Virus record (IMG/VR): IMGVR_UViG_3300046336_000213
Coordinates: 1-42,293 of that record
DNA length: 42,293 nt
Strand: one strand, 5' to 3'
Origin: a virus
Below are positions 1-42,293 of the stretch, in pieces; the stretch's first letter is position 1, and each line of letters starts with the position of its first letter. The translations under genes and the position numbers were made by a program. The notes beneath the pieces were generated by a model, which saw only the letters and a program-made list of their open reading frames with translations, had not been told where the DNA came from and searched no databases.

Positions 1-92
1 CCCCCCCACTTATCACTTATCACTTTTCACTTATCACTTAATCCCCCCCATTTATCACTTTTCACTTATCACTTTTCACTTAATCCCCGTCC
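1..92. repeat. Short-period CACTTATCACTTTT repeat block at contig start
   Basis: A low-complexity block built from CACTTATC and CACTTTT units, broken by two C-runs (1-7 and 43-49). The same units recur at 1160-1231, 39449-39480 and 42166-42200, always intergenic. The left-end block carries one more C-run plus repeat unit than the right-end block, so copy number may vary or be mis-assembled. Confidence 0.8.
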
Positions 93-177
93 TTTCACGA
101 TTTCTGCACACCTTATAATATTGTATCACAATTCGGGACGAACCGACATTTCTAATCAAAATCCCTTGTGATATGCG
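52..177. repeat. Terminal direct repeat, left copy (126 bp)
   Basis: Identical to 42168-42293. Just upstream, 41-50 also matches 42157-42166, with a single T/C difference at 51. The duplication ends inside the first codons of the protease gene, as expected of a circular or permuted molecule cut at an arbitrary point. Positions 1-40 do not match the right end, which I attribute to the short repeats. Confidence 0.9.
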
Positions 178-1162
178 CGATACAATATTATGCTTCAAAG
201 CAATGCCAGAATCGGTGGACGTTGAAAAACGCATCCTCCGCAATGTCATTTTGGCACAAGTGGGCGAAGCAAAAGGGCATGGCGTCTTTGTTGAACAAAA
301 GTTCATCGAAGCCATTGCCGCGCAGTCGCCTACTGAGGGGGTGCTTTCCAACTTCGGACACAATTGGGACAATATGGGTTTGCAGTTCGGACGGGTCAAA
401 AACGTCCACGTCGAAGGCAACCAAACCAAAGGCGACCTGCACATCTACGCCAATGCTGACAATTCGCCACGCTTCCCAAACATGGGCACTTGGCTGATGA
501 ATCAAGCAACCGAAGACCCCGCAAGCGTGATGCTGTCTATTTCCTTCAAACCCGCTTACTTCTACCAATACAACGCGAGCCTTCAAGAAGTCAAGCTCGA
601 ATTAAACCGTTGGGGCGAACCCCGCGCCGAATTTGAGGGCAAACCTATTTATGTCGCTTTGGGCAAACTACGCTCGGTGGACATAGTGGACTCTGGCGCA
701 ATTACTGAAAAAATGTTTTCTAACTCTTCCGAACGCACGGGCTTCATTGGTCAGCTTAGGAAATTACTTGGTTTTGATATGACAAACGAGAATAACAACG
801 GCGGTGGCACAAACGACGGCTCATTCGTGTGGGTAGGACCTGTACAAATGTCCGCAGCAGATGCCGTAACTGAAATCATCGCTTTGCGCGAAAAAGAAAT
901 CAGTTTGAAAAGCGCGTTGGCAGCAGCCGAAGCGAAAGTAACGGAAAAAGAAGCCGAATTCGCCGCTAAAGAAGCAGCAAAAGATGCCACTATCACGGAC
1001 TTAAACGTGCAGTTGGCAGCAAAAGAAGCCCGCATCGTGGAGCTATCCAACGAAGGTGCTGGCGAACACGCCAAAAGTGACTTAGGCGGCAACGACAACA
1101 CCGAAAAAGACCCTGAAATGGCAGCATTTGGCAAAGGCTTACGCAATAGAAATAAGGGGTAA
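173..1162 (+). CDS. Capsid maturation protease with C-terminal scaffold-like region
   Basis: A 329-residue protein. Residues about 20-170 follow the prohead protease pattern (S78/U35-like): a conserved histidine at H63 (FGHNWDNMG), then a GRV strand, then a serine in the motif VMLSISF (S122). Residues about 230-300 are rich in Glu, Lys and Ala and should form a coiled coil, typical of a scaffolding domain fused to or following such proteases. It sits just ahead of the capsid gene, the usual place. A 13-bp inverted repeat (115-127 with 179-191) covers the start region, and an alternative ATG lies at 203. The third catalytic residue cannot be assigned by eye. The gene crosses the contig junction. 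Confidence 0.75.
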   Translation: MRDTILCFKAMPESVDVEKRILRNVILAQVGEAKGHGVFVEQKFIEAIAAQSPTEGVLSNFGHNWDNMGLQFGRVKNVHVEGNQTKGDLHIYANADNSPRFPNMGTWLMNQATEDPASVMLSISFKPAYFYQYNASLQEVKLELNRWGEPRAEFEGKPIYVALGKLRSVDIVDSGAITEKMFSNSSERTGFIGQLRKLLGFDMTNENNNGGGTNDGSFVWVGPVQMSAADAVTEIIALREKEISLKSALAAAEAKVTEKEAEFAAKEAAKDATITDLNVQLAAKEARIVELSNEGAGEHAKSDLGGNDNTEKDPEMAAFGKGLRNRNKG

Positions 1163-1231
1163 GTGAAAAGTGATAAGTGAAAAGTGGGTATGACGACCAC
1201 TTATCACTTATCACTTTTCACTTATCACTTA
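1160..1231. repeat. Inverted CACTTATC/GTGATAAG repeat between protease and capsid genes
   Basis: The left arm (1160-1187) carries GTGAAAAGTGATAAG units; the right arm (1198-1231) carries their complement, leaving a 10-base loop. It begins at the protease stop codon and could fold into an imperfect hairpin. Same repeat family as at the contig ends and at 39449. Confidence 0.75.
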
Positions 1232-1260
1232 GTTATCACCTTAAAAATTATACCTGAGAC

Positions 1261-2274
1261 ATGGCAATTGTACAAGCCTTGAAGACCAACAACGCCGCAC
1301 TCGTGGAACGTTGGTTGAATAAACAAGGGACGGAACTAATCCGTCAAATTTTCTTTGGCTTCCAAACTGCCTCAATTGTGCGGCGTTTTGGTGGTGTTAA
1401 AAAGACGCTTGACATCGGCGTTTTTAACAAGGATAAAAAAATCGTGCGCGGTTGGAGCAAAGATTTCGCGCCAAAGGGCGATGAATTTAGCTACGACAAG
1501 CTCACGCTTTCGGTAGGCAAAAAAAAGGTGGAGTTAGAAATGACTTACCTCGAAGAACAAGTTGAAGCCTTCGACGCTTACTTGGAAGGAACGGGCGAAG
1601 CGACATCGAGCATGAGCGACGAAGCCTACGGCACAAAGTTCATGGCGTGGTTGATGTCGGAAGCAGCCCAGGGCATTGATGAAGAATTTGAAGAAGCAAC
1701 GTGGATGGCGATTAAAGACGCGACTGCTCCTGCTGACGCTGATTTGATTCGCACCTTCGACGGCTACCGTCGCCAAGCGGCTACTATTTGTGCTGCGGCT
1801 GCTTCGGTTGTCAATACGGGCGCAATTGACCAAACCAATGCCGTTACAAAAGTTGAAACTTTCTTCCGGGGCTTCGACAAACGGATTCAGGCATCGGGTG
1901 CAATGATTGGCTGTACTTACAATTTGTTTAACGATTACAAAATTCACTACCGCGATATGCACAAGCAAAACGCCTTAGTGGAAACGTTCGCAGGAACAAA
2001 TTTTGAGGCAATTCCAATCTATCTCGGTGGCAAAAAAACCTATTTGATGCCATTTGCGGGTATGGGTGACGACGATGCACTCGTTGGCACACGCCCCGAA
2101 TGGATGGCAATGGGCTATGAAGACATCGGAGCTTGGGATGTTCAGAAACACGGCTGGCAGTTGTGGGCGTTGAAAGCGATGCGTTTTGGTATCACCTATT
2201 TGCAACAACGCAAAGGCTATTTGATTGCAAACGACCGCCTTATCAGCATCGAATCTACGCGCACAGTCGCGTAA
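1261..2274 (+). CDS. Major capsid protein (probable HK97 fold)
   Basis: A 337-residue protein directly downstream of the protease/scaffold gene, which is the standard slot for the major capsid protein. Length is normal for an HK97-fold shell protein. It lacks membrane segments and a signal peptide. The acidic helical stretch at about 95-150, followed by a beta-rich C-terminal half ending with QQRKGYLIANDRL, is compatible with the fold. I recognise it by position, size and general resemblance to Bacteroidota phage capsid proteins rather than by a diagnostic motif. The start ATG follows an AT-rich leader without a Shine-Dalgarno site, as is common in Bacteroidota. Confidence 0.72.
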   Translation: MAIVQALKTNNAALVERWLNKQGTELIRQIFFGFQTASIVRRFGGVKKTLDIGVFNKDKKIVRGWSKDFAPKGDEFSYDKLTLSVGKKKVELEMTYLEEQVEAFDAYLEGTGEATSSMSDEAYGTKFMAWLMSEAAQGIDEEFEEATWMAIKDATAPADADLIRTFDGYRRQAATICAAAASVVNTGAIDQTNAVTKVETFFRGFDKRIQASGAMIGCTYNLFNDYKIHYRDMHKQNALVETFAGTNFEAIPIYLGGKKTYLMPFAGMGDDDALVGTRPEWMAMGYEDIGAWDVQKHGWQLWALKAMRFGITYLQQRKGYLIANDRLISIESTRTVA

Positions 2275-2289
2275 TATTTTCAAAATTCC

Positions 2290-2317
2290 GTAGAGACGTG
2301 GCATGCCACGTCTCTAC
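2290..2317. repeat. Perfect 28-bp palindrome GTAGAGACGTGGC/GCCACGTCTCTAC
   Basis: A perfect palindrome 16 bases after the capsid stop. A related hairpin (AGACGCGA...TCGCGTCT) ends the 41267 gene at 42115-42134. It has no T-run, so it may be a mobile intergenic palindrome or mRNA 3-prime stabiliser rather than a terminator. Confidence 0.7.
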
Positions 2318-2334
2318 CTAATTCGCCAACAAAA

Positions 2335-2643
2335 ATGAAGAATACAGAACAGGAAGATGCAGTAGCCATGCGTGAAGCACTCCTACAAGACGAAATTGTA
2401 CGATTAGATGCCGATAATGCAGAGAAGGACCGAATTATTGCCGAACTAAGACAAAACGGTTCGACCCCCTCAGTATCAAAGCTGAAAATTCCAGAAGAAA
2501 CCTTCATCGTGGAAGAAGTAGAATATCGGTTTTTGGTGGCAGGATTTCACCACAAAAACAAATTCTACACGGCTAAGGAAGCTCTTGGCAATTTGGAATT
2601 ACTCGCTGAAATCGTCGAATTTGGTATCGTAACAACTGTCTGA
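2335..2643 (+). CDS. Small head/connector-region protein, unknown
   Basis: A 102-residue protein between the capsid gene and the 163-residue gene. The first 45 residues are strongly charged and heptad-like (a short coiled coil), followed by a linker that contains TPSV encoded by the dispersed 10-mer, then a compact C-terminal domain with VEYRFLVAGFHHKNKFYTA. Position suggests a capsid decoration or head-tail connector role, but no family is recognised. Confidence 0.6.
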   Translation: MKNTEQEDAVAMREALLQDEIVRLDADNAEKDRIIAELRQNGSTPSVSKLKIPEETFIVEEVEYRFLVAGFHHKNKFYTAKEALGNLELLAEIVEFGIVTTV

Positions 2644-2685
2644 AATTCAGACGGCATTTGTTAACCCTTAAAATTAATTATCGCA

Positions 2686-3177
2686 ATGGCTTGTGAACGC
2701 TCTGCGCTTAAAAATATTCGCCGCAAATGCGGTGCAAACGCGCCCTCTATCGGCGCAATGGTCTATTACACACCCATGTCTGAGTTTGTTACTCGACCTA
2801 TCGGTGGCTCTGATGGTGTCTCCGTTTCGGCTTTTTCGCTTATCGCTGGTGGCAAATTTCAAACGGTGGAATTGTCGAACAAAAAAGGGGCGTACAAAGG
2901 CGGTGGTAAGGAAGGTGGCTATTTCGAGCCGCAAATCACTTGCAATCATCCCAAAGTGAACGCGGAAAGCACAAGCGGCTTTCAAGCGATGCTCAATACC
3001 TTGTATGCCGTCATTTTTCCAGACAACAACGGGCAGCTGTTAATGTGCTTGGACATGGAATTTGAGTATGACCCGAACATTGACGACAGTCAAAACGGCT
3101 ACGAAATCAAATTCATGGGTGGTAAACAAGGCACGCCTTTATTGCACGTAGCCACAGGGACAATCATCCCTTTGTAA
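2686..3177 (+). CDS. Candidate virion structural protein (possibly tail tube)
   Basis: A 163-residue protein with no signal peptide or membrane segment. It opens with a short Cys-containing helix (CERSALKNIRRKCG) and continues as alternating short strands rich in Gly, Val and Phe, ending IIPL. Its place between the capsid and fibre genes and its size would fit a major tail (tube) protein, which a long-tailed phage must encode in this region, but I see no diagnostic motif. Start ATG is preceded by an AT-rich leader. Confidence 0.55.
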   Translation: MACERSALKNIRRKCGANAPSIGAMVYYTPMSEFVTRPIGGSDGVSVSAFSLIAGGKFQTVELSNKKGAYKGGGKEGGYFEPQITCNHPKVNAESTSGFQAMLNTLYAVIFPDNNGQLLMCLDMEFEYDPNIDDSQNGYEIKFMGGKQGTPLLHVATGTIIPL

Positions 3178-3180
3178 GTT

Positions 3181-3256
3181 CACCACCTACGGATATTCTC
3201 GTAGGTGGTGTGCCGAGTACACCATCAAGTTTTGGCAAACCCGACTTTTCGGGTGA
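3181..3256 (+). terminator. Two small hairpins after the 163-residue gene
   Basis: CACCACCTAC (3181-3190) pairs perfectly with 3201-3210, and a second stem ACCCGA/TCGGGT lies at about 3239-3254. Neither has a clear T-run, so termination is uncertain. Confidence 0.35.
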
Positions 3257-3292
3257 TTTTGCTTAATGCTATTTAAAAGCACCTGTTTTACA

Positions 3293-3490
3293 ATGAAAAA
3301 AATGCGAGCGAAAATAGAGGCTATCGCTATCGGTGGTCGGGGGTTTATTCGGCTTTCGCAACTATCGAATGAGGATATTCTAACGCTGATAGCCGAATAC
3401 CCCGATACAGCCCAGTATTTTGAAGAAATACCGACGGATGCTGACCCTATTGCCAAAAACAAAGTCGCGCAGTTGCCGCAACTAAAATAA
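3293..3490 (+). CDS. Small protein with LSNEDI...EYP motif
   Basis: 65 residues from ATG 3293 (MKKMRAK); the frame opens at 3266 but the nine upstream residues look like leader. Contains LSQLSNEDILTLIAEYP, which aligns with KMSDDDIALILDEYP in the next gene, so the two share a short helical motif and may have arisen from one ancestor. Function unknown; position in the structural operon suggests a virion or assembly role. Confidence 0.5.
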   Translation: MKKMRAKIEAIAIGGRGFIRLSQLSNEDILTLIAEYPDTAQYFEEIPTDADPIAKNKVAQLPQLK

Positions 3491-3504
3491 AAAAAACGTG
3501 ACGT

Positions 3505-3801
3505 ATGCCAACAAGTACCCGCTACACTTATCTCGGTCCTGAATACGACCATACGGGCGGCGTGTTACTTCCTGGCATGGTTGGTTTACCCCTCTATCCG
3601 CACAAAATGTCGGATGACGACATTGCGCTGATTTTAGATGAATACCCAAAACTTCGAAAGTTTTGGCATGACAGCTTTATCATCACAGACGGCGGCGGGG
3701 GAACGGGTGGAGGAACAGACACCTCTACTTGGAAATTGGATTGGACACCATTAAGAGTGATGACCAACCAATTGTCCGATTTGATTCATCAATTTGTTTA
3801 G
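3505..3801 (+). CDS. Small structural-region protein, Gly-rich linker
   Basis: 98 residues. The N-terminal part (TRYTYLGPEYDHTGG) is followed by the SDDDIALILDEYP motif shared with the preceding gene, then a linker GGGGTGGGTD and a short C-terminal segment ending in a helix (LSDLIHQFV). The layout (interaction motif, flexible linker, helix) would suit an adaptor that anchors the fibre encoded next, but this is inference. Confidence 0.55.
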   Translation: MPTSTRYTYLGPEYDHTGGVLLPGMVGLPLYPHKMSDDDIALILDEYPKLRKFWHDSFIITDGGGGTGGGTDTSTWKLDWTPLRVMTNQLSDLIHQFV

Positions 3802-3825
3802 TTAACTATTTTAAAATTTTATTTC

Positions 3826-4929
3826 ATGTTCAATTTTCTTGAGTTGAAAGCCAAATTGGAAGAATTGCAGGTACTCACGGTATCTGGCTTTCAATGGACA
3901 AAAGACGGTTTGCAGTGGTTGTACAACCGCATCGGACAAGTCCGCACGGAGTTGTTGGCAGCGATTGGCGCAGCTAAATCTGACGCCATTGCGGGCGCAA
4001 AAACCTACACGGACACAACGGTTGATTCTGCAAAAACGGACGTAAAATCTTACGCAGACGGCAAAGCAGCAACGGCAAAATCTGAGGCAATTGCAGATGC
4101 AAAAACCTATACAGACCAAACCGTTGATTCTGCAAAAACGGATGTAAAATCTTACGCTGACGGTAAAGCAGCAACGGCAAAATCGGAGGCAATTGCAGAT
4201 GCAAAAACCTATACTGACCAAACGGCTGTAACCACTTTAACGGCAGCAGCAGCAGCAGCAGACCAGAAAGTAGCGGCTGAGGTTATCGCTCGTGACCAAG
4301 CAATTGCGGCATCGAAAACGTTATTGGAAAGCTATGCAGACAGCAAAGCAACGGCAGCAGTTGCAACCGCAAAAGCCTACACAGATGGCGTAGGTGATGC
4401 GGCTGAACAAGCGCGTGCAGCAATGCAAACAACGCTCAACAACCGTTTGACTATCCTCGAAAGCGGCAATTTTGGCGCATGGGAAGATTTTGCAGTTTTA
4501 CCACTTACAGCAGCTGATGGCATCGCAACGCCTGCTCAATTGGCAGATGTTTTCGCGGCTTCAATGACGGCTGATGGCAAAACAGTGAAACCAAACGCGA
4601 CTTACGTTTTGATGGTGGAAGGCAATGTAGAGGTTGAGAAATCTATCATCTACACAAAAACGAATGGTCAATCGGCAACAGCTAACGCTTCTGCGGGTGA
4701 GCAATTCGTCGTCAAAACGGATGCAAATGGTGTAGTTGTATCGGCACGTTATGTCGCAAATCCTTTCATGGAAGCGAAAATGGCAACAGATGCTAATTTC
4801 CAAGAAGTGAAAACGGGTATTGCAGACCTTAAAAATGCGGTGGCAACAAACAACGCCAACATCTTGGCTATCCGTGACGGCATCCAAGCGATGGTTCAAG
4901 GCTGGACGGGAGGACTCCCAAACTCGTAA
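3826..4929 (+). CDS. Coiled-coil fibre-like protein with 34-residue tandem repeats
   Basis: 367 residues, no signal peptide. The N-terminal 45 residues are helical; residues 60-127 are two almost identical 34-residue units beginning TYTDQTVDSAK, followed by diverged Ala/Thr/Lys-rich heptads to about residue 215, then a globular stretch and a final helix. This is typical of trimeric coiled-coil phage fibres or tail needles. The reading frame ends at a stop three bases after a CCCAAAC heptamer that is in the right register for -1 slippage, which would add 24 residues (see the site at 4917). A strong terminator follows at 5030. Confidence 0.65.
   Translation: MFNFLELKAKLEELQVLTVSGFQWTKDGLQWLYNRIGQVRTELLAAIGAAKSDAIAGAKTYTDTTVDSAKTDVKSYADGKAATAKSEAIADAKTYTDQTVDSAKTDVKSYADGKAATAKSEAIADAKTYTDQTAVTTLTAAAAAADQKVAAEVIARDQAIAASKTLLESYADSKATAAVATAKAYTDGVGDAAEQARAAMQTTLNNRLTILESGNFGAWEDFAVLPLTAADGIATPAQLADVFAASMTADGKTVKPNATYVLMVEGNVEVEKSIIYTKTNGQSATANASAGEQFVVKTDANGVVVSARYVANPFMEAKMATDANFQEVKTGIADLKNAVATNNANILAIRDGIQAMVQGWTGGLPNS
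4003..4206. repeat. Tandem 102-bp coding repeat (2 copies)
   Basis: Positions 4003-4104 and 4105-4206 encode near-identical 34-residue units in the fibre-like gene. They differ mainly by silent changes, so the duplication is fairly recent or maintained by gene conversion. Confidence 0.8.
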
Positions 4930-4997
4930 CGGGTAGTTCGGCGGCTCAACCTGTACCTCCTTCATCGGGGGACTTTACAATAGACTTTGCAGGCTAA
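4917..4997 (+). other. Possible programmed -1 frameshift site and C-terminal extension
   Basis: In the zero frame the codons read ctC-CCA-AAC-tcg-TAA, so the heptamer C CCA AAC (4917-4923) has the X XXY YYZ form needed for tandem -1 slippage. After the slip the frame stays open for 24 codons to TAA 4995-4997, encoding a low-complexity Pro/Ser stretch and the ending DFTIDFAG. No strong downstream stem is visible, so a sequencing indel or chance is possible. Confidence 0.4.
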
Positions 4998-5029
4998 AGA
5001 ACGACTATCCAAAACTTAGCAACCAAATT

Positions 5030-5069
5030 GGGCTATTAGCTGACTCTATTAGCTGATAGCCCTTTTTTT
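5030..5069 (+). terminator. Rho-independent terminator
   Basis: GGGCTAT (5030-5036) pairs with ATAGCCC (5056-5062), followed by seven T. The loop contains a repeated TTAGCTGA. It separates the fibre-like gene from the signal-peptide fibre gene. Confidence 0.7.
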
Positions 5070-5092
5070 AATTCATCAATCTTTTTGAAATA

Positions 5093-7096
5093 ATGAAAAA
5101 TATTAAATTTTTCGCAGTCTTATCTGCTCTTTTTCTGTTCACGCTCAATTTGTCCGCACAAACGGACAGCGTGTTCAACCAAATCACGCTCGATGTGAAA
5201 CGCATCGTCGGCACGGACTCTATCACGCCAGAAGAGATGAACCGCATCTTAAAAATGCTCAATTATCGCATTAAAGCAACCGAGACTTTGAGCATCCCGA
5301 CAAGCGCGAAAGGTGTTTCTGGCGGTGTCGCACCACTCAATAGTTCGGGACAAGTGCCTGTGACGCATATTCCTGTGCATTTGCACAGTATGACGCAAAT
5401 TACGGATTATGTTCCATTAGATACAATAAGTAAGTTTGCCACGCAAAACCCAAGCGGTGGCGCGTATGCGAAAAAGGTAGATGGTTCGTATGCTAAACTC
5501 GCGTTTGAAGACGAAACGCACGATAATCAAAGCCTAAGTCTTAATGAAAGAACGCTGAATATTCAAGGTGGAAACTCTGTTATTTTGCCACTCGCTGATA
5601 CGAGCTTTCGACAAATTAATACGAATTTGAAGGGCGGAAACAATGCTTTTTTGTCGCAAAGCGGGACATATAACGTTTCGTTAGGAGATAGCACGTTGAT
5701 GTTTTCTTCTGAGACGACATCTGACAATACAGCTATCGGGCATAAATCATTGATGCAAGCTACTGGCATTGAAAATATTGCATTAGGAAGAGAAAGCCTA
5801 TCTGAAAATGTAATTGGCGAAGGGAATACAGCTATTGGGCATCATACGCTCAAAAAATTCATGGGCAATAATACGACTGCGATAGGTGCGTATGCGTTAA
5901 CAAATCTGACAACAGGGATTGGCAATATGGCTATTGGTTATGCGGCGATGCTTGGGACAACAACTGGCAGAAATAACACAGCGATTGGAAATGGTGCTTT
6001 GTTTCAACTCTCTACGGGAAGGAATAATGTTGGAGTAGGCGGAAGTGCTCTTAACATGATTACGACAGCATACGACAATATCGGTATTGGATTCGGAGCT
6101 ACTCGTTTTTCAAACGGCAACGGCAATATCGGTATTGGAACTTATAGCACATCTGGGACAACAACTGGCACAAGCAATGTTGGAATTGGCGGATATGCTC
6201 TATCAAGCAATCAGGTTGGTAGCAATAATACAGCAATTGGGATATCGGCTGGAAATAACATTACGGGCAATAATAACACAGCAATTGGCTACAACACACA
6301 AGTTCCAGACCCTACTGCGAACAATCAGTTAGTTTTAGGCACTCGTTTTATCGGGTATGCGGATGGTCACAATGAGTTACCAAATCGTACTAAATTAGAC
6401 ACTTTACAAATTTCCCAAAATGCCGCAATAGGCAAAGTCCTTACATCAGACGCTTCTGGCAATGCGCTTTGGCAAACACCCGCATCTGGTGGTGACCCTA
6501 ATTTCAGCACAGTCGGCACAACAAACGTAAAAAGCGGTTTAGATGCGCTTTACAACAATACAACAGGTGTCAGCAATACTGCAACGGGTGTAGCGTCATT
6601 AAACCAAAATACAACAGGCTACTGGAACTCTGGCGTGGGTTTTAAATCATTGAATAAAAACACAACAGGGTATCAAAACAGCGCAGTAGGTTCACAAGCA
6701 CTGTCTTCCAATACCATTGGATATAACAACATTGCGATGGGCGTAAATTCTCTATTGTACAACACAACAGGAAACAATAATGTATCCTTCGGTGTTGCGG
6801 CACTTGGCACAGTGACCAATGGCAGCGAAAATGTTGCAATGGGGTCTTTTGCGGGCAACAACCTTGTGAGTGGTAGCAATAACGTACTCATTGGTTTCAA
6901 TGCGAACCTTCCTTCTACAACAGGCAGCAACCAATTGTCGATAATGAATAAAATCTATATTGATGGAAACGGCAACTTCGTTTTTAAAAATGTAAAATCT
7001 TATGCCTCCGATGCGGCGGCTGATGCTGACACAACCCTACCAAGTCAAGCATTTTACAAAATCACGGGTAGTCGCGTTTTGTATCAAAAGCCTTAA
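5093..7096 (+). CDS. Fibre-like protein with Sec signal and NTAIG beta-roll repeats
   Basis: 667 residues. Residues 1-23 are a clear Sec signal peptide (MKNIKFF, hydrophobic core, SAQ cleavage site). Residues 72-95 contain GVAPLNSSGQVPVTHIP, the motif seen near the shaft of many phage tail fibres. From about 205 to 640 there are two blocks of 15-25-residue repeats of the type N-[TI]-[AG]-[IV]-G (NTAIGHKSL, NMAIGYAAM, NVGVGGSAL), like the YadA-type head beta-roll. The end reads DADTTLPSQAFYKITGSR. A tail-fibre architecture with an export signal is unusual: it may be a virion fibre with a host-derived N-terminus or a surface adhesin carried for the lysogen. A perfect 56-bp hairpin follows. Confidence 0.75.
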   Translation: MKNIKFFAVLSALFLFTLNLSAQTDSVFNQITLDVKRIVGTDSITPEEMNRILKMLNYRIKATETLSIPTSAKGVSGGVAPLNSSGQVPVTHIPVHLHSMTQITDYVPLDTISKFATQNPSGGAYAKKVDGSYAKLAFEDETHDNQSLSLNERTLNIQGGNSVILPLADTSFRQINTNLKGGNNAFLSQSGTYNVSLGDSTLMFSSETTSDNTAIGHKSLMQATGIENIALGRESLSENVIGEGNTAIGHHTLKKFMGNNTTAIGAYALTNLTTGIGNMAIGYAAMLGTTTGRNNTAIGNGALFQLSTGRNNVGVGGSALNMITTAYDNIGIGFGATRFSNGNGNIGIGTYSTSGTTTGTSNVGIGGYALSSNQVGSNNTAIGISAGNNITGNNNTAIGYNTQVPDPTANNQLVLGTRFIGYADGHNELPNRTKLDTLQISQNAAIGKVLTSDASGNALWQTPASGGDPNFSTVGTTNVKSGLDALYNNTTGVSNTATGVASLNQNTTGYWNSGVGFKSLNKNTTGYQNSAVGSQALSSNTIGYNNIAMGVNSLLYNTTGNNNVSFGVAALGTVTNGSENVAMGSFAGNNLVSGSNNVLIGFNANLPSTTGSNQLSIMNKIYIDGNGNFVFKNVKSYASDAAADADTTLPSQAFYKITGSRVLYQKP

Positions 7097-7107
7097 TTAA
7101 CTTACCC

Positions 7108-7226
7108 ACGTTCGGGAAAAGTGCCCCCGACCCCAGAGGGGAGTATCACGACTACCGAGACATCGGTCAAATGTCTCGGTAGTCGTGATACTCCCCTCTG
7201 GGGTCGGGGGCACTTTTCCCGAACGT
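7108..7226. repeat. Giant hairpin 1: perfect 56-bp inverted repeat, 7-base loop
   Basis: Positions 7108-7163 are perfectly complementary to 7171-7226. The core reads CCCCCGACCCCAGAGGGG then GTATCACGACTACCGAGACAT before the loop CGGTCAA. The perfection of the stem implies recent origin, gene conversion or selection on a structure. Related hairpins are at 8090 and 8227, bracketing the two small secreted-protein genes. Confidence 0.95.
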
Positions 7227-7245
7227 TATAAAATCATCCAAAAAA

Positions 7246-7758
7246 ATGAAATACCTTTTCCTATTTACTTTTTTGGCAGTTTTCGCAAGCTGCCACGTTC
7301 AAGACACTGCACAAGTTGTCTTAGATTTGCCTAAACTCGACATTTCGACCCCCTCAGTACCAAGCGGCACTTATACCCTCACAAAGGAAGTAAGCGTCAG
7401 CGCAATGGACAGCATCGTTAAAAACTTATCGGGCAAAACGCTGAATGAAGGCGTGGACATCGCCCTCACAGGTGTGACAATCAGCGTATTAACGCCAGAA
7501 AGTCTTACATTTTCGGGCTTTACGTATGCCACATTGTCCGTCAGTTCGGGAACGCAGATTGTGACCGTATTCAGTAACCCCCTCAGTATTTCGGGTAGAA
7601 ATTACGCAGTAACGGGCTTAAACAGCAACATAACCGCGTTGATTCAACACGCCAGACAAACAACAGGCATGTTGACGTATAATTTCACGGTCACAACCAA
7701 CGCAACAACACCCGCCGCATCATGGAGAATTCAACCTACCGCAAGTTTCTCATTATAG
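7246..7758 (+). CDS. Secreted lipoprotein, unknown
   Basis: 170 residues. MKYLFLFTFLAVFASC is a lipoprotein signal peptide with the lipobox cysteine at C16, so the mature protein should be anchored in the outer or inner membrane. The rest is Ser/Thr/Val-rich with alternating strands (TYTLTKEVSVSAMDSIVKN, TLSVSSGTQIVTVFSN), suggesting a single beta-sandwich. TPSV at about 36-39 is encoded by the dispersed 10-mer, which also occurs at 7579. It lies between giant hairpins 1 and 2 and its 3-prime end overlaps the next gene by 37 bases. Plausible roles are lysogenic surface modification or superinfection exclusion (inference from location and export signal). Confidence 0.65.
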   Translation: MKYLFLFTFLAVFASCHVQDTAQVVLDLPKLDISTPSVPSGTYTLTKEVSVSAMDSIVKNLSGKTLNEGVDIALTGVTISVLTPESLTFSGFTYATLSVSSGTQIVTVFSNPLSISGRNYAVTGLNSNITALIQHARQTTGMLTYNFTVTTNATTPAASWRIQPTASFSL

Positions 7759-8084
7759 CTTGCAGCTTGCAGATTATCGCTTGTAGCCTATCGGCACAAA
7801 GCTTTGCGGGTGATTTTGCCTGTGATTTTGTGGCAAAATGTGGCAATGCCCCCCCTCAGTATCAGCCGCCTATTGCGTCAAAAAAGTGCGTATTTTCGGT
7901 TTTTCCAAACCCAACATCCGACATTTTGAGCATAGAGCCGACCCCTCAGTATTGCGCCCTTTTTGATGTATCAGGTCGGCGCATCCGAACAGGGTTTGAT
8001 GTTTCGGACCTTGCACAAGGCGTGTATTTCCTGCACATTCGAGACGGCGATTGCCGCACCATTCGCAAAGTCGTAAAACTGTAA
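7722..8084 (+). CDS. Sorting-domain-only secreted protein (T9SS type A C-terminal domain)
   Basis: 120 residues. Residues about 8-26 form a Sec signal (LIIACSLQIIACSLSAQ). Residues 58-120 match the T9SS type A C-terminal sorting domain (Por secretion tail): FPNPTSDILSIE at 61-72, ALFDVSGRRI at 79-88, DLAQGVYFLHI at 96-106 and the terminal basic KVVKL. Only about 30 residues, with several Cys and a PPQY encoded by the dispersed 10-mer, lie between signal and sorting domain, so there is no recognisable cargo. In Bacteroidota this domain directs export through the T9SS and is removed by PorU during surface attachment. A phage-encoded, nearly cargo-less version could be a displayed peptide or a competitor for the T9SS. 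A copy of the 10-mer also encodes TPQY inside the sorting domain. The start at 7722 overlaps the lipoprotein gene. Confidence 0.75.
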   Translation: MENSTYRKFLIIACSLQIIACSLSAQSFAGDFACDFVAKCGNAPPQYQPPIASKKCVFSVFPNPTSDILSIEPTPQYCALFDVSGRRIRTGFDVSDLAQGVYFLHIRDGDCRTIRKVVKL

Positions 8085-8089
8085 AAAGT

Positions 8090-8178
8090 GCCCCCGACCC
8101 CATAGGGGCGTATCACGACTACCGAGACATCCGCCAAATGTCTCGGTAGTCGTGATACGCCCCTATGGGGTCGGGGGC
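8090..8178. repeat. Giant hairpin 2: perfect 41-bp inverted repeat, 7-base loop
   Basis: 8090-8130 is perfectly complementary to 8138-8178. It shares with hairpin 1 the CCCCCGACCCC tip and the inner TATCACGACTACCGAGACAT, but differs by compensated changes in the middle (ATAGGGGCG instead of AGAGGGGAG). Paired changes in both arms indicate that the structure itself is maintained or copied. Begins five bases after the sorting-domain gene. Confidence 0.95.
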
Positions 8179-8226
8179 TTTGTCCTTTCCTACCCCTCAG
8201 TAACCTTGCACATTTGGGCAAAAATA

Positions 8227-8309
8227 CCCCCGACCCCAAAGGGGAGTATCACGACTGCTAATCCGTCAAATGTCTCGGTAGTCGTGATACTCCCCTCTGG
8301 GGTCGGGGG
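8227..8309. repeat. Giant hairpin 3: imperfect member of the same family
   Basis: CCCCCGACCCC...GTATCACGACT (8227-8256) pairs with 8280-8309 with one mismatch; the inner part of the left arm has decayed (GCTAAT for ACCGAGACAT) while the right arm keeps the family sequence. It sits 16 bases upstream of the next gene. An isolated CCCCTTCGGGGTCGGGGGG at about 17532-17550 resembles the tip. Confidence 0.9.
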
Positions 8310-8325
8310 AATCACTTAATAAGTT

Positions 8326-8922
8326 ATGTCCAAAATCACCGACGCCATAGATGCCCAAAGCATCGCCTTCGCCCAAACCTTTATCGAGCAGAGAAAGGCA
8401 GCTTTGACGCGCAAAAAAGCAACGACAACGGGTGAATTATCCGATAGCTTAGATTTTGAAATGACAAAACAGGCTGGTGAAGAAGCCGCATCACTTTTAC
8501 TTATGTTTTCCGACCATGGGCGTTTTTTGGATATGAAGCCACAAAGTTTTCACTATGAGCATGACCAATGGGGCAGAAATGCCATTGAACGACTACAAAA
8601 CTGGATAGAACGCAAAGGCGTCAGCAAGTTTATGGAAGGTTGGCTCAAAAAACGCGGCTTGATAAAAACCGCTCAGAGTTATCAAAAAGTATTAAATTCC
8701 ATTGCTTGGGGTATCGCATTAAGCCGAACGAAAGGGGAAATGCGTAGCAAAAAATGGTGGAATAAATCAAAGACCGCAGGAACGGCAAACCTACAAAACA
8801 ACGTAGTAGCCGCATTGTACGAGCCTGTTATTGAAACCATCGTCGAGGAACTTACCGATTTACAAAAGTTCAACGCCTATCAAAATACAAGACGGTCTTA
8901 CAGCTTAAAAAATGGTCGTTAA
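8326..8922 (+). CDS. Structural-operon protein upstream of tape measure
   Basis: 198 residues, soluble, helical. It begins with SKITDAIDAQSIAFAQTFIEQRKAAL and has a basic C-terminal end (QNTRRSYSLKNGR). It contains FMEGWLKKRGLIKTAQSYQKVLNSIAWGIALS, a pattern I associate with minor tail or tail-assembly proteins that precede the tape measure in Bacteroidota phages, but I cannot name a family. Nineteen bases separate it from the tape-measure gene, so they are likely co-transcribed and co-functional. Confidence 0.6.
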   Translation: MSKITDAIDAQSIAFAQTFIEQRKAALTRKKATTTGELSDSLDFEMTKQAGEEAASLLLMFSDHGRFLDMKPQSFHYEHDQWGRNAIERLQNWIERKGVSKFMEGWLKKRGLIKTAQSYQKVLNSIAWGIALSRTKGEMRSKKWWNKSKTAGTANLQNNVVAALYEPVIETIVEELTDLQKFNAYQNTRRSYSLKNGR

Positions 8923-8941
8923 CCTTCAAAATTTGTAAAAA

Positions 8942-11900
8942 ATGCCACGTACCGATAATGTCCAGATTCGGATTGACTTCATCACCGACGAATCCAAGCA
9001 GTTTGCCAACGTCATCAAAGACACGGAGAAGTTTCGCGGTGAGCTAAAAAAAGCGCAAAAGGAAGTAGAAACCCTCACCAAAGAGCAGGATAGACTTGCA
9101 GCACAAGGTAAAGACACGACTGCTGTTTCCTTAAAACTCGCCGAAGCTGAACGCAAAGTCGCGCAAAACCTACAAAATATCGCCGAGTCAAGCCGCGATA
9201 TTGCGAAGATAGATTTGTCAAAACTGATGCCGTCACAGCTTGTCACGCGAGCGACGCAACTCAAGCAAGCTCTTCAATTTATCCCTGCCGCGCATCCAGA
9301 ACGCAAGCAAATGGAAGCCGACTTGAAGCGCATCAATGACCAACTCGCCGAAATGAACGGCAAAACCAAAGGCGTGTCAAAAGAAATGGCAGGACTGAGG
9401 GGTGCAACGGGTGGGCTATCAGGCATTTTTCAAAGCATTATCGGCAATTTTTTAGGTGGTGGCATTTTGGGCATTGTTCAAAGTGTTATTGGTGGTATCT
9501 GGAGTTTGGGCAAAACGGCACTTCAAGCGAGTGCAGACATGGAAGGCTTGAAAGTTGCCGTCGAGGTTTTTCTCGGCTCTGGCGCAGCCGCGACTAAGTT
9601 CCTGAAAGACATTCAAAAATTTGCAGCCGAAACCCCATTTGAGTTTCCCGAACTCGCCGAAGCAGGAAAAAAGTTATTGGCGTTTGGTTATTCGGGCGAT
9701 GAGGCAATGAAATTATTAAAAAAATTGGGTGATGTGGCTTCTGCTACTCAAGTCCCCATCGGCGAGTTGGCAGCCATCATCGGCAAAGCCAAATTAGGAC
9801 AAAAAATACAAGGCGAAGAACTCAATCAATTGGCTGATAGAGGCATCAATGTGTTCCCACAATTGGCTAAGGTTTTGAAAACAACCGAAGACCAGATTAA
9901 AAAACTCGGCTCGGAGGGTAAAATATCTTATGCCGATTTGGAACAAGCAATCACGATGGCGACCGAAAAAGGCGGTCAGTTCAACGGCATGATGGCGAAG
10001 CAAAGCAAAACCTTCTCTGGCTTAATGTCCACCATGCAGGACAATTTTAACCAATTTGTCCAAACGATTTTTGGCGGTATTGGTGAAGGCTTAAAGCCCG
10101 CTATTGCGGGAATTGCGGATTTTTTCGGGCAATTAACGGATTTGTTTCGGGACGGTAAAAAGCCCGTTGGCGAATTTGCGGAGGTCATTCAATACGCAGC
10201 CACTATTTTCAAAATTTTAGGCAATGTCTTTGGCATCGTTTGGGAAGTGGGAAAATTATTTTTAGGCTACATTTTGGAGCAGATTAAAGCCATCGCATGG
10301 CTTGGAAATCGTGTGGGCGACCTCATAGGTTGGTTTGTTGGTTTGGCAGAGGAAATGAAGAAAATACCCGCTTTGTCCCTTCTTTTCAAAGGCTTATTGG
10401 ACACAATTGGGCTTGTAAGTGACCTACTTTCAAACGCTTCTGCCACCTTCGCAGGTTTTAGAGCCGCCGCACAGCAAGCCATTACCAATGTGCAAAACTA
10501 CATGTTGGCGTTAGCCATTGATGCCGAAATAATGGGCGCAAAACTACTATCAGCCCTTAGTTTAGGTAATAAAGATAGTATTTCGGAGACAATTAAAGCA
10601 TTAGAAGGCAAAAAAGCCGCTATGTTCAATGCAGGGCGAACCGTAGAACAGGCTTATACTGAGGGGCGTAATACTTGGATAAAAGCCCAAAACCAAGTAG
10701 AAAAAGAGGGCGAAGCCAAGAAGCAAGCCGCCAAAGAAGAGAAGAAAGGTATAGATGAAAAAGCAGCCGCCAAAGCTGAAAAAGAACGGCTTGACCGCAT
10801 CAAAGCTGCTTTAGAAATGGAGTTAGAATTGAAGGAGATTGCGTATAGAAAAGAAGCACTTGTCAACGAAATCGCCTTCCTGAATAAAGAGAAAAACGAA
10901 TCGGCTTTCAATAAAAAGTTATTAGAATTAGAACGAGACAAATACGATGCACAAATCAAGATTTTTGATACCTATCAAGCCAGTTTTTCAGCGAAAAGCG
11001 ATGAATATAGAAATATTGAACTTAAAAAGTTAGAAGCCCAAAAGAAACTTTTAGAGGTAAATATCCAACTAAAGCCGCGACATGTGGAAGAAGTAGCCAC
11101 TCTATCAATAAAGCCACTGACTACGAAGGAAGTCAAATCTGATGACTTAACCAAAGATGCCACACTCACAAATATTCAAACCAATGCTGATATTGAAAAA
11201 CAATTAGTAAAACAAAAATTTGCTGATTTATTAAGCCTTGAGTTAAATTTCGAGTTGAAGCGTTTAGAAATTCAGAAAAAAGCATTTGCTGACCAACGGA
11301 TTGAAATAGAACGATTATACCACGATAAAATCATAACAGCAAATGAATATGCTGAAAAAATGATTGCATTAGGTGAAAAAGAGATAAAAAACGACGAGAA
11401 AATACAAAAAAGTAAAGAACAAATTAGCCAAGTAGAAAACGATAGAAATAAAATGATTCAAGGCTTTAGAGCGGAAGCCATTGACATTGCTGTTGATTTG
11501 ATGCAGTCTAATTTATCTAAGGAAAAACAAGCCTACAAGGAAAAATCGGACAATGTTCAGACTAAAATGGACCTGCTCAAGAAAGCAGGAAAAGAAGAAT
11601 CAGCCGAATATAAAAAACTGCAACAAGAAAAAGAAGCCATTGATAAAGATGAAATTGCCGCAAGAAAAAAGGCAGGCGCAACTATAAAAGCCTTTCAAAT
11701 TGCCCAAATTGTCATGGATGGCATCGCCGAAGTTCAAGGCATTTGGAAAACGGCGAATCTAAATGCACTCAATATTTTATTTCCTGGAGCAGGTGAAATA
11801 ATTGCAGGCGTAAAAACAGCTATCGCTATTGGTAGAAGTACATCTGCTATCAGTCGCGTGAAAGCCCAACAATTTGAGGCTGGTGGTGTTGCCGCTTTAA

Positions 11901-12310
11901 AATCGGGAATATTTGGAGGGAAACCACATAGTACAGGCGGTACAAAAGGCTTCTTTTCGGACGGAACAGCCGTAGAAGTCGAAAAAGACGAAGCATTTGT
12001 GGTCGTAAACAAGAAAAACACACCGCTACTGGGCGCACTTAGTTCTATCAATGCCGCAGGAGGAAACGGCAAATCCTTCTTTGGCGAACAAGGTTTTGCC
12101 ATGAATATCAACACAACACCCCGCTTTTCAACGGGTGTGATCCCCCCCCCCTATAACAACCAGGGCGAAGGGAAAATTATCGAGAAAATGGAAGCCTACA
12201 TGCAAAAAGTGGACAGTTGGGCAACAAGTTTGGAAGTCAGTTTACCGATGAATAAGTTGGAAAGAAAACAGAAAGAAATCACGCTCGACCGCAATGAAGC
12301 GAGCTATTGA
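8942..12310 (+). CDS. Tail tape-measure protein
   Basis: 1122 residues. Residues 1-140 are a charged coiled coil; 150-190 is a Gly/Ile-rich hydrophobic segment; about 195-330 is the conserved tape-measure N-terminal domain (FAAETPFEFPELAEAGKKLL, GELAAIIGKAKLGQKIQGEE, LNQLADRGINVFPQLA), the TIGR02675 type. Further hydrophobic segments lie at about 430-480, then long Lys/Glu-rich coiled coils from 560 to 930 and a Gly-rich C-terminal end. At about 0.15 nm per residue the length implies a tail near 165 nm, which with the absence of a sheath gene indicates a siphovirus. One copy of the dispersed 10-mer (10657) is read as TEG. Confidence 0.93.
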   Translation: MPRTDNVQIRIDFITDESKQFANVIKDTEKFRGELKKAQKEVETLTKEQDRLAAQGKDTTAVSLKLAEAERKVAQNLQNIAESSRDIAKIDLSKLMPSQLVTRATQLKQALQFIPAAHPERKQMEADLKRINDQLAEMNGKTKGVSKEMAGLRGATGGLSGIFQSIIGNFLGGGILGIVQSVIGGIWSLGKTALQASADMEGLKVAVEVFLGSGAAATKFLKDIQKFAAETPFEFPELAEAGKKLLAFGYSGDEAMKLLKKLGDVASATQVPIGELAAIIGKAKLGQKIQGEELNQLADRGINVFPQLAKVLKTTEDQIKKLGSEGKISYADLEQAITMATEKGGQFNGMMAKQSKTFSGLMSTMQDNFNQFVQTIFGGIGEGLKPAIAGIADFFGQLTDLFRDGKKPVGEFAEVIQYAATIFKILGNVFGIVWEVGKLFLGYILEQIKAIAWLGNRVGDLIGWFVGLAEEMKKIPALSLLFKGLLDTIGLVSDLLSNASATFAGFRAAAQQAITNVQNYMLALAIDAEIMGAKLLSALSLGNKDSISETIKALEGKKAAMFNAGRTVEQAYTEGRNTWIKAQNQVEKEGEAKKQAAKEEKKGIDEKAAAKAEKERLDRIKAALEMELELKEIAYRKEALVNEIAFLNKEKNESAFNKKLLELERDKYDAQIKIFDTYQASFSAKSDEYRNIELKKLEAQKKLLEVNIQLKPRHVEEVATLSIKPLTTKEVKSDDLTKDATLTNIQTNADIEKQLVKQKFADLLSLELNFELKRLEIQKKAFADQRIEIERLYHDKIITANEYAEKMIALGEKEIKNDEKIQKSKEQISQVENDRNKMIQGFRAEAIDIAVDLMQSNLSKEKQAYKEKSDNVQTKMDLLKKAGKEESAEYKKLQQEKEAIDKDEIAARKKAGATIKAFQIAQIVMDGIAEVQGIWKTANLNALNILFPGAGEIIAGVKTAIAIGRSTSAISRVKAQQFEAGGVAALKSGIFGGKPHSTGGTKGFFSDGTAVEVEKDEAFVVVNKKNTPLLGALSSINAAGGNGKSFFGEQGFAMNINTTPRFSTGVIPPPYNNQGEGKIIEKMEAYMQKVDSWATSLEVSLPMNKLERKQKEITLDRNEASY

Positions 12311-12350
12311 CAAGATTAATATTATCACGGTTTGATGACGTCGCTCAGTA

Positions 12351-12686
12351 ATGAGAGGCGTTTTTTTGTGTGACGAAATGCTTCGCATCATCGAAATGCG
12401 CGACCGCACCACCACGTTTTTCTACGTTGACCCGCCGTACTTCAATTCAAATATGGGGCATTATTCGGGCTACACTGAAAACGATTTTGAGAATCTGTTG
12501 AAAGCATTGGCAAGTGTGAAAGGCAAGTTTCTCCTAAGCTCGTACCCCTCACCCATTTTGGACAAATACATCGCCGAGAACAATTGGCAGATGAAGGCAG
12601 TCCCGATGCCCGTAATGGCGAGCAAAAACCGAAAGGAAAAAATTGAAGTGCTTACCGCCAACTTCGATATTACCTTGGGCGAATAG
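12351..12686 (+). pseudogene. Truncated DNA adenine methylase (D12 class), C-terminal half
   Basis: 111 residues that begin shortly before the catalytic motif DPPY (FFYVDPPYFNSN) and continue as in the C-terminal half of Dam-type N6-adenine methylases (YTENDFENLLKALASVKGKFLLSSY). The complete enzymes are about 250-290 residues and have an N-terminal FxGxG SAM-binding motif and a target-recognition domain, both missing here. The 40 bases before the ORF do not encode them, and the tape-measure gene ends just upstream. It is probably a non-functional remnant of a methylase gene lost when tail and lysogeny modules were joined. Confidence 0.75.
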
Positions 12687-12721
12687 TCAAGAATTTTGGA
12701 ACATAAGTTTTTTAGTTATGA

Positions 12722-12777
12722 CCCCTCAGTAGCGACTACTGCGGGGTTCATTTTTGTCCTAAAAAAGTGAACCCCGC
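12722..12777. terminator. Double hairpin terminator region with dispersed 10-mer
   Basis: The first stem uses the 10-mer itself: CCCC-T-CAGTAG (12722-12732) with CTACTG-C-GGGG (12736-12746). The second, overlapping stem is GCGGGGTTCA (12741-12750) with TGAACCCCGC (12768-12777), flanked by T- and A-runs so that it could terminate from both sides. It separates the plus-strand tail operon from the minus-strand integrase. The two stems are mutually exclusive. The second contains the GGGTTCA word of the origin iterons. Confidence 0.65.
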
Positions 12778-12843
12778 CACGACTACCATCGCTTTGGGGT
12801 TCTTTGAGAGTGCGTGAAGCCTCACGCGCATCCGCACAATATT

Positions 12844-13956
12844 TTATATATCTGAGAAAACATCTCCTAATTCGCTCAATTCATTAAGTCCGAATGAAGA
12901 CAGATATTTTGATGTAGTCGTAAGGTTTTTATGCCTCAGTTGCAATTGTAAAAGCCGCATAGGTACATTATTTTTATGAAGTTGTACAGCCCCTGCATCC
13001 TTCCACGAATAAATTGACCACTGTTGTTTTCTTCCGAAAATGCCCACACCATTGAGAGCTTTGCGATGCCGTTTGTTCCAATACCCTATTGACGCTTGAA
13101 ACGGCGTTGGAATACCATCTTTTCCTACAAGAAAATAATCCTGTGGGTATTTGTGTAAATCCATCGCCTCCAAAATTGTCAAAAGTTGATTCGGAATCTT
13201 CACACGTTCAGTCAAATCATTTTTTGCGACATCTCCACCTACCCTCAGTATCGCATCATCCAAATTTACATCGCATACCCGAAGACCAGTCAACTCATTG
13301 CCAGGGCGAATAAAGCAATAAAAAATGAGCTTTATGGCAAATACAAGCGGCTTATCATTCAATTCACACCATTCAAGTATCGTTTTTCTTTGACTAATCC
13401 GAAAATACTCGCGTGATTTCCCACTTTCTTTTCGCTTTTTAGTATCATCAAAAACGTTTTTATTGACAACTTTAGAATTTCGTAGTTTCTTAAAATAGCT
13501 TTTAAGCGTTCGACGATAGTTGTTAATCGTCGTTCCTGACAAACCTTTTATCCGCAAATAATTAAGAAAATCCTTTGCCGTCGTGTCAGACACCACTTCA
13601 ATCATAGCTTCCTTACAATACTCATCGAATTTTTTAATATGTGTCTTGTAGCAGGACACACTTTTTTTCTTTAGCTCAATTTTATGTTTGTCAAGTTCCT
13701 CTTTTAGTTTTTTAGTAGCCGTATTTGCCGCAACGAGTTTTTTTGCCGTCTGTTTAGGCTTATACCCCGCTTCAATAACGGTTTTCATCCGTTCAATTTC
13801 TTCATACCGCGCCTCAACCGTCTTCAATTTGAACGAAACCGCCTCTTTTTTCGGACGCACCTTCCCAAAACTATCTGTATATAGAAAGCTCAAATACCAT
13901 CTTTCCTTTAAATCCAGACTTAAAGGATATACCTTAAAACAAAAATTTTTTAACAT
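12844..13956 (-). CDS. int: Tyrosine-recombinase integrase
   Basis: 370 residues from the ATG at 13956; an earlier ATG at 13980 would place a 16-bp palindrome (13961-13976) inside the gene, so the shorter start is preferred. N-terminal arm-binding part and SAM-like core-binding domain (YKTHIKKFDEYCKEAM) are followed by the catalytic domain: arginine in CFIRPGNELTGLRVCDV, the box II region IYSWKDAGAVQLHKN, then LQLRHKNLTTTSKYL with the nucleophilic tyrosine. Bacteroidota integrases usually show YSLKHTGA at box II; here the His is Asp (KDAGA), a substitution worth testing. Integrates the phage circle into the host chromosome; the presumed attP arm sites lie directly upstream. Confidence 0.9.
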   Translation of the reverse strand: MLKNFCFKVYPLSLDLKERWYLSFLYTDSFGKVRPKKEAVSFKLKTVEARYEEIERMKTVIEAGYKPKQTAKKLVAANTATKKLKEELDKHKIELKKKSVSCYKTHIKKFDEYCKEAMIEVVSDTTAKDFLNYLRIKGLSGTTINNYRRTLKSYFKKLRNSKVVNKNVFDDTKKRKESGKSREYFRISQRKTILEWCELNDKPLVFAIKLIFYCFIRPGNELTGLRVCDVNLDDAILRVGGDVAKNDLTERVKIPNQLLTILEAMDLHKYPQDYFLVGKDGIPTPFQASIGYWNKRHRKALNGVGIFGRKQQWSIYSWKDAGAVQLHKNNVPMRLLQLQLRHKNLTTTSKYLSSFGLNELSELGDVFSDI

Positions 13957-13960
13957 CGCA

Positions 13961-13976
13961 GTGTAAAGTTTTACAC
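13961..13976. promoter_or_regulatory. 16-bp palindrome GTGTAAAGTTTTACAC ahead of integrase
   Basis: A perfect palindrome (7-bp arms around GT) five bases upstream of the preferred integrase start. Likely operator or integrase-binding site controlling int expression. Confidence 0.5.
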
Positions 13977-14002
13977 GCAATGCACTTTAGTTTTAAAACT
14001 GT

Positions 14003-14101
14003 ACCATTGTAATTAATTGATTTTCAATGAGTTATGATGACATGCGGAGACTGAGAGATTCTCAAAACACCACTGTAATTCTTTGATTATCAACAAGTTA
14101 T
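14003..14101. other. Putative attP arm region: two 33-bp direct repeats
   Basis: 14003-14035 and 14069-14101 match at 27 of 33 positions, both starting ACCA and containing TGTAATT, TTGATT, TCAA and ending AGTTAT. They are spaced 66 bp apart next to the integrase gene. The TTGATTnTCAA core resembles arm or core sites of Bacteroidota integrases. The exact crossover cannot be set without the attB sequence. Confidence 0.5.
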
Positions 14102-14152
14102 ACAGGTACAGAATTAAGTCAAAAAAAGTGTACCACGCGGGTTTTATTATAT

Positions 14153-14680
14153 TCACCATTTATCGTCTTTACTTGGGCTATTTTTATTCATAGCTTCAAT
14201 AAGTAAGTTTTCTAAGCGGTGGAGGTCTTCGCCTAATGCCTTTCTTAGCGTTTTATTCATTTTTGGGTACTTCCAATAGTCTTCTGCACCCCACTCAAAC
14301 TTTCCTTTTATGGTTACTTGGTTGAATGTATAGCGATAACGTCCATCTTTTATTTCAATTTTTATAGTGATGTTCATTGGTAGTTCAGCATTAGCCATGA
14401 CATTCCAAAATGTGAAGGTTGAAATGCCTTTGCCGATAATTACACCATTTTCAGCATCATCTAACTGAATGACATCTTTACTTGATTTGAAGCCGTTTAC
14501 AAAAAAAAGTTTGGCACGTTGGTATAACTCTTTTTTTGAAAGACTATCCATTTTCACAACTTCCTGAATACCTACTTTACCTTCCAATACAGGCATACTA
14601 AGAGAATCTTGTGTTATTTTTTGCGCTTGTGCGCTAAAACTTGCGGCAACCATTACTACTATTAAAATTATTTTTTTCAT
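14153..14680 (-). CDS. Secreted DUF4468-type protein
   Basis: 175 residues with a Sec signal (MKKIILIVVMVAASFSAQAQ). The mature part fits DUF4468, a Bacteroidota family with a TBP-like fold: MPVLEGKVGIQEVVKMDSLSK, then KELYQRAKLFFVNGFKSSKD and ENGVIIGKG. Its function is unknown. It lies between integrase and the disrupted lipoprotein gene, all transcribed leftwards, a typical place for lysogenic-conversion genes carried by a prophage. Not needed for virion formation by any evidence here. Confidence 0.75.
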   Translation of the reverse strand: MKKIILIVVMVAASFSAQAQKITQDSLSMPVLEGKVGIQEVVKMDSLSKKELYQRAKLFFVNGFKSSKDVIQLDDAENGVIIGKGISTFTFWNVMANAELPMNITIKIEIKDGRYRYTFNQVTIKGKFEWGAEDYWKYPKMNKTLRKALGEDLHRLENLLIEAMNKNSPSKDDKW

Positions 14681-14705
14681 CTTAAATAAATTTCAATTAC
14701 TTGTA

Positions 14706-14921
14706 TCAATTTATATCGTAATCAATGGCTACGCTCTCCCACTTATTTTTCTCATAAGTGGTCAATTTTGAGTAACCATTGACAGCATTATATTCATAAA
14801 TGGCTTTGATATGCACGATAGTCTTACCATCTAAACCGTAAAGCCCTGTAAAAGGTGTTTTAGGAAAAGTAGCATTTTTTCTACTATCGAAAATAACTAT
14901 ATACTCGATGTTCCAGTTTTT
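14706..14921 (-). pseudogene. Severed C-terminal part of the interrupted lipoprotein gene
   Basis: A 71-codon open frame with no start codon, reading for example VIFDSRKNATFPKTPFTG and ending YDIN. It looks like genuine coding sequence. Removing the 256-bp element at 14898-15153 joins codons of the 15106-15657 gene directly and in frame to the codon ending at 14895, giving one protein of about 231 residues. I therefore read it as the 3-prime end of a gene split by insertion. Confidence 0.65.
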
Positions 14922-15153
14922 TTAAATCACGTATTTTTGTCTAAAATTCCCGAAGGGAATGTATGTTTATAGGAATATTATGGATTGATTTTCCTTAATC
15001 CCGAAGGGATTATATGTAATTGTGGACATTTTGACATATAATCCCTTCGGGATTTGAGAAAAATATCCGATTTCGTCCTATAAACATACATTCCCTTCGG
15101 GAATTTTAATCGAAACTGTATTGTTGTAAAAAAACTGGAACATCGAGTATATA
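14898..15153. mobile_element. 256-bp MITE-like nested palindrome
   Basis: Three nested perfect inverted repeats: outer 26 bp (14898-14923 with 15128-15153), middle 33 bp (14942-14974 with 15076-15108), inner 21 bp (14997-15017 with 15034-15054). The middle and inner arms carry TTCCCGAAGGGAA and TCCCGAAGGGAT, themselves small hairpins with UUCG-type loops. The outer repeats begin TATATACTCGATG. There is no room for a transposase, so it would be non-autonomous. It interrupts a lipoprotein gene, and its removal restores the frame. Target duplication is ambiguous because the ends are TATA-rich. Confidence 0.75.
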
Positions 15154-15657
15154 AGAAAAGAAACCATTAGTAAATTCAGACTTCCGTTTGCTACAAAGGC
15201 GTTTCAAAGCATCTATATCAAAACTACTTTTGGACACATATAGCTCCATTGTGTTTATATGCTCACCTATATGCTCTGATTTTGAATTAACTAAATCAAA
15301 AGCATCTATCTGCTCTTTTTGAATTATTGAGTTAGATTCACTTGATTGCAGAGGCGAGTAGCTACCTATTTCCTTCTTTATTGCTATTTCTGTTGGTAAT
15401 ATTTTCTTATTAGTTAGATTTAGAAAGGCATTTGCATAACGCTCTGTGTAATTGTCGCTACTATCTATGACTACTTTAGAGAACCTTTCAATATACACAA
15501 AAGATGAGTCTGTAGAAAATACTTTATAAGCGATACCCTCTCCGACACCTTTTGAAAAAGTATTTTTAGCAATTTCTTTCACATGGCTTAGTTTCGTTGG
15601 TTTAGGCTCATTTTGGCAACTAACTAAAAATAAGAACACAAATAGTAATTCTTTCAT
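15106..15657 (-). CDS. Lipoprotein gene, 3-prime truncated by the nested palindrome
   Basis: 183 residues as it stands. MKELLFVFLFLVSC is a lipoprotein signal with the lipobox Cys at 14. The body is Ser/Lys-rich (SHVKEIAKNTFSKGVGEG, YVSKSSFDIDALKRL) with no family recognised. The last residues (SYILDVPVFLQQYSFD) are encoded by the outer inverted repeat of the inserted element, so the native protein probably continued with the frame at 14706-14897. Whether the shortened protein is stable is unknown. As an exported protein in the lysogeny region it may act in surface conversion. Confidence 0.6.
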   Translation of the reverse strand: MKELLFVFLFLVSCQNEPKPTKLSHVKEIAKNTFSKGVGEGIAYKVFSTDSSFVYIERFSKVVIDSSDNYTERYANAFLNLTNKKILPTEIAIKKEIGSYSPLQSSESNSIIQKEQIDAFDLVNSKSEHIGEHINTMELYVSKSSFDIDALKRLCSKRKSEFTNGFFSYILDVPVFLQQYSFD

Positions 15658-15739
15658 ACGCGCAGGGAGTTTTTATAAGTTTATTGAAATTTGTTTCCGT
15701 GTGTAATCTCCCCCCTCAGTATATTTCTCGTATTATTTC

Positions 15740-16093
15740 TTAATTCATCTGTGCATCTTCATATCGCCGCAGCTTATCCCGCAGCCCTTCTATTATTTCT
15801 TCCTTATCCCGTAGCCGACTTTCTAACTCCGCGATGCGCTCACTCGGCGTTATCGTCTGCATCACAACGCCGTGGTTGTCACCATTCACCGCCGTAATAG
15901 TGAAAACACTCGGCTCAACGCCCAGGGCGGTGCTTACTTTTTGTATCATTTTTTGCGTGTATGTTTCTTTATTGAAAAGTGTTGAGGTATTCGATGTTGA
16001 ATGTTTCATCATCGCTGCCAATGTTTTTTTATCTAAATTCCTTTCTTCTAAAATATCTTCTAAAATTTTTTGGTGTCCTATACTCTTTGGCAT
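15740..16093 (-). CDS. CI-like repressor candidate (HTH plus coiled coil)
   Basis: 117 residues. The N-terminal half has an HTH-like pattern (GHQKILEDILEERNLDKKTLAAMMKH), the middle holds ALGVEPSVF, and the C-terminal 35 residues are a charged coiled coil (ITPSERIAELESRLRDKEE) that should dimerise. Lacks a RecA-triggered S24 autocleavage domain, so induction must work another way, for example through the antirepressor at 22436. It is transcribed divergently from the Cro-like gene, with operators between, the classic immunity arrangement. A copy of the dispersed 10-mer lies 19 bases after its stop. Confidence 0.65.
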   Translation of the reverse strand: MPKSIGHQKILEDILEERNLDKKTLAAMMKHSTSNTSTLFNKETYTQKMIQKVSTALGVEPSVFTITAVNGDNHGVVMQTITPSERIAELESRLRDKEEIIEGLRDKLRRYEDAQMN

Positions 16094-16145
16094 TATTGAA
16101 AATCAATGTTTTAAATATTAGTATTAAAAAAATATAATAACAAAG

Positions 16146-16153
16146 CAAAAATA
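16146..16153 (-). promoter_or_regulatory. Possible -7 element for the repressor gene
   Basis: On the minus strand the bases read TATTTTTG, matching TAnnTTTG, 53 bases before the repressor start. The -33 position does not show TTTG, so the assignment is weak. Confidence 0.3.
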
Positions 16154-16166
16154 ATTTGCTTAAATA

Positions 16167-16197
16167 TTTGTAAATATGAATAACGGTATTACTTTTG
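16167..16197 (+). promoter_or_regulatory. Promoter for the Cro-like gene
   Basis: TTTG (16167-16170), exactly 19 bases, then TACTTTTG (16190-16197): a full match to the Bacteroidota consensus TTTG-N19-TAnnTTTG. Transcription should start near 16204, just upstream of the first operator. Confidence 0.75.
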
Positions 16198-16207
16198 TCC
16201 TATCAAA

Positions 16208-16263
16208 ATTATTAAGTAACTGCTAACGAAATTATTAAGTTGCAAACATAAAAAATATTAAGT
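16208..16263 (+). promoter_or_regulatory. Three operators ATTATTAAGT at 23-bp spacing
   Basis: ATTATTAAGT at 16208-16217 and 16231-16240 and AATATTAAGT at 16254-16263 have starts exactly 23 bp apart, about two helical turns, so a bound repressor would sit on one DNA face. They cover the start of transcription of the Cro-like gene. A weaker copy, AATATTAAGG (16273-16282), lies just inside that gene. Confidence 0.7.
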
Positions 16264-16264
16264 A

Positions 16265-16516
16265 ATGACCAAAATATTAAGGTTAAAAAAATTGACGAAG
16301 GACGAATTGAGAAAACTCGCTACCCTCTTCAAAGGCAATCGGGACGGATTAGCGATAGAAGCTGGCGTGTCTATACAAACGGTGCACAACACGTTTCAAG
16401 ACAAACATCAGAATGAAAAGGTGATTGAGGCAGCCTACCGAATAGTAGAAAGAGACAGTCAAAAGCCAACAACAGTAGATGCCTTGCGGCAATTGTTGGC
16501 AGTGGAAGAAGCGTAG
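16265..16516 (+). CDS. Cro-like HTH regulator
   Basis: 83 residues. Basic N-terminus, then a helix-turn-helix: KDELRKLATLFKGNRDGLAI with recognition-helix region AGVSIQTVHNTF. Divergent from the CI-like gene with operators in between, so it is the likely lytic-side regulator (Cro role). Its promoter matches the Bacteroidota consensus and its start codon lies two bases after the third operator, so operator occupancy could also affect its own expression. Confidence 0.65.
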   Translation: MTKILRLKKLTKDELRKLATLFKGNRDGLAIEAGVSIQTVHNTFQDKHQNEKVIEAAYRIVERDSQKPTTVDALRQLLAVEEA

Positions 16517-16617
16517 ATGTCCTCAAATTAGAATAGCGAAAGGGCAACGCTCAAAACCCTCGTGTTAGTGTGTATCTATCAATATTAGATTGTTTTCATT
16601 TGGTTTTTTGGGATTCG

Positions 16618-16661
16618 GGAGAGGCTGAGGTAAAAAAGTGACTTAGTTAAAACGCCTCTCC
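16618..16661. terminator. Terminator between Cro-like and small minus-strand gene
   Basis: GGAGAGGC (16618-16625) pairs with GCCTCTCC (16654-16661), followed by a T-run. It sits between two convergent genes. Confidence 0.55.
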
Positions 16662-16666
16662 TATTT

Positions 16667-16843
16667 TTACCTAAGTACAAAATACAGTGTGCCGATGTCG
16701 GCGGTTTCTTGGATTAATTTTTTGCCTTCTACGAGGGCTTGATGCAATTGGAAAAGTGCCGCAATATTTTGGGCTTGGTGGACGGGTTGAAGCTCCGATT
16801 CAATACGAAATTCAACGATGGTGGACGGTTTTGTTTTCGCCAT
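16667..16843 (-). CDS. Small 58-residue protein, unknown
   Basis: 58 residues starting MAKTKPSTIVEFRIESELQ and ending TLYFVLR. Amphipathic helix in the middle (AQNIAALFQLHQALVEGKK), coherent composition and a convergent terminator support a real gene. It is transcribed towards the Cro-like gene. The EFRIESELQ start resembles small DNA-associated or toxin-antitoxin proteins only in a general way; no family is assigned. Confidence 0.5.
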   Translation of the reverse strand: MAKTKPSTIVEFRIESELQPVHQAQNIAALFQLHQALVEGKKLIQETADIGTLYFVLR

Positions 16844-17215
16844 TTTTTGATAAATAGTTAAGATTATTTAATGACGCGGCGTTGAAAAAATGTTGATTCG
16901 CCGCGTTTTTTTTCTTAATCAACGGACGAATGTAAAACATAAATAATTGATAATCAAATGATTAGATAATTATTTTCTAAAAATATTTATGTTCATGGGA
17001 TTATAATTTGTTGTACGAGCCGACTAAAAGTAGTCGGCTTATTTTCCCATCAAGAAGATATGTAATTTTTTGGGGTTAACAAATGTTGTTTGGTCGCCCC
17101 TCTTCGGAGGGGTACTTTTAAAGTGGGTATTTGTTCAGACGAGCCGCATTAGTGGTCGTTTCATAGTGTTTGTTTTTTGTTTTGTCCCTGTCCCGCTTAT
17201 CGGGACAGGCGATTC
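16844..17215. other. Intergenic stretch with two hairpins
   Basis: No gene seen. An AT-rich part (16910-17010) contains TTGATAATCAA at about 16946-16956, similar to the attP repeats. A stem AGCCGACTA/TAGTCGGCT lies at 17018-17039 and CCTGTCCCG/CGGGACAGG at 17187-17209, just before the tRNA. A stem using GCCGACT/AGTCGGC recurs after the tRNA (17305-17324). Confidence 0.6.
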
Positions 17216-17287
17216 AAAGAGGTAGCTCAAGGTTAGAGCATCGAGGTGTTAACTCGAAGGTTGAAGGTTCGAGACCTTCCCTCTTTA
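17216..17287 (+). tRNA. tRNA-Asn (anticodon GUU)
   Basis: A full cloverleaf can be drawn: acceptor AAAGAGG/CCTCTTT, D stem GCTC/GAGC with loop AAGGTTA, anticodon stem TCGAG/CTCGA with loop GTGTTAA (anticodon GUU, A37), variable AGGTT, T stem GAAGG/CCTTC with loop TTCGAGA. All stems pair. The discriminator base is A, where most tRNA-Asn have G, and CCA is not encoded. It may supplement host tRNA or be an attachment-site relic. Confidence 0.85.
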
Positions 17288-17347
17288 CAGCAAGATAATG
17301 GTTAGCCGACTTACGATAGTCGGCGAAATGAGTTTTCTGGGTAATAC

Positions 17348-17408
17348 CCCCTCAGTTCTTTCACGCGCAAAAGAGCGCGATGCTGTTTTTACTGAGGGGT
17401 GTGTTTTT
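17348..17408 (+). terminator. Terminator built from an inverted pair of the dispersed 10-mer
   Basis: CCCCTCAGT (17348-17356) pairs perfectly with ACTGAGGGG (17391-17399), and a GTGTTTTTT tail follows. The loop contains a GCGC-rich sub-hairpin (CACGCGCAAAAGAGCGCG). Another inverted pair of the 10-mer lies at 17450 and 17601, with the hairpin GTTCCG...CGGAAC at about 17570-17587 between. The 17435-17716 frame is not a credible gene. Confidence 0.6.
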
Positions 17409-17727
17409 TAGCCATTTACTAAGATTATGTTTATTTGTTGGATGAAAGCCCCCTCAGTATTTTTTCTATAAAACAGGCGTATTTCGGTAGAGTGAACGCT
17501 AAGAGAGGAATACGGATTTTCGGGACTCTCCCCCCTTCGGGGTCGGGGGGTGCTGGTTTGAAACAAAAACGTTCCGATTCTTCGGAACTTTTACATTCAA
17601 TACTGAGGGGTGTCTTTTTTTTAATCGTGAAAGTTTTGGAGCATACGGGCGGGTTTAATACCCTTGTTTACCGCCTGTTTTTTTCTCCTATAAGATATTT
17701 TTTTTCAAAATTATAAATCGTAATCAC

Positions 17728-17820
17728 ATGCACGTAATTTTTTTAATCCTTCTGCTCATAGCCTCTGCCTTATTGCAGATGTGTGAACAGAAACCTAAAA
17801 TCCCTACAAATGGGCTATAA
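17728..17820 (+). CDS. 30-residue membrane micro-protein
   Basis: MHVIFLILLLIASALLQM forms one hydrophobic helix, followed by a short polar tail ending PTNGL. Its stop overlaps the next start (ATGGGCTATAA), the same overlap style as the early genes at 20284, 20468 and 20628, which argues for translation coupled to the ArsR-type gene. Too short for homology claims. Confidence 0.4.
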   Translation: MHVIFLILLLIASALLQMCEQKPKIPTNGL

Positions 17821-18139
17821 ATCAACTAACGAGGTAATCCCCTCCACCTTAGCGGAAATCGCGGATAAAGCAAAACTGGTGTCGCAAATCGGACGCGCAC
17901 TGAACCACAAATTGCGACAGCGCATTTTGGAATTAATTGAAGAAAATGGCGAAATGACCGTTACCGAGATTTGGGTAACACTCCGATTAGAGCAAACGGT
18001 TGCCAGCACACATGTAGGTATTTTGAGGAATATCGGCGTGGTGAAATGCCGTAGAGACGGCAAGTTCAAATACTACGCGCTCGACAAGAAGAAATTAGAA
18101 AGTTACAATCGGCAATTCAAGGAATTGATTGCCGACTAA
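17810..18139 (+). CDS. ArsR-type winged-helix regulator
   Basis: 109 residues from ATG 17810; the frame opens at 17783 but the overlap with the micro-protein stop favours 17810. It has the ArsR winged-helix layout: HKLRQRILELIEENGEMTVTEIW, recognition helix LRLEQTVASTHVGILRNIGVV, wing RRDGKFKYYALDK. The metal-binding cysteine box of ArsR/SmtB sensors is missing, so it probably does not sense metals. It lies upstream of the large early operon and may control it. Confidence 0.8.
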   Translation: MGYKSTNEVIPSTLAEIADKAKLVSQIGRALNHKLRQRILELIEENGEMTVTEIWVTLRLEQTVASTHVGILRNIGVVKCRRDGKFKYYALDKKKLESYNRQFKELIAD

Positions 18140-18338
18140 AAAAAAAGCCCGAAGCACAAGGCAACGGGCAATACTGGAGAACGAGGGACGCCCCTCCTAC
18201 ACACTGAGATAGACGAAAAAGAAAAGCCCATGTACTCGCGATACATGGGCAATTCTAAAAAACTACAATGTTACTGATGAGTAACACCGCAAATATATGT
18301 CGAAAACTTTATTTTTTTATTAAAAACTACAATTAAAG
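18140..18338 (+). promoter_or_regulatory. Structured leader before the early operon
   Basis: No ORF. It contains a stem GCCCATGTA/TACATGGGC (18226-18250) and GTTACT/AGTAAC (18270-18285), plus a weaker GCCCG...CGGGC (about 18149-18172). This could be terminators after the ArsR-type gene or an attenuator before the 650-residue gene. No TTTG/TAnnTTTG promoter is visible. Confidence 0.4.
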
Positions 18339-20291
18339 ATGAGTATTTACAACAATTTGGCACGTTGGACTCAACCCACAACAGAGGCAGAAAAGACGTT
18401 CTACGCCAAACATGCCCCCACCATTTCCCGCTACGGGATGACTCTGAAAGCGATTCAATTGATTTGGATGTGCTTCTCAGTCAATCCCGCGACGAAGCTC
18501 TTATCTGACAACCTCACACGGTTGCCGATGCTTCAACCATTTGCCCCCGCACTTGCCATCATCGTTTTGAGTTTCATGCACTACATCTTGTACCATGAAA
18601 TCATTGAAACGATTTCCAATTGGAAAGACAAGGATGAAACAACCGTAAATGGATTTATGAATTGGGTTATCCCAATTCTGTTGCTCATCGGCTTAGGTAT
18701 CCTCGACGTGAAAGGCGTCACCGCTACCCTTCGCTCAGATGGTTTTGAAGGAAAAAAAGCCGCAAACAGCACCGAAGCAAAAGCAATGCTCGCCGATGCG
18801 TACCGCGATTACACTATTTCTATGCAAAACGTAGCGACAAAGAGAAGCAATGATTCTGCCTCTATTGTCCCCTCCTTCCAAAAAAAGATGGACATTGCAG
18901 ACAAAATTTTGACGTATGATGCTGACGACCGCAAGAAAAAAGCCGCAAAAATCGCCGCAATCAATGCAGATTGGCGGGTAGAATTTGGCAAAATACGCCA
19001 AAAGGCAGCCGACGACATTCGCACGGCTGAGGCGAATTACACGGCTGAAAAGAACCGCATCAACGGCAAATCGGACAGTACCCACACAAGTATTTCACAA
19101 GCCGATGCCGATGATAAGGCAAAATCGGAGGCAAATGGCTGGTGGGTCACAGCATTTTTTATGCTCACATTCGTCTTTATGGCGTACAAATACGTCATTT
19201 TACGGGTCACTTCGGGTATTCGCCGCAATATGCTATTCACAGAGCTTGACGCACAAGGCGGTTTTTTTGAAAAATTTTTTGTCGTACTTGGCAATATCGG
19301 TCAACGTCAAGGACAACGCTTCCTATCATGGTTTCACGAAATGGGGTCAACGGGCGCGGCTGAACTACGCGATTTTGATGGCAATGTGATTCTGAAAGCG
19401 GGAACGTACAACGGCGGCGCAGAAGTTCTGCAAACTAATAATGTACAATTACCACCACCTACTACCCCACCAACAGGCGGTACAAACACCAACCCGCCCA
19501 CAAACGGCGGCGGTGGAAATGGTGGAAACGGTGGCGGTGGCTCTACCCCAACTCCTGCACCTGCACCACCCGCAAAAGCGTTGCCGATGCCTAAGCAGCA
19601 AGGACAAATGGCAACGGCTTCAATTATCATCGAGCAAAAAGACATCGTTGAAACTTGCCGTTTCAACAGCTTGCAACAAGACGATGTGCTGGATTTCCTT
19701 AACCACTACGCAAAAGACCCTTACCATTTCAAACACAATGACATGTTTGGCGTGTGCCAAAACGTCAATCCTTTACTCAGAAAATTTGAGAATGGGAAGT
19801 GGCTATTGATTGGCGATATTGAAGCGGTTAGTAATGCCCTATTGGTTTTAGAGCGACCTACACCTACCCCCTCAGTAGTGGTAGAAAAAAAAGCCATTAC
19901 GCCTGTGGCACACACACAAACTGAAACTACTGTGGCACAGCCCATATTTACTGTGCCACAGCAAAAGGGGCAAATTATCTACACAGAGTTAGACGACAAA
20001 TTAAATTTGCTTAAATCGAAATTGCAAAAAGAGGGAAGAAGCAATTTTACGAACAAGGAAGCCGACAACAGCAGCATCAGAAGCCGCATTTGCAAAATCT
20101 TAGATGAAGCAACTGGCGCGCTCATTGTCAAAAATGCAAAATGCAACCCCTCTGTATTGGGCGAGTTTTACCGTGTCGGAAAGGAGAAACTTGCACTGAT
20201 GAAAGAGTTTGGTACAGAGCCGTATGGCGGGTTTGAAGATTTTTGCACAACCGTAGAAAACCGTTTGGGTGAGGAGGTGACAAATGGCTAA
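18339..20291 (+). CDS. Large early membrane protein, unknown
   Basis: 650 residues. Three or four predicted membrane segments: about 70-90 (ALAIIVLSFMHYILYH), 107-125 (MNWVIPILLLIGLGIL) and 267-285 (WWVTAFFMLTFVFMAYKYVIL), possibly 36-50. Between the second and last lies a Lys/Asp/Ala-rich coiled coil (about 140-255). After the last membrane segment comes a soluble part split by a Pro/Gly linker (about 367-410, with GGGGNGGNGGGG) and a C-terminal region of about 240 residues with no recognised domain. TPSV in the last linker is encoded by the dispersed 10-mer. It is first in the early operon, so roles such as membrane-attached replication or superinfection exclusion are possible but unproven. 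Confidence 0.65.
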   Translation: MSIYNNLARWTQPTTEAEKTFYAKHAPTISRYGMTLKAIQLIWMCFSVNPATKLLSDNLTRLPMLQPFAPALAIIVLSFMHYILYHEIIETISNWKDKDETTVNGFMNWVIPILLLIGLGILDVKGVTATLRSDGFEGKKAANSTEAKAMLADAYRDYTISMQNVATKRSNDSASIVPSFQKKMDIADKILTYDADDRKKKAAKIAAINADWRVEFGKIRQKAADDIRTAEANYTAEKNRINGKSDSTHTSISQADADDKAKSEANGWWVTAFFMLTFVFMAYKYVILRVTSGIRRNMLFTELDAQGGFFEKFFVVLGNIGQRQGQRFLSWFHEMGSTGAAELRDFDGNVILKAGTYNGGAEVLQTNNVQLPPPTTPPTGGTNTNPPTNGGGGNGGNGGGGSTPTPAPAPPAKALPMPKQQGQMATASIIIEQKDIVETCRFNSLQQDDVLDFLNHYAKDPYHFKHNDMFGVCQNVNPLLRKFENGKWLLIGDIEAVSNALLVLERPTPTPSVVVEKKAITPVAHTQTETTVAQPIFTVPQQKGQIIYTELDDKLNLLKSKLQKEGRSNFTNKEADNSSIRSRICKILDEATGALIVKNAKCNPSVLGEFYRVGKEKLALMKEFGTEPYGGFEDFCTTVENRLGEEVTNG

Positions 20292-20475
20292 CATCAAAAA
20301 CCTCAAATTTCCAGACGGTACGGTTATCCAAACCAGAGGGAATATCACCGAATTCCTGTTTCACAATCACCCGCAAAGGGTAGAGGAATGGCTAAACCAC
20401 AAAGAGCGTTTTGATAGCCAAATGCGGATGCTTGACACACATTTGAAAAGCGGTAAGGAGGTGAAAAATGGATAA
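20284..20475 (+). CDS. Small early protein, 63 residues
   Basis: Starts inside the last codons of the membrane-protein gene (ATGGCTAAC), behind a perfect Shine-Dalgarno GAGGAGGTGA. Composition is coherent (NIKNLKFPDGTVIQTRGNI, then a charged helix). Such translational coupling with a strong SD is uncommon in Bacteroidota. Function unknown. Confidence 0.6.
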   Translation: MANIKNLKFPDGTVIQTRGNITEFLFHNHPQRVEEWLNHKERFDSQMRMLDTHLKSGKEVKNG

Positions 20476-20635
20476 CGCAACCCGCACCACCAAAATTAAT
20501 CAACTTTCAGCTTTGGTAGCTAAAGCAAAAAAGCTCAAAACAGAAATTGAAAAAGCGGATGCAGAACAGCAACGCGACAATATGGAAACAGAGCTTTTTT
20601 TCAAAATGATGAATAAGGAGGTACACAATGGCTAA
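20468..20635 (+). CDS. Small early coiled-coil protein, 55 residues
   Basis: Starts in the overlap ATGGATAA at the end of the previous gene, behind AAGGAGGTGAAA. Reads MDNATRTTKINQLSALVAK, then a heptad-like Lys/Glu helix, and ends in HNG exactly where the next gene begins. The conserved pattern of overlap plus SD supports expression despite its size. Confidence 0.55.
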   Translation: MDNATRTTKINQLSALVAKAKKLKTEIEKADAEQQRDNMETELFFKMMNKEVHNG

Positions 20636-20870
20636 TCCCATTAAATCCCTCACACCGCAAGAACGCTACGAATTGTGTTACATTCTTGAAAGCAGGAATT
20701 GGCACACGGTCGTAAAAAAACTGGGCTTACACGATTACCCCATGCAAGAACCGACCGTTTCAGTTTCACCCCAAAAACAAGGGGATACTGAGGGGGGAGA
20801 AATCAATTGGGGTTTTGTTTTCGTCGTCGGTTTTTTGGCAATTGCCGCGTTCCACATTTTTTCAAAATAG
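20628..20870 (+). CDS. Small protein with C-terminal membrane anchor
   Basis: 80 residues. An N-terminal soluble part (SLTPQERYELCYILESRNW, maybe helical hairpin), a linker encoded partly by the dispersed 10-mer (DTEGGE), and a C-terminal membrane helix (WGFVFVVGFLAIAAFHIF). It starts in overlap with the previous gene behind AAGGAGGTACAC. Tail-anchored topology in the same operon as the 650-residue membrane protein suggests they may interact. A strong hairpin follows. Confidence 0.6.
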   Translation: MANPIKSLTPQERYELCYILESRNWHTVVKKLGLHDYPMQEPTVSVSPQKQGDTEGGEINWGFVFVVGFLAIAAFHIFSK

Positions 20871-20877
20871 GGTAGGC

Positions 20878-20949
20878 TTTTTTGTCATTCAGAAGGAATC
20901 TCTGCACCCTTCATATACAACGTAGAGATTCCTTCTGAATGACAAAAAA
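20878..20949. terminator. Bidirectional terminator, perfect 26-bp stem
   Basis: 20878-20903 (TTTTTTGTCATTCAGAAGG...) is perfectly complementary to 20924-20949, with a 20-base loop and T/A runs at both ends. Ends the micro-gene operon. Confidence 0.85.
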
Positions 20950-21006
20950 AAAGAAAAACAACGAGAAAACTACACGTATTATTTCACTTATAATCCGTGT
21001 AGAAAC

Positions 21007-21120
21007 ATGAAACTACTATTACTCTTAGCACTATTTTTTGCACACGTTTTTCGGGACTTACTCACCCCGACAAGCACCCGCAATGCCCGAATTCGACAAG
21101 GCACATACAACGAAAATTAG
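21007..21120 (+). CDS. 37-residue hydrophobic micro-protein
   Basis: MKLLLLLALFFAHVFRDLL is a membrane or signal helix, followed by a polar Arg/Thr-rich tail. Lies between two terminators, with no SD. Similar in form to the 30-residue peptide at 17728; low confidence because of length. Confidence 0.3.
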   Translation: MKLLLLLALFFAHVFRDLLTPTSTRNARIRQGTYNEN

Positions 21121-21128
21121 ATTCACCC

Positions 21129-21171
21129 GCAAGGCTTCGCAACGATGCGAATAGGCGAAGCCTTGCCCTTT
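21129..21171 (+). terminator. Rho-independent terminator
   Basis: GCAAGGCTTCGC (21129-21140) pairs perfectly with GCGAAGCCTTGC (21155-21166), then CCTTTTT. Confidence 0.75.
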
Positions 21172-21202
21172 TTCAATCAATAAAAATCTTTAAAATTATA
21201 AA

Positions 21203-21406
21203 ATGGCAACACTTGAAGACCTTTTCAACGGCGAAGAAACCGTCGACTATTGGGAATTATCCCAACGGGCAATTGTCGCAGACTTGCCCGCTAAAGATTT
21301 TTACGCGCAAATTATTCAAGGGAAATTATCTGGCACATTGGAAGAAATAGCGACACCCGTTGTGTACAGCTTGAAATTAATTAAGGAGGGCGACCATGGA
21401 CAATAA
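21203..21406 (+). CDS. Small early protein, 67 residues
   Basis: Acidic N-terminus (MATLEDLFNGEETVDYWEL) and an amphipathic middle (AKDFYAQIIQGKLSGTLEEI). Its end carries an AAGGAGGG site for the overlapping next gene. No family recognised. Confidence 0.55.
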   Translation: MATLEDLFNGEETVDYWELSQRAIVADLPAKDFYAQIIQGKLSGTLEEIATPVVYSLKLIKEGDHGQ

Positions 21407-21701
21407 GAATATCCACCAAATATTCCCAATCGGGACAATTTTCAAAACGAATTATTCCAGCCTTCACCACAGGCTGAAAACGATTTTTGAAAACTGTACA
21501 CGCGCTGATTGCAAGCAACAATGGGCAACAGAGCCGACAGAGCCGCATATCCATTTTGTGGGTCAGTGTGTTGACCACAATTCGGAAAGCTATTTTGGAG
21601 GGTACGTGTTAAGAAAAGGCGAAATCGTTAATCTATTTCGTCCCGAAGACAAAATAATTATCGTGAAAATTCCACGACTCACGCAATTAAACTTATTCTA
21701 A
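21396..21701 (+). CDS. Early protein, 101 residues
   Basis: Starts within the previous gene behind a Shine-Dalgarno AAGGAGGG. Contains ENCTRADCKQQW and a beta-rich C-terminal part (FGGYVLRKGEIVNLFRPEDK). It resembles the following 98-residue protein in layout (IHFVGQC...IIIVKIPRL versus VHFVLDE...FTIEKIPRI), so the pair looks like a tandem duplication. Confidence 0.6.
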   Translation: MDNKNIHQIFPIGTIFKTNYSSLHHRLKTIFENCTRADCKQQWATEPTEPHIHFVGQCVDHNSESYFGGYVLRKGEIVNLFRPEDKIIIVKIPRLTQLNLF

Positions 21702-21702
21702 A

Positions 21703-21999
21703 ATGGATAATTGGAAATTAATACGACCGAATCTTCGGTGCAGCCCGATGGTGGCAAACGTCGCAATTGCGATACAGTCGCAAATGGTCTTAGAATCAAA
21801 ACCCGACCAGCTACAACGGATTTTTGATAAGTGTGAAAAAATAGCTTATGAATTGTACAAAGTGCAATGGAAAAGCTATTGCGTTCATTTTGTCCTCGAC
21901 GAAGAAAACCAAACCGTTAGGGCATACACAAAAAGCGACGATTATTATAACGGCAAAAAGCCGATTTTCACAATCGAAAAGATACCGCGCATAGCGTAA
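21703..21999 (+). CDS. Early protein, 98 residues, paralogue of the preceding gene
   Basis: One base after the preceding stop. Reads MDNWKLIRPNLRCSPMVAN, a helical part (LQRIFDKCEKIAYELYKVQW) matching HRLKTIFENCTRADCKQQW of its neighbour, then CVHFVLDEENQTVRAYTKSDD and a final IEKIPRI. The shared order suggests the same fold. Function unknown. Confidence 0.6.
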   Translation: MDNWKLIRPNLRCSPMVANVAIAIQSQMVLESKPDQLQRIFDKCEKIAYELYKVQWKSYCVHFVLDEENQTVRAYTKSDDYYNGKKPIFTIEKIPRIA

Positions 22000-22014
22000 T
22001 TGTGATTTTTCAAA

Positions 22015-22047
22015 CGCCCGTCGTGGGCAACTGCGGCGGGTATTTTT
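22015..22047 (+). terminator. GC-rich hairpin with T-run
   Basis: CCCGTCG (22017-22023) pairs with CGGCGGG (22034-22040) with one G-U, followed by TATTTTT. Confidence 0.5.
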
Positions 22048-22077
22048 ACCAAAAAAAAAAAATTAAAAACACCAACA

Positions 22078-22308
22078 ATGAAATTTTCAGAAACAGAACA
22101 AAAGCTCTTGCAATTTGTCGCAAGAGACCTTTTCACAGAATTAGAAGGGGAGACTGACGCGCTCGAAGTTCGACAAAAAGCCTTCGACAAGGTGCTGGCA
22201 GATGGCAGAGTCGTACAAGTACAAATTAGCATCCACACCGATGTTGAAGATTTCTTAGAAGACTTCCTAACGGTCGTAGTTGGAAAATATGAGCACCCCT
22301 CAGTATAA
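22078..22308 (+). CDS. Small acidic early protein, 76 residues
   Basis: MKFSETEQKLLQFVARDLF, then a charged helix, ending GKYEHPSV. The last codons and the stop (CAC CCC TCA GTA TAA) are formed by the dispersed 10-mer plus its usual trailing T, so the element sets the C-terminus. Function unknown. Confidence 0.55.
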   Translation: MKFSETEQKLLQFVARDLFTELEGETDALEVRQKAFDKVLADGRVVQVQISIHTDVEDFLEDFLTVVVGKYEHPSV

Positions 22309-22368
22309 TTCGCCTTTTCGCGCCTGTAACGCGCATTTGTAGTATAAATAATCGCTTTTATCATCGCT

Positions 22369-22398
22369 CGCCGCCCTAAGAAAGCGGCGGGTGTTTTT
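22369..22398 (+). terminator. GC-rich hairpin with T-run
   Basis: CGCCGC (22369-22374) pairs with GCGGCG (22384-22389), followed by GGTGTTTTT. Between the 76-residue gene and the antirepressor. Confidence 0.45.
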
Positions 22399-22435
22399 AA
22401 AATCTTTTAAAATCATTTTCTAAAAATCTAAAACA

Positions 22436-22975
22436 ATGAAAAATTCAGTAGAAAAATTCTTGGAATTTAATGGCAAACGCATCTCGATTTTGCTTGCCGA
22501 TGGCACATGGCACGTTGCTTTGCGACCAATTTTAGACGCCTTAAATGTGGACACAGAGTGGCATTTGAGAGCCGTAAAAACGGATGATATTTTAGCCCAA
22601 CACCTGTGCGAACACACAGGGGTTGCCGCAGATAACAAGCTGCGTAAAATGACCTGCTTGCCCGAAAAATACGTGTACGGCTGGCTGTTCACAATCAATT
22701 CAGAAAGTCCTGAATTGCGCCAATTCAAGGAAAAATGTTACGACATTCTCTACAACCATTTTCATGGAACGTTGACGGGGCGCATCAACGCACTCAACCA
22801 AAAAACCGAAACGGAATTGGAAATCTTGAACCTTCAAGAAAAACTCGATACACAACTCCTTGAGTCCGAAGAATTCAAACGGATTCAGGAACTCAAAAAA
22901 GTACAAAAAGGAATCACTAAAACACTAAAAGAACTCGACGCAGACCTCGTAAATGGGCAATTGTCCATATTTTAA
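22436..22975 (+). CDS. P22-type antirepressor
   Basis: 179 residues. The first 110 match the P22 antirepressor N-terminal domain: FNGKRISILLADGTWHVALR, PILDALNVDTEWH, KMTCLPEKYVYGWLFTI and PELRQFKEKCYDILYNHFHG. The C-terminal 65 residues form a coiled coil (ETELEILNLQEKLDTQLLE) in place of a second known domain. By family precedent it would bind and inactivate the lysogenic repressor; here the coiled-coil ends of both proteins could pair (inference). Confidence 0.85.
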   Translation: MKNSVEKFLEFNGKRISILLADGTWHVALRPILDALNVDTEWHLRAVKTDDILAQHLCEHTGVAADNKLRKMTCLPEKYVYGWLFTINSESPELRQFKEKCYDILYNHFHGTLTGRINALNQKTETELEILNLQEKLDTQLLESEEFKRIQELKKVQKGITKTLKELDADLVNGQLSIF

Positions 22976-23047
22976 ATAAGGGGAAATCTCTTTTAAACCT
23001 TCAAAACATAAAAAATCACCATTTATCAAAAAATAAATAGTTAAAAA

Positions 23048-23078
23048 TTTGACAACGGCATGGAATTAAATACATTTG
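23048..23078 (+). promoter_or_regulatory. Consensus Bacteroidota promoter
   Basis: TTTG (23048-23051), exactly 19 bases, TACATTTG (23071-23078). Predicted start of transcription near 23085, giving a leader of about 235 nt before the 23321 start. An ATG at 23060 lies inside the promoter, so the longer frame from there cannot be the gene start. Confidence 0.75.
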
Positions 23079-23320
23079 CATCAACGAACAATTTTATTAC
23101 AAAGCGGGCAACTCAATACGCTCGCTGTTTTTACATGCGGGCTTTTTTTATGCCGTATTGTCAAGTTACTGACTCTAAAGATAACTTGTTGACGGCTGCC
23201 GATTCCGACAGGAATAGCCTTAGTACCCGCATTTCAATTTCACCGCTTTGTGATGAGTTGTTCGTTGGCGGCGAAGGGTGGCAGTCGTTTTTTTTGCCCC
23301 CAACTAACGAACAACTTAAA
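23079..23320 (+). promoter_or_regulatory. Long structured 5-prime leader
   Basis: Contains GCGGGC...GCCCGC-like pairing followed by seven T (about 23104-23148), a candidate attenuator, and a 10-bp perfect stem GTTGTTCGTT/AACGAACAAC (23257-23266 with 23306-23315) that ends five bases before the ATG at 23321. Could be a riboregulator or phage small RNA; no known riboswitch is recognised. Confidence 0.4.
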
Positions 23321-23581
23321 ATGGCACAGTCCACCACACAGCTTCACACCGTTGAAGTCACCACCTGCCAATTGGCAATTCTCAATCATTTTCACCCGAA
23401 AGACGCGCAAGAAATGGCGCGGCTTATCAGGTCCGTTTGTACCGCCGCTATCAAATCTGAAACGGCTGACTACGAAGACATCACGTGTCTGCATCAATTT
23501 GCTGAATACGTGCAAGAGCTTTCAAATGAGCATTTTGCCGCCGCCGCCGAGTTTCAGCACCAACATAAAAAATTCATTTAG
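23321..23581 (+). CDS. Small early protein, 86 residues
   Basis: Preferred start ATG 23321 (MAQSTTQLHTVEVTTCQLAI), because the upstream frame to 23060 runs through a promoter and hairpins. A helical, slightly acidic protein (HPKDAQEMARLIRSVCTAAIK) ending in a His-rich tail (AEFQHQHKKFI). No family recognised. Its neighbours suggest a replication-related early gene. Confidence 0.5.
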   Translation: MAQSTTQLHTVEVTTCQLAILNHFHPKDAQEMARLIRSVCTAAIKSETADYEDITCLHQFAEYVQELSNEHFAAAAEFQHQHKKFI

Positions 23582-23591
23582 AGAAATTCCG

Positions 23592-23621
23592 TGTCCCGTC
23601 GCTTTTGAAGGCGACGGGACA
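23592..23621 (+). terminator. Hairpin after the 86-residue gene
   Basis: TGTCCCGTCGC (23592-23602) pairs perfectly with GCGACGGGACA (23611-23621). Only a weak TCTTT follows. Confidence 0.5.
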
Positions 23622-23655
23622 TCTTTGAGCATAAATTTTAAAAAAAATATTAACA

Positions 23656-24144
23656 ATGACATTTACATCCATCCAAGACGAAATTAGTCATTCCTTCAAA
23701 ACAAAAAAGTATATGGAATTAACCACCATACAGGACATCATCGGCGAAGAAATTGAAAAAATCCAAGCTGATGTTGACCAATTAAACCACGTACTTGCTG
23801 TATTAGATTGGCAGACAACTGAGGCGAAAGAAATTTATGACCGCCAAACTAAATTTGAAGCCAATTTACATTTCCTCAAAACGATTGGTTTTTTCCTTGC
23901 TTCACAGGAAAGCCAGTTGGAAATTTTGCGGCTAAAAAGTGATACCGATTCACAACGAATAGCCTTTTTGCGCGAAGCCTTAGCAAATAAAACGACGATG
24001 TTCAATGCGGCATCTGCTATGCTTAACCTTTACCAAATGCAGCGCGACCATTGGAGTAAATCCCTTGAAAAAGACTTAGAAAAGGAATTTTCCTTAGAAG
24101 AAATGCAAACGATTATCCCACAACTTCAAAAACAAGCGGCATAA
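23656..24144 (+). CDS. Coiled-coil early protein
   Basis: 162 residues, almost entirely helical (DIIGEEIEKIQADVDQLNHV, DTDSQRIAFLREALANKTT). The start at 23656 follows AACAATG like its neighbours; an internal ATG at 23713 is an alternative. Its stop overlaps the start of the DUF3987 gene (ATAATGG), so the two are translationally coupled. A partner of the helicase/primase-like protein is a reasonable guess. Confidence 0.6.
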   Translation: MTFTSIQDEISHSFKTKKYMELTTIQDIIGEEIEKIQADVDQLNHVLAVLDWQTTEAKEIYDRQTKFEANLHFLKTIGFFLASQESQLEILRLKSDTDSQRIAFLREALANKTTMFNAASAMLNLYQMQRDHWSKSLEKDLEKEFSLEEMQTIIPQLQKQAA

Positions 24145-25835
24145 TGGCTACGAAAAAACTGCTCAACGCACTCGGTATGTCCCCACAAAATGGGGTAGAT
24201 ACCCCCCCTCAGTATAACGGCAAAAAAAACGGTCAAATGCCGCAAGGGGGTGAAGAATTGGAGAAAACCTCCGACCAAATTGCGGTCGAAGCCGTCCTGT
24301 CGCTTGCTGCAACCAAGAAGGAAAAACACTTGGCTTTTCCAACAACTGCCTTTCCAAAACGGGTGCAAGCCATTTTGAACACCTTTCAAGACTGCGACGG
24401 CTATCCAATCGAGTATTACTACACAAATGCACTTGTGTCCGTCGCCTCGCTTTTGGGCGTCGCCTACAAAGCCCGTTACCGTCGTGGACATGAACATTTC
24501 CCCATTTTATACGCTGCATTGGTCGGCAATTCAAGTGCAGGAAAGGGTAGAAGTATGCGCCCCGTTTTTTCAAGCCTTTTCAAAATTGAAAAAGGCTATC
24601 GGGATGCTTATACCGCCGCAATGGAAAAATACCATCAAGAAATTTTGTTTCTCGATAAGAAAGAAAAAATGCCACCGCGCCCAGCGATGCGCGAAATCCT
24701 AATGGATAACGCAACCTTAGAATCACTCATTCGCACGATGTACCGAAACCCACGTGGATTACTCCTTAACCAGGAAGAACTTTTGGCGTGGCTCAAATCT
24801 ATGAACGCTTACCGTTCGGGTTCAGATGAACAGTTTTGGTTGAAGAATTGGGATGCGGCTTTTGTGAAAATCACCCGTTCAAGTACCGATACAATGAGTA
24901 TTGAAAACCCGAATTGCTCGGTTATCGGCGGTATTCAACCCTCGCTTTTACACGAGTTGCTCGCCGATGGCAAGGGAGATAGTGGTTTCTCGGCACGTAT
25001 TCTTTTCGCTTATCCCGAGGAAACTATTGCGCCGTATGACAATGACAAGTTTCCCGACCAATCGGTGTACGACAATTGGCACAACATAATCGAATGGATA
25101 GACGAACTTCCTAACCGTATTGCCCTCCCGACAACCGAAAGCGAAAAAGCACAAGTCGAAGATGCCGTGACGATTGATTGTACAGATGAAGCAAAAGCCG
25201 TGTACAAGGCTTTTTTCAACAAGTGCGCGGATGAAATCAATAAGGCAGAAGACGAACGCATTAGGTCAATGATGGGCAAGATGCAAGCCTATTGCATGCG
25301 GTTTGCACTGATACTTGAAATAATGAATCGTGCGAGCTTACACGCCACTATTGCGACCCCTCAGTATGCCACGCCTGCAACACCTTTTGAACCAGAAGAC
25401 GATGCCCAAAAAGAAGCTCAAGAAGCCCTCAATACTGAGGGGGAAGAATGGGAAGGAACAGGCTACATTGCCAAAAAATACACAAAAACGGATGGTGTAT
25501 TGGCATGGGAAGCGGTCCAAAACGACATCAAAATCACGGCTGAAACCATGCAAGGCGCAAAAGCCTTAACTGAATATTTCATCCAGACGGGTAAAAAGGT
25601 ATTGCAACGCCTTGAAACACCCGTCGAAACTTTGAAACCCGAACAACAAGCGTGGTACAAAGCGTTGCCGATGGACAAACCGTTTCGTTTCGTTGTGGCG
25701 AAAGAATCTGCTGCAAAGGTCAAACTACCCGAAGCAACGTTTAAACGTTTGCTGAATCGCCCAGATTTGTTCGGGCGCAAAAATTCGGTTATCAATGGGG
25801 TGGAGATTAATACCTACATTAGAAAATGGGCGTAA
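24144..25835 (+). CDS. DUF3987-type primase/helicase-like protein
   Basis: 563 residues. Residues 50-330 fit DUF3987, found in Bacteroidota phages and mobile elements as a primase-helicase relative: FPKRVQAILNTFQDCDGYP, a P-loop-like GNSSAGKGRS, then NPRGLLLNQEELLAWLKSMN and GFSARILFAYPEE. Presumed cytoplasmic role at the replication fork. Three copies of the dispersed 10-mer lie in predicted linkers (TPPQYNGKK near the N-terminus, ATPQYATPATP and ALNTEGEEW near residue 405-432). The candidate origin lies directly downstream, consistent with a replication initiator or helicase loader. Confidence 0.75.
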   Translation: MATKKLLNALGMSPQNGVDTPPQYNGKKNGQMPQGGEELEKTSDQIAVEAVLSLAATKKEKHLAFPTTAFPKRVQAILNTFQDCDGYPIEYYYTNALVSVASLLGVAYKARYRRGHEHFPILYAALVGNSSAGKGRSMRPVFSSLFKIEKGYRDAYTAAMEKYHQEILFLDKKEKMPPRPAMREILMDNATLESLIRTMYRNPRGLLLNQEELLAWLKSMNAYRSGSDEQFWLKNWDAAFVKITRSSTDTMSIENPNCSVIGGIQPSLLHELLADGKGDSGFSARILFAYPEETIAPYDNDKFPDQSVYDNWHNIIEWIDELPNRIALPTTESEKAQVEDAVTIDCTDEAKAVYKAFFNKCADEINKAEDERIRSMMGKMQAYCMRFALILEIMNRASLHATIATPQYATPATPFEPEDDAQKEAQEALNTEGEEWEGTGYIAKKYTKTDGVLAWEAVQNDIKITAETMQGAKALTEYFIQTGKKVLQRLETPVETLKPEQQAWYKALPMDKPFRFVVAKESAAKVKLPEATFKRLLNRPDLFGRKNSVINGVEINTYIRKWA

Positions 25836-25931
25836 AAGTGTTTTTAAAATTCAAAATCAAAAATGTACCGTGTCACAAACGGTATATTTTTTTTTCGACG
25901 AAAAACCGCAAAACCGTAAAAAAATAAAAAA

Positions 25932-26261
25932 ATGAACCTTAAAAAATATAACTACTTAATAATCAATATTTTAGTAGGGTTCATTTAGGGTTCATTTAGG
26001 GTTCAAACGGGGTTCATTTAGGGTTCATACAGGGTTCACTTTTTAACGTATTTACCTCACAAATATTTTTTTATTCAATAAGTACGTGAACCCTCGTGAA
26101 CCCTAATTTTACTTTTTCTAACTCATTGATTTATAATAAGTTAGAACAAAACAAAAAATTCACGGTGAACCCTAAATGAACCCTAAATGAACCCTAAAAA
26201 AACGCTATAACTAATTGATTGTCAATTAGTTAGTTAAAAGTAGGGTTCAAAATCAAGGTTC
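25932..26261. other. Iteron array: candidate replication origin
   Basis: GGGTTCA occurs six times in direct orientation at exactly 11-bp spacing (25976, 25987, 25998, 26009, 26020, 26031). Its complement TGAACCC follows at 26086, 26096, 26165, 26176 and 26187, the last three again at 11 bp, and one more forward copy is at 26242; degenerate copies are at 25932 and 26255. Between the sets are AT-rich segments (26044-26082, 26103-26160) suitable for strand opening, and a palindrome CTAATTGA-TTG-TCAATTAG is at 26210-26228. One-turn spacing puts bound protein on one DNA face. The region lies next to the DUF3987 gene and holds no ORF. Confidence 0.8.
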
Positions 26262-26338
26262 ACGGCTGTATATAAATGAAAAAGTGCAGTCACAGAAACC
26301 TTTAAATTAATAGTCACTATTCTAAAAACTTATAAATC

Positions 26339-26644
26339 ATGGAAAAAGAATTACAATTCCTCAAAACGTGGTGCTTGGCTTTCAGACAAGCCTTCAAGGA
26401 TAACCCCGCAATGGTGGAGTTTCGCAATCGAGAAGAAATGTGTCTCGACGCTTATAACCGTATCGAAAACGGAAAAACTCTTTTCGATACGGATTTGCGT
26501 CCAGCTTTCGCGGAGTTCCGCAGCTATATTGAAAAACTTAACGAGCAACGGTCATTCAGTCCCCTGCTTTACGCCAATCACGTTTTCATGCTTGACAGCA
26601 TCGAAAAGGTACTGTGTGAGAAAACCGAATTTCTCACTTATTGA
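26339..26644 (+). CDS. Early protein downstream of origin, 101 residues
   Basis: Helical soluble protein (MEKELQFLKTWCLAFRQAF...). No HTH or catalytic motif stands out. It lies 78 bases after the last iteron, so it might bind the origin or be driven from it. A 21-bp hairpin follows immediately. Confidence 0.55.
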   Translation: MEKELQFLKTWCLAFRQAFKDNPAMVEFRNREEMCLDAYNRIENGKTLFDTDLRPAFAEFRSYIEKLNEQRSFSPLLYANHVFMLDSIEKVLCEKTEFLTY

Positions 26645-26696
26645 AATGCCAGAATTTCTTACATTTTTAAGAATGATGTAAGGAATTCTGGCATTT
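26644..26696. terminator. 21-bp hairpin terminator
   Basis: AAATGCCAGAATTTC... (26644-26664) pairs with 26676-26696 with a single G-U. It overlaps the stop of the previous gene. A copy of the dispersed 10-mer follows four bases later. Confidence 0.65.
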
Positions 26697-26734
26697 ATAC
26701 CCCTCAGTATTTTTTCACTTTAAAATCATTCAAA

Positions 26735-27193
26735 ATGGTCTTTTTTATTGGTGGATTTGAACCTTTTTTTGAATTTGAATTTCACAAGCCGATACATTTT
26801 TTTCGGCATGATGGGGTAAAAGTCATGTGTGGCAGCATGACCGTCGAGTGGCGGGGTATGTATGCTTATCTGGAAGGTGGTTATGGTAATTGCATTTCGG
26901 GTACTGATGACAATAACAGACATGACCTACATTACAGATGTCTGTACGAGATTGAGTACAATATGTCTATCAAGCCGCATCTTTCACCTAAGCAGGTCGC
27001 TTATATTGATAAGCTGTACAAGAAAGGCAAGTTCCAATTTGCAGGAGAGAAGTCTTATTTTGACTTAGCGGGGGATAGGTGGATATTGAGCAGCATGAAG
27101 GGCAAAAAATACGCTATGAGAAGCGAAAAAGGGAATTATGTCCACATTTCTGATGAGGAATTTAAGCTGTATCAGAAAGTAGATTTTGTATAG
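26735..27193 (+). CDS. Unknown early protein, 152 residues
   Basis: N-terminal half rich in Phe, His and Gly (FFIGGFEPFFEFEFHKPIHF), C-terminal half basic with EYNMSIKPHLSPKQVAYIDK and HISDEEFKLYQ. The segment SPKQVAYIDKLYKKGKFQF resembles the small helical unit seen in DNA-binding early proteins. No family is recognised. Confidence 0.55.
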   Translation: MVFFIGGFEPFFEFEFHKPIHFFRHDGVKVMCGSMTVEWRGMYAYLEGGYGNCISGTDDNNRHDLHYRCLYEIEYNMSIKPHLSPKQVAYIDKLYKKGKFQFAGEKSYFDLAGDRWILSSMKGKKYAMRSEKGNYVHISDEEFKLYQKVDFV

Positions 27194-27302
27194 TTTTTTT
27201 TGTTTATTTGCCGAACACATCGGTTGACGCAGTGCCGTCCTTCACGGCATTGTCGTCAAACGACTGTTCGGCGCGGCGGCAGTATTTAATACGCAACTGC
27301 CC

Positions 27303-27343
27303 AAAGCGACCTTCTCTTTACTGAGGGGGTCGCTTTTTTTGTA
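27303..27343 (+). terminator. Terminator whose loop carries the dispersed 10-mer
   Basis: AAAGCGACC (27303-27311) pairs with GGTCGCTTT (27328-27336), followed by TTTT. The loop contains TACTGAGGGG. The rest of 27194-27433 shows a GC-rich patch (27220-27300) with no convincing gene. Confidence 0.65.
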
Positions 27344-27433
27344 TTTTTAAAATAGAAATTAAACTTAGAATTTAGTTTTTATTTTAAAAATCTACTTAGA
27401 GAAAAAAAAAGTTACAAAAAAGTAACTAAGTAT

Positions 27434-27464
27434 TTTGTAGTCTCGTTACTAAATAGTAACTTTG
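27434..27464 (+). promoter_or_regulatory. Consensus promoter for hicAB, nearly leaderless
   Basis: TTTG (27434-27437), exactly 19 bases, TAACTTTG (27457-27464). The hicA ATG begins five bases after the -7 element, so transcription should start at or next to the start codon. GTTAC/GTAAC words around the promoter (27411, 27422, 27445, 27456) are likely HicB operator half-sites. Confidence 0.75.
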
Positions 27465-27468
27465 TGGC

Positions 27469-27654
27469 ATGAAAGCAAAGCAGTTAGTTAAACTGATTGA
27501 GGCAGCAGGGTGGGAATTTCAAAAACAGGAGGGCAGTCATATGATTTTTAGCCATCCCGATTTTAGACGACCAATACCCGTTCCCAATCATGGCAGCAAG
27601 GATTTAGGCAAGGGACTTGTCCACAAAATCCTAAAACAAGCGGGGTTGCGTTAA
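27469..27654 (+). CDS. hicA: HicA-type mRNA interferase toxin
   Basis: 61 residues, the normal HicA length. MKAKQLVKLIEAAGWEFQKQ, then GSHMIFSHP with the catalytic histidine H24, and a final VHKILKQAGL helix. HicA has a double-stranded-RNA-binding fold and cleaves mRNA. The following gene encodes the antitoxin. In a prophage or circular episome this pair can stabilise the element or block competing phages. The very short leader is unusual. Confidence 0.93.
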   Translation: MKAKQLVKLIEAAGWEFQKQEGSHMIFSHPDFRRPIPVPNHGSKDLGKGLVHKILKQAGLR

Positions 27655-27709
27655 GCAACCTCGCCCTTTGCTTTCATTTTTTTTAGTCACTATTTTAAAT
27701 CCTAATAGC

Positions 27710-28153
27710 ATGAAAAAATTACTTGTCGTAATGGAGCGCGATGCCGATAATGAATGGCAAGCGTGGAGCGATGTGGAAGAAACAGAAACATTACTTACCG
27801 CGATAGCTCCAACAACAGAAGGCGTGTTGGCACAATTGCGCGAACTGATAGTGATGTTTCAAAAAAAAGAATGGCTCGACGTTCCAGAATGGGCAATGCT
27901 CGATGCTGAAAAAGACATCGAGTTTGAATTTGCGTACAGCCTTGTGAGTTTTTTCGATGAGTTCAATTTTTTGAAAATTAGCGAAGTCGCAAAAGCCGCA
28001 AAGCTCAATCCCGCATTAGTTCGGGCGTATGCCAATGGCGATAAAAACCCGTCACTCGCCCAAGCCCAAAAAATACAAGAGGCGGCGCATCGCCTCGCAC
28101 AGTCCTTACTTTCAGCGCGCATCGTACCTACAACGGTACGGCAAGCTGCTTGA
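27710..28153 (+). CDS. hicB: HicB-type antitoxin
   Basis: 147 residues from ATG 27710 (an in-frame upstream ATG at 27668 is less likely). The N-terminal half has the HicB antitoxin layout (KKLLVVMERDADNEWQAWSD, PTTEGVLAQLRELIVMFQ) and the C-terminal half an HTH (LKISEVAKAAKLNPALVRAY, NGDKNPSLAQAQKI) that should autoregulate the operon. It begins 55 bases after hicA. Confidence 0.88.
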   Translation: MKKLLVVMERDADNEWQAWSDVEETETLLTAIAPTTEGVLAQLRELIVMFQKKEWLDVPEWAMLDAEKDIEFEFAYSLVSFFDEFNFLKISEVAKAAKLNPALVRAYANGDKNPSLAQAQKIQEAAHRLAQSLLSARIVPTTVRQAA

Positions 28154-28183
28154 CGACTGCCTTTCGCTTTCATAAAAGTTTTC

Positions 28184-28213
28184 AGCCTTTCCGATGCGTC
28201 GGGAAGGCTTTTT
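28184..28213 (+). terminator. Terminator after hicB
   Basis: AGCCTTTCC pairs with GGGAAGGCT around a GATGCGTC loop, followed by TTTTTTA. Confidence 0.65.
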
Positions 28214-28290
28214 TATTTATGTTTGATACCAACAAAAAGAGTAAAACAAACTTTTATCACTCACGAATTCAAGACTTAAATTCATAAATA

Positions 28291-28569
28291 ATGGAAAAGA
28301 AAAAATATTTATTCGCAGATGACGGCAGCTATTTTGTTGCCGCATCTGCGGCGCAAATCGTCTTCTATATGCGCGATACAAGCAAAATGGGGTCACAAGA
28401 CTCATTAGAACATTATATGGTTGGTTTTGCTGACCGTTACCGTATTGATACAGGCAACAATGTTCGTTGTGATAGCTGTGATAATTTTGTTGCAGATTTG
28501 CAACAATTTGGTTTTTTGGCAGAAGTTGCAACTGAATTTAATGAAGCGTTTAATAGCGATTTTTCATAA
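28291..28569 (+). CDS. Small unknown protein, 92 residues
   Basis: MEKKKYLFADDGSYFVAAS, then helical SAAQIVFYMRDTSKMGSQD and a C-terminal part with two Cys (NNVRCDSCDNF). Flanked by terminators on both sides, so it is a stand-alone unit, perhaps a moron. Function unknown. Confidence 0.55.
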   Translation: MEKKKYLFADDGSYFVAASAAQIVFYMRDTSKMGSQDSLEHYMVGFADRYRIDTGNNVRCDSCDNFVADLQQFGFLAEVATEFNEAFNSDFS

Positions 28570-28598
28570 GCTATTGATTTTTTGAACTATTAGAGCGT

Positions 28599-28637
28599 AA
28601 GCCGCCGATGCAAAGTGTTTGCATCGGCGGCTTTTTT
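28599..28637. terminator. Perfect 16-bp stem terminator
   Basis: AAGCCGCCGATGCAAA (28599-28614) pairs perfectly with 28618-28633, followed by TTTT. Marks the end of the early region before the portal operon. Confidence 0.85.
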
Positions 28638-28686
28638 GTGTCCTTTTCTATGTGTACTGAGGGATAGACTTTTGAATAAAAAAGAT

Positions 28687-29001
28687 ATGGCACTCGGAAA
28701 AATAAGCCGCGAACAGATGCTGCTGGAGATGCAAACGGCGAATGGAAAGCCGTTTTTGGTGAAGTTCATCAAAGCCGAAGATGGCACAGTCAAGGTCATT
28801 GAGCAATGTTTGTACGGTGGTCAGAAACGAGAAAAGGGGAGTGGTACGGTCAACAAATCGGGGCAAAAACGCAAAGTGACTTCATTGAAAGAAACAGGAA
28901 AAATCCCTTTGTTCGACGATGATGCACCCGAAGGAGACGCTTATCGGTCGCCTTTCATTAGCCATATATTTCAATTCAATAACTATCAAGTTCGGCATTA
29001 A
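28687..29001 (+). CDS. Small protein before portal, 104 residues
   Basis: Start ATG 28687 (MALGKISREQMLLEMQTANG) chosen over an upstream ATG at 28615 that lies in the terminator. Basic middle section (GGQKREKGSGTVNKSGQKRK), acidic DDDAPEGD. Stop is directly adjacent to the portal start. Possibly a portal-associated or packaging accessory protein; no family recognised. Confidence 0.55.
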   Translation: MALGKISREQMLLEMQTANGKPFLVKFIKAEDGTVKVIEQCLYGGQKREKGSGTVNKSGQKRKVTSLKETGKIPLFDDDAPEGDAYRSPFISHIFQFNNYQVRH

Positions 29002-30393
29002 ATGGGACAATTAGAAAAGATAAGCGACCGCGTTTGGGTATCAGAAGCGCACAATGTCATGGTCAGTTTTGGCTCTGTGAACTATACTAACATCGTCGAA
29101 GGTATGGACGGTGGTGGTATGCGTACTGTGCGTCTGGGCAAAACAAAAGCCGAAATAAAGGAGTGGGGAACAAATAACAGCGCACCAAGTGAGCGTGAAA
29201 AGCTGTTGCAAAATAATGAAATTTTGCCCAATTTGCAGATATTGCAACGCAATTTGCTCATCGGTGGTGGCATGTACACCTACAAAGAAACTTATGATGC
29301 CGAAGGGAAAAAGAAGTGTATGGAGGTAGAAATGCCTTCGTATATGAAAACTTTTTTTGACGAAACCAACATGGATTTGGTGCTTGAGACAGCGTTTTCA
29401 GAATTGACAAAACACTTGGTTTGTTTTCCCGAAATTGTCTGGACAAGAGATGGTCGAGTGAAAAGCATTGAAGTGAAAGAATCGCGGATGATGCGGGCTG
29501 AAAAAAAGCAGAAAGGGAAGGTGCAAGCGTATTGGTTTTCGGGTCATTTTGGCGTGGAGCATTGGAAAAACATTAAGGAAGAAGTTGTTTTGGAGCGCAT
29601 CGCACTCTATGACCCAACACTTGATGAAGCAGGGCGACGGGCACAGGGTCGGTTTGTCTATCCGATTTCGGATATGATGATGAATGATGGGTATTATCCC
29701 ATACCGCCGATTGATGGCGTGAAAAATTGGGTGGTAATAATGAATAAAACACCGATTTTTCACGATACAAACCTTGATAATACCTACGCCATGAACTGGC
29801 ATGTGGAAATTCCAGACGATTATTTTTACGACTGGTTTTCCGTCAATGAAGGTTTGAAGAAACCCGAAGAAGCAAAAAAAGAAGCCGTGACCGCCGAAGA
29901 AGAGTTTATTGAAAAAATGAACAAATTTTTCGCGGGTGTCACCAATGCAGGTCGAACAGTTTACACGAAGTTTCGTACAACATTAGAGAAGGATTATCCT
30001 GGCATCAAAATAACTGCCTTGAAAGGGGATATGCGGGATGAAGCTCTTTTGAAATTGCACGATGCGGCGACCATTGCGGTACTGTCCAATCAAGGCGTTC
30101 CTGCGGTTTTGGGCAGTATTCCGACACCAAATCGGATGTCTGCGGGTGCTGAAATTCGCAATACTTTGACGATGTATTTGATTATTTATGCGCCGTTTTT
30201 GCGGAACAAAATGATTAAATTCTTGGAATTTATCGGGCGTTTGAACGGTTGGGATGCGTCGGTTAAGATTGGTTTTCGGGATGTCGAAATCACGAAATTA
30301 GACGAGAACAAGGCAGGAAAATCAGAAGGGTCAATGAATAATTCTAATCAAAATACAGGAAATGGAAAGAAAGACGGTCAAAGCGGCAATTGA
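29002..30393 (+). CDS. Portal protein
   Basis: 463 residues. The N-terminal region leads into LLQNNEILPNLQILQRNLLI, a wing-like middle section contains PIPPIDGVKNWVVIMNKTPI, and the C-terminal half has AATIAVLSNQGVPAVLGSIP and LTMYLIIYAPFLRNKMIKFL, a helical part like portal stem and crown regions. It ends in an Asn/Ser/Gly tail. Size and helix-rich C-terminus fit a dodecameric portal, and no other candidate is found in the genome. It lies upstream of the terminase genes, the reverse of the common terminase-portal order. Confidence 0.6.
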   Translation: MGQLEKISDRVWVSEAHNVMVSFGSVNYTNIVEGMDGGGMRTVRLGKTKAEIKEWGTNNSAPSEREKLLQNNEILPNLQILQRNLLIGGGMYTYKETYDAEGKKKCMEVEMPSYMKTFFDETNMDLVLETAFSELTKHLVCFPEIVWTRDGRVKSIEVKESRMMRAEKKQKGKVQAYWFSGHFGVEHWKNIKEEVVLERIALYDPTLDEAGRRAQGRFVYPISDMMMNDGYYPIPPIDGVKNWVVIMNKTPIFHDTNLDNTYAMNWHVEIPDDYFYDWFSVNEGLKKPEEAKKEAVTAEEEFIEKMNKFFAGVTNAGRTVYTKFRTTLEKDYPGIKITALKGDMRDEALLKLHDAATIAVLSNQGVPAVLGSIPTPNRMSAGAEIRNTLTMYLIIYAPFLRNKMIKFLEFIGRLNGWDASVKIGFRDVEITKLDENKAGKSEGSMNNSNQNTGNGKKDGQSGN

Positions 30394-30646
30394 TTTGCCC
30401 GAAAGTTTTTTAGAAGATTATGCCGATTTTAAGGCTTTGCAAACGTATATTCGTCAGCATCGGAAATGTGGCGATGTATTTTTGCCGACAAATGAAGCGA
30501 TTTCTAAAACGGGTATTATTTCAAAATCGCCTTATTTTGGTGTTTTGGGTATAATTGAGCGTTATTTTAGGGGTAACATTTGTGCGCCGATGGAAAAAAG
30601 TGAGCCGCGTTTGTTTGTGTGTAATTATGAAAAACCCAAATATTGA
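30362..30646 (+). CDS. Small protein overlapping the portal gene
   Basis: 94 residues. Starts 32 bases inside the portal gene in another frame (MERKTVKAAIDLPESFLEDY) and has a normal globular composition, ending FVCNYEKPKY. The text ALQTYIRQHRKCGDVFLPTN EAI is coherent. Such overlap suggests translational coupling. Function unknown. Confidence 0.5.
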   Translation: MERKTVKAAIDLPESFLEDYADFKALQTYIRQHRKCGDVFLPTNEAISKTGIISKSPYFGVLGIIERYFRGNICAPMEKSEPRLFVCNYEKPKY

Positions 30647-30669
30647 TTCATATTTTAAAAACATATTCG

Positions 30670-30796
30670 ATGATAAATCCAATAAAAATTGTAGAGATAG
30701 AGGCTGGTTATGTATATCGAAAATGCTCTTGAATCCTTAGAGAGTAGAAGCCGAAATCGAAAATTAAGAGAAGTTCAAGGGACATATTTAAAATAG
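30670..30796 (+). pseudogene. Two micro-frames, possibly one frameshifted small gene
   Basis: Frame one reads MINPIKIVEIEAGYVYRKCS then stop (30670-30732); an overlapping frame from 30710 reads ENALESLESRSRNRKLREV and stops at 30796. Joined by one indel they would give a plausible 43-residue basic helix. May equally be untranslated spacer. Confidence 0.25.
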
Positions 30797-30816
30797 AACC
30801 CCTCAGTATTTTCATT

Positions 30817-30853
30817 AAAAAAGCCGTGTTGATTCAATCAACACGGCTTTTTT
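30817..30853. terminator. Bidirectional terminator
   Basis: AAAAAAGCCGTGTTGATT pairs perfectly with its complement around one base, with A- and T-runs at the ends. A copy of the dispersed 10-mer lies eight bases upstream. Confidence 0.8.
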
Positions 30854-30896
30854 AATGTCCTTTTTTATCATTTTAAAGGTTTGCAGCTTTGTTTTT

Positions 30897-31544
30897 ATGA
30901 AGCTGACAATGACGAAAATAGGGTATGAAGCGGCGGTTGAACGGTTAAGAAAAGCCCAACCGACACACCCGCTTTTGAAGGACATGCAAGCCGCGCACAC
31001 GCGGTTTACGGAATTGTTTGTTGTTCAGGCATTGGATAAGCTCACGCCATCAAGCGCACCGAAGCCTAAACTGACCCCCTCAGTAGTGAAGCCGATTGAA
31101 CCACAGCAAACGGTAAAAGATGATTATGCAGATGATTTAGCACAGCGCATGAATCACCTTATCGGGGCAAAGCGCAGTATGAGTAACCAATTTTTTGATA
31201 TTCAAAAGGATGCAAAAAAATGTAAGGAGCTATCGGTAAAAATATTGACTTACGAAGCCGATATAGAAGACCTACGCGACCAACTGAGTTACTACCGCCA
31301 ACACAATAAACCACGTCCCGACCCTGATGGTGGTGTGGATGCTTTCAATATCCCTTCTACGAAGTTTGAAATAGACAAAAAATTAAGGTCTATCCGCACC
31401 ATGATTTGTCAGGTGCAGGATGAAATAGAAGCTGCTGCCCTTAGCGGCGACACAAAGCGTATCCAAGAGCGTGAAAAACGCCTACTAACCCTTAAAAATC
31501 AACGCGATGTTGCCGAGCAAAAATTACAACAAGCGACGGTTTAA
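30897..31544 (+). CDS. Coiled-coil protein ahead of terminase
   Basis: 215 residues from ATG 30897 (the frame opens at 30855 inside the terminator flank). Residues 1-45 helical, 50-75 a Pro/Ser linker encoding TPSV from the dispersed 10-mer, then long coiled coils from 80 to 215 (KELSVKILTYEADIEDLRDQ, IQEREKRLLTLKNQRDVAEQ). Overlaps the next gene by 38 bases. Packaging-related by position only. Confidence 0.55.
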   Translation: MKLTMTKIGYEAAVERLRKAQPTHPLLKDMQAAHTRFTELFVVQALDKLTPSSAPKPKLTPSVVKPIEPQQTVKDDYADDLAQRMNHLIGAKRSMSNQFFDIQKDAKKCKELSVKILTYEADIEDLRDQLSYYRQHNKPRPDPDGGVDAFNIPSTKFEIDKKLRSIRTMICQVQDEIEAAALSGDTKRIQEREKRLLTLKNQRDVAEQKLQQATV

Positions 31545-32115
31545 ACCCGCCGAATTTGAAGCCGCTGACCGTCTCGAACGCTTGTATATGCACCGCCTTG
31601 ACCCCGCGAATTGCAAACTTGCCGAGCGTGAATTGCGGCATTATGACCGCGTTCGACATGCCATGTTGATGCTCATCAAACCTACTGCGATACCTTCCGA
31701 AGTCGTGTGGCTACTCACACAAGATTTGGGCATAAAGACAACGACTGCGCGGACACTCGTGGCACAAGTCCCTGTTGTCTATCCCGATTTGACAGAAAAT
31801 GCGCGTATTTTGGAAAAAGAAGATATAGTCGCCATGCTGCACACAGTTGTACAACATTGCCGCGAATCGAACGAATCAGAAGATAAAGCGATATTGATTA
31901 AGGCAGCGAAGGAGATTAGAGAAATTAGGCAGTGGGGTAAAGAAGATTTTGGGATTAAAAAAGGGGATATTCAAATACCAATTCCAATTTGGAGCGATGA
32001 CCCCTCAGTATTAGAAGTTGCCAAAGACGAACCCGAAGAAGCCGAATATGAAGAAATAGACAACGATATGTCGAGCGATTTTAACCCCGAAAACTACGCC
32101 GACTATGATTATTAA
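31507..32115 (+). CDS. Candidate terminase small subunit
   Basis: 202 residues. Overlaps the genes on both sides, which couples it to the large terminase. Contains an HTH-like segment (IPSEVVWLLTQDLGIKTTTA) and a helical middle (KAILIKAAKEIREIRQWG), followed by an acidic tail with DDPSV encoded by the dispersed 10-mer. Position directly before the large subunit and the HTH-type motif fit a small terminase that recognises packaging DNA; sequence alone does not prove it. Confidence 0.6.
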   Translation: MLPSKNYNKRRFKPAEFEAADRLERLYMHRLDPANCKLAERELRHYDRVRHAMLMLIKPTAIPSEVVWLLTQDLGIKTTTARTLVAQVPVVYPDLTENARILEKEDIVAMLHTVVQHCRESNESEDKAILIKAAKEIREIRQWGKEDFGIKKGDIQIPIPIWSDDPSVLEVAKDEPEEAEYEEIDNDMSSDFNPENYADYDY

Positions 32116-33598
32116 GCGCAAAAACAAGCCCAAAGCGAGTTATTGGAATGATAAACAGAAGCAATTTCTGAAAGCTCCACAAAAGCGCAAAGTGATAATG
32201 GGCGGTCGTGGTATCGGCAAAACCACGTTGGATGCAGGGGTAATGCAACAACGGGCGTCGTCTATGCCGCGTTCAAAATCGTTCTTGATTTCTGCCACTT
32301 ATAACCAAATACTAACAAAAACGCTTCCTGCAATTGAAGCGAAATTGAAAGATTGCGGTTGGGTAGAAGGCTTGCATTATGTTTTTGGCAAGCAACCACC
32401 ACCACATTTTGAACGAGCAGTTTCCGAGCCACGACGGTATGAAAACGTATTTTCTGTCGTGAACGGTTTTTGCGTGGAAATGATTTCGATGGACAACGCT
32501 CAGACCAATCGGGGCGGCTCTTATCAATCAGGGAGTGTTGACGAAATGTTGAATCTGAAACAACAAGACTACACACAAGTCATTGTGCCGAGCGTGCGCC
32601 CGACCTTGGGCGACCATCTATTTAAGCATTCTCCTTATTTCAAGCAAATCTGTTTTTATACCTCCATTCCTCGCAAAGTGTCGAGTGAATGGATATACAA
32701 TTATGAGGAATGGGCAAAATCTGACCCCGAAACCTTCTATTTTTTAGAGGCTACCAGTTGGGACAATGTAGATGTCCTGGGCGAAGACACGCTCAAAATG
32801 TGGGAAAAAGAAATGCCCTATCTGGAGTACCAGATAGAGGTGATGAATCGGCGTTTGAAGGTCGTGGAGTCTGCATTTTATAACAAATTCGATAGGTCAG
32901 TCCATTGCTATGCAGTGAAGTATTTGTACGATATAGGTCCGCGTGGTTGGGAGACAAAGCATGTCGTTGACCCACATTACCAAGACGACGAGCTACTGGA
33001 GTGGACGTTAGACTTCGGTGGTTGGATTAACGTGGGCTTAGTTATTCAAGGGCGGCGAGGGTATGAGAATATCCTTGATTACCTATGGGTCAAGGACGAA
33101 GAAGGTAAGGTAGATGAACTGATAGACAAGTTTTGTGAGCGTTTCAAACGGCACAAACACAAGGTAGTAAGGCTATGGGGTGAGCGTATGGGCATGGCTA
33201 AGAACGCTTTAGTCAAGGGCAATATCTATGACTACATGGCTCAGAAGTTACGAGCCAGAGGTTGGGAGGTTATTATCAAGGCACAAATTGATAATACGAA
33301 AGACCACAAGGTACGGCATCAAGTCATAAATGACATGCTTAGTGAGCGTGAAGGTCGTAACGCTGCACTACCTAAGATTCGCATCAATGAAGTAGCCTGT
33401 AAGGACTTCATTATCGCCATTGAAACTACCGATACCAAGAACACCAACGAGAAGAATAAGGATAAAGAGAAGGATAGAGCCTTCCCTCAAGAACTTGCTA
33501 CCCATGCGCCTGATGCTTTTGATTATTACTTCATTCAGAAGTATGCAGTACGACTGAGTGGCGGAAGTCGTAGCGCAGGGACAGTGAACTTTGGCTGA
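32105..33598 (+). CDS. terL: Terminase large subunit
   Basis: 497 residues. ATPase domain with Walker A GGRGIGKT (33-40), adenine or coupling region, and Walker B-like GSVDEM near residue 145. Nuclease domain with the first Asp in WTLDFGG (near 300) and the later acid in HAPDAFDYY (near 478). Size and order match phage large terminases. It is the DNA-packaging motor and works with the portal. Start overlaps the small-subunit gene by 11 bases. Confidence 0.93.
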   Translation: MIIKRKNKPKASYWNDKQKQFLKAPQKRKVIMGGRGIGKTTLDAGVMQQRASSMPRSKSFLISATYNQILTKTLPAIEAKLKDCGWVEGLHYVFGKQPPPHFERAVSEPRRYENVFSVVNGFCVEMISMDNAQTNRGGSYQSGSVDEMLNLKQQDYTQVIVPSVRPTLGDHLFKHSPYFKQICFYTSIPRKVSSEWIYNYEEWAKSDPETFYFLEATSWDNVDVLGEDTLKMWEKEMPYLEYQIEVMNRRLKVVESAFYNKFDRSVHCYAVKYLYDIGPRGWETKHVVDPHYQDDELLEWTLDFGGWINVGLVIQGRRGYENILDYLWVKDEEGKVDELIDKFCERFKRHKHKVVRLWGERMGMAKNALVKGNIYDYMAQKLRARGWEVIIKAQIDNTKDHKVRHQVINDMLSEREGRNAALPKIRINEVACKDFIIAIETTDTKNTNEKNKDKEKDRAFPQELATHAPDAFDYYFIQKYAVRLSGGSRSAGTVNFG

Positions 33599-33756
33599 TG
33601 CTGTTAGCCAAAGCATATATCAAGTAAAAAAAGATTGACTTAATTAAGTCAAAGCCAATCCGCGCTTGCAGCATCGTGGAGGAAAGTTGTTGAAAAAATA
33701 ACTTTTTCTTTTTCTAAACAGTTGTAAATCAAATACATGTAAATAATTTTAATATA

Positions 33757-33787
33757 TTTTCACTTGTCCTTTTGATACCTAATTTTG
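33757..33787 (+). promoter_or_regulatory. Possible promoter for the DUF6712-like/lysis genes
   Basis: TTTT (33757-33760), 19 bases, TAATTTTG (33780-33787). The -7 element is perfect and the -33 differs by one base. The next gene starts 28 bases later. The 216-base gap after terL holds no gene. Confidence 0.4.
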
Positions 33788-33814
33788 ATACTCATTTTTG
33801 TTAAAAATTAAATA

Positions 33815-34885
33815 ATGGAAATTCTTTTTAAACTTAATGACACCTCAGTAGATTTGAAAATCGCTATCGTTGGAGATACTGATTTTCAAGATTTTTACGC
33901 GAAAGTTAACATCAACAACGCTTGGAAATCTTTAAAAAACTACATCGAACAGGCAACAGAAAATCAACTTTTACCTTTCGTTGGTGAGGCTTTTTACAAT
34001 ACGATTGCATTAGCATACAATAATAACACGAGCCTTTCTACAACTCAGTTGAAGGCTTTGCGCTTAATGAAATTTGCGGTGGCATACTACGCCGCACAGA
34101 TTCAATACATTGAAAATATGGATACTTCCACAGATGCGGGAAACTTCCAAAATATGCCTACAAGCGCAAATCCGTCGCCCATTGCCACTTTCAAAATCAA
34201 GTTGCAGTATCTGACTGAAACGGCGGATAAGCACCTTGACACCCTCCTTGCCTACATGGATGAACGGGTGAAGCTGAACGATACAGGCTTCTCTACTTAT
34301 GCAAATTCACTTGCCTATTTGAAGGGTAAATCTGACCTTTTTCGTACCACTGAGGAGTTTCAATCTTATCACAATATCTGCAACAGCCGTCGCACTTTCC
34401 TTGCCTTGCATCCTTTTATGCGCGATGCAGCGCGGTTGTATGTGATGCCTTTGATTGGGCAGGATATGTTCAACGAGCTTGTGCAGCAATACAATGATAA
34501 TGGGTTAACGACTTACAATGCCGTGCTGCTTGATTATGTACGCCCGACTTTAGCGAAATACACGGTCATGCTTGCAGCATCAATGAACGGTTTGAAAATC
34601 GAAGCAGACGGCTTCCGCATCGTTAGTAATACCGATGGCTTTGACAGTCGCACGTCGGCGATTACTGCGCGGCGCAATGAAGTAGGAAACTTGAAGTTTG
34701 AAGCGGAGGATTATGCCAAGCAATATTCTTCCGACTTAACCCAACATTTGAACGCCAATATTACACATTATCAGACCTATCAAACGCAGATGGCGAACGC
34801 TAATGACACCCTTCGGGCTTCTAAAATAGTCACCTCTCCACCAAATTTTGAAGGCAAAATTATTGGTGGTATTGGTGTTTTTTAA
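33815..34885 (+). CDS. Head-tail region structural protein (resembles DUF6712)
   Basis: 356 residues, soluble and helical. Two similar halves: the segment NAWKSLKNYIEQATENQLLPFVGEAFYN and later FMRDAARLYVMPLIGQDMFNEL both describe a helix ending in PFVG/PLIG, each followed by a helix with a Tyr-rich end. This two-repeat arrangement occurs in DUF6712-like virion proteins of Bacteroidota phages as I remember them. Probably a head-completion or connector protein. ACCTCAGTA, a near match to the dispersed 10-mer, lies at codons 9-12. Confidence 0.6.
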   Translation: MEILFKLNDTSVDLKIAIVGDTDFQDFYAKVNINNAWKSLKNYIEQATENQLLPFVGEAFYNTIALAYNNNTSLSTTQLKALRLMKFAVAYYAAQIQYIENMDTSTDAGNFQNMPTSANPSPIATFKIKLQYLTETADKHLDTLLAYMDERVKLNDTGFSTYANSLAYLKGKSDLFRTTEEFQSYHNICNSRRTFLALHPFMRDAARLYVMPLIGQDMFNELVQQYNDNGLTTYNAVLLDYVRPTLAKYTVMLAASMNGLKIEADGFRIVSNTDGFDSRTSAITARRNEVGNLKFEAEDYAKQYSSDLTQHLNANITHYQTYQTQMANANDTLRASKIVTSPPNFEGKIIGGIGVF

Positions 34886-34912
34886 TTTAAAAACTAAACT
34901 CGGAGTTTAATA

Positions 34913-35368
34913 ATGAAAATGAAATCCACGAAAGAATTAATCTCTATTTATGGAGACCCGTTGAAAAATCAAGACGCATTTGAGGCGAAGTATATGACGT
35001 TTTGGGAAGTGCCTAATGACATATCGGAGGCAATACCTATTTTACCTAAGCGTATTTATTGCCATAAACTTTTAGTCAATCCTTTAGAAAGAACATTTAA
35101 TCGCTTGATTGACAAAGGCTTGCATTTTGAAATTAAAACCTTTGATGGCTGTTATAATCCGCGATACATTCGGGGGTCAAAGACGATTCCAAGCCGTCAC
35201 GCATGGGGTTTGGCGATTGATATGAACGCGGCATGGAATAAATTGGGGCAATCTGAACCGTCATGGTCAGAAGACTTTATTGAGGCTTGGAGAGACGAAA
35301 ATTGGACGTTTGGTGGCAATTGGTTGGCGCGTCCCGACCCGATGCACTTTCAATGGGACAATTTTTAA
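34913..35368 (+). CDS. Endolysin, M15 (VanY-like) peptidase
   Basis: 151 residues without a signal peptide. Zinc-binding and catalytic pattern of M15 peptidases: SRHAWGLAIDMN (H96, D103) and PDPMHFQW (H145). It would cut the stem peptide of peptidoglycan at the end of infection. As it lacks an export signal it needs the holin at 35975. The order is endolysin, spanin, holin. Confidence 0.9.
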   Translation: MKMKSTKELISIYGDPLKNQDAFEAKYMTFWEVPNDISEAIPILPKRIYCHKLLVNPLERTFNRLIDKGLHFEIKTFDGCYNPRYIRGSKTIPSRHAWGLAIDMNAAWNKLGQSEPSWSEDFIEAWRDENWTFGGNWLARPDPMHFQWDNF

Positions 35369-35420
35369 CGTCCTTTTACACCCCTCAGTAACACCCCACT
35401 TTTGTAGCAAAAAATTGGTT

Positions 35421-35939
35421 ATGAAATATTTTTTGTTAGCACTACTCTTTCTTGCTTCTTGCCGAATTCCCAATAAAATTGATTGGGCTAAAGAGTGCGC
35501 GGAGCGTCAATCTTCGCGCACTGATTCGGTTATCTATCGCACCGAAACGGTGAAAGTGGATACTTTTATCATGTTGGAGAAAATCCGCACGGCTTATGTT
35601 GACACAACACTTTGCCCACCTTCTGAGAAGGGGCAAATTATTGTCAAAACAAAATATCTTGATTGCCCCCCGCAATTAACAGTCGTCAAAACCCGCGTTT
35701 TGCACGATTCTATTGTGATTTTCAAAGCCAATCTTGCGGCTGAAAATTACCTTAAACGTCAATTAGATACCGCAAACAGCAATGTATCAGCTATTCATCA
35801 GCTCAATTTGTCACTTAAAAGTGACATTAAGGAACTAAAACGTAAGAAGCGGGTAGCCGTGTGGTTTGCGTCACTTGGTTGGCTTTTGGTGGCTTTATTT
35901 GGTTTCGGTACGCTCAAAATTTGGCAACGCAATCGCTAA
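35421..35939 (+). CDS. Unimolecular spanin candidate (lipoprotein plus C-terminal membrane helix)
   Basis: 172 residues from ATG 35421; a longer frame from 35280 overlaps the endolysin and is less likely. MKYFLLALLFLASC is a lipoprotein signal (lipobox Cys at 14). The middle is periplasmic with a coiled coil (ANSNVSAIHQLNLSLKSDIK) and the end is a membrane helix (VAVWFASLGWLLVALFGFGTL). An outer-membrane lipid anchor plus an inner-membrane C-terminal helix is the u-spanin topology, which fuses the membranes after peptidoglycan loss. Located between endolysin and holin. Confidence 0.75.
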   Translation: MKYFLLALLFLASCRIPNKIDWAKECAERQSSRTDSVIYRTETVKVDTFIMLEKIRTAYVDTTLCPPSEKGQIIVKTKYLDCPPQLTVVKTRVLHDSIVIFKANLAAENYLKRQLDTANSNVSAIHQLNLSLKSDIKELKRKKRVAVWFASLGWLLVALFGFGTLKIWQRNR

Positions 35940-35974
35940 TATTTGTTAATCCCACATAAATTTTTTGTTCCAAC

Positions 35975-36415
35975 ATGCTCACAATTAAAACCCTTTTGGT
36001 GGCTTTGGTATCGTGGCTTTTGAGCTTCATTATGCCTGTTATGCCGTTTTTGGTCTTCACCACGATTCTTGTTTTTGCCGATTTGCACACAGGCATCAAG
36101 GCAGCAGAATTTAGGAAAGAGGAAATTCGCTCGCACGGTTTGCGCCGCACGATTAGCAAGATTGTCTTGTATTTCATCGCTATTTTGCTGTCAGAAGGCA
36201 TGAAAATGGTTTTTCATTTTCCGTCATGGGCAGATGTGAGCTTTCTTATTGCGGGTTTAATTGCCGTAACGGAGTTTAAATCCAATCTGGAAAATATCTC
36301 AGAATACACACAGAAAGACTACTGGGGCGAAATCGCCCGACGCTTACCGAATGTATTGGATTGGGTCGTACCTAATCGTAAAACCGATATTAAGAATGAC
36401 GGAAATACACATTAG
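35975..36415 (+). CDS. Phage holin (toxin-secretion/lysis holin type)
   Basis: 146 residues with three or four membrane segments: about 5-24, 26-42, 60-80 and 85-100. The signature LVFADLHTGIKAAEFRKEEI followed by the basic HGLRRTISKIVLYFIAILL is that of Phage_holin_4-type (TcdE-like) holins. It controls lysis timing. The C-terminal tail is charged and cytoplasmic. Its 3-prime end overlaps the next gene by 20 bases. Confidence 0.85.
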   Translation: MLTIKTLLVALVSWLLSFIMPVMPFLVFTTILVFADLHTGIKAAEFRKEEIRSHGLRRTISKIVLYFIAILLSEGMKMVFHFPSWADVSFLIAGLIAVTEFKSNLENISEYTQKDYWGEIARRLPNVLDWVVPNRKTDIKNDGNTH

Positions 36416-37229
36416 TATTCCAAGAAAGTTCGGGTTTGTCCGTTGGACAACCCGCCGCCGCCGTTTTTTGCCGACTGCGTGGACAGATATTACGAGTCCG
36501 AAACGGCGGTTATTTTTTCTCCATTGCGCCACCTTTCACCCGAAACCCGCCGCAACTGTCGAGATACTGAGGGGTGTCCTTGATGTGCCTAAAACGGAAT
36601 TTTTGGGCATGTCTGACGTGGACATTGCCGCAATGTCCGAACGTTTGGAATGGCTCTTTGAACCACCCTCCGCTACGCCTATCGTCGAATCTTTTACCCA
36701 TAAAGACACCAACTATTTTCTCCTAAAACCCGATTTCGACAATGGCACAGCCTTCGAGTTTGCCCTCGCCGATGAGTATTACAATGAATGGGCGACCAAC
36801 CGCGACGATGCCGATGCGCTCATCCTTATGGTTGCTGCTTTGGTGCGCGCACACGCACCCAATGCCCCGACGCTCGATAAGGAAGTCGTAGAAAAACGTG
36901 CTGTGCTATTGGCAGATTTGCCCGTAGAAATCATCATTGCGGTACTCCGCTATTTTGAAGCGGTGAAGAAAGATGTACACGAAATTGGGCAGCAAGTCGG
37001 TTTGTTCGACCCGCCGAAAGAAGAAAATGAAGCTGAGTCTGAAACAGACACTACAATCCATTTTGGTTGGTGGACTGCCTTCCGAAGCATCGCCAAGCAG
37101 CCCGTGTTTGGCGACTTTAATGGCGTGTGTCGCGCTTTTTTCATGGATGTACTCAGTTTTATGATTGAGGAAAAACAACGCAACGATGCCCAAGAAAAAG
37201 CCTACAAAAAAGCGTCAGAAACAAAATAA
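36396..37229 (+). CDS. Structural-region protein, unknown
   Basis: 277 residues from ATG 36396, within the end of the holin gene; a start at 36351 would add 15 residues of holin overlap. Basic N-terminus (RKFGFVRWTTRRRRFLP), then a more acidic body (GMSDVDIAAMSERLEWLFE, HKDTNYFLLKPDFDNGTAFE) with a late helix (KKDVHEIGQQVGLFDPPKEENE). Its fragment VEILRGVLDVPK contains the dispersed 10-mer. Position before tail-tip genes suggests tail assembly; not identified. Confidence 0.55.
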   Translation: MTEIHISIPRKFGFVRWTTRRRRFLPTAWTDITSPKRRLFFLHCATFHPKPAATVEILRGVLDVPKTEFLGMSDVDIAAMSERLEWLFEPPSATPIVESFTHKDTNYFLLKPDFDNGTAFEFALADEYYNEWATNRDDADALILMVAALVRAHAPNAPTLDKEVVEKRAVLLADLPVEIIIAVLRYFEAVKKDVHEIGQQVGLFDPPKEENEAESETDTTIHFGWWTAFRSIAKQPVFGDFNGVCRAFFMDVLSFMIEEKQRNDAQEKAYKKASETK

Positions 37230-37324
37230 ATTTCTCAAAACCGATGTTACATTTTATCCCTTCTGTAATATGAGTTATGTTTACTTGGGGTGTTTTTAGC
37301 TTTTAACGGGTGTCACAGTTGTAA

Positions 37325-37342
37325 CGCGACTTTAAAGTCGCG
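37325..37342. repeat. Perfect 18-bp palindrome in the 226-bp gap
   Basis: CGCGACTTTAAAGTCGCG is a perfect palindrome. The gap (37230-37455) also holds repeated ATCCT words (37349-37388) and a near copy of the dispersed 10-mer (CCCCTCAATA, 37410). No gene is seen. Confidence 0.6.
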
Positions 37343-37455
37343 CCACGTCTAAAATCCTATTAAATCCTTAAAAATCCTGCCCATCCTAATTCTAAAAAAT
37401 TGTCCTTTGCCCCTCAATATCACCCACCCATTTTTGCACAAAAAAAGGGCTAAAT

Positions 37456-37896
37456 ATGATTCACGACCTTCCTACATTCGAGCAATACTTCACCCAGTTC
37501 AAAGGCAAATTTGGCATCAAGGCGGTTGTCGTTGGCGGTTACAATGAGTTGATTCAACTCCAGAGCAGCCAATTGGCGTACCCCGTTTTGGTGCTCGAAA
37601 CACCCGAATTTGACGAAGACGCCGATGGCTATTTTGGTTTTCAAACCCGCATCGCGGTCTTGGAAAAATGGGCAACGACCCGCAAAACATCGGAGTATAA
37701 AACCCTTCTAAACGAGTGTCGGGAAGCCGTAAAGCAGGTCTGTGAGTCTATGCGTACAGACAGAACGAAGCTCGTTTATCGCCCATTTAAGACCCACTAC
37801 GAGTTTATTGAGCGTGGTCAAATGGTCAATGCCGATGCGCTTTTTGGGGCAATTGCACCTGAAGTAGAATTCATTTCTTTCAAATCCTGTGAATAA
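37456..37896 (+). CDS. Probable tail-completion/minor tail protein
   Basis: 146 residues. Begins MIHDLPTFEQYFTQF and contains SQLAYPVLVLETPEFDEDAD and FQTRIAVLEKWATTRKTSEY, a mixed alpha-beta pattern like that of the terminator/completion proteins just before tail genes. Three bases separate it from the next gene. No catalytic motif. Family not confirmed. Confidence 0.55.
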   Translation: MIHDLPTFEQYFTQFKGKFGIKAVVVGGYNELIQLQSSQLAYPVLVLETPEFDEDADGYFGFQTRIAVLEKWATTRKTSEYKTLLNECREAVKQVCESMRTDRTKLVYRPFKTHYEFIERGQMVNADALFGAIAPEVEFISFKSCE

Positions 37897-37899
37897 CTG

Positions 37900-39414
37900 A
37901 TGGCAGCTACCTTAATCACCAAACCGCCTGTTGTGGGCTTGTCCAAAGAGCCAATGCTCGTGACGCTCGGTACTAACCTTGTGGCATCTAATCGGGCATC
38001 GTTCGATTTGATTCTGTCGGGTGATGGACCTAATGAGAATGAGACAATTTTAATCCTATGGGGTGACAAACGGGCACTCTTAACCGCCCGTACAATTCCC
38101 GATAATTCGGGCATACAAATCCCTATAGCCCCTACTGGCGTTAATGAAGCCTATCTTTTAGCCCTCGTAGAAGCCTTCCGACGTAATGAATTATTGAGCG
38201 ATGATTTTGTATTTACAAGTGATATGTATGACCCGAATGAAGGCAAAATAACCGCAACAGCCGTCTATTTTTCACTTTTATTCCCCCTCAGTAACAACCT
38301 CCTAAGTAACGTTAGTTTCGTGCCGACCCCCTCAGTATCCGCCTATTCTGAACCCAATTTAACGGCTCTCCTGCGGGTAGAAAAACCGACTGGCGAGCAA
38401 CTTTTGAAGGTGTCGCCTTCCTACGTCATTGGCAGTAGTGGCGGTGGTCAAGTGGTGACGGATATTCGCTCAGCTTTTGAATTATCGGCGCATATTCCCG
38501 ACTTCTCGGCTCTGATGGGCGAAGCATCGCGCAGTATTCAAGCCTATATTATCCGATATGCCGACAAATACGGTAGCCCTGTTGTGGCTGAATCCCTCTT
38601 AAAAACAGGAGAGCAATACGCTATTTTCGGCGGTCGTGCTGCCAATAGTCCCCATATTTTTGCCCCAAATTCAAAAGGATATTATGTCTGTCATCCGTCT
38701 CAAGAACGGCTTGTTACACGGACTCAAAAAGCATGGACATATATTTTTAGCCCCATCGAAAAAGAAGTAACCGTTGGTGTCCGCATACATTTGGCGAATG
38801 ACCCACGACAAGATTTGATTTATTGGGTCGGCGATAAGTTCACCATGCACCCCAATAAGCTCTATTGGTTTCAGTCGGGTTATGTGGAATTGGGGATTCA
38901 AAACTACGCGACTGCCGTAGGTTTTGACCCCACAACAATCGTCGCTTATGATTTCTTAATCATAGAGCCTGTGATGGCAATGATGCTCGTTTCCGTGCCT
39001 TTTTCCTTCGACACCTGCCATTTTGATAGCCTCACACTCGCCTATTCAAACGGACTTGGTGGCATTGATACCGTCAATATGCGCGGTGGCTATACCCAAA
39101 AATCAGAAGTCGAACGGTCGTTAATTCGGCATTTTTACGCCGATGAAATGGACGTAACGACGGGTGAATTTTCCACCATCGAAGCCGAAGGACGCGGCAT
39201 TTTGGAAGTTGAAACGGGCTATTACACACCTCCCTATGCAGCTCAATTACGGCAATTGCTCATGGGCGACGTGTGGCTCGTTGACGAAAAAAATGCAAGA
39301 TTTGTGAAGCTCGTAGCCGATTCAAAAAGCGTAGAATTCAAGCCCAAAAAACGCGGCTTAGTCTCTTTCCAAATGGGATTGAAAGAAGCCTTTACAAGCA
39401 AAAACCTCGTGTAG
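37900..39414 (+). CDS. Tail-tip or baseplate protein
   Basis: 504 residues, soluble, beta-rich. The N-terminal half has ILILWGDKRALLTARTIPD and two nearby copies of the dispersed 10-mer (encoding PLSNN and TPSVS in a linker). Later parts include FSALMGEASRSIQAYIIRYA and TYIFSPIEKEVTVGVRIHLA and the end KKRGLVSFQMGLKEAFTSKN. This is the style of Bacteroidota phage tail-tip proteins that precede a larger hub protein. Exact role unknown. Confidence 0.6.
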   Translation: MAATLITKPPVVGLSKEPMLVTLGTNLVASNRASFDLILSGDGPNENETILILWGDKRALLTARTIPDNSGIQIPIAPTGVNEAYLLALVEAFRRNELLSDDFVFTSDMYDPNEGKITATAVYFSLLFPLSNNLLSNVSFVPTPSVSAYSEPNLTALLRVEKPTGEQLLKVSPSYVIGSSGGGQVVTDIRSAFELSAHIPDFSALMGEASRSIQAYIIRYADKYGSPVVAESLLKTGEQYAIFGGRAANSPHIFAPNSKGYYVCHPSQERLVTRTQKAWTYIFSPIEKEVTVGVRIHLANDPRQDLIYWVGDKFTMHPNKLYWFQSGYVELGIQNYATAVGFDPTTIVAYDFLIIEPVMAMMLVSVPFSFDTCHFDSLTLAYSNGLGGIDTVNMRGGYTQKSEVERSLIRHFYADEMDVTTGEFSTIEAEGRGILEVETGYYTPPYAAQLRQLLMGDVWLVDEKNARFVKLVADSKSVEFKPKKRGLVSFQMGLKEAFTSKNLV

Positions 39415-39448
39415 AGTCGCACACAATCTCGCGTAGTCGCTTAAAAAA

Positions 39449-39480
39449 CTTTTCACTTTTCACTTATCACTTATCACTTA
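39449..39480. repeat. CACTTTTCACTTATCAC repeat upstream of the tail hub gene
   Basis: Same short-period family as the contig ends. It ends four bases before the start codon at 39485, so it forms the leader of that gene. Confidence 0.8.
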
Positions 39481-39484
39481 AAAC

Positions 39485-41188
39485 ATGCGTTTTGGAATCG
39501 AAATAGACGGCGAAATGCTGGATTTATACCCAAAAACCAAGTTCACTTGTGAACTGCGGTCAACGGCATATTTTGGCGGTGACGAAGCCGTGTACAATTC
39601 CTCCTTTGTCTCCACACAGGCAGTGCCTCCGACAGGACGGAATTTGCGGCTATTGCTGCATCCAGAGCGCATAGATTCGGCTGATGTTTTTATTCAGGAC
39701 AAACCCTGCGTGTTTTGGTGGCGCGGCGTGGATTTATTTCGTGGACATGTATCTGTGCGAAGTTTTTTAACCGTTTATATGACGGTTGAATTGAATCCTG
39801 TTTTAGCCAAAACGCAACTTCAAAATATTGATATTGGCACGATGGATTTAGGCGCAAATCCGCTTCAAACGGCAACTGATACGCTCCAAAATCCCGAAAG
39901 TTATCCTGGCGTGTTTTGCCCGATTCTCAATCCGCGCACAGTGCCCGAACAAGGCTATTCTTGGTACGGGAATGACATTCCCATCTATCAAAACGAGTGG
40001 GACGGCGAGACAGAAGATAAGCTGCGGTTCACAGGCGGTATATCGCCCCAATTGCGCTTACAATTTGTGTTGGATGCCATTTTCAAATCAACCAATTATC
40101 GCCTATCCAATCACTGGCTCACAACGCCTGAATTGCGCCGATTGTTGGTCTATAACAACGCCCAACTCTATCCCGATGCGTCTGGCATTGTTGCACCGAT
40201 TGACTTGTCAAGCCTTATGCCTAAGCAAACAGGCGGTGCTTTTCTCAAATCCGTAGCCCGTCCGTACAACTTGATGCTCGATACGGACACGATAAATAAA
40301 ACCTGCGATTTGCTCACAATGCCGCAAGTTTTGGGCGAAGTGCCGCGACATGACTGGACAAAAAAAGCAATTGAAGCACCCATTAGAGAGCAGGACGACG
40401 GTAAACTACCCCGTTCCTTTGGCTTCAAGCATGAAGCCGATTGGATGCCTGACACGGCAAAGGATTACAGAAAACCGACAAACGCACTCGGCATAGACGA
40501 CCCTGCTACGCCCGATGACGAACGCAGTCCAGACGGTTTTTACACCAATTCGACAACGGGCATCCGCTACTATCACCACAATATTGGCAAAGTCCCTGGG
40601 CTGACAGTATCTGCACTTGTCATGCGCGAATGTCGAGATAGAACGGGCAGTTTGGGCACAAATACTGAGGGGGTAAGTTTTGAGATTTCGCCACTATTGG
40701 GCGCAAAAATGTACGGGGCGAATGTGCATCCTTACGGCTCAGAATCCTTTGGCGTGTCTGTAAATGCGCCACATGGCGGTAATTTATCCGTCAATACTGC
40801 CCCTACTAAATTGTTTTTCTTTCGGGGATTTCGCACAAATGAATTAGGGTATCGCTACCCTTTTGGCTCGTCTGAAATCGTGGATTATAACGGCGTTCGG
40901 GTACAAGTAGGCGAAGGTGCAACGGCGTTTGATGCTCAACACGACATCAAGTGGACGGGAGATACAGGGATTTTTAACCGCTATTGGCGCGAATGGTATG
41001 AGGTTTTGGCAAGAAATGAGCGCATAAAAGCGAAGTTTGCCCTGACACCTAATGATGTCCGAACCTTTAGGTTTTCGCATAAAATTAGGCTGAACAATAT
41101 CAACTGTTTGGCAAAAAATATCACGTTGTCACTCTCTGAAGAGTCCGAATTTGCGGAGGCAGATGTGGATTTAATCCGCACATTTTAA
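39485..41188 (+). CDS. Tail hub/tip protein candidate
   Basis: 567 residues. Opens MRFGIEIDGEMLDLYPKTKF, a pattern shared by Bacteroidota phage tail proteins that read like Dit/hub N-termini, followed by SSFVSTQAVPPTGRNLRLLL and VFWWRGVDLFRGHVSVRSF. No peptidase or depolymerase motif found. The dispersed 10-mer lies in the segment TNTEGVSFEIS. Largest tail gene of the right arm, so it may be the platform to which the fibres attach. Confidence 0.6.
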   Translation: MRFGIEIDGEMLDLYPKTKFTCELRSTAYFGGDEAVYNSSFVSTQAVPPTGRNLRLLLHPERIDSADVFIQDKPCVFWWRGVDLFRGHVSVRSFLTVYMTVELNPVLAKTQLQNIDIGTMDLGANPLQTATDTLQNPESYPGVFCPILNPRTVPEQGYSWYGNDIPIYQNEWDGETEDKLRFTGGISPQLRLQFVLDAIFKSTNYRLSNHWLTTPELRRLLVYNNAQLYPDASGIVAPIDLSSLMPKQTGGAFLKSVARPYNLMLDTDTINKTCDLLTMPQVLGEVPRHDWTKKAIEAPIREQDDGKLPRSFGFKHEADWMPDTAKDYRKPTNALGIDDPATPDDERSPDGFYTNSTTGIRYYHHNIGKVPGLTVSALVMRECRDRTGSLGTNTEGVSFEISPLLGAKMYGANVHPYGSESFGVSVNAPHGGNLSVNTAPTKLFFFRGFRTNELGYRYPFGSSEIVDYNGVRVQVGEGATAFDAQHDIKWTGDTGIFNRYWREWYEVLARNERIKAKFALTPNDVRTFRFSHKIRLNNINCLAKNITLSLSEESEFAEADVDLIRTF

Positions 41189-41266
41189 TTAAGGTAGAAA
41201 CTTTACGGCGGTTTCCCGTATAAGGTATATATTTGCGTTTGACTTATATAACTAAATACCCATGCT

Positions 41267-42043
41267 ATGCGCGTACCCATTGACATATTCACCAAAAAGG
41301 TGCTTGAAACACTGTATTCCCCCCTACCACTTCGCATCGAAAAACACGACGACTTACATGCCCGACTTTTGGTACTCGCTGCCACTGCGGACACCGAAGA
41401 CGTGACGCATCTCGACGACATTCTAACCGAGCACATTGAGCTAAATCTCCCCCCGGGCATTGCCGAAATACTGAGGGGTATCCCCTACCGAACAGGGGCA
41501 AAATTGAAGAAGTTTGTGCGGTCAGTTTTCCTCGAATACGTCTATGCACGGCACGGTTTAGGGCAGCAAGCTCTTATCTCGATAGAGAACTTTTGCGACG
41601 AGCATGAAGTCGAATTAGACGTGGATATTACATACGATGCACTTCTCCAAGCATGGAAACGATTTTTTCGTACTAAAAATCGGGAATGTTTCGACCGCTA
41701 CCGCCGTCAATCCGTCCTACTTAGCGGACACTCTGTGCTAAAGAAAATGCGCCATGTGACCCCCTATTCTGACGATGCCCTCCGAGACATTATTAATACG
41801 TACCTCTCCGAGAACCGATTACTCTTTCACCACCGACAAGATGAGCGTCGCCCATTCATCAAAAAACGCCGCGACCAACTAAAGGCGTATGTCTGGCGCG
41901 TCATCGGCGGTCGCCCCGCCAAAACAACGGCACACCGTTTAAAGGTGCATGAACGGCAATTGCGCCGCCACGTAGCTTCCTTTAAAATCTTTTTGGCAAC
42001 TGCACCCCCCGTTGTCCTGTCTAAAGAAAAAACGCCGCAATAA
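41267..42043 (+). CDS. Basic helical protein at the end of the tail operon
   Basis: 258 residues, strongly basic towards the C-terminus (RRDQLKAYVWRVIGGRPAKT, KVHERQLRRHVASFKIFLAT). The TATATTTG at 41228-41235 could serve as a -7 promoter element, but the -33 is poor. AEILRGIP is encoded over the dispersed 10-mer. The Arg/His-rich composition hints at nucleic-acid binding or virion packaging of DNA; no family recognised. Confidence 0.55.
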   Translation: MRVPIDIFTKKVLETLYSPLPLRIEKHDDLHARLLVLAATADTEDVTHLDDILTEHIELNLPPGIAEILRGIPYRTGAKLKKFVRSVFLEYVYARHGLGQQALISIENFCDEHEVELDVDITYDALLQAWKRFFRTKNRECFDRYRRQSVLLSGHSVLKKMRHVTPYSDDALRDIINTYLSENRLLFHHRQDERRPFIKKRRDQLKAYVWRVIGGRPAKTTAHRLKVHERQLRRHVASFKIFLATAPPVVLSKEKTPQ

Positions 42044-42114
42044 CTTTGCGGTCTAAAAAGTTTGATTTTAAAATAATGGTTTGAATTTTTTATTTGTTCA
42101 TGGGAGATGAGTAG

Positions 42115-42144
42115 AGACGCGATTTATCGCGTCTTTTCTTTTTT
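42115..42144 (+). terminator. Terminator after the right-arm operon
   Basis: AGACGCGA (42115-42122) pairs with TCGCGTCT (42127-42134), with TTTCTTTTTT following. It precedes the short-repeat block and the protease gene across the junction. Confidence 0.65.
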
Positions 42145-42167
42145 ATGCCCCTACCTATCCCCCCCAC

Positions 42168-42293
42168 TTATCACTTTTCACTTATCACTTTTCACTTAAT
42201 CCCCGTCCTTTCACGATTTCTGCACACCTTATAATATTGTATCACAATTCGGGACGAACCGACATTTCTAATCAAAATCCCTTGTGATATGCG
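42168..42293. repeat. Terminal direct repeat, right copy (126 bp)
   Basis: Identical to 52-177 and ends in the first codons of the protease gene, which continues at 178. Supports a circular or permuted genome of about 42.2 kb. Confidence 0.9.

What the first reader, a model, noticed from the sequence alone, without database searches (positions are those of the whole stretch)
7722..8084. Phage-encoded T9SS sorting-domain protein with almost no cargo
The protein is a Sec signal, about 30 residues, and a full T9SS type A sorting domain. Host proteins use this domain to reach the surface through the type IX system. A phage version could put a peptide on the lysogen surface, or saturate PorU/PorV and switch off T9SS-dependent receptors, gliding or predation. 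I do not know of a described phage factor of this kind.
Basis: partly seen in the sequence, partly recalled or inferred. Interest (0 to 1): 0.87.

Follow-up and report, generated by a model that had tools for sequence, protein, structure and literature searches.

The report
Tiny phage protein with bacterial export tag
A virus, probably of a Bacteroidota bacterium, carries a 120-residue secreted-looking protein that is almost nothing but the tag such bacteria use to send proteins to the cell surface, which suggests the virus borrows or interferes with that export machine; the tag is real but its effect is untested.

Summary
ORF 7722-8084 (+) encodes 120 aa: a hydrophobic Sec-like N-terminus (about 26 aa), about 33 residues, then a type A T9SS sorting domain to the end (PF18962 35.6 bits, cut-off 27; TIGR04183 34.7, cut-off 23). 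A profile built only from phage-borne domains scores it 44.7 bits; no shuffle and no other frame of the window scores. It sits among structural genes, just upstream of a 198-aa gene and the tape-measure gene.

The claim that no such phage factor is described is only partly right. Phage-encoded T9SS cargo is published (Cryophage; a crAss-like cluster), and one narrow motif search found 37 more IMG/VR contigs, besides two ~640-kb phages. What is unusual is the size: its open frame is the shortest of all sorting-domain frames measured here (34 on Persicobacter replicons, all 428 aa or more; 14 on other viral records). One ~635-kb phage has a comparable 117-aa protein.

Best reading: an accessory (moron) gene whose product enters the host T9SS and puts a short Cys-containing peptide on the surface or outside. 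Decoy, deletion remnant, virion part and PorA-like signalling are not excluded. The host and its T9SS are unidentified; nothing functional was tested.

The parts
7722..8084 (+). P0001, 120 aa: Sec-like N-terminus, about 33 residues, T9SS type A sorting domain to the C-terminus
7722..7799 (+). Sec-like signal, residues 1-26 (...SLSAQ|SF); two IIAC stretches leave a lipoprotein signal possible
   Evidence: inspection and hydropathy only
7800..7898 (+). residues 27-59, the whole possible cargo; Cys 34, 40 and 57; no family match
7899..8081 (+). T9SS type A sorting domain, residues 60-120; about 9 residues shorter than a generic domain between SGR and DVS
7246..7758 (+). upstream gene, 170 aa, putative lipoprotein (FASC at the start), overlaps P0001's ORF by 37 nt; mostly beta strands in a single-sequence model (pLDDT 73); no family
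5093..7096 (+). 667-aa tail-spike-like protein with a Sec-like start
   Evidence: phrog_4636 'tail spike', E 7e-51
7108..7226 (.). palindrome, perfect 56-nt arms, 7-nt loop, upstream of the two-gene unit
8084..8178 (.). second copy, 94% identical over 95 nt in direct orientation, perfect 41-nt arms; begins at P0001's stop codon; -94.5 kcal/mol, z -15
8224..8312 (.). third, less perfect copy of the palindrome (33-nt arms, 94%)
8326..8922 (+). 198-aa gene of unknown function between P0001 and the tape-measure gene
   Evidence: no credible family
8942..12310 (+). tail tape-measure protein, 1122 aa
   Evidence: PF20155, E 2e-24

Best explanation
P0001 is an accessory (moron) protein of a phage of a T9SS-bearing bacterium. 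It is exported by Sec, its sorting domain folds and is taken by the host T9SS, and the domain is then removed by PorU, so that a peptide of about 30 residues with up to three cysteines is left on the cell surface or in the medium. The likely benefit is a changed surface of the infected cell, for example against superinfecting phages. Shown: the sorting domain, its place at the C-terminus, the near-absence of cargo, the phage setting. Inferred: Sec export, a T9SS in the host, cleavage and display, and the benefit.
For: Both ends of a T9SS cargo protein are present. It sits beside two more genes with secretion-signal-like starts, 5093-7096 and 7246-7758. Other phages carry Sec-like sorting-domain proteins; L028 has one directly beside a tape-measure gene, with lipoprotein-like genes nearby. 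A sorting domain is reported to be necessary and sufficient for T9SS export, and PorU usually removes it (PMC11285876).
Against: Host unidentified, so a host T9SS is not shown. No signal-peptide predictor. Short sorting domain. A ~30-residue peptide is a very small cargo: 34 host-type frames are all 428 aa or more. No close relative to test conservation.
Confidence: 0.45

Rival explanations
1. Deletion remnant: a former longer T9SS cargo gene that lost its cargo, leaving signal and sorting domain with no present function.
For: Short domain, weak codon-usage signal compared with other genes of the window (0.044 versus mostly 0.1-0.3, and a shifted frame scores higher), no close relative, outlier in size.
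Against: Intact frame, domain above both curated cut-offs, and a Sec-like start kept in frame with it. A comparable short protein exists in an unrelated phage.
Confidence: 0.2
2. Decoy: the nearly cargo-free sorting domain occupies PorV or the PorU complex and lowers export of host T9SS cargo (adhesins, receptors, gliding proteins), protecting the infected cell from other phages.
For: Almost no cargo. Several sorting domains bind PorV in P. gingivalis (PMC7712824). Phage-exposed F. columnare isolates often carry gld/spr mutations and are resistant (PMC9233685).
Against: No sequence feature favours blocking over normal export; blocking would need high expression, which is unknown. GFP fused to sorting domains is exported (PMC11285876).
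Confidence: 0.17
3. Virion part: the Ig-like domain is used as a structural or adhesive domain of the phage particle rather than as an export tag.
For: Same strand as, and just upstream of, the tape-measure gene; next to a tail-spike-like gene. Sorting domains have an Ig-like fold (PMC11285876).
Against: A Sec-like start is unexpected in a virion protein; the match is to the T9SS profiles and to no PHROG.
Confidence: 0.1
4. PorA-like signalling: the uncleaved domain stays at the surface and acts on T9SS gene regulation.
For: PorA of P. gingivalis is a small sorting-domain protein that affects PorXY-SigP signalling and binds PorV (PMC7712824).
Against: PorA has a FimH-like N-terminal domain, which P0001 has no room for; host regulators unknown.
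Confidence: 0.06

Closest known systems
T9SS type A sorting-domain cargo proteins (PF18962 / TIGR04183)
   Same: Domain at the C-terminus, above both curated cut-offs; Sec-like start.
   Different: About 33 residues of cargo instead of hundreds; shortened domain; encoded by a phage.
Cryophage T9SS-labelled cargo genes (PMC7468147)
   Same: Phage-encoded proteins with type A sorting domains.
   Different: Those are an endoglucanase, a GH39 and a PA14-domain gene; P0001 has no recognisable cargo domain.
T9SS sorting-domain proteins of crAss-like cluster 2 (PMC6949934)
   Same: Phage-encoded, upstream of the head gene section in that report.
   Different: No close sequence relation shown here; one is fused to BACON repeats.
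L014 protein of uncultured phage LR745206 (117 aa)
   Same: Sec-like start, little room for cargo, sorting domain above the TIGR04183 cut-off (24.2 vs 23).
   Different: Below the Pfam cut-off (25.6 vs 27), no PNP motif; a ~635-kb phage.
PorA (PGN_0123) of P. gingivalis (PMC7712824)
   Same: Small sorting-domain protein whose domain can bind PorV.
   Different: Chromosomal regulator with a structured FimH-like domain.

Membership tests
T9SS type A sorting-domain protein | Profile match above curated cut-off | tested here: met
   PF18962 35.6 vs 27; TIGR04183 34.7 vs 23
T9SS type A sorting-domain protein | Domain at the extreme C-terminus with conserved motifs and a lysine near the end | tested here: met
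   VFPNPTSD, SGR, GVYF and ...RKVVKL at the end
T9SS type A sorting-domain protein | Domain length in the known range (67-88 residues from the PorU site for processed P. gingivalis cargo, PMC11285876) | tested here: inconclusive
   61 residues from VFPNP; the PorU site is unknown
T9SS type A sorting-domain protein | Sec signal peptide | tested here: inconclusive
   Looks like one by eye and hydropathy; no predictor; lipobox-like IIAC stretches
T9SS type A sorting-domain protein | Ig-like beta-sandwich fold | tested here: inconclusive
   Single-sequence model, mean pLDDT 34
T9SS type A sorting-domain protein | Host with a T9SS; export depends on it | not testable with these tools
   Host not identified
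Phage moron / lysogenic conversion gene | Lies within a phage genome but is not a core phage gene | tested here: met
   Among structural genes of a virus record; no PHROG match
Phage moron / lysogenic conversion gene | Variable presence among related phages; expressed from the prophage | not testable with these tools
   The only near relative found, L009, is 4.5 kb and does not reach the locus
PorA-like T9SS regulator | FimH-like N-terminal domain before the sorting domain | tested here: not met
   Only about 33 residues lie between signal and domain

The most novel reading that the evidence does not exclude
Phages of T9SS bacteria encode nearly cargo-free sorting-domain proteins that act on the T9SS itself as decoys, changing the host surface and blocking superinfection: an anti-secretion factor for type IX.
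Probability: 0.13. Interest if true: 0.85.

Novelty: new variant of a known kind. Interest (0 to 1): 0.5.

Why it matters
[quoted passage not shown] The survey here suggests it recurs in viral contigs, in at least one case beside a tape-measure gene, with cargo from over 1000 residues down to almost none. If the nearly cargo-free form is exported, or blocks export, it would be a natural probe of what the T9SS recognises and a route by which phages change the surface of their hosts.

Tried and rejected
L002, the one 'relative' of P0001 in viral contigs, shares GNAPPQYQP, the search pattern itself, within a 943-aa protein of another kind; rejected as ascertainment. The palindrome core matched six viral loci, all chance 16-mers without the palindrome, and no genome contig. 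Tape-measure, lipoprotein and MCP queries found no viral relatives. The structure model of P0001 failed. The fold search with the lipoprotein model gave mixed matches of low TM-score for the leading ones and was not used. A weak defence-library match of the 198-aa neighbour (14 bits) was judged chance. Codon usage did not decide whether P0001 is coding. The two-copy decamer scan gave loci with only two or three copies each.

Full report
Observation. The ORF 7722-8084 (+) is intact and encodes 120 residues. Its last 61 residues match the T9SS type A sorting domain nearly end to end, above the curated cut-offs of Pfam (35.6 vs 27 bits) and NCBIfam (34.7 vs 23); it is the only such match in the window. 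A profile built from 24 distinct phage-borne domains scores P0001 at 44.7 bits (E 1.5e-12); 2000 shuffles, the reversed protein and the other stop-to-stop frames of the window gave no match at E <= 10. The domain is short: compared with a generic domain sequence it lacks about nine residues between the SGR and DVS motifs. The first 26 residues look like a Sec signal ending in SAQ, but this rests on inspection and hydropathy only, and two IIAC stretches leave a lipoprotein signal possible. Between signal and domain lie about 33 residues with three cysteines and no family match.

Setting. The window is a virus record. It carries tape-measure, terminase, holin and integrase genes. P0001 is followed by a 198-aa gene without a credible family and then the tape-measure gene. 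It is preceded by a putative lipoprotein (7246-7758, overlapping by 37 nt) and a tail-spike-like protein with a Sec-like start (5093-7096; phrog_4636). The lipoprotein and P0001 are bracketed by near-identical long palindromes: 7108-7226 (perfect 56-nt arms) and 8084-8178 (perfect 41-nt arms), 94% identical over 95 nt, in direct orientation 967 bp apart; a third, less perfect copy lies at 8224-8312. The second folds at -94.5 kcal/mol, z -15. Recombination between the two direct copies would remove exactly the two genes; this is inference, and the palindromes may equally be terminators.

Is the domain unusual for a phage? No. Cryophage carries three T9SS-labelled proteins (PMC7468147), and a crAss-like cluster has others (PMC6949934). 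A scan of IMG/VR with one narrow motif, [VI][YF]PNP[TV][STV]D[FVI], confirmed 37 contigs, some of them near-identical copies of one gene. Where the frame is complete the proteins start with Sec-like sequences and have 147 to 1196 residues before the domain. That these contigs are viral is IMG/VR's classification; I checked a few neighbours. L028 has a sorting-domain gene directly beside a tape-measure gene, with a virion structural gene and lipoprotein-like genes nearby; L045 has an endolysin gene about 4 kb from its sorting-domain gene; for L021, L046 and L048 the few neighbours tested matched no PHROG with a named function. Two ~640-kb phage records carry 199- and 186-aa examples.

Is the lack of cargo unusual? 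Yes, on the sets measured. On two large Persicobacter replicons 34 domain frames range from 428 to 5637 aa. On ten IMG/VR records 11 frames range from 216 to 1276 aa, and on the two large phages three frames are 147, 202 and 204 aa. P0001's frame, measured in the same way, is 133 aa (stated for the same locus). Persicobacter is one genus, so the host baseline is narrow. The closest in size is the L014 protein of LR745206: 117 aa from its likely start, Sec-like, above the TIGR04183 cut-off (24.2 vs 23) but just under Pfam's (25.6 vs 27) and without the PNP motif. So the form may recur, on one marginal case.

Mechanism. From work on P. gingivalis and F. johnsoniae: a sorting domain is reported to be necessary and sufficient for export, PorU usually removes it, and cargo is released or attached to A-LPS (PMC11285876); several sorting domains, that of PorA included, bind PorV (PMC7712824). 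If the host has a compatible T9SS, P0001 should enter it; the same paper reports incompatibility between species, so this is not certain. The most likely outcome is delivery of a ~30-residue peptide to the surface or medium (0.45). A deletion remnant (0.20) fits the short domain, the weak codon signal and the lack of close relatives. A decoy (0.17) is attractive because phage-resistant F. columnare isolates often carry mutations in T9SS-linked gliding genes (PMC9233685), but nothing in the sequence favours it over delivery. A virion role (0.10) and PorA-like signalling (0.06) are less likely.

Limits. The host is unidentified: both genome-contig scans found nothing. That it is a Bacteroidota-type host is inferred from the sorting domain and from the closest terminase matches in named phages (Polaribacter and Flavobacterium among the best, 24-27% identity). 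The one near relative, L009 (TerL 74% identical), is 4.5 kb and does not span the locus. No selection test was possible. The structure model of P0001 was uninformative.

Verdict. A real, phage-encoded, nearly cargo-free T9SS sorting-domain protein: an unusual variant of a kind already described in phages. Its function is untested.

Noticed in passing
whole window; e.g. 7350, 7579, 7852, 7942, 8193: The decamer CCCCTCAGTA occurs 30 times exactly (expected 0.01) and only 8 more times with one mismatch, on both strands, in genes and between them, with sharp edges (mostly A or C before, often T after). It looks like a recognised DNA motif, as uptake or HIP1-like repeats are. Five copies lie within 853 bp around P0001, two of them inside its ORF.
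   Followed up: partly
L009 (4501 bp), positions 1303, 1777, 2910: The only near relative of this phage found (TerL 74% identical) also carries the decamer three times; one copy (L009 2910) encodes the same DDPSVLE stretch as window 32001, the other two have no counterpart that I saw.
   Followed up: partly
7108-7226, 8084-8178, 8224-8312: Three related long palindromes, two with perfect arms of 56 and 41 nt, around the lipoprotein-P0001 pair; no match to the core in genome contigs and only chance matches in viral contigs.
   Followed up: partly
5093-7096 (+): A tail-spike-like protein that starts with a Sec-like signal (MKNIKFFAVLSALFLFTLNLSAQ), odd for a virion protein; the tail spike of Polaribacter phage Leef_1 does not start so.
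   Followed up: partly
14153-14680 (-) and 15106-15657 (-): Two more genes with secretion-signal-like starts near the integrase: a DUF4468 protein and a putative lipoprotein.
   Followed up: no
12351-12686 (+): A 111-aa ORF that matches only the C-terminal part of Dam-family methyltransferases (TIGR00571 158-260/267), apparently a fragment.
   Followed up: no
17216-17288 (+): tRNA-Asn (GTT); carried by the phage or part of an attachment site.
   Followed up: no
25969-26207: Iterated AGGGTTCAT units in both orientations around a 120-170 bp centre, possibly a replication or regulatory site.
   Followed up: no
1150-1234: Imperfect palindrome made of AAGTGATAAGTG / AAGTGAAAAGTG units; these 12-mers recur 12 and 9 times in the window.
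   Followed up: no
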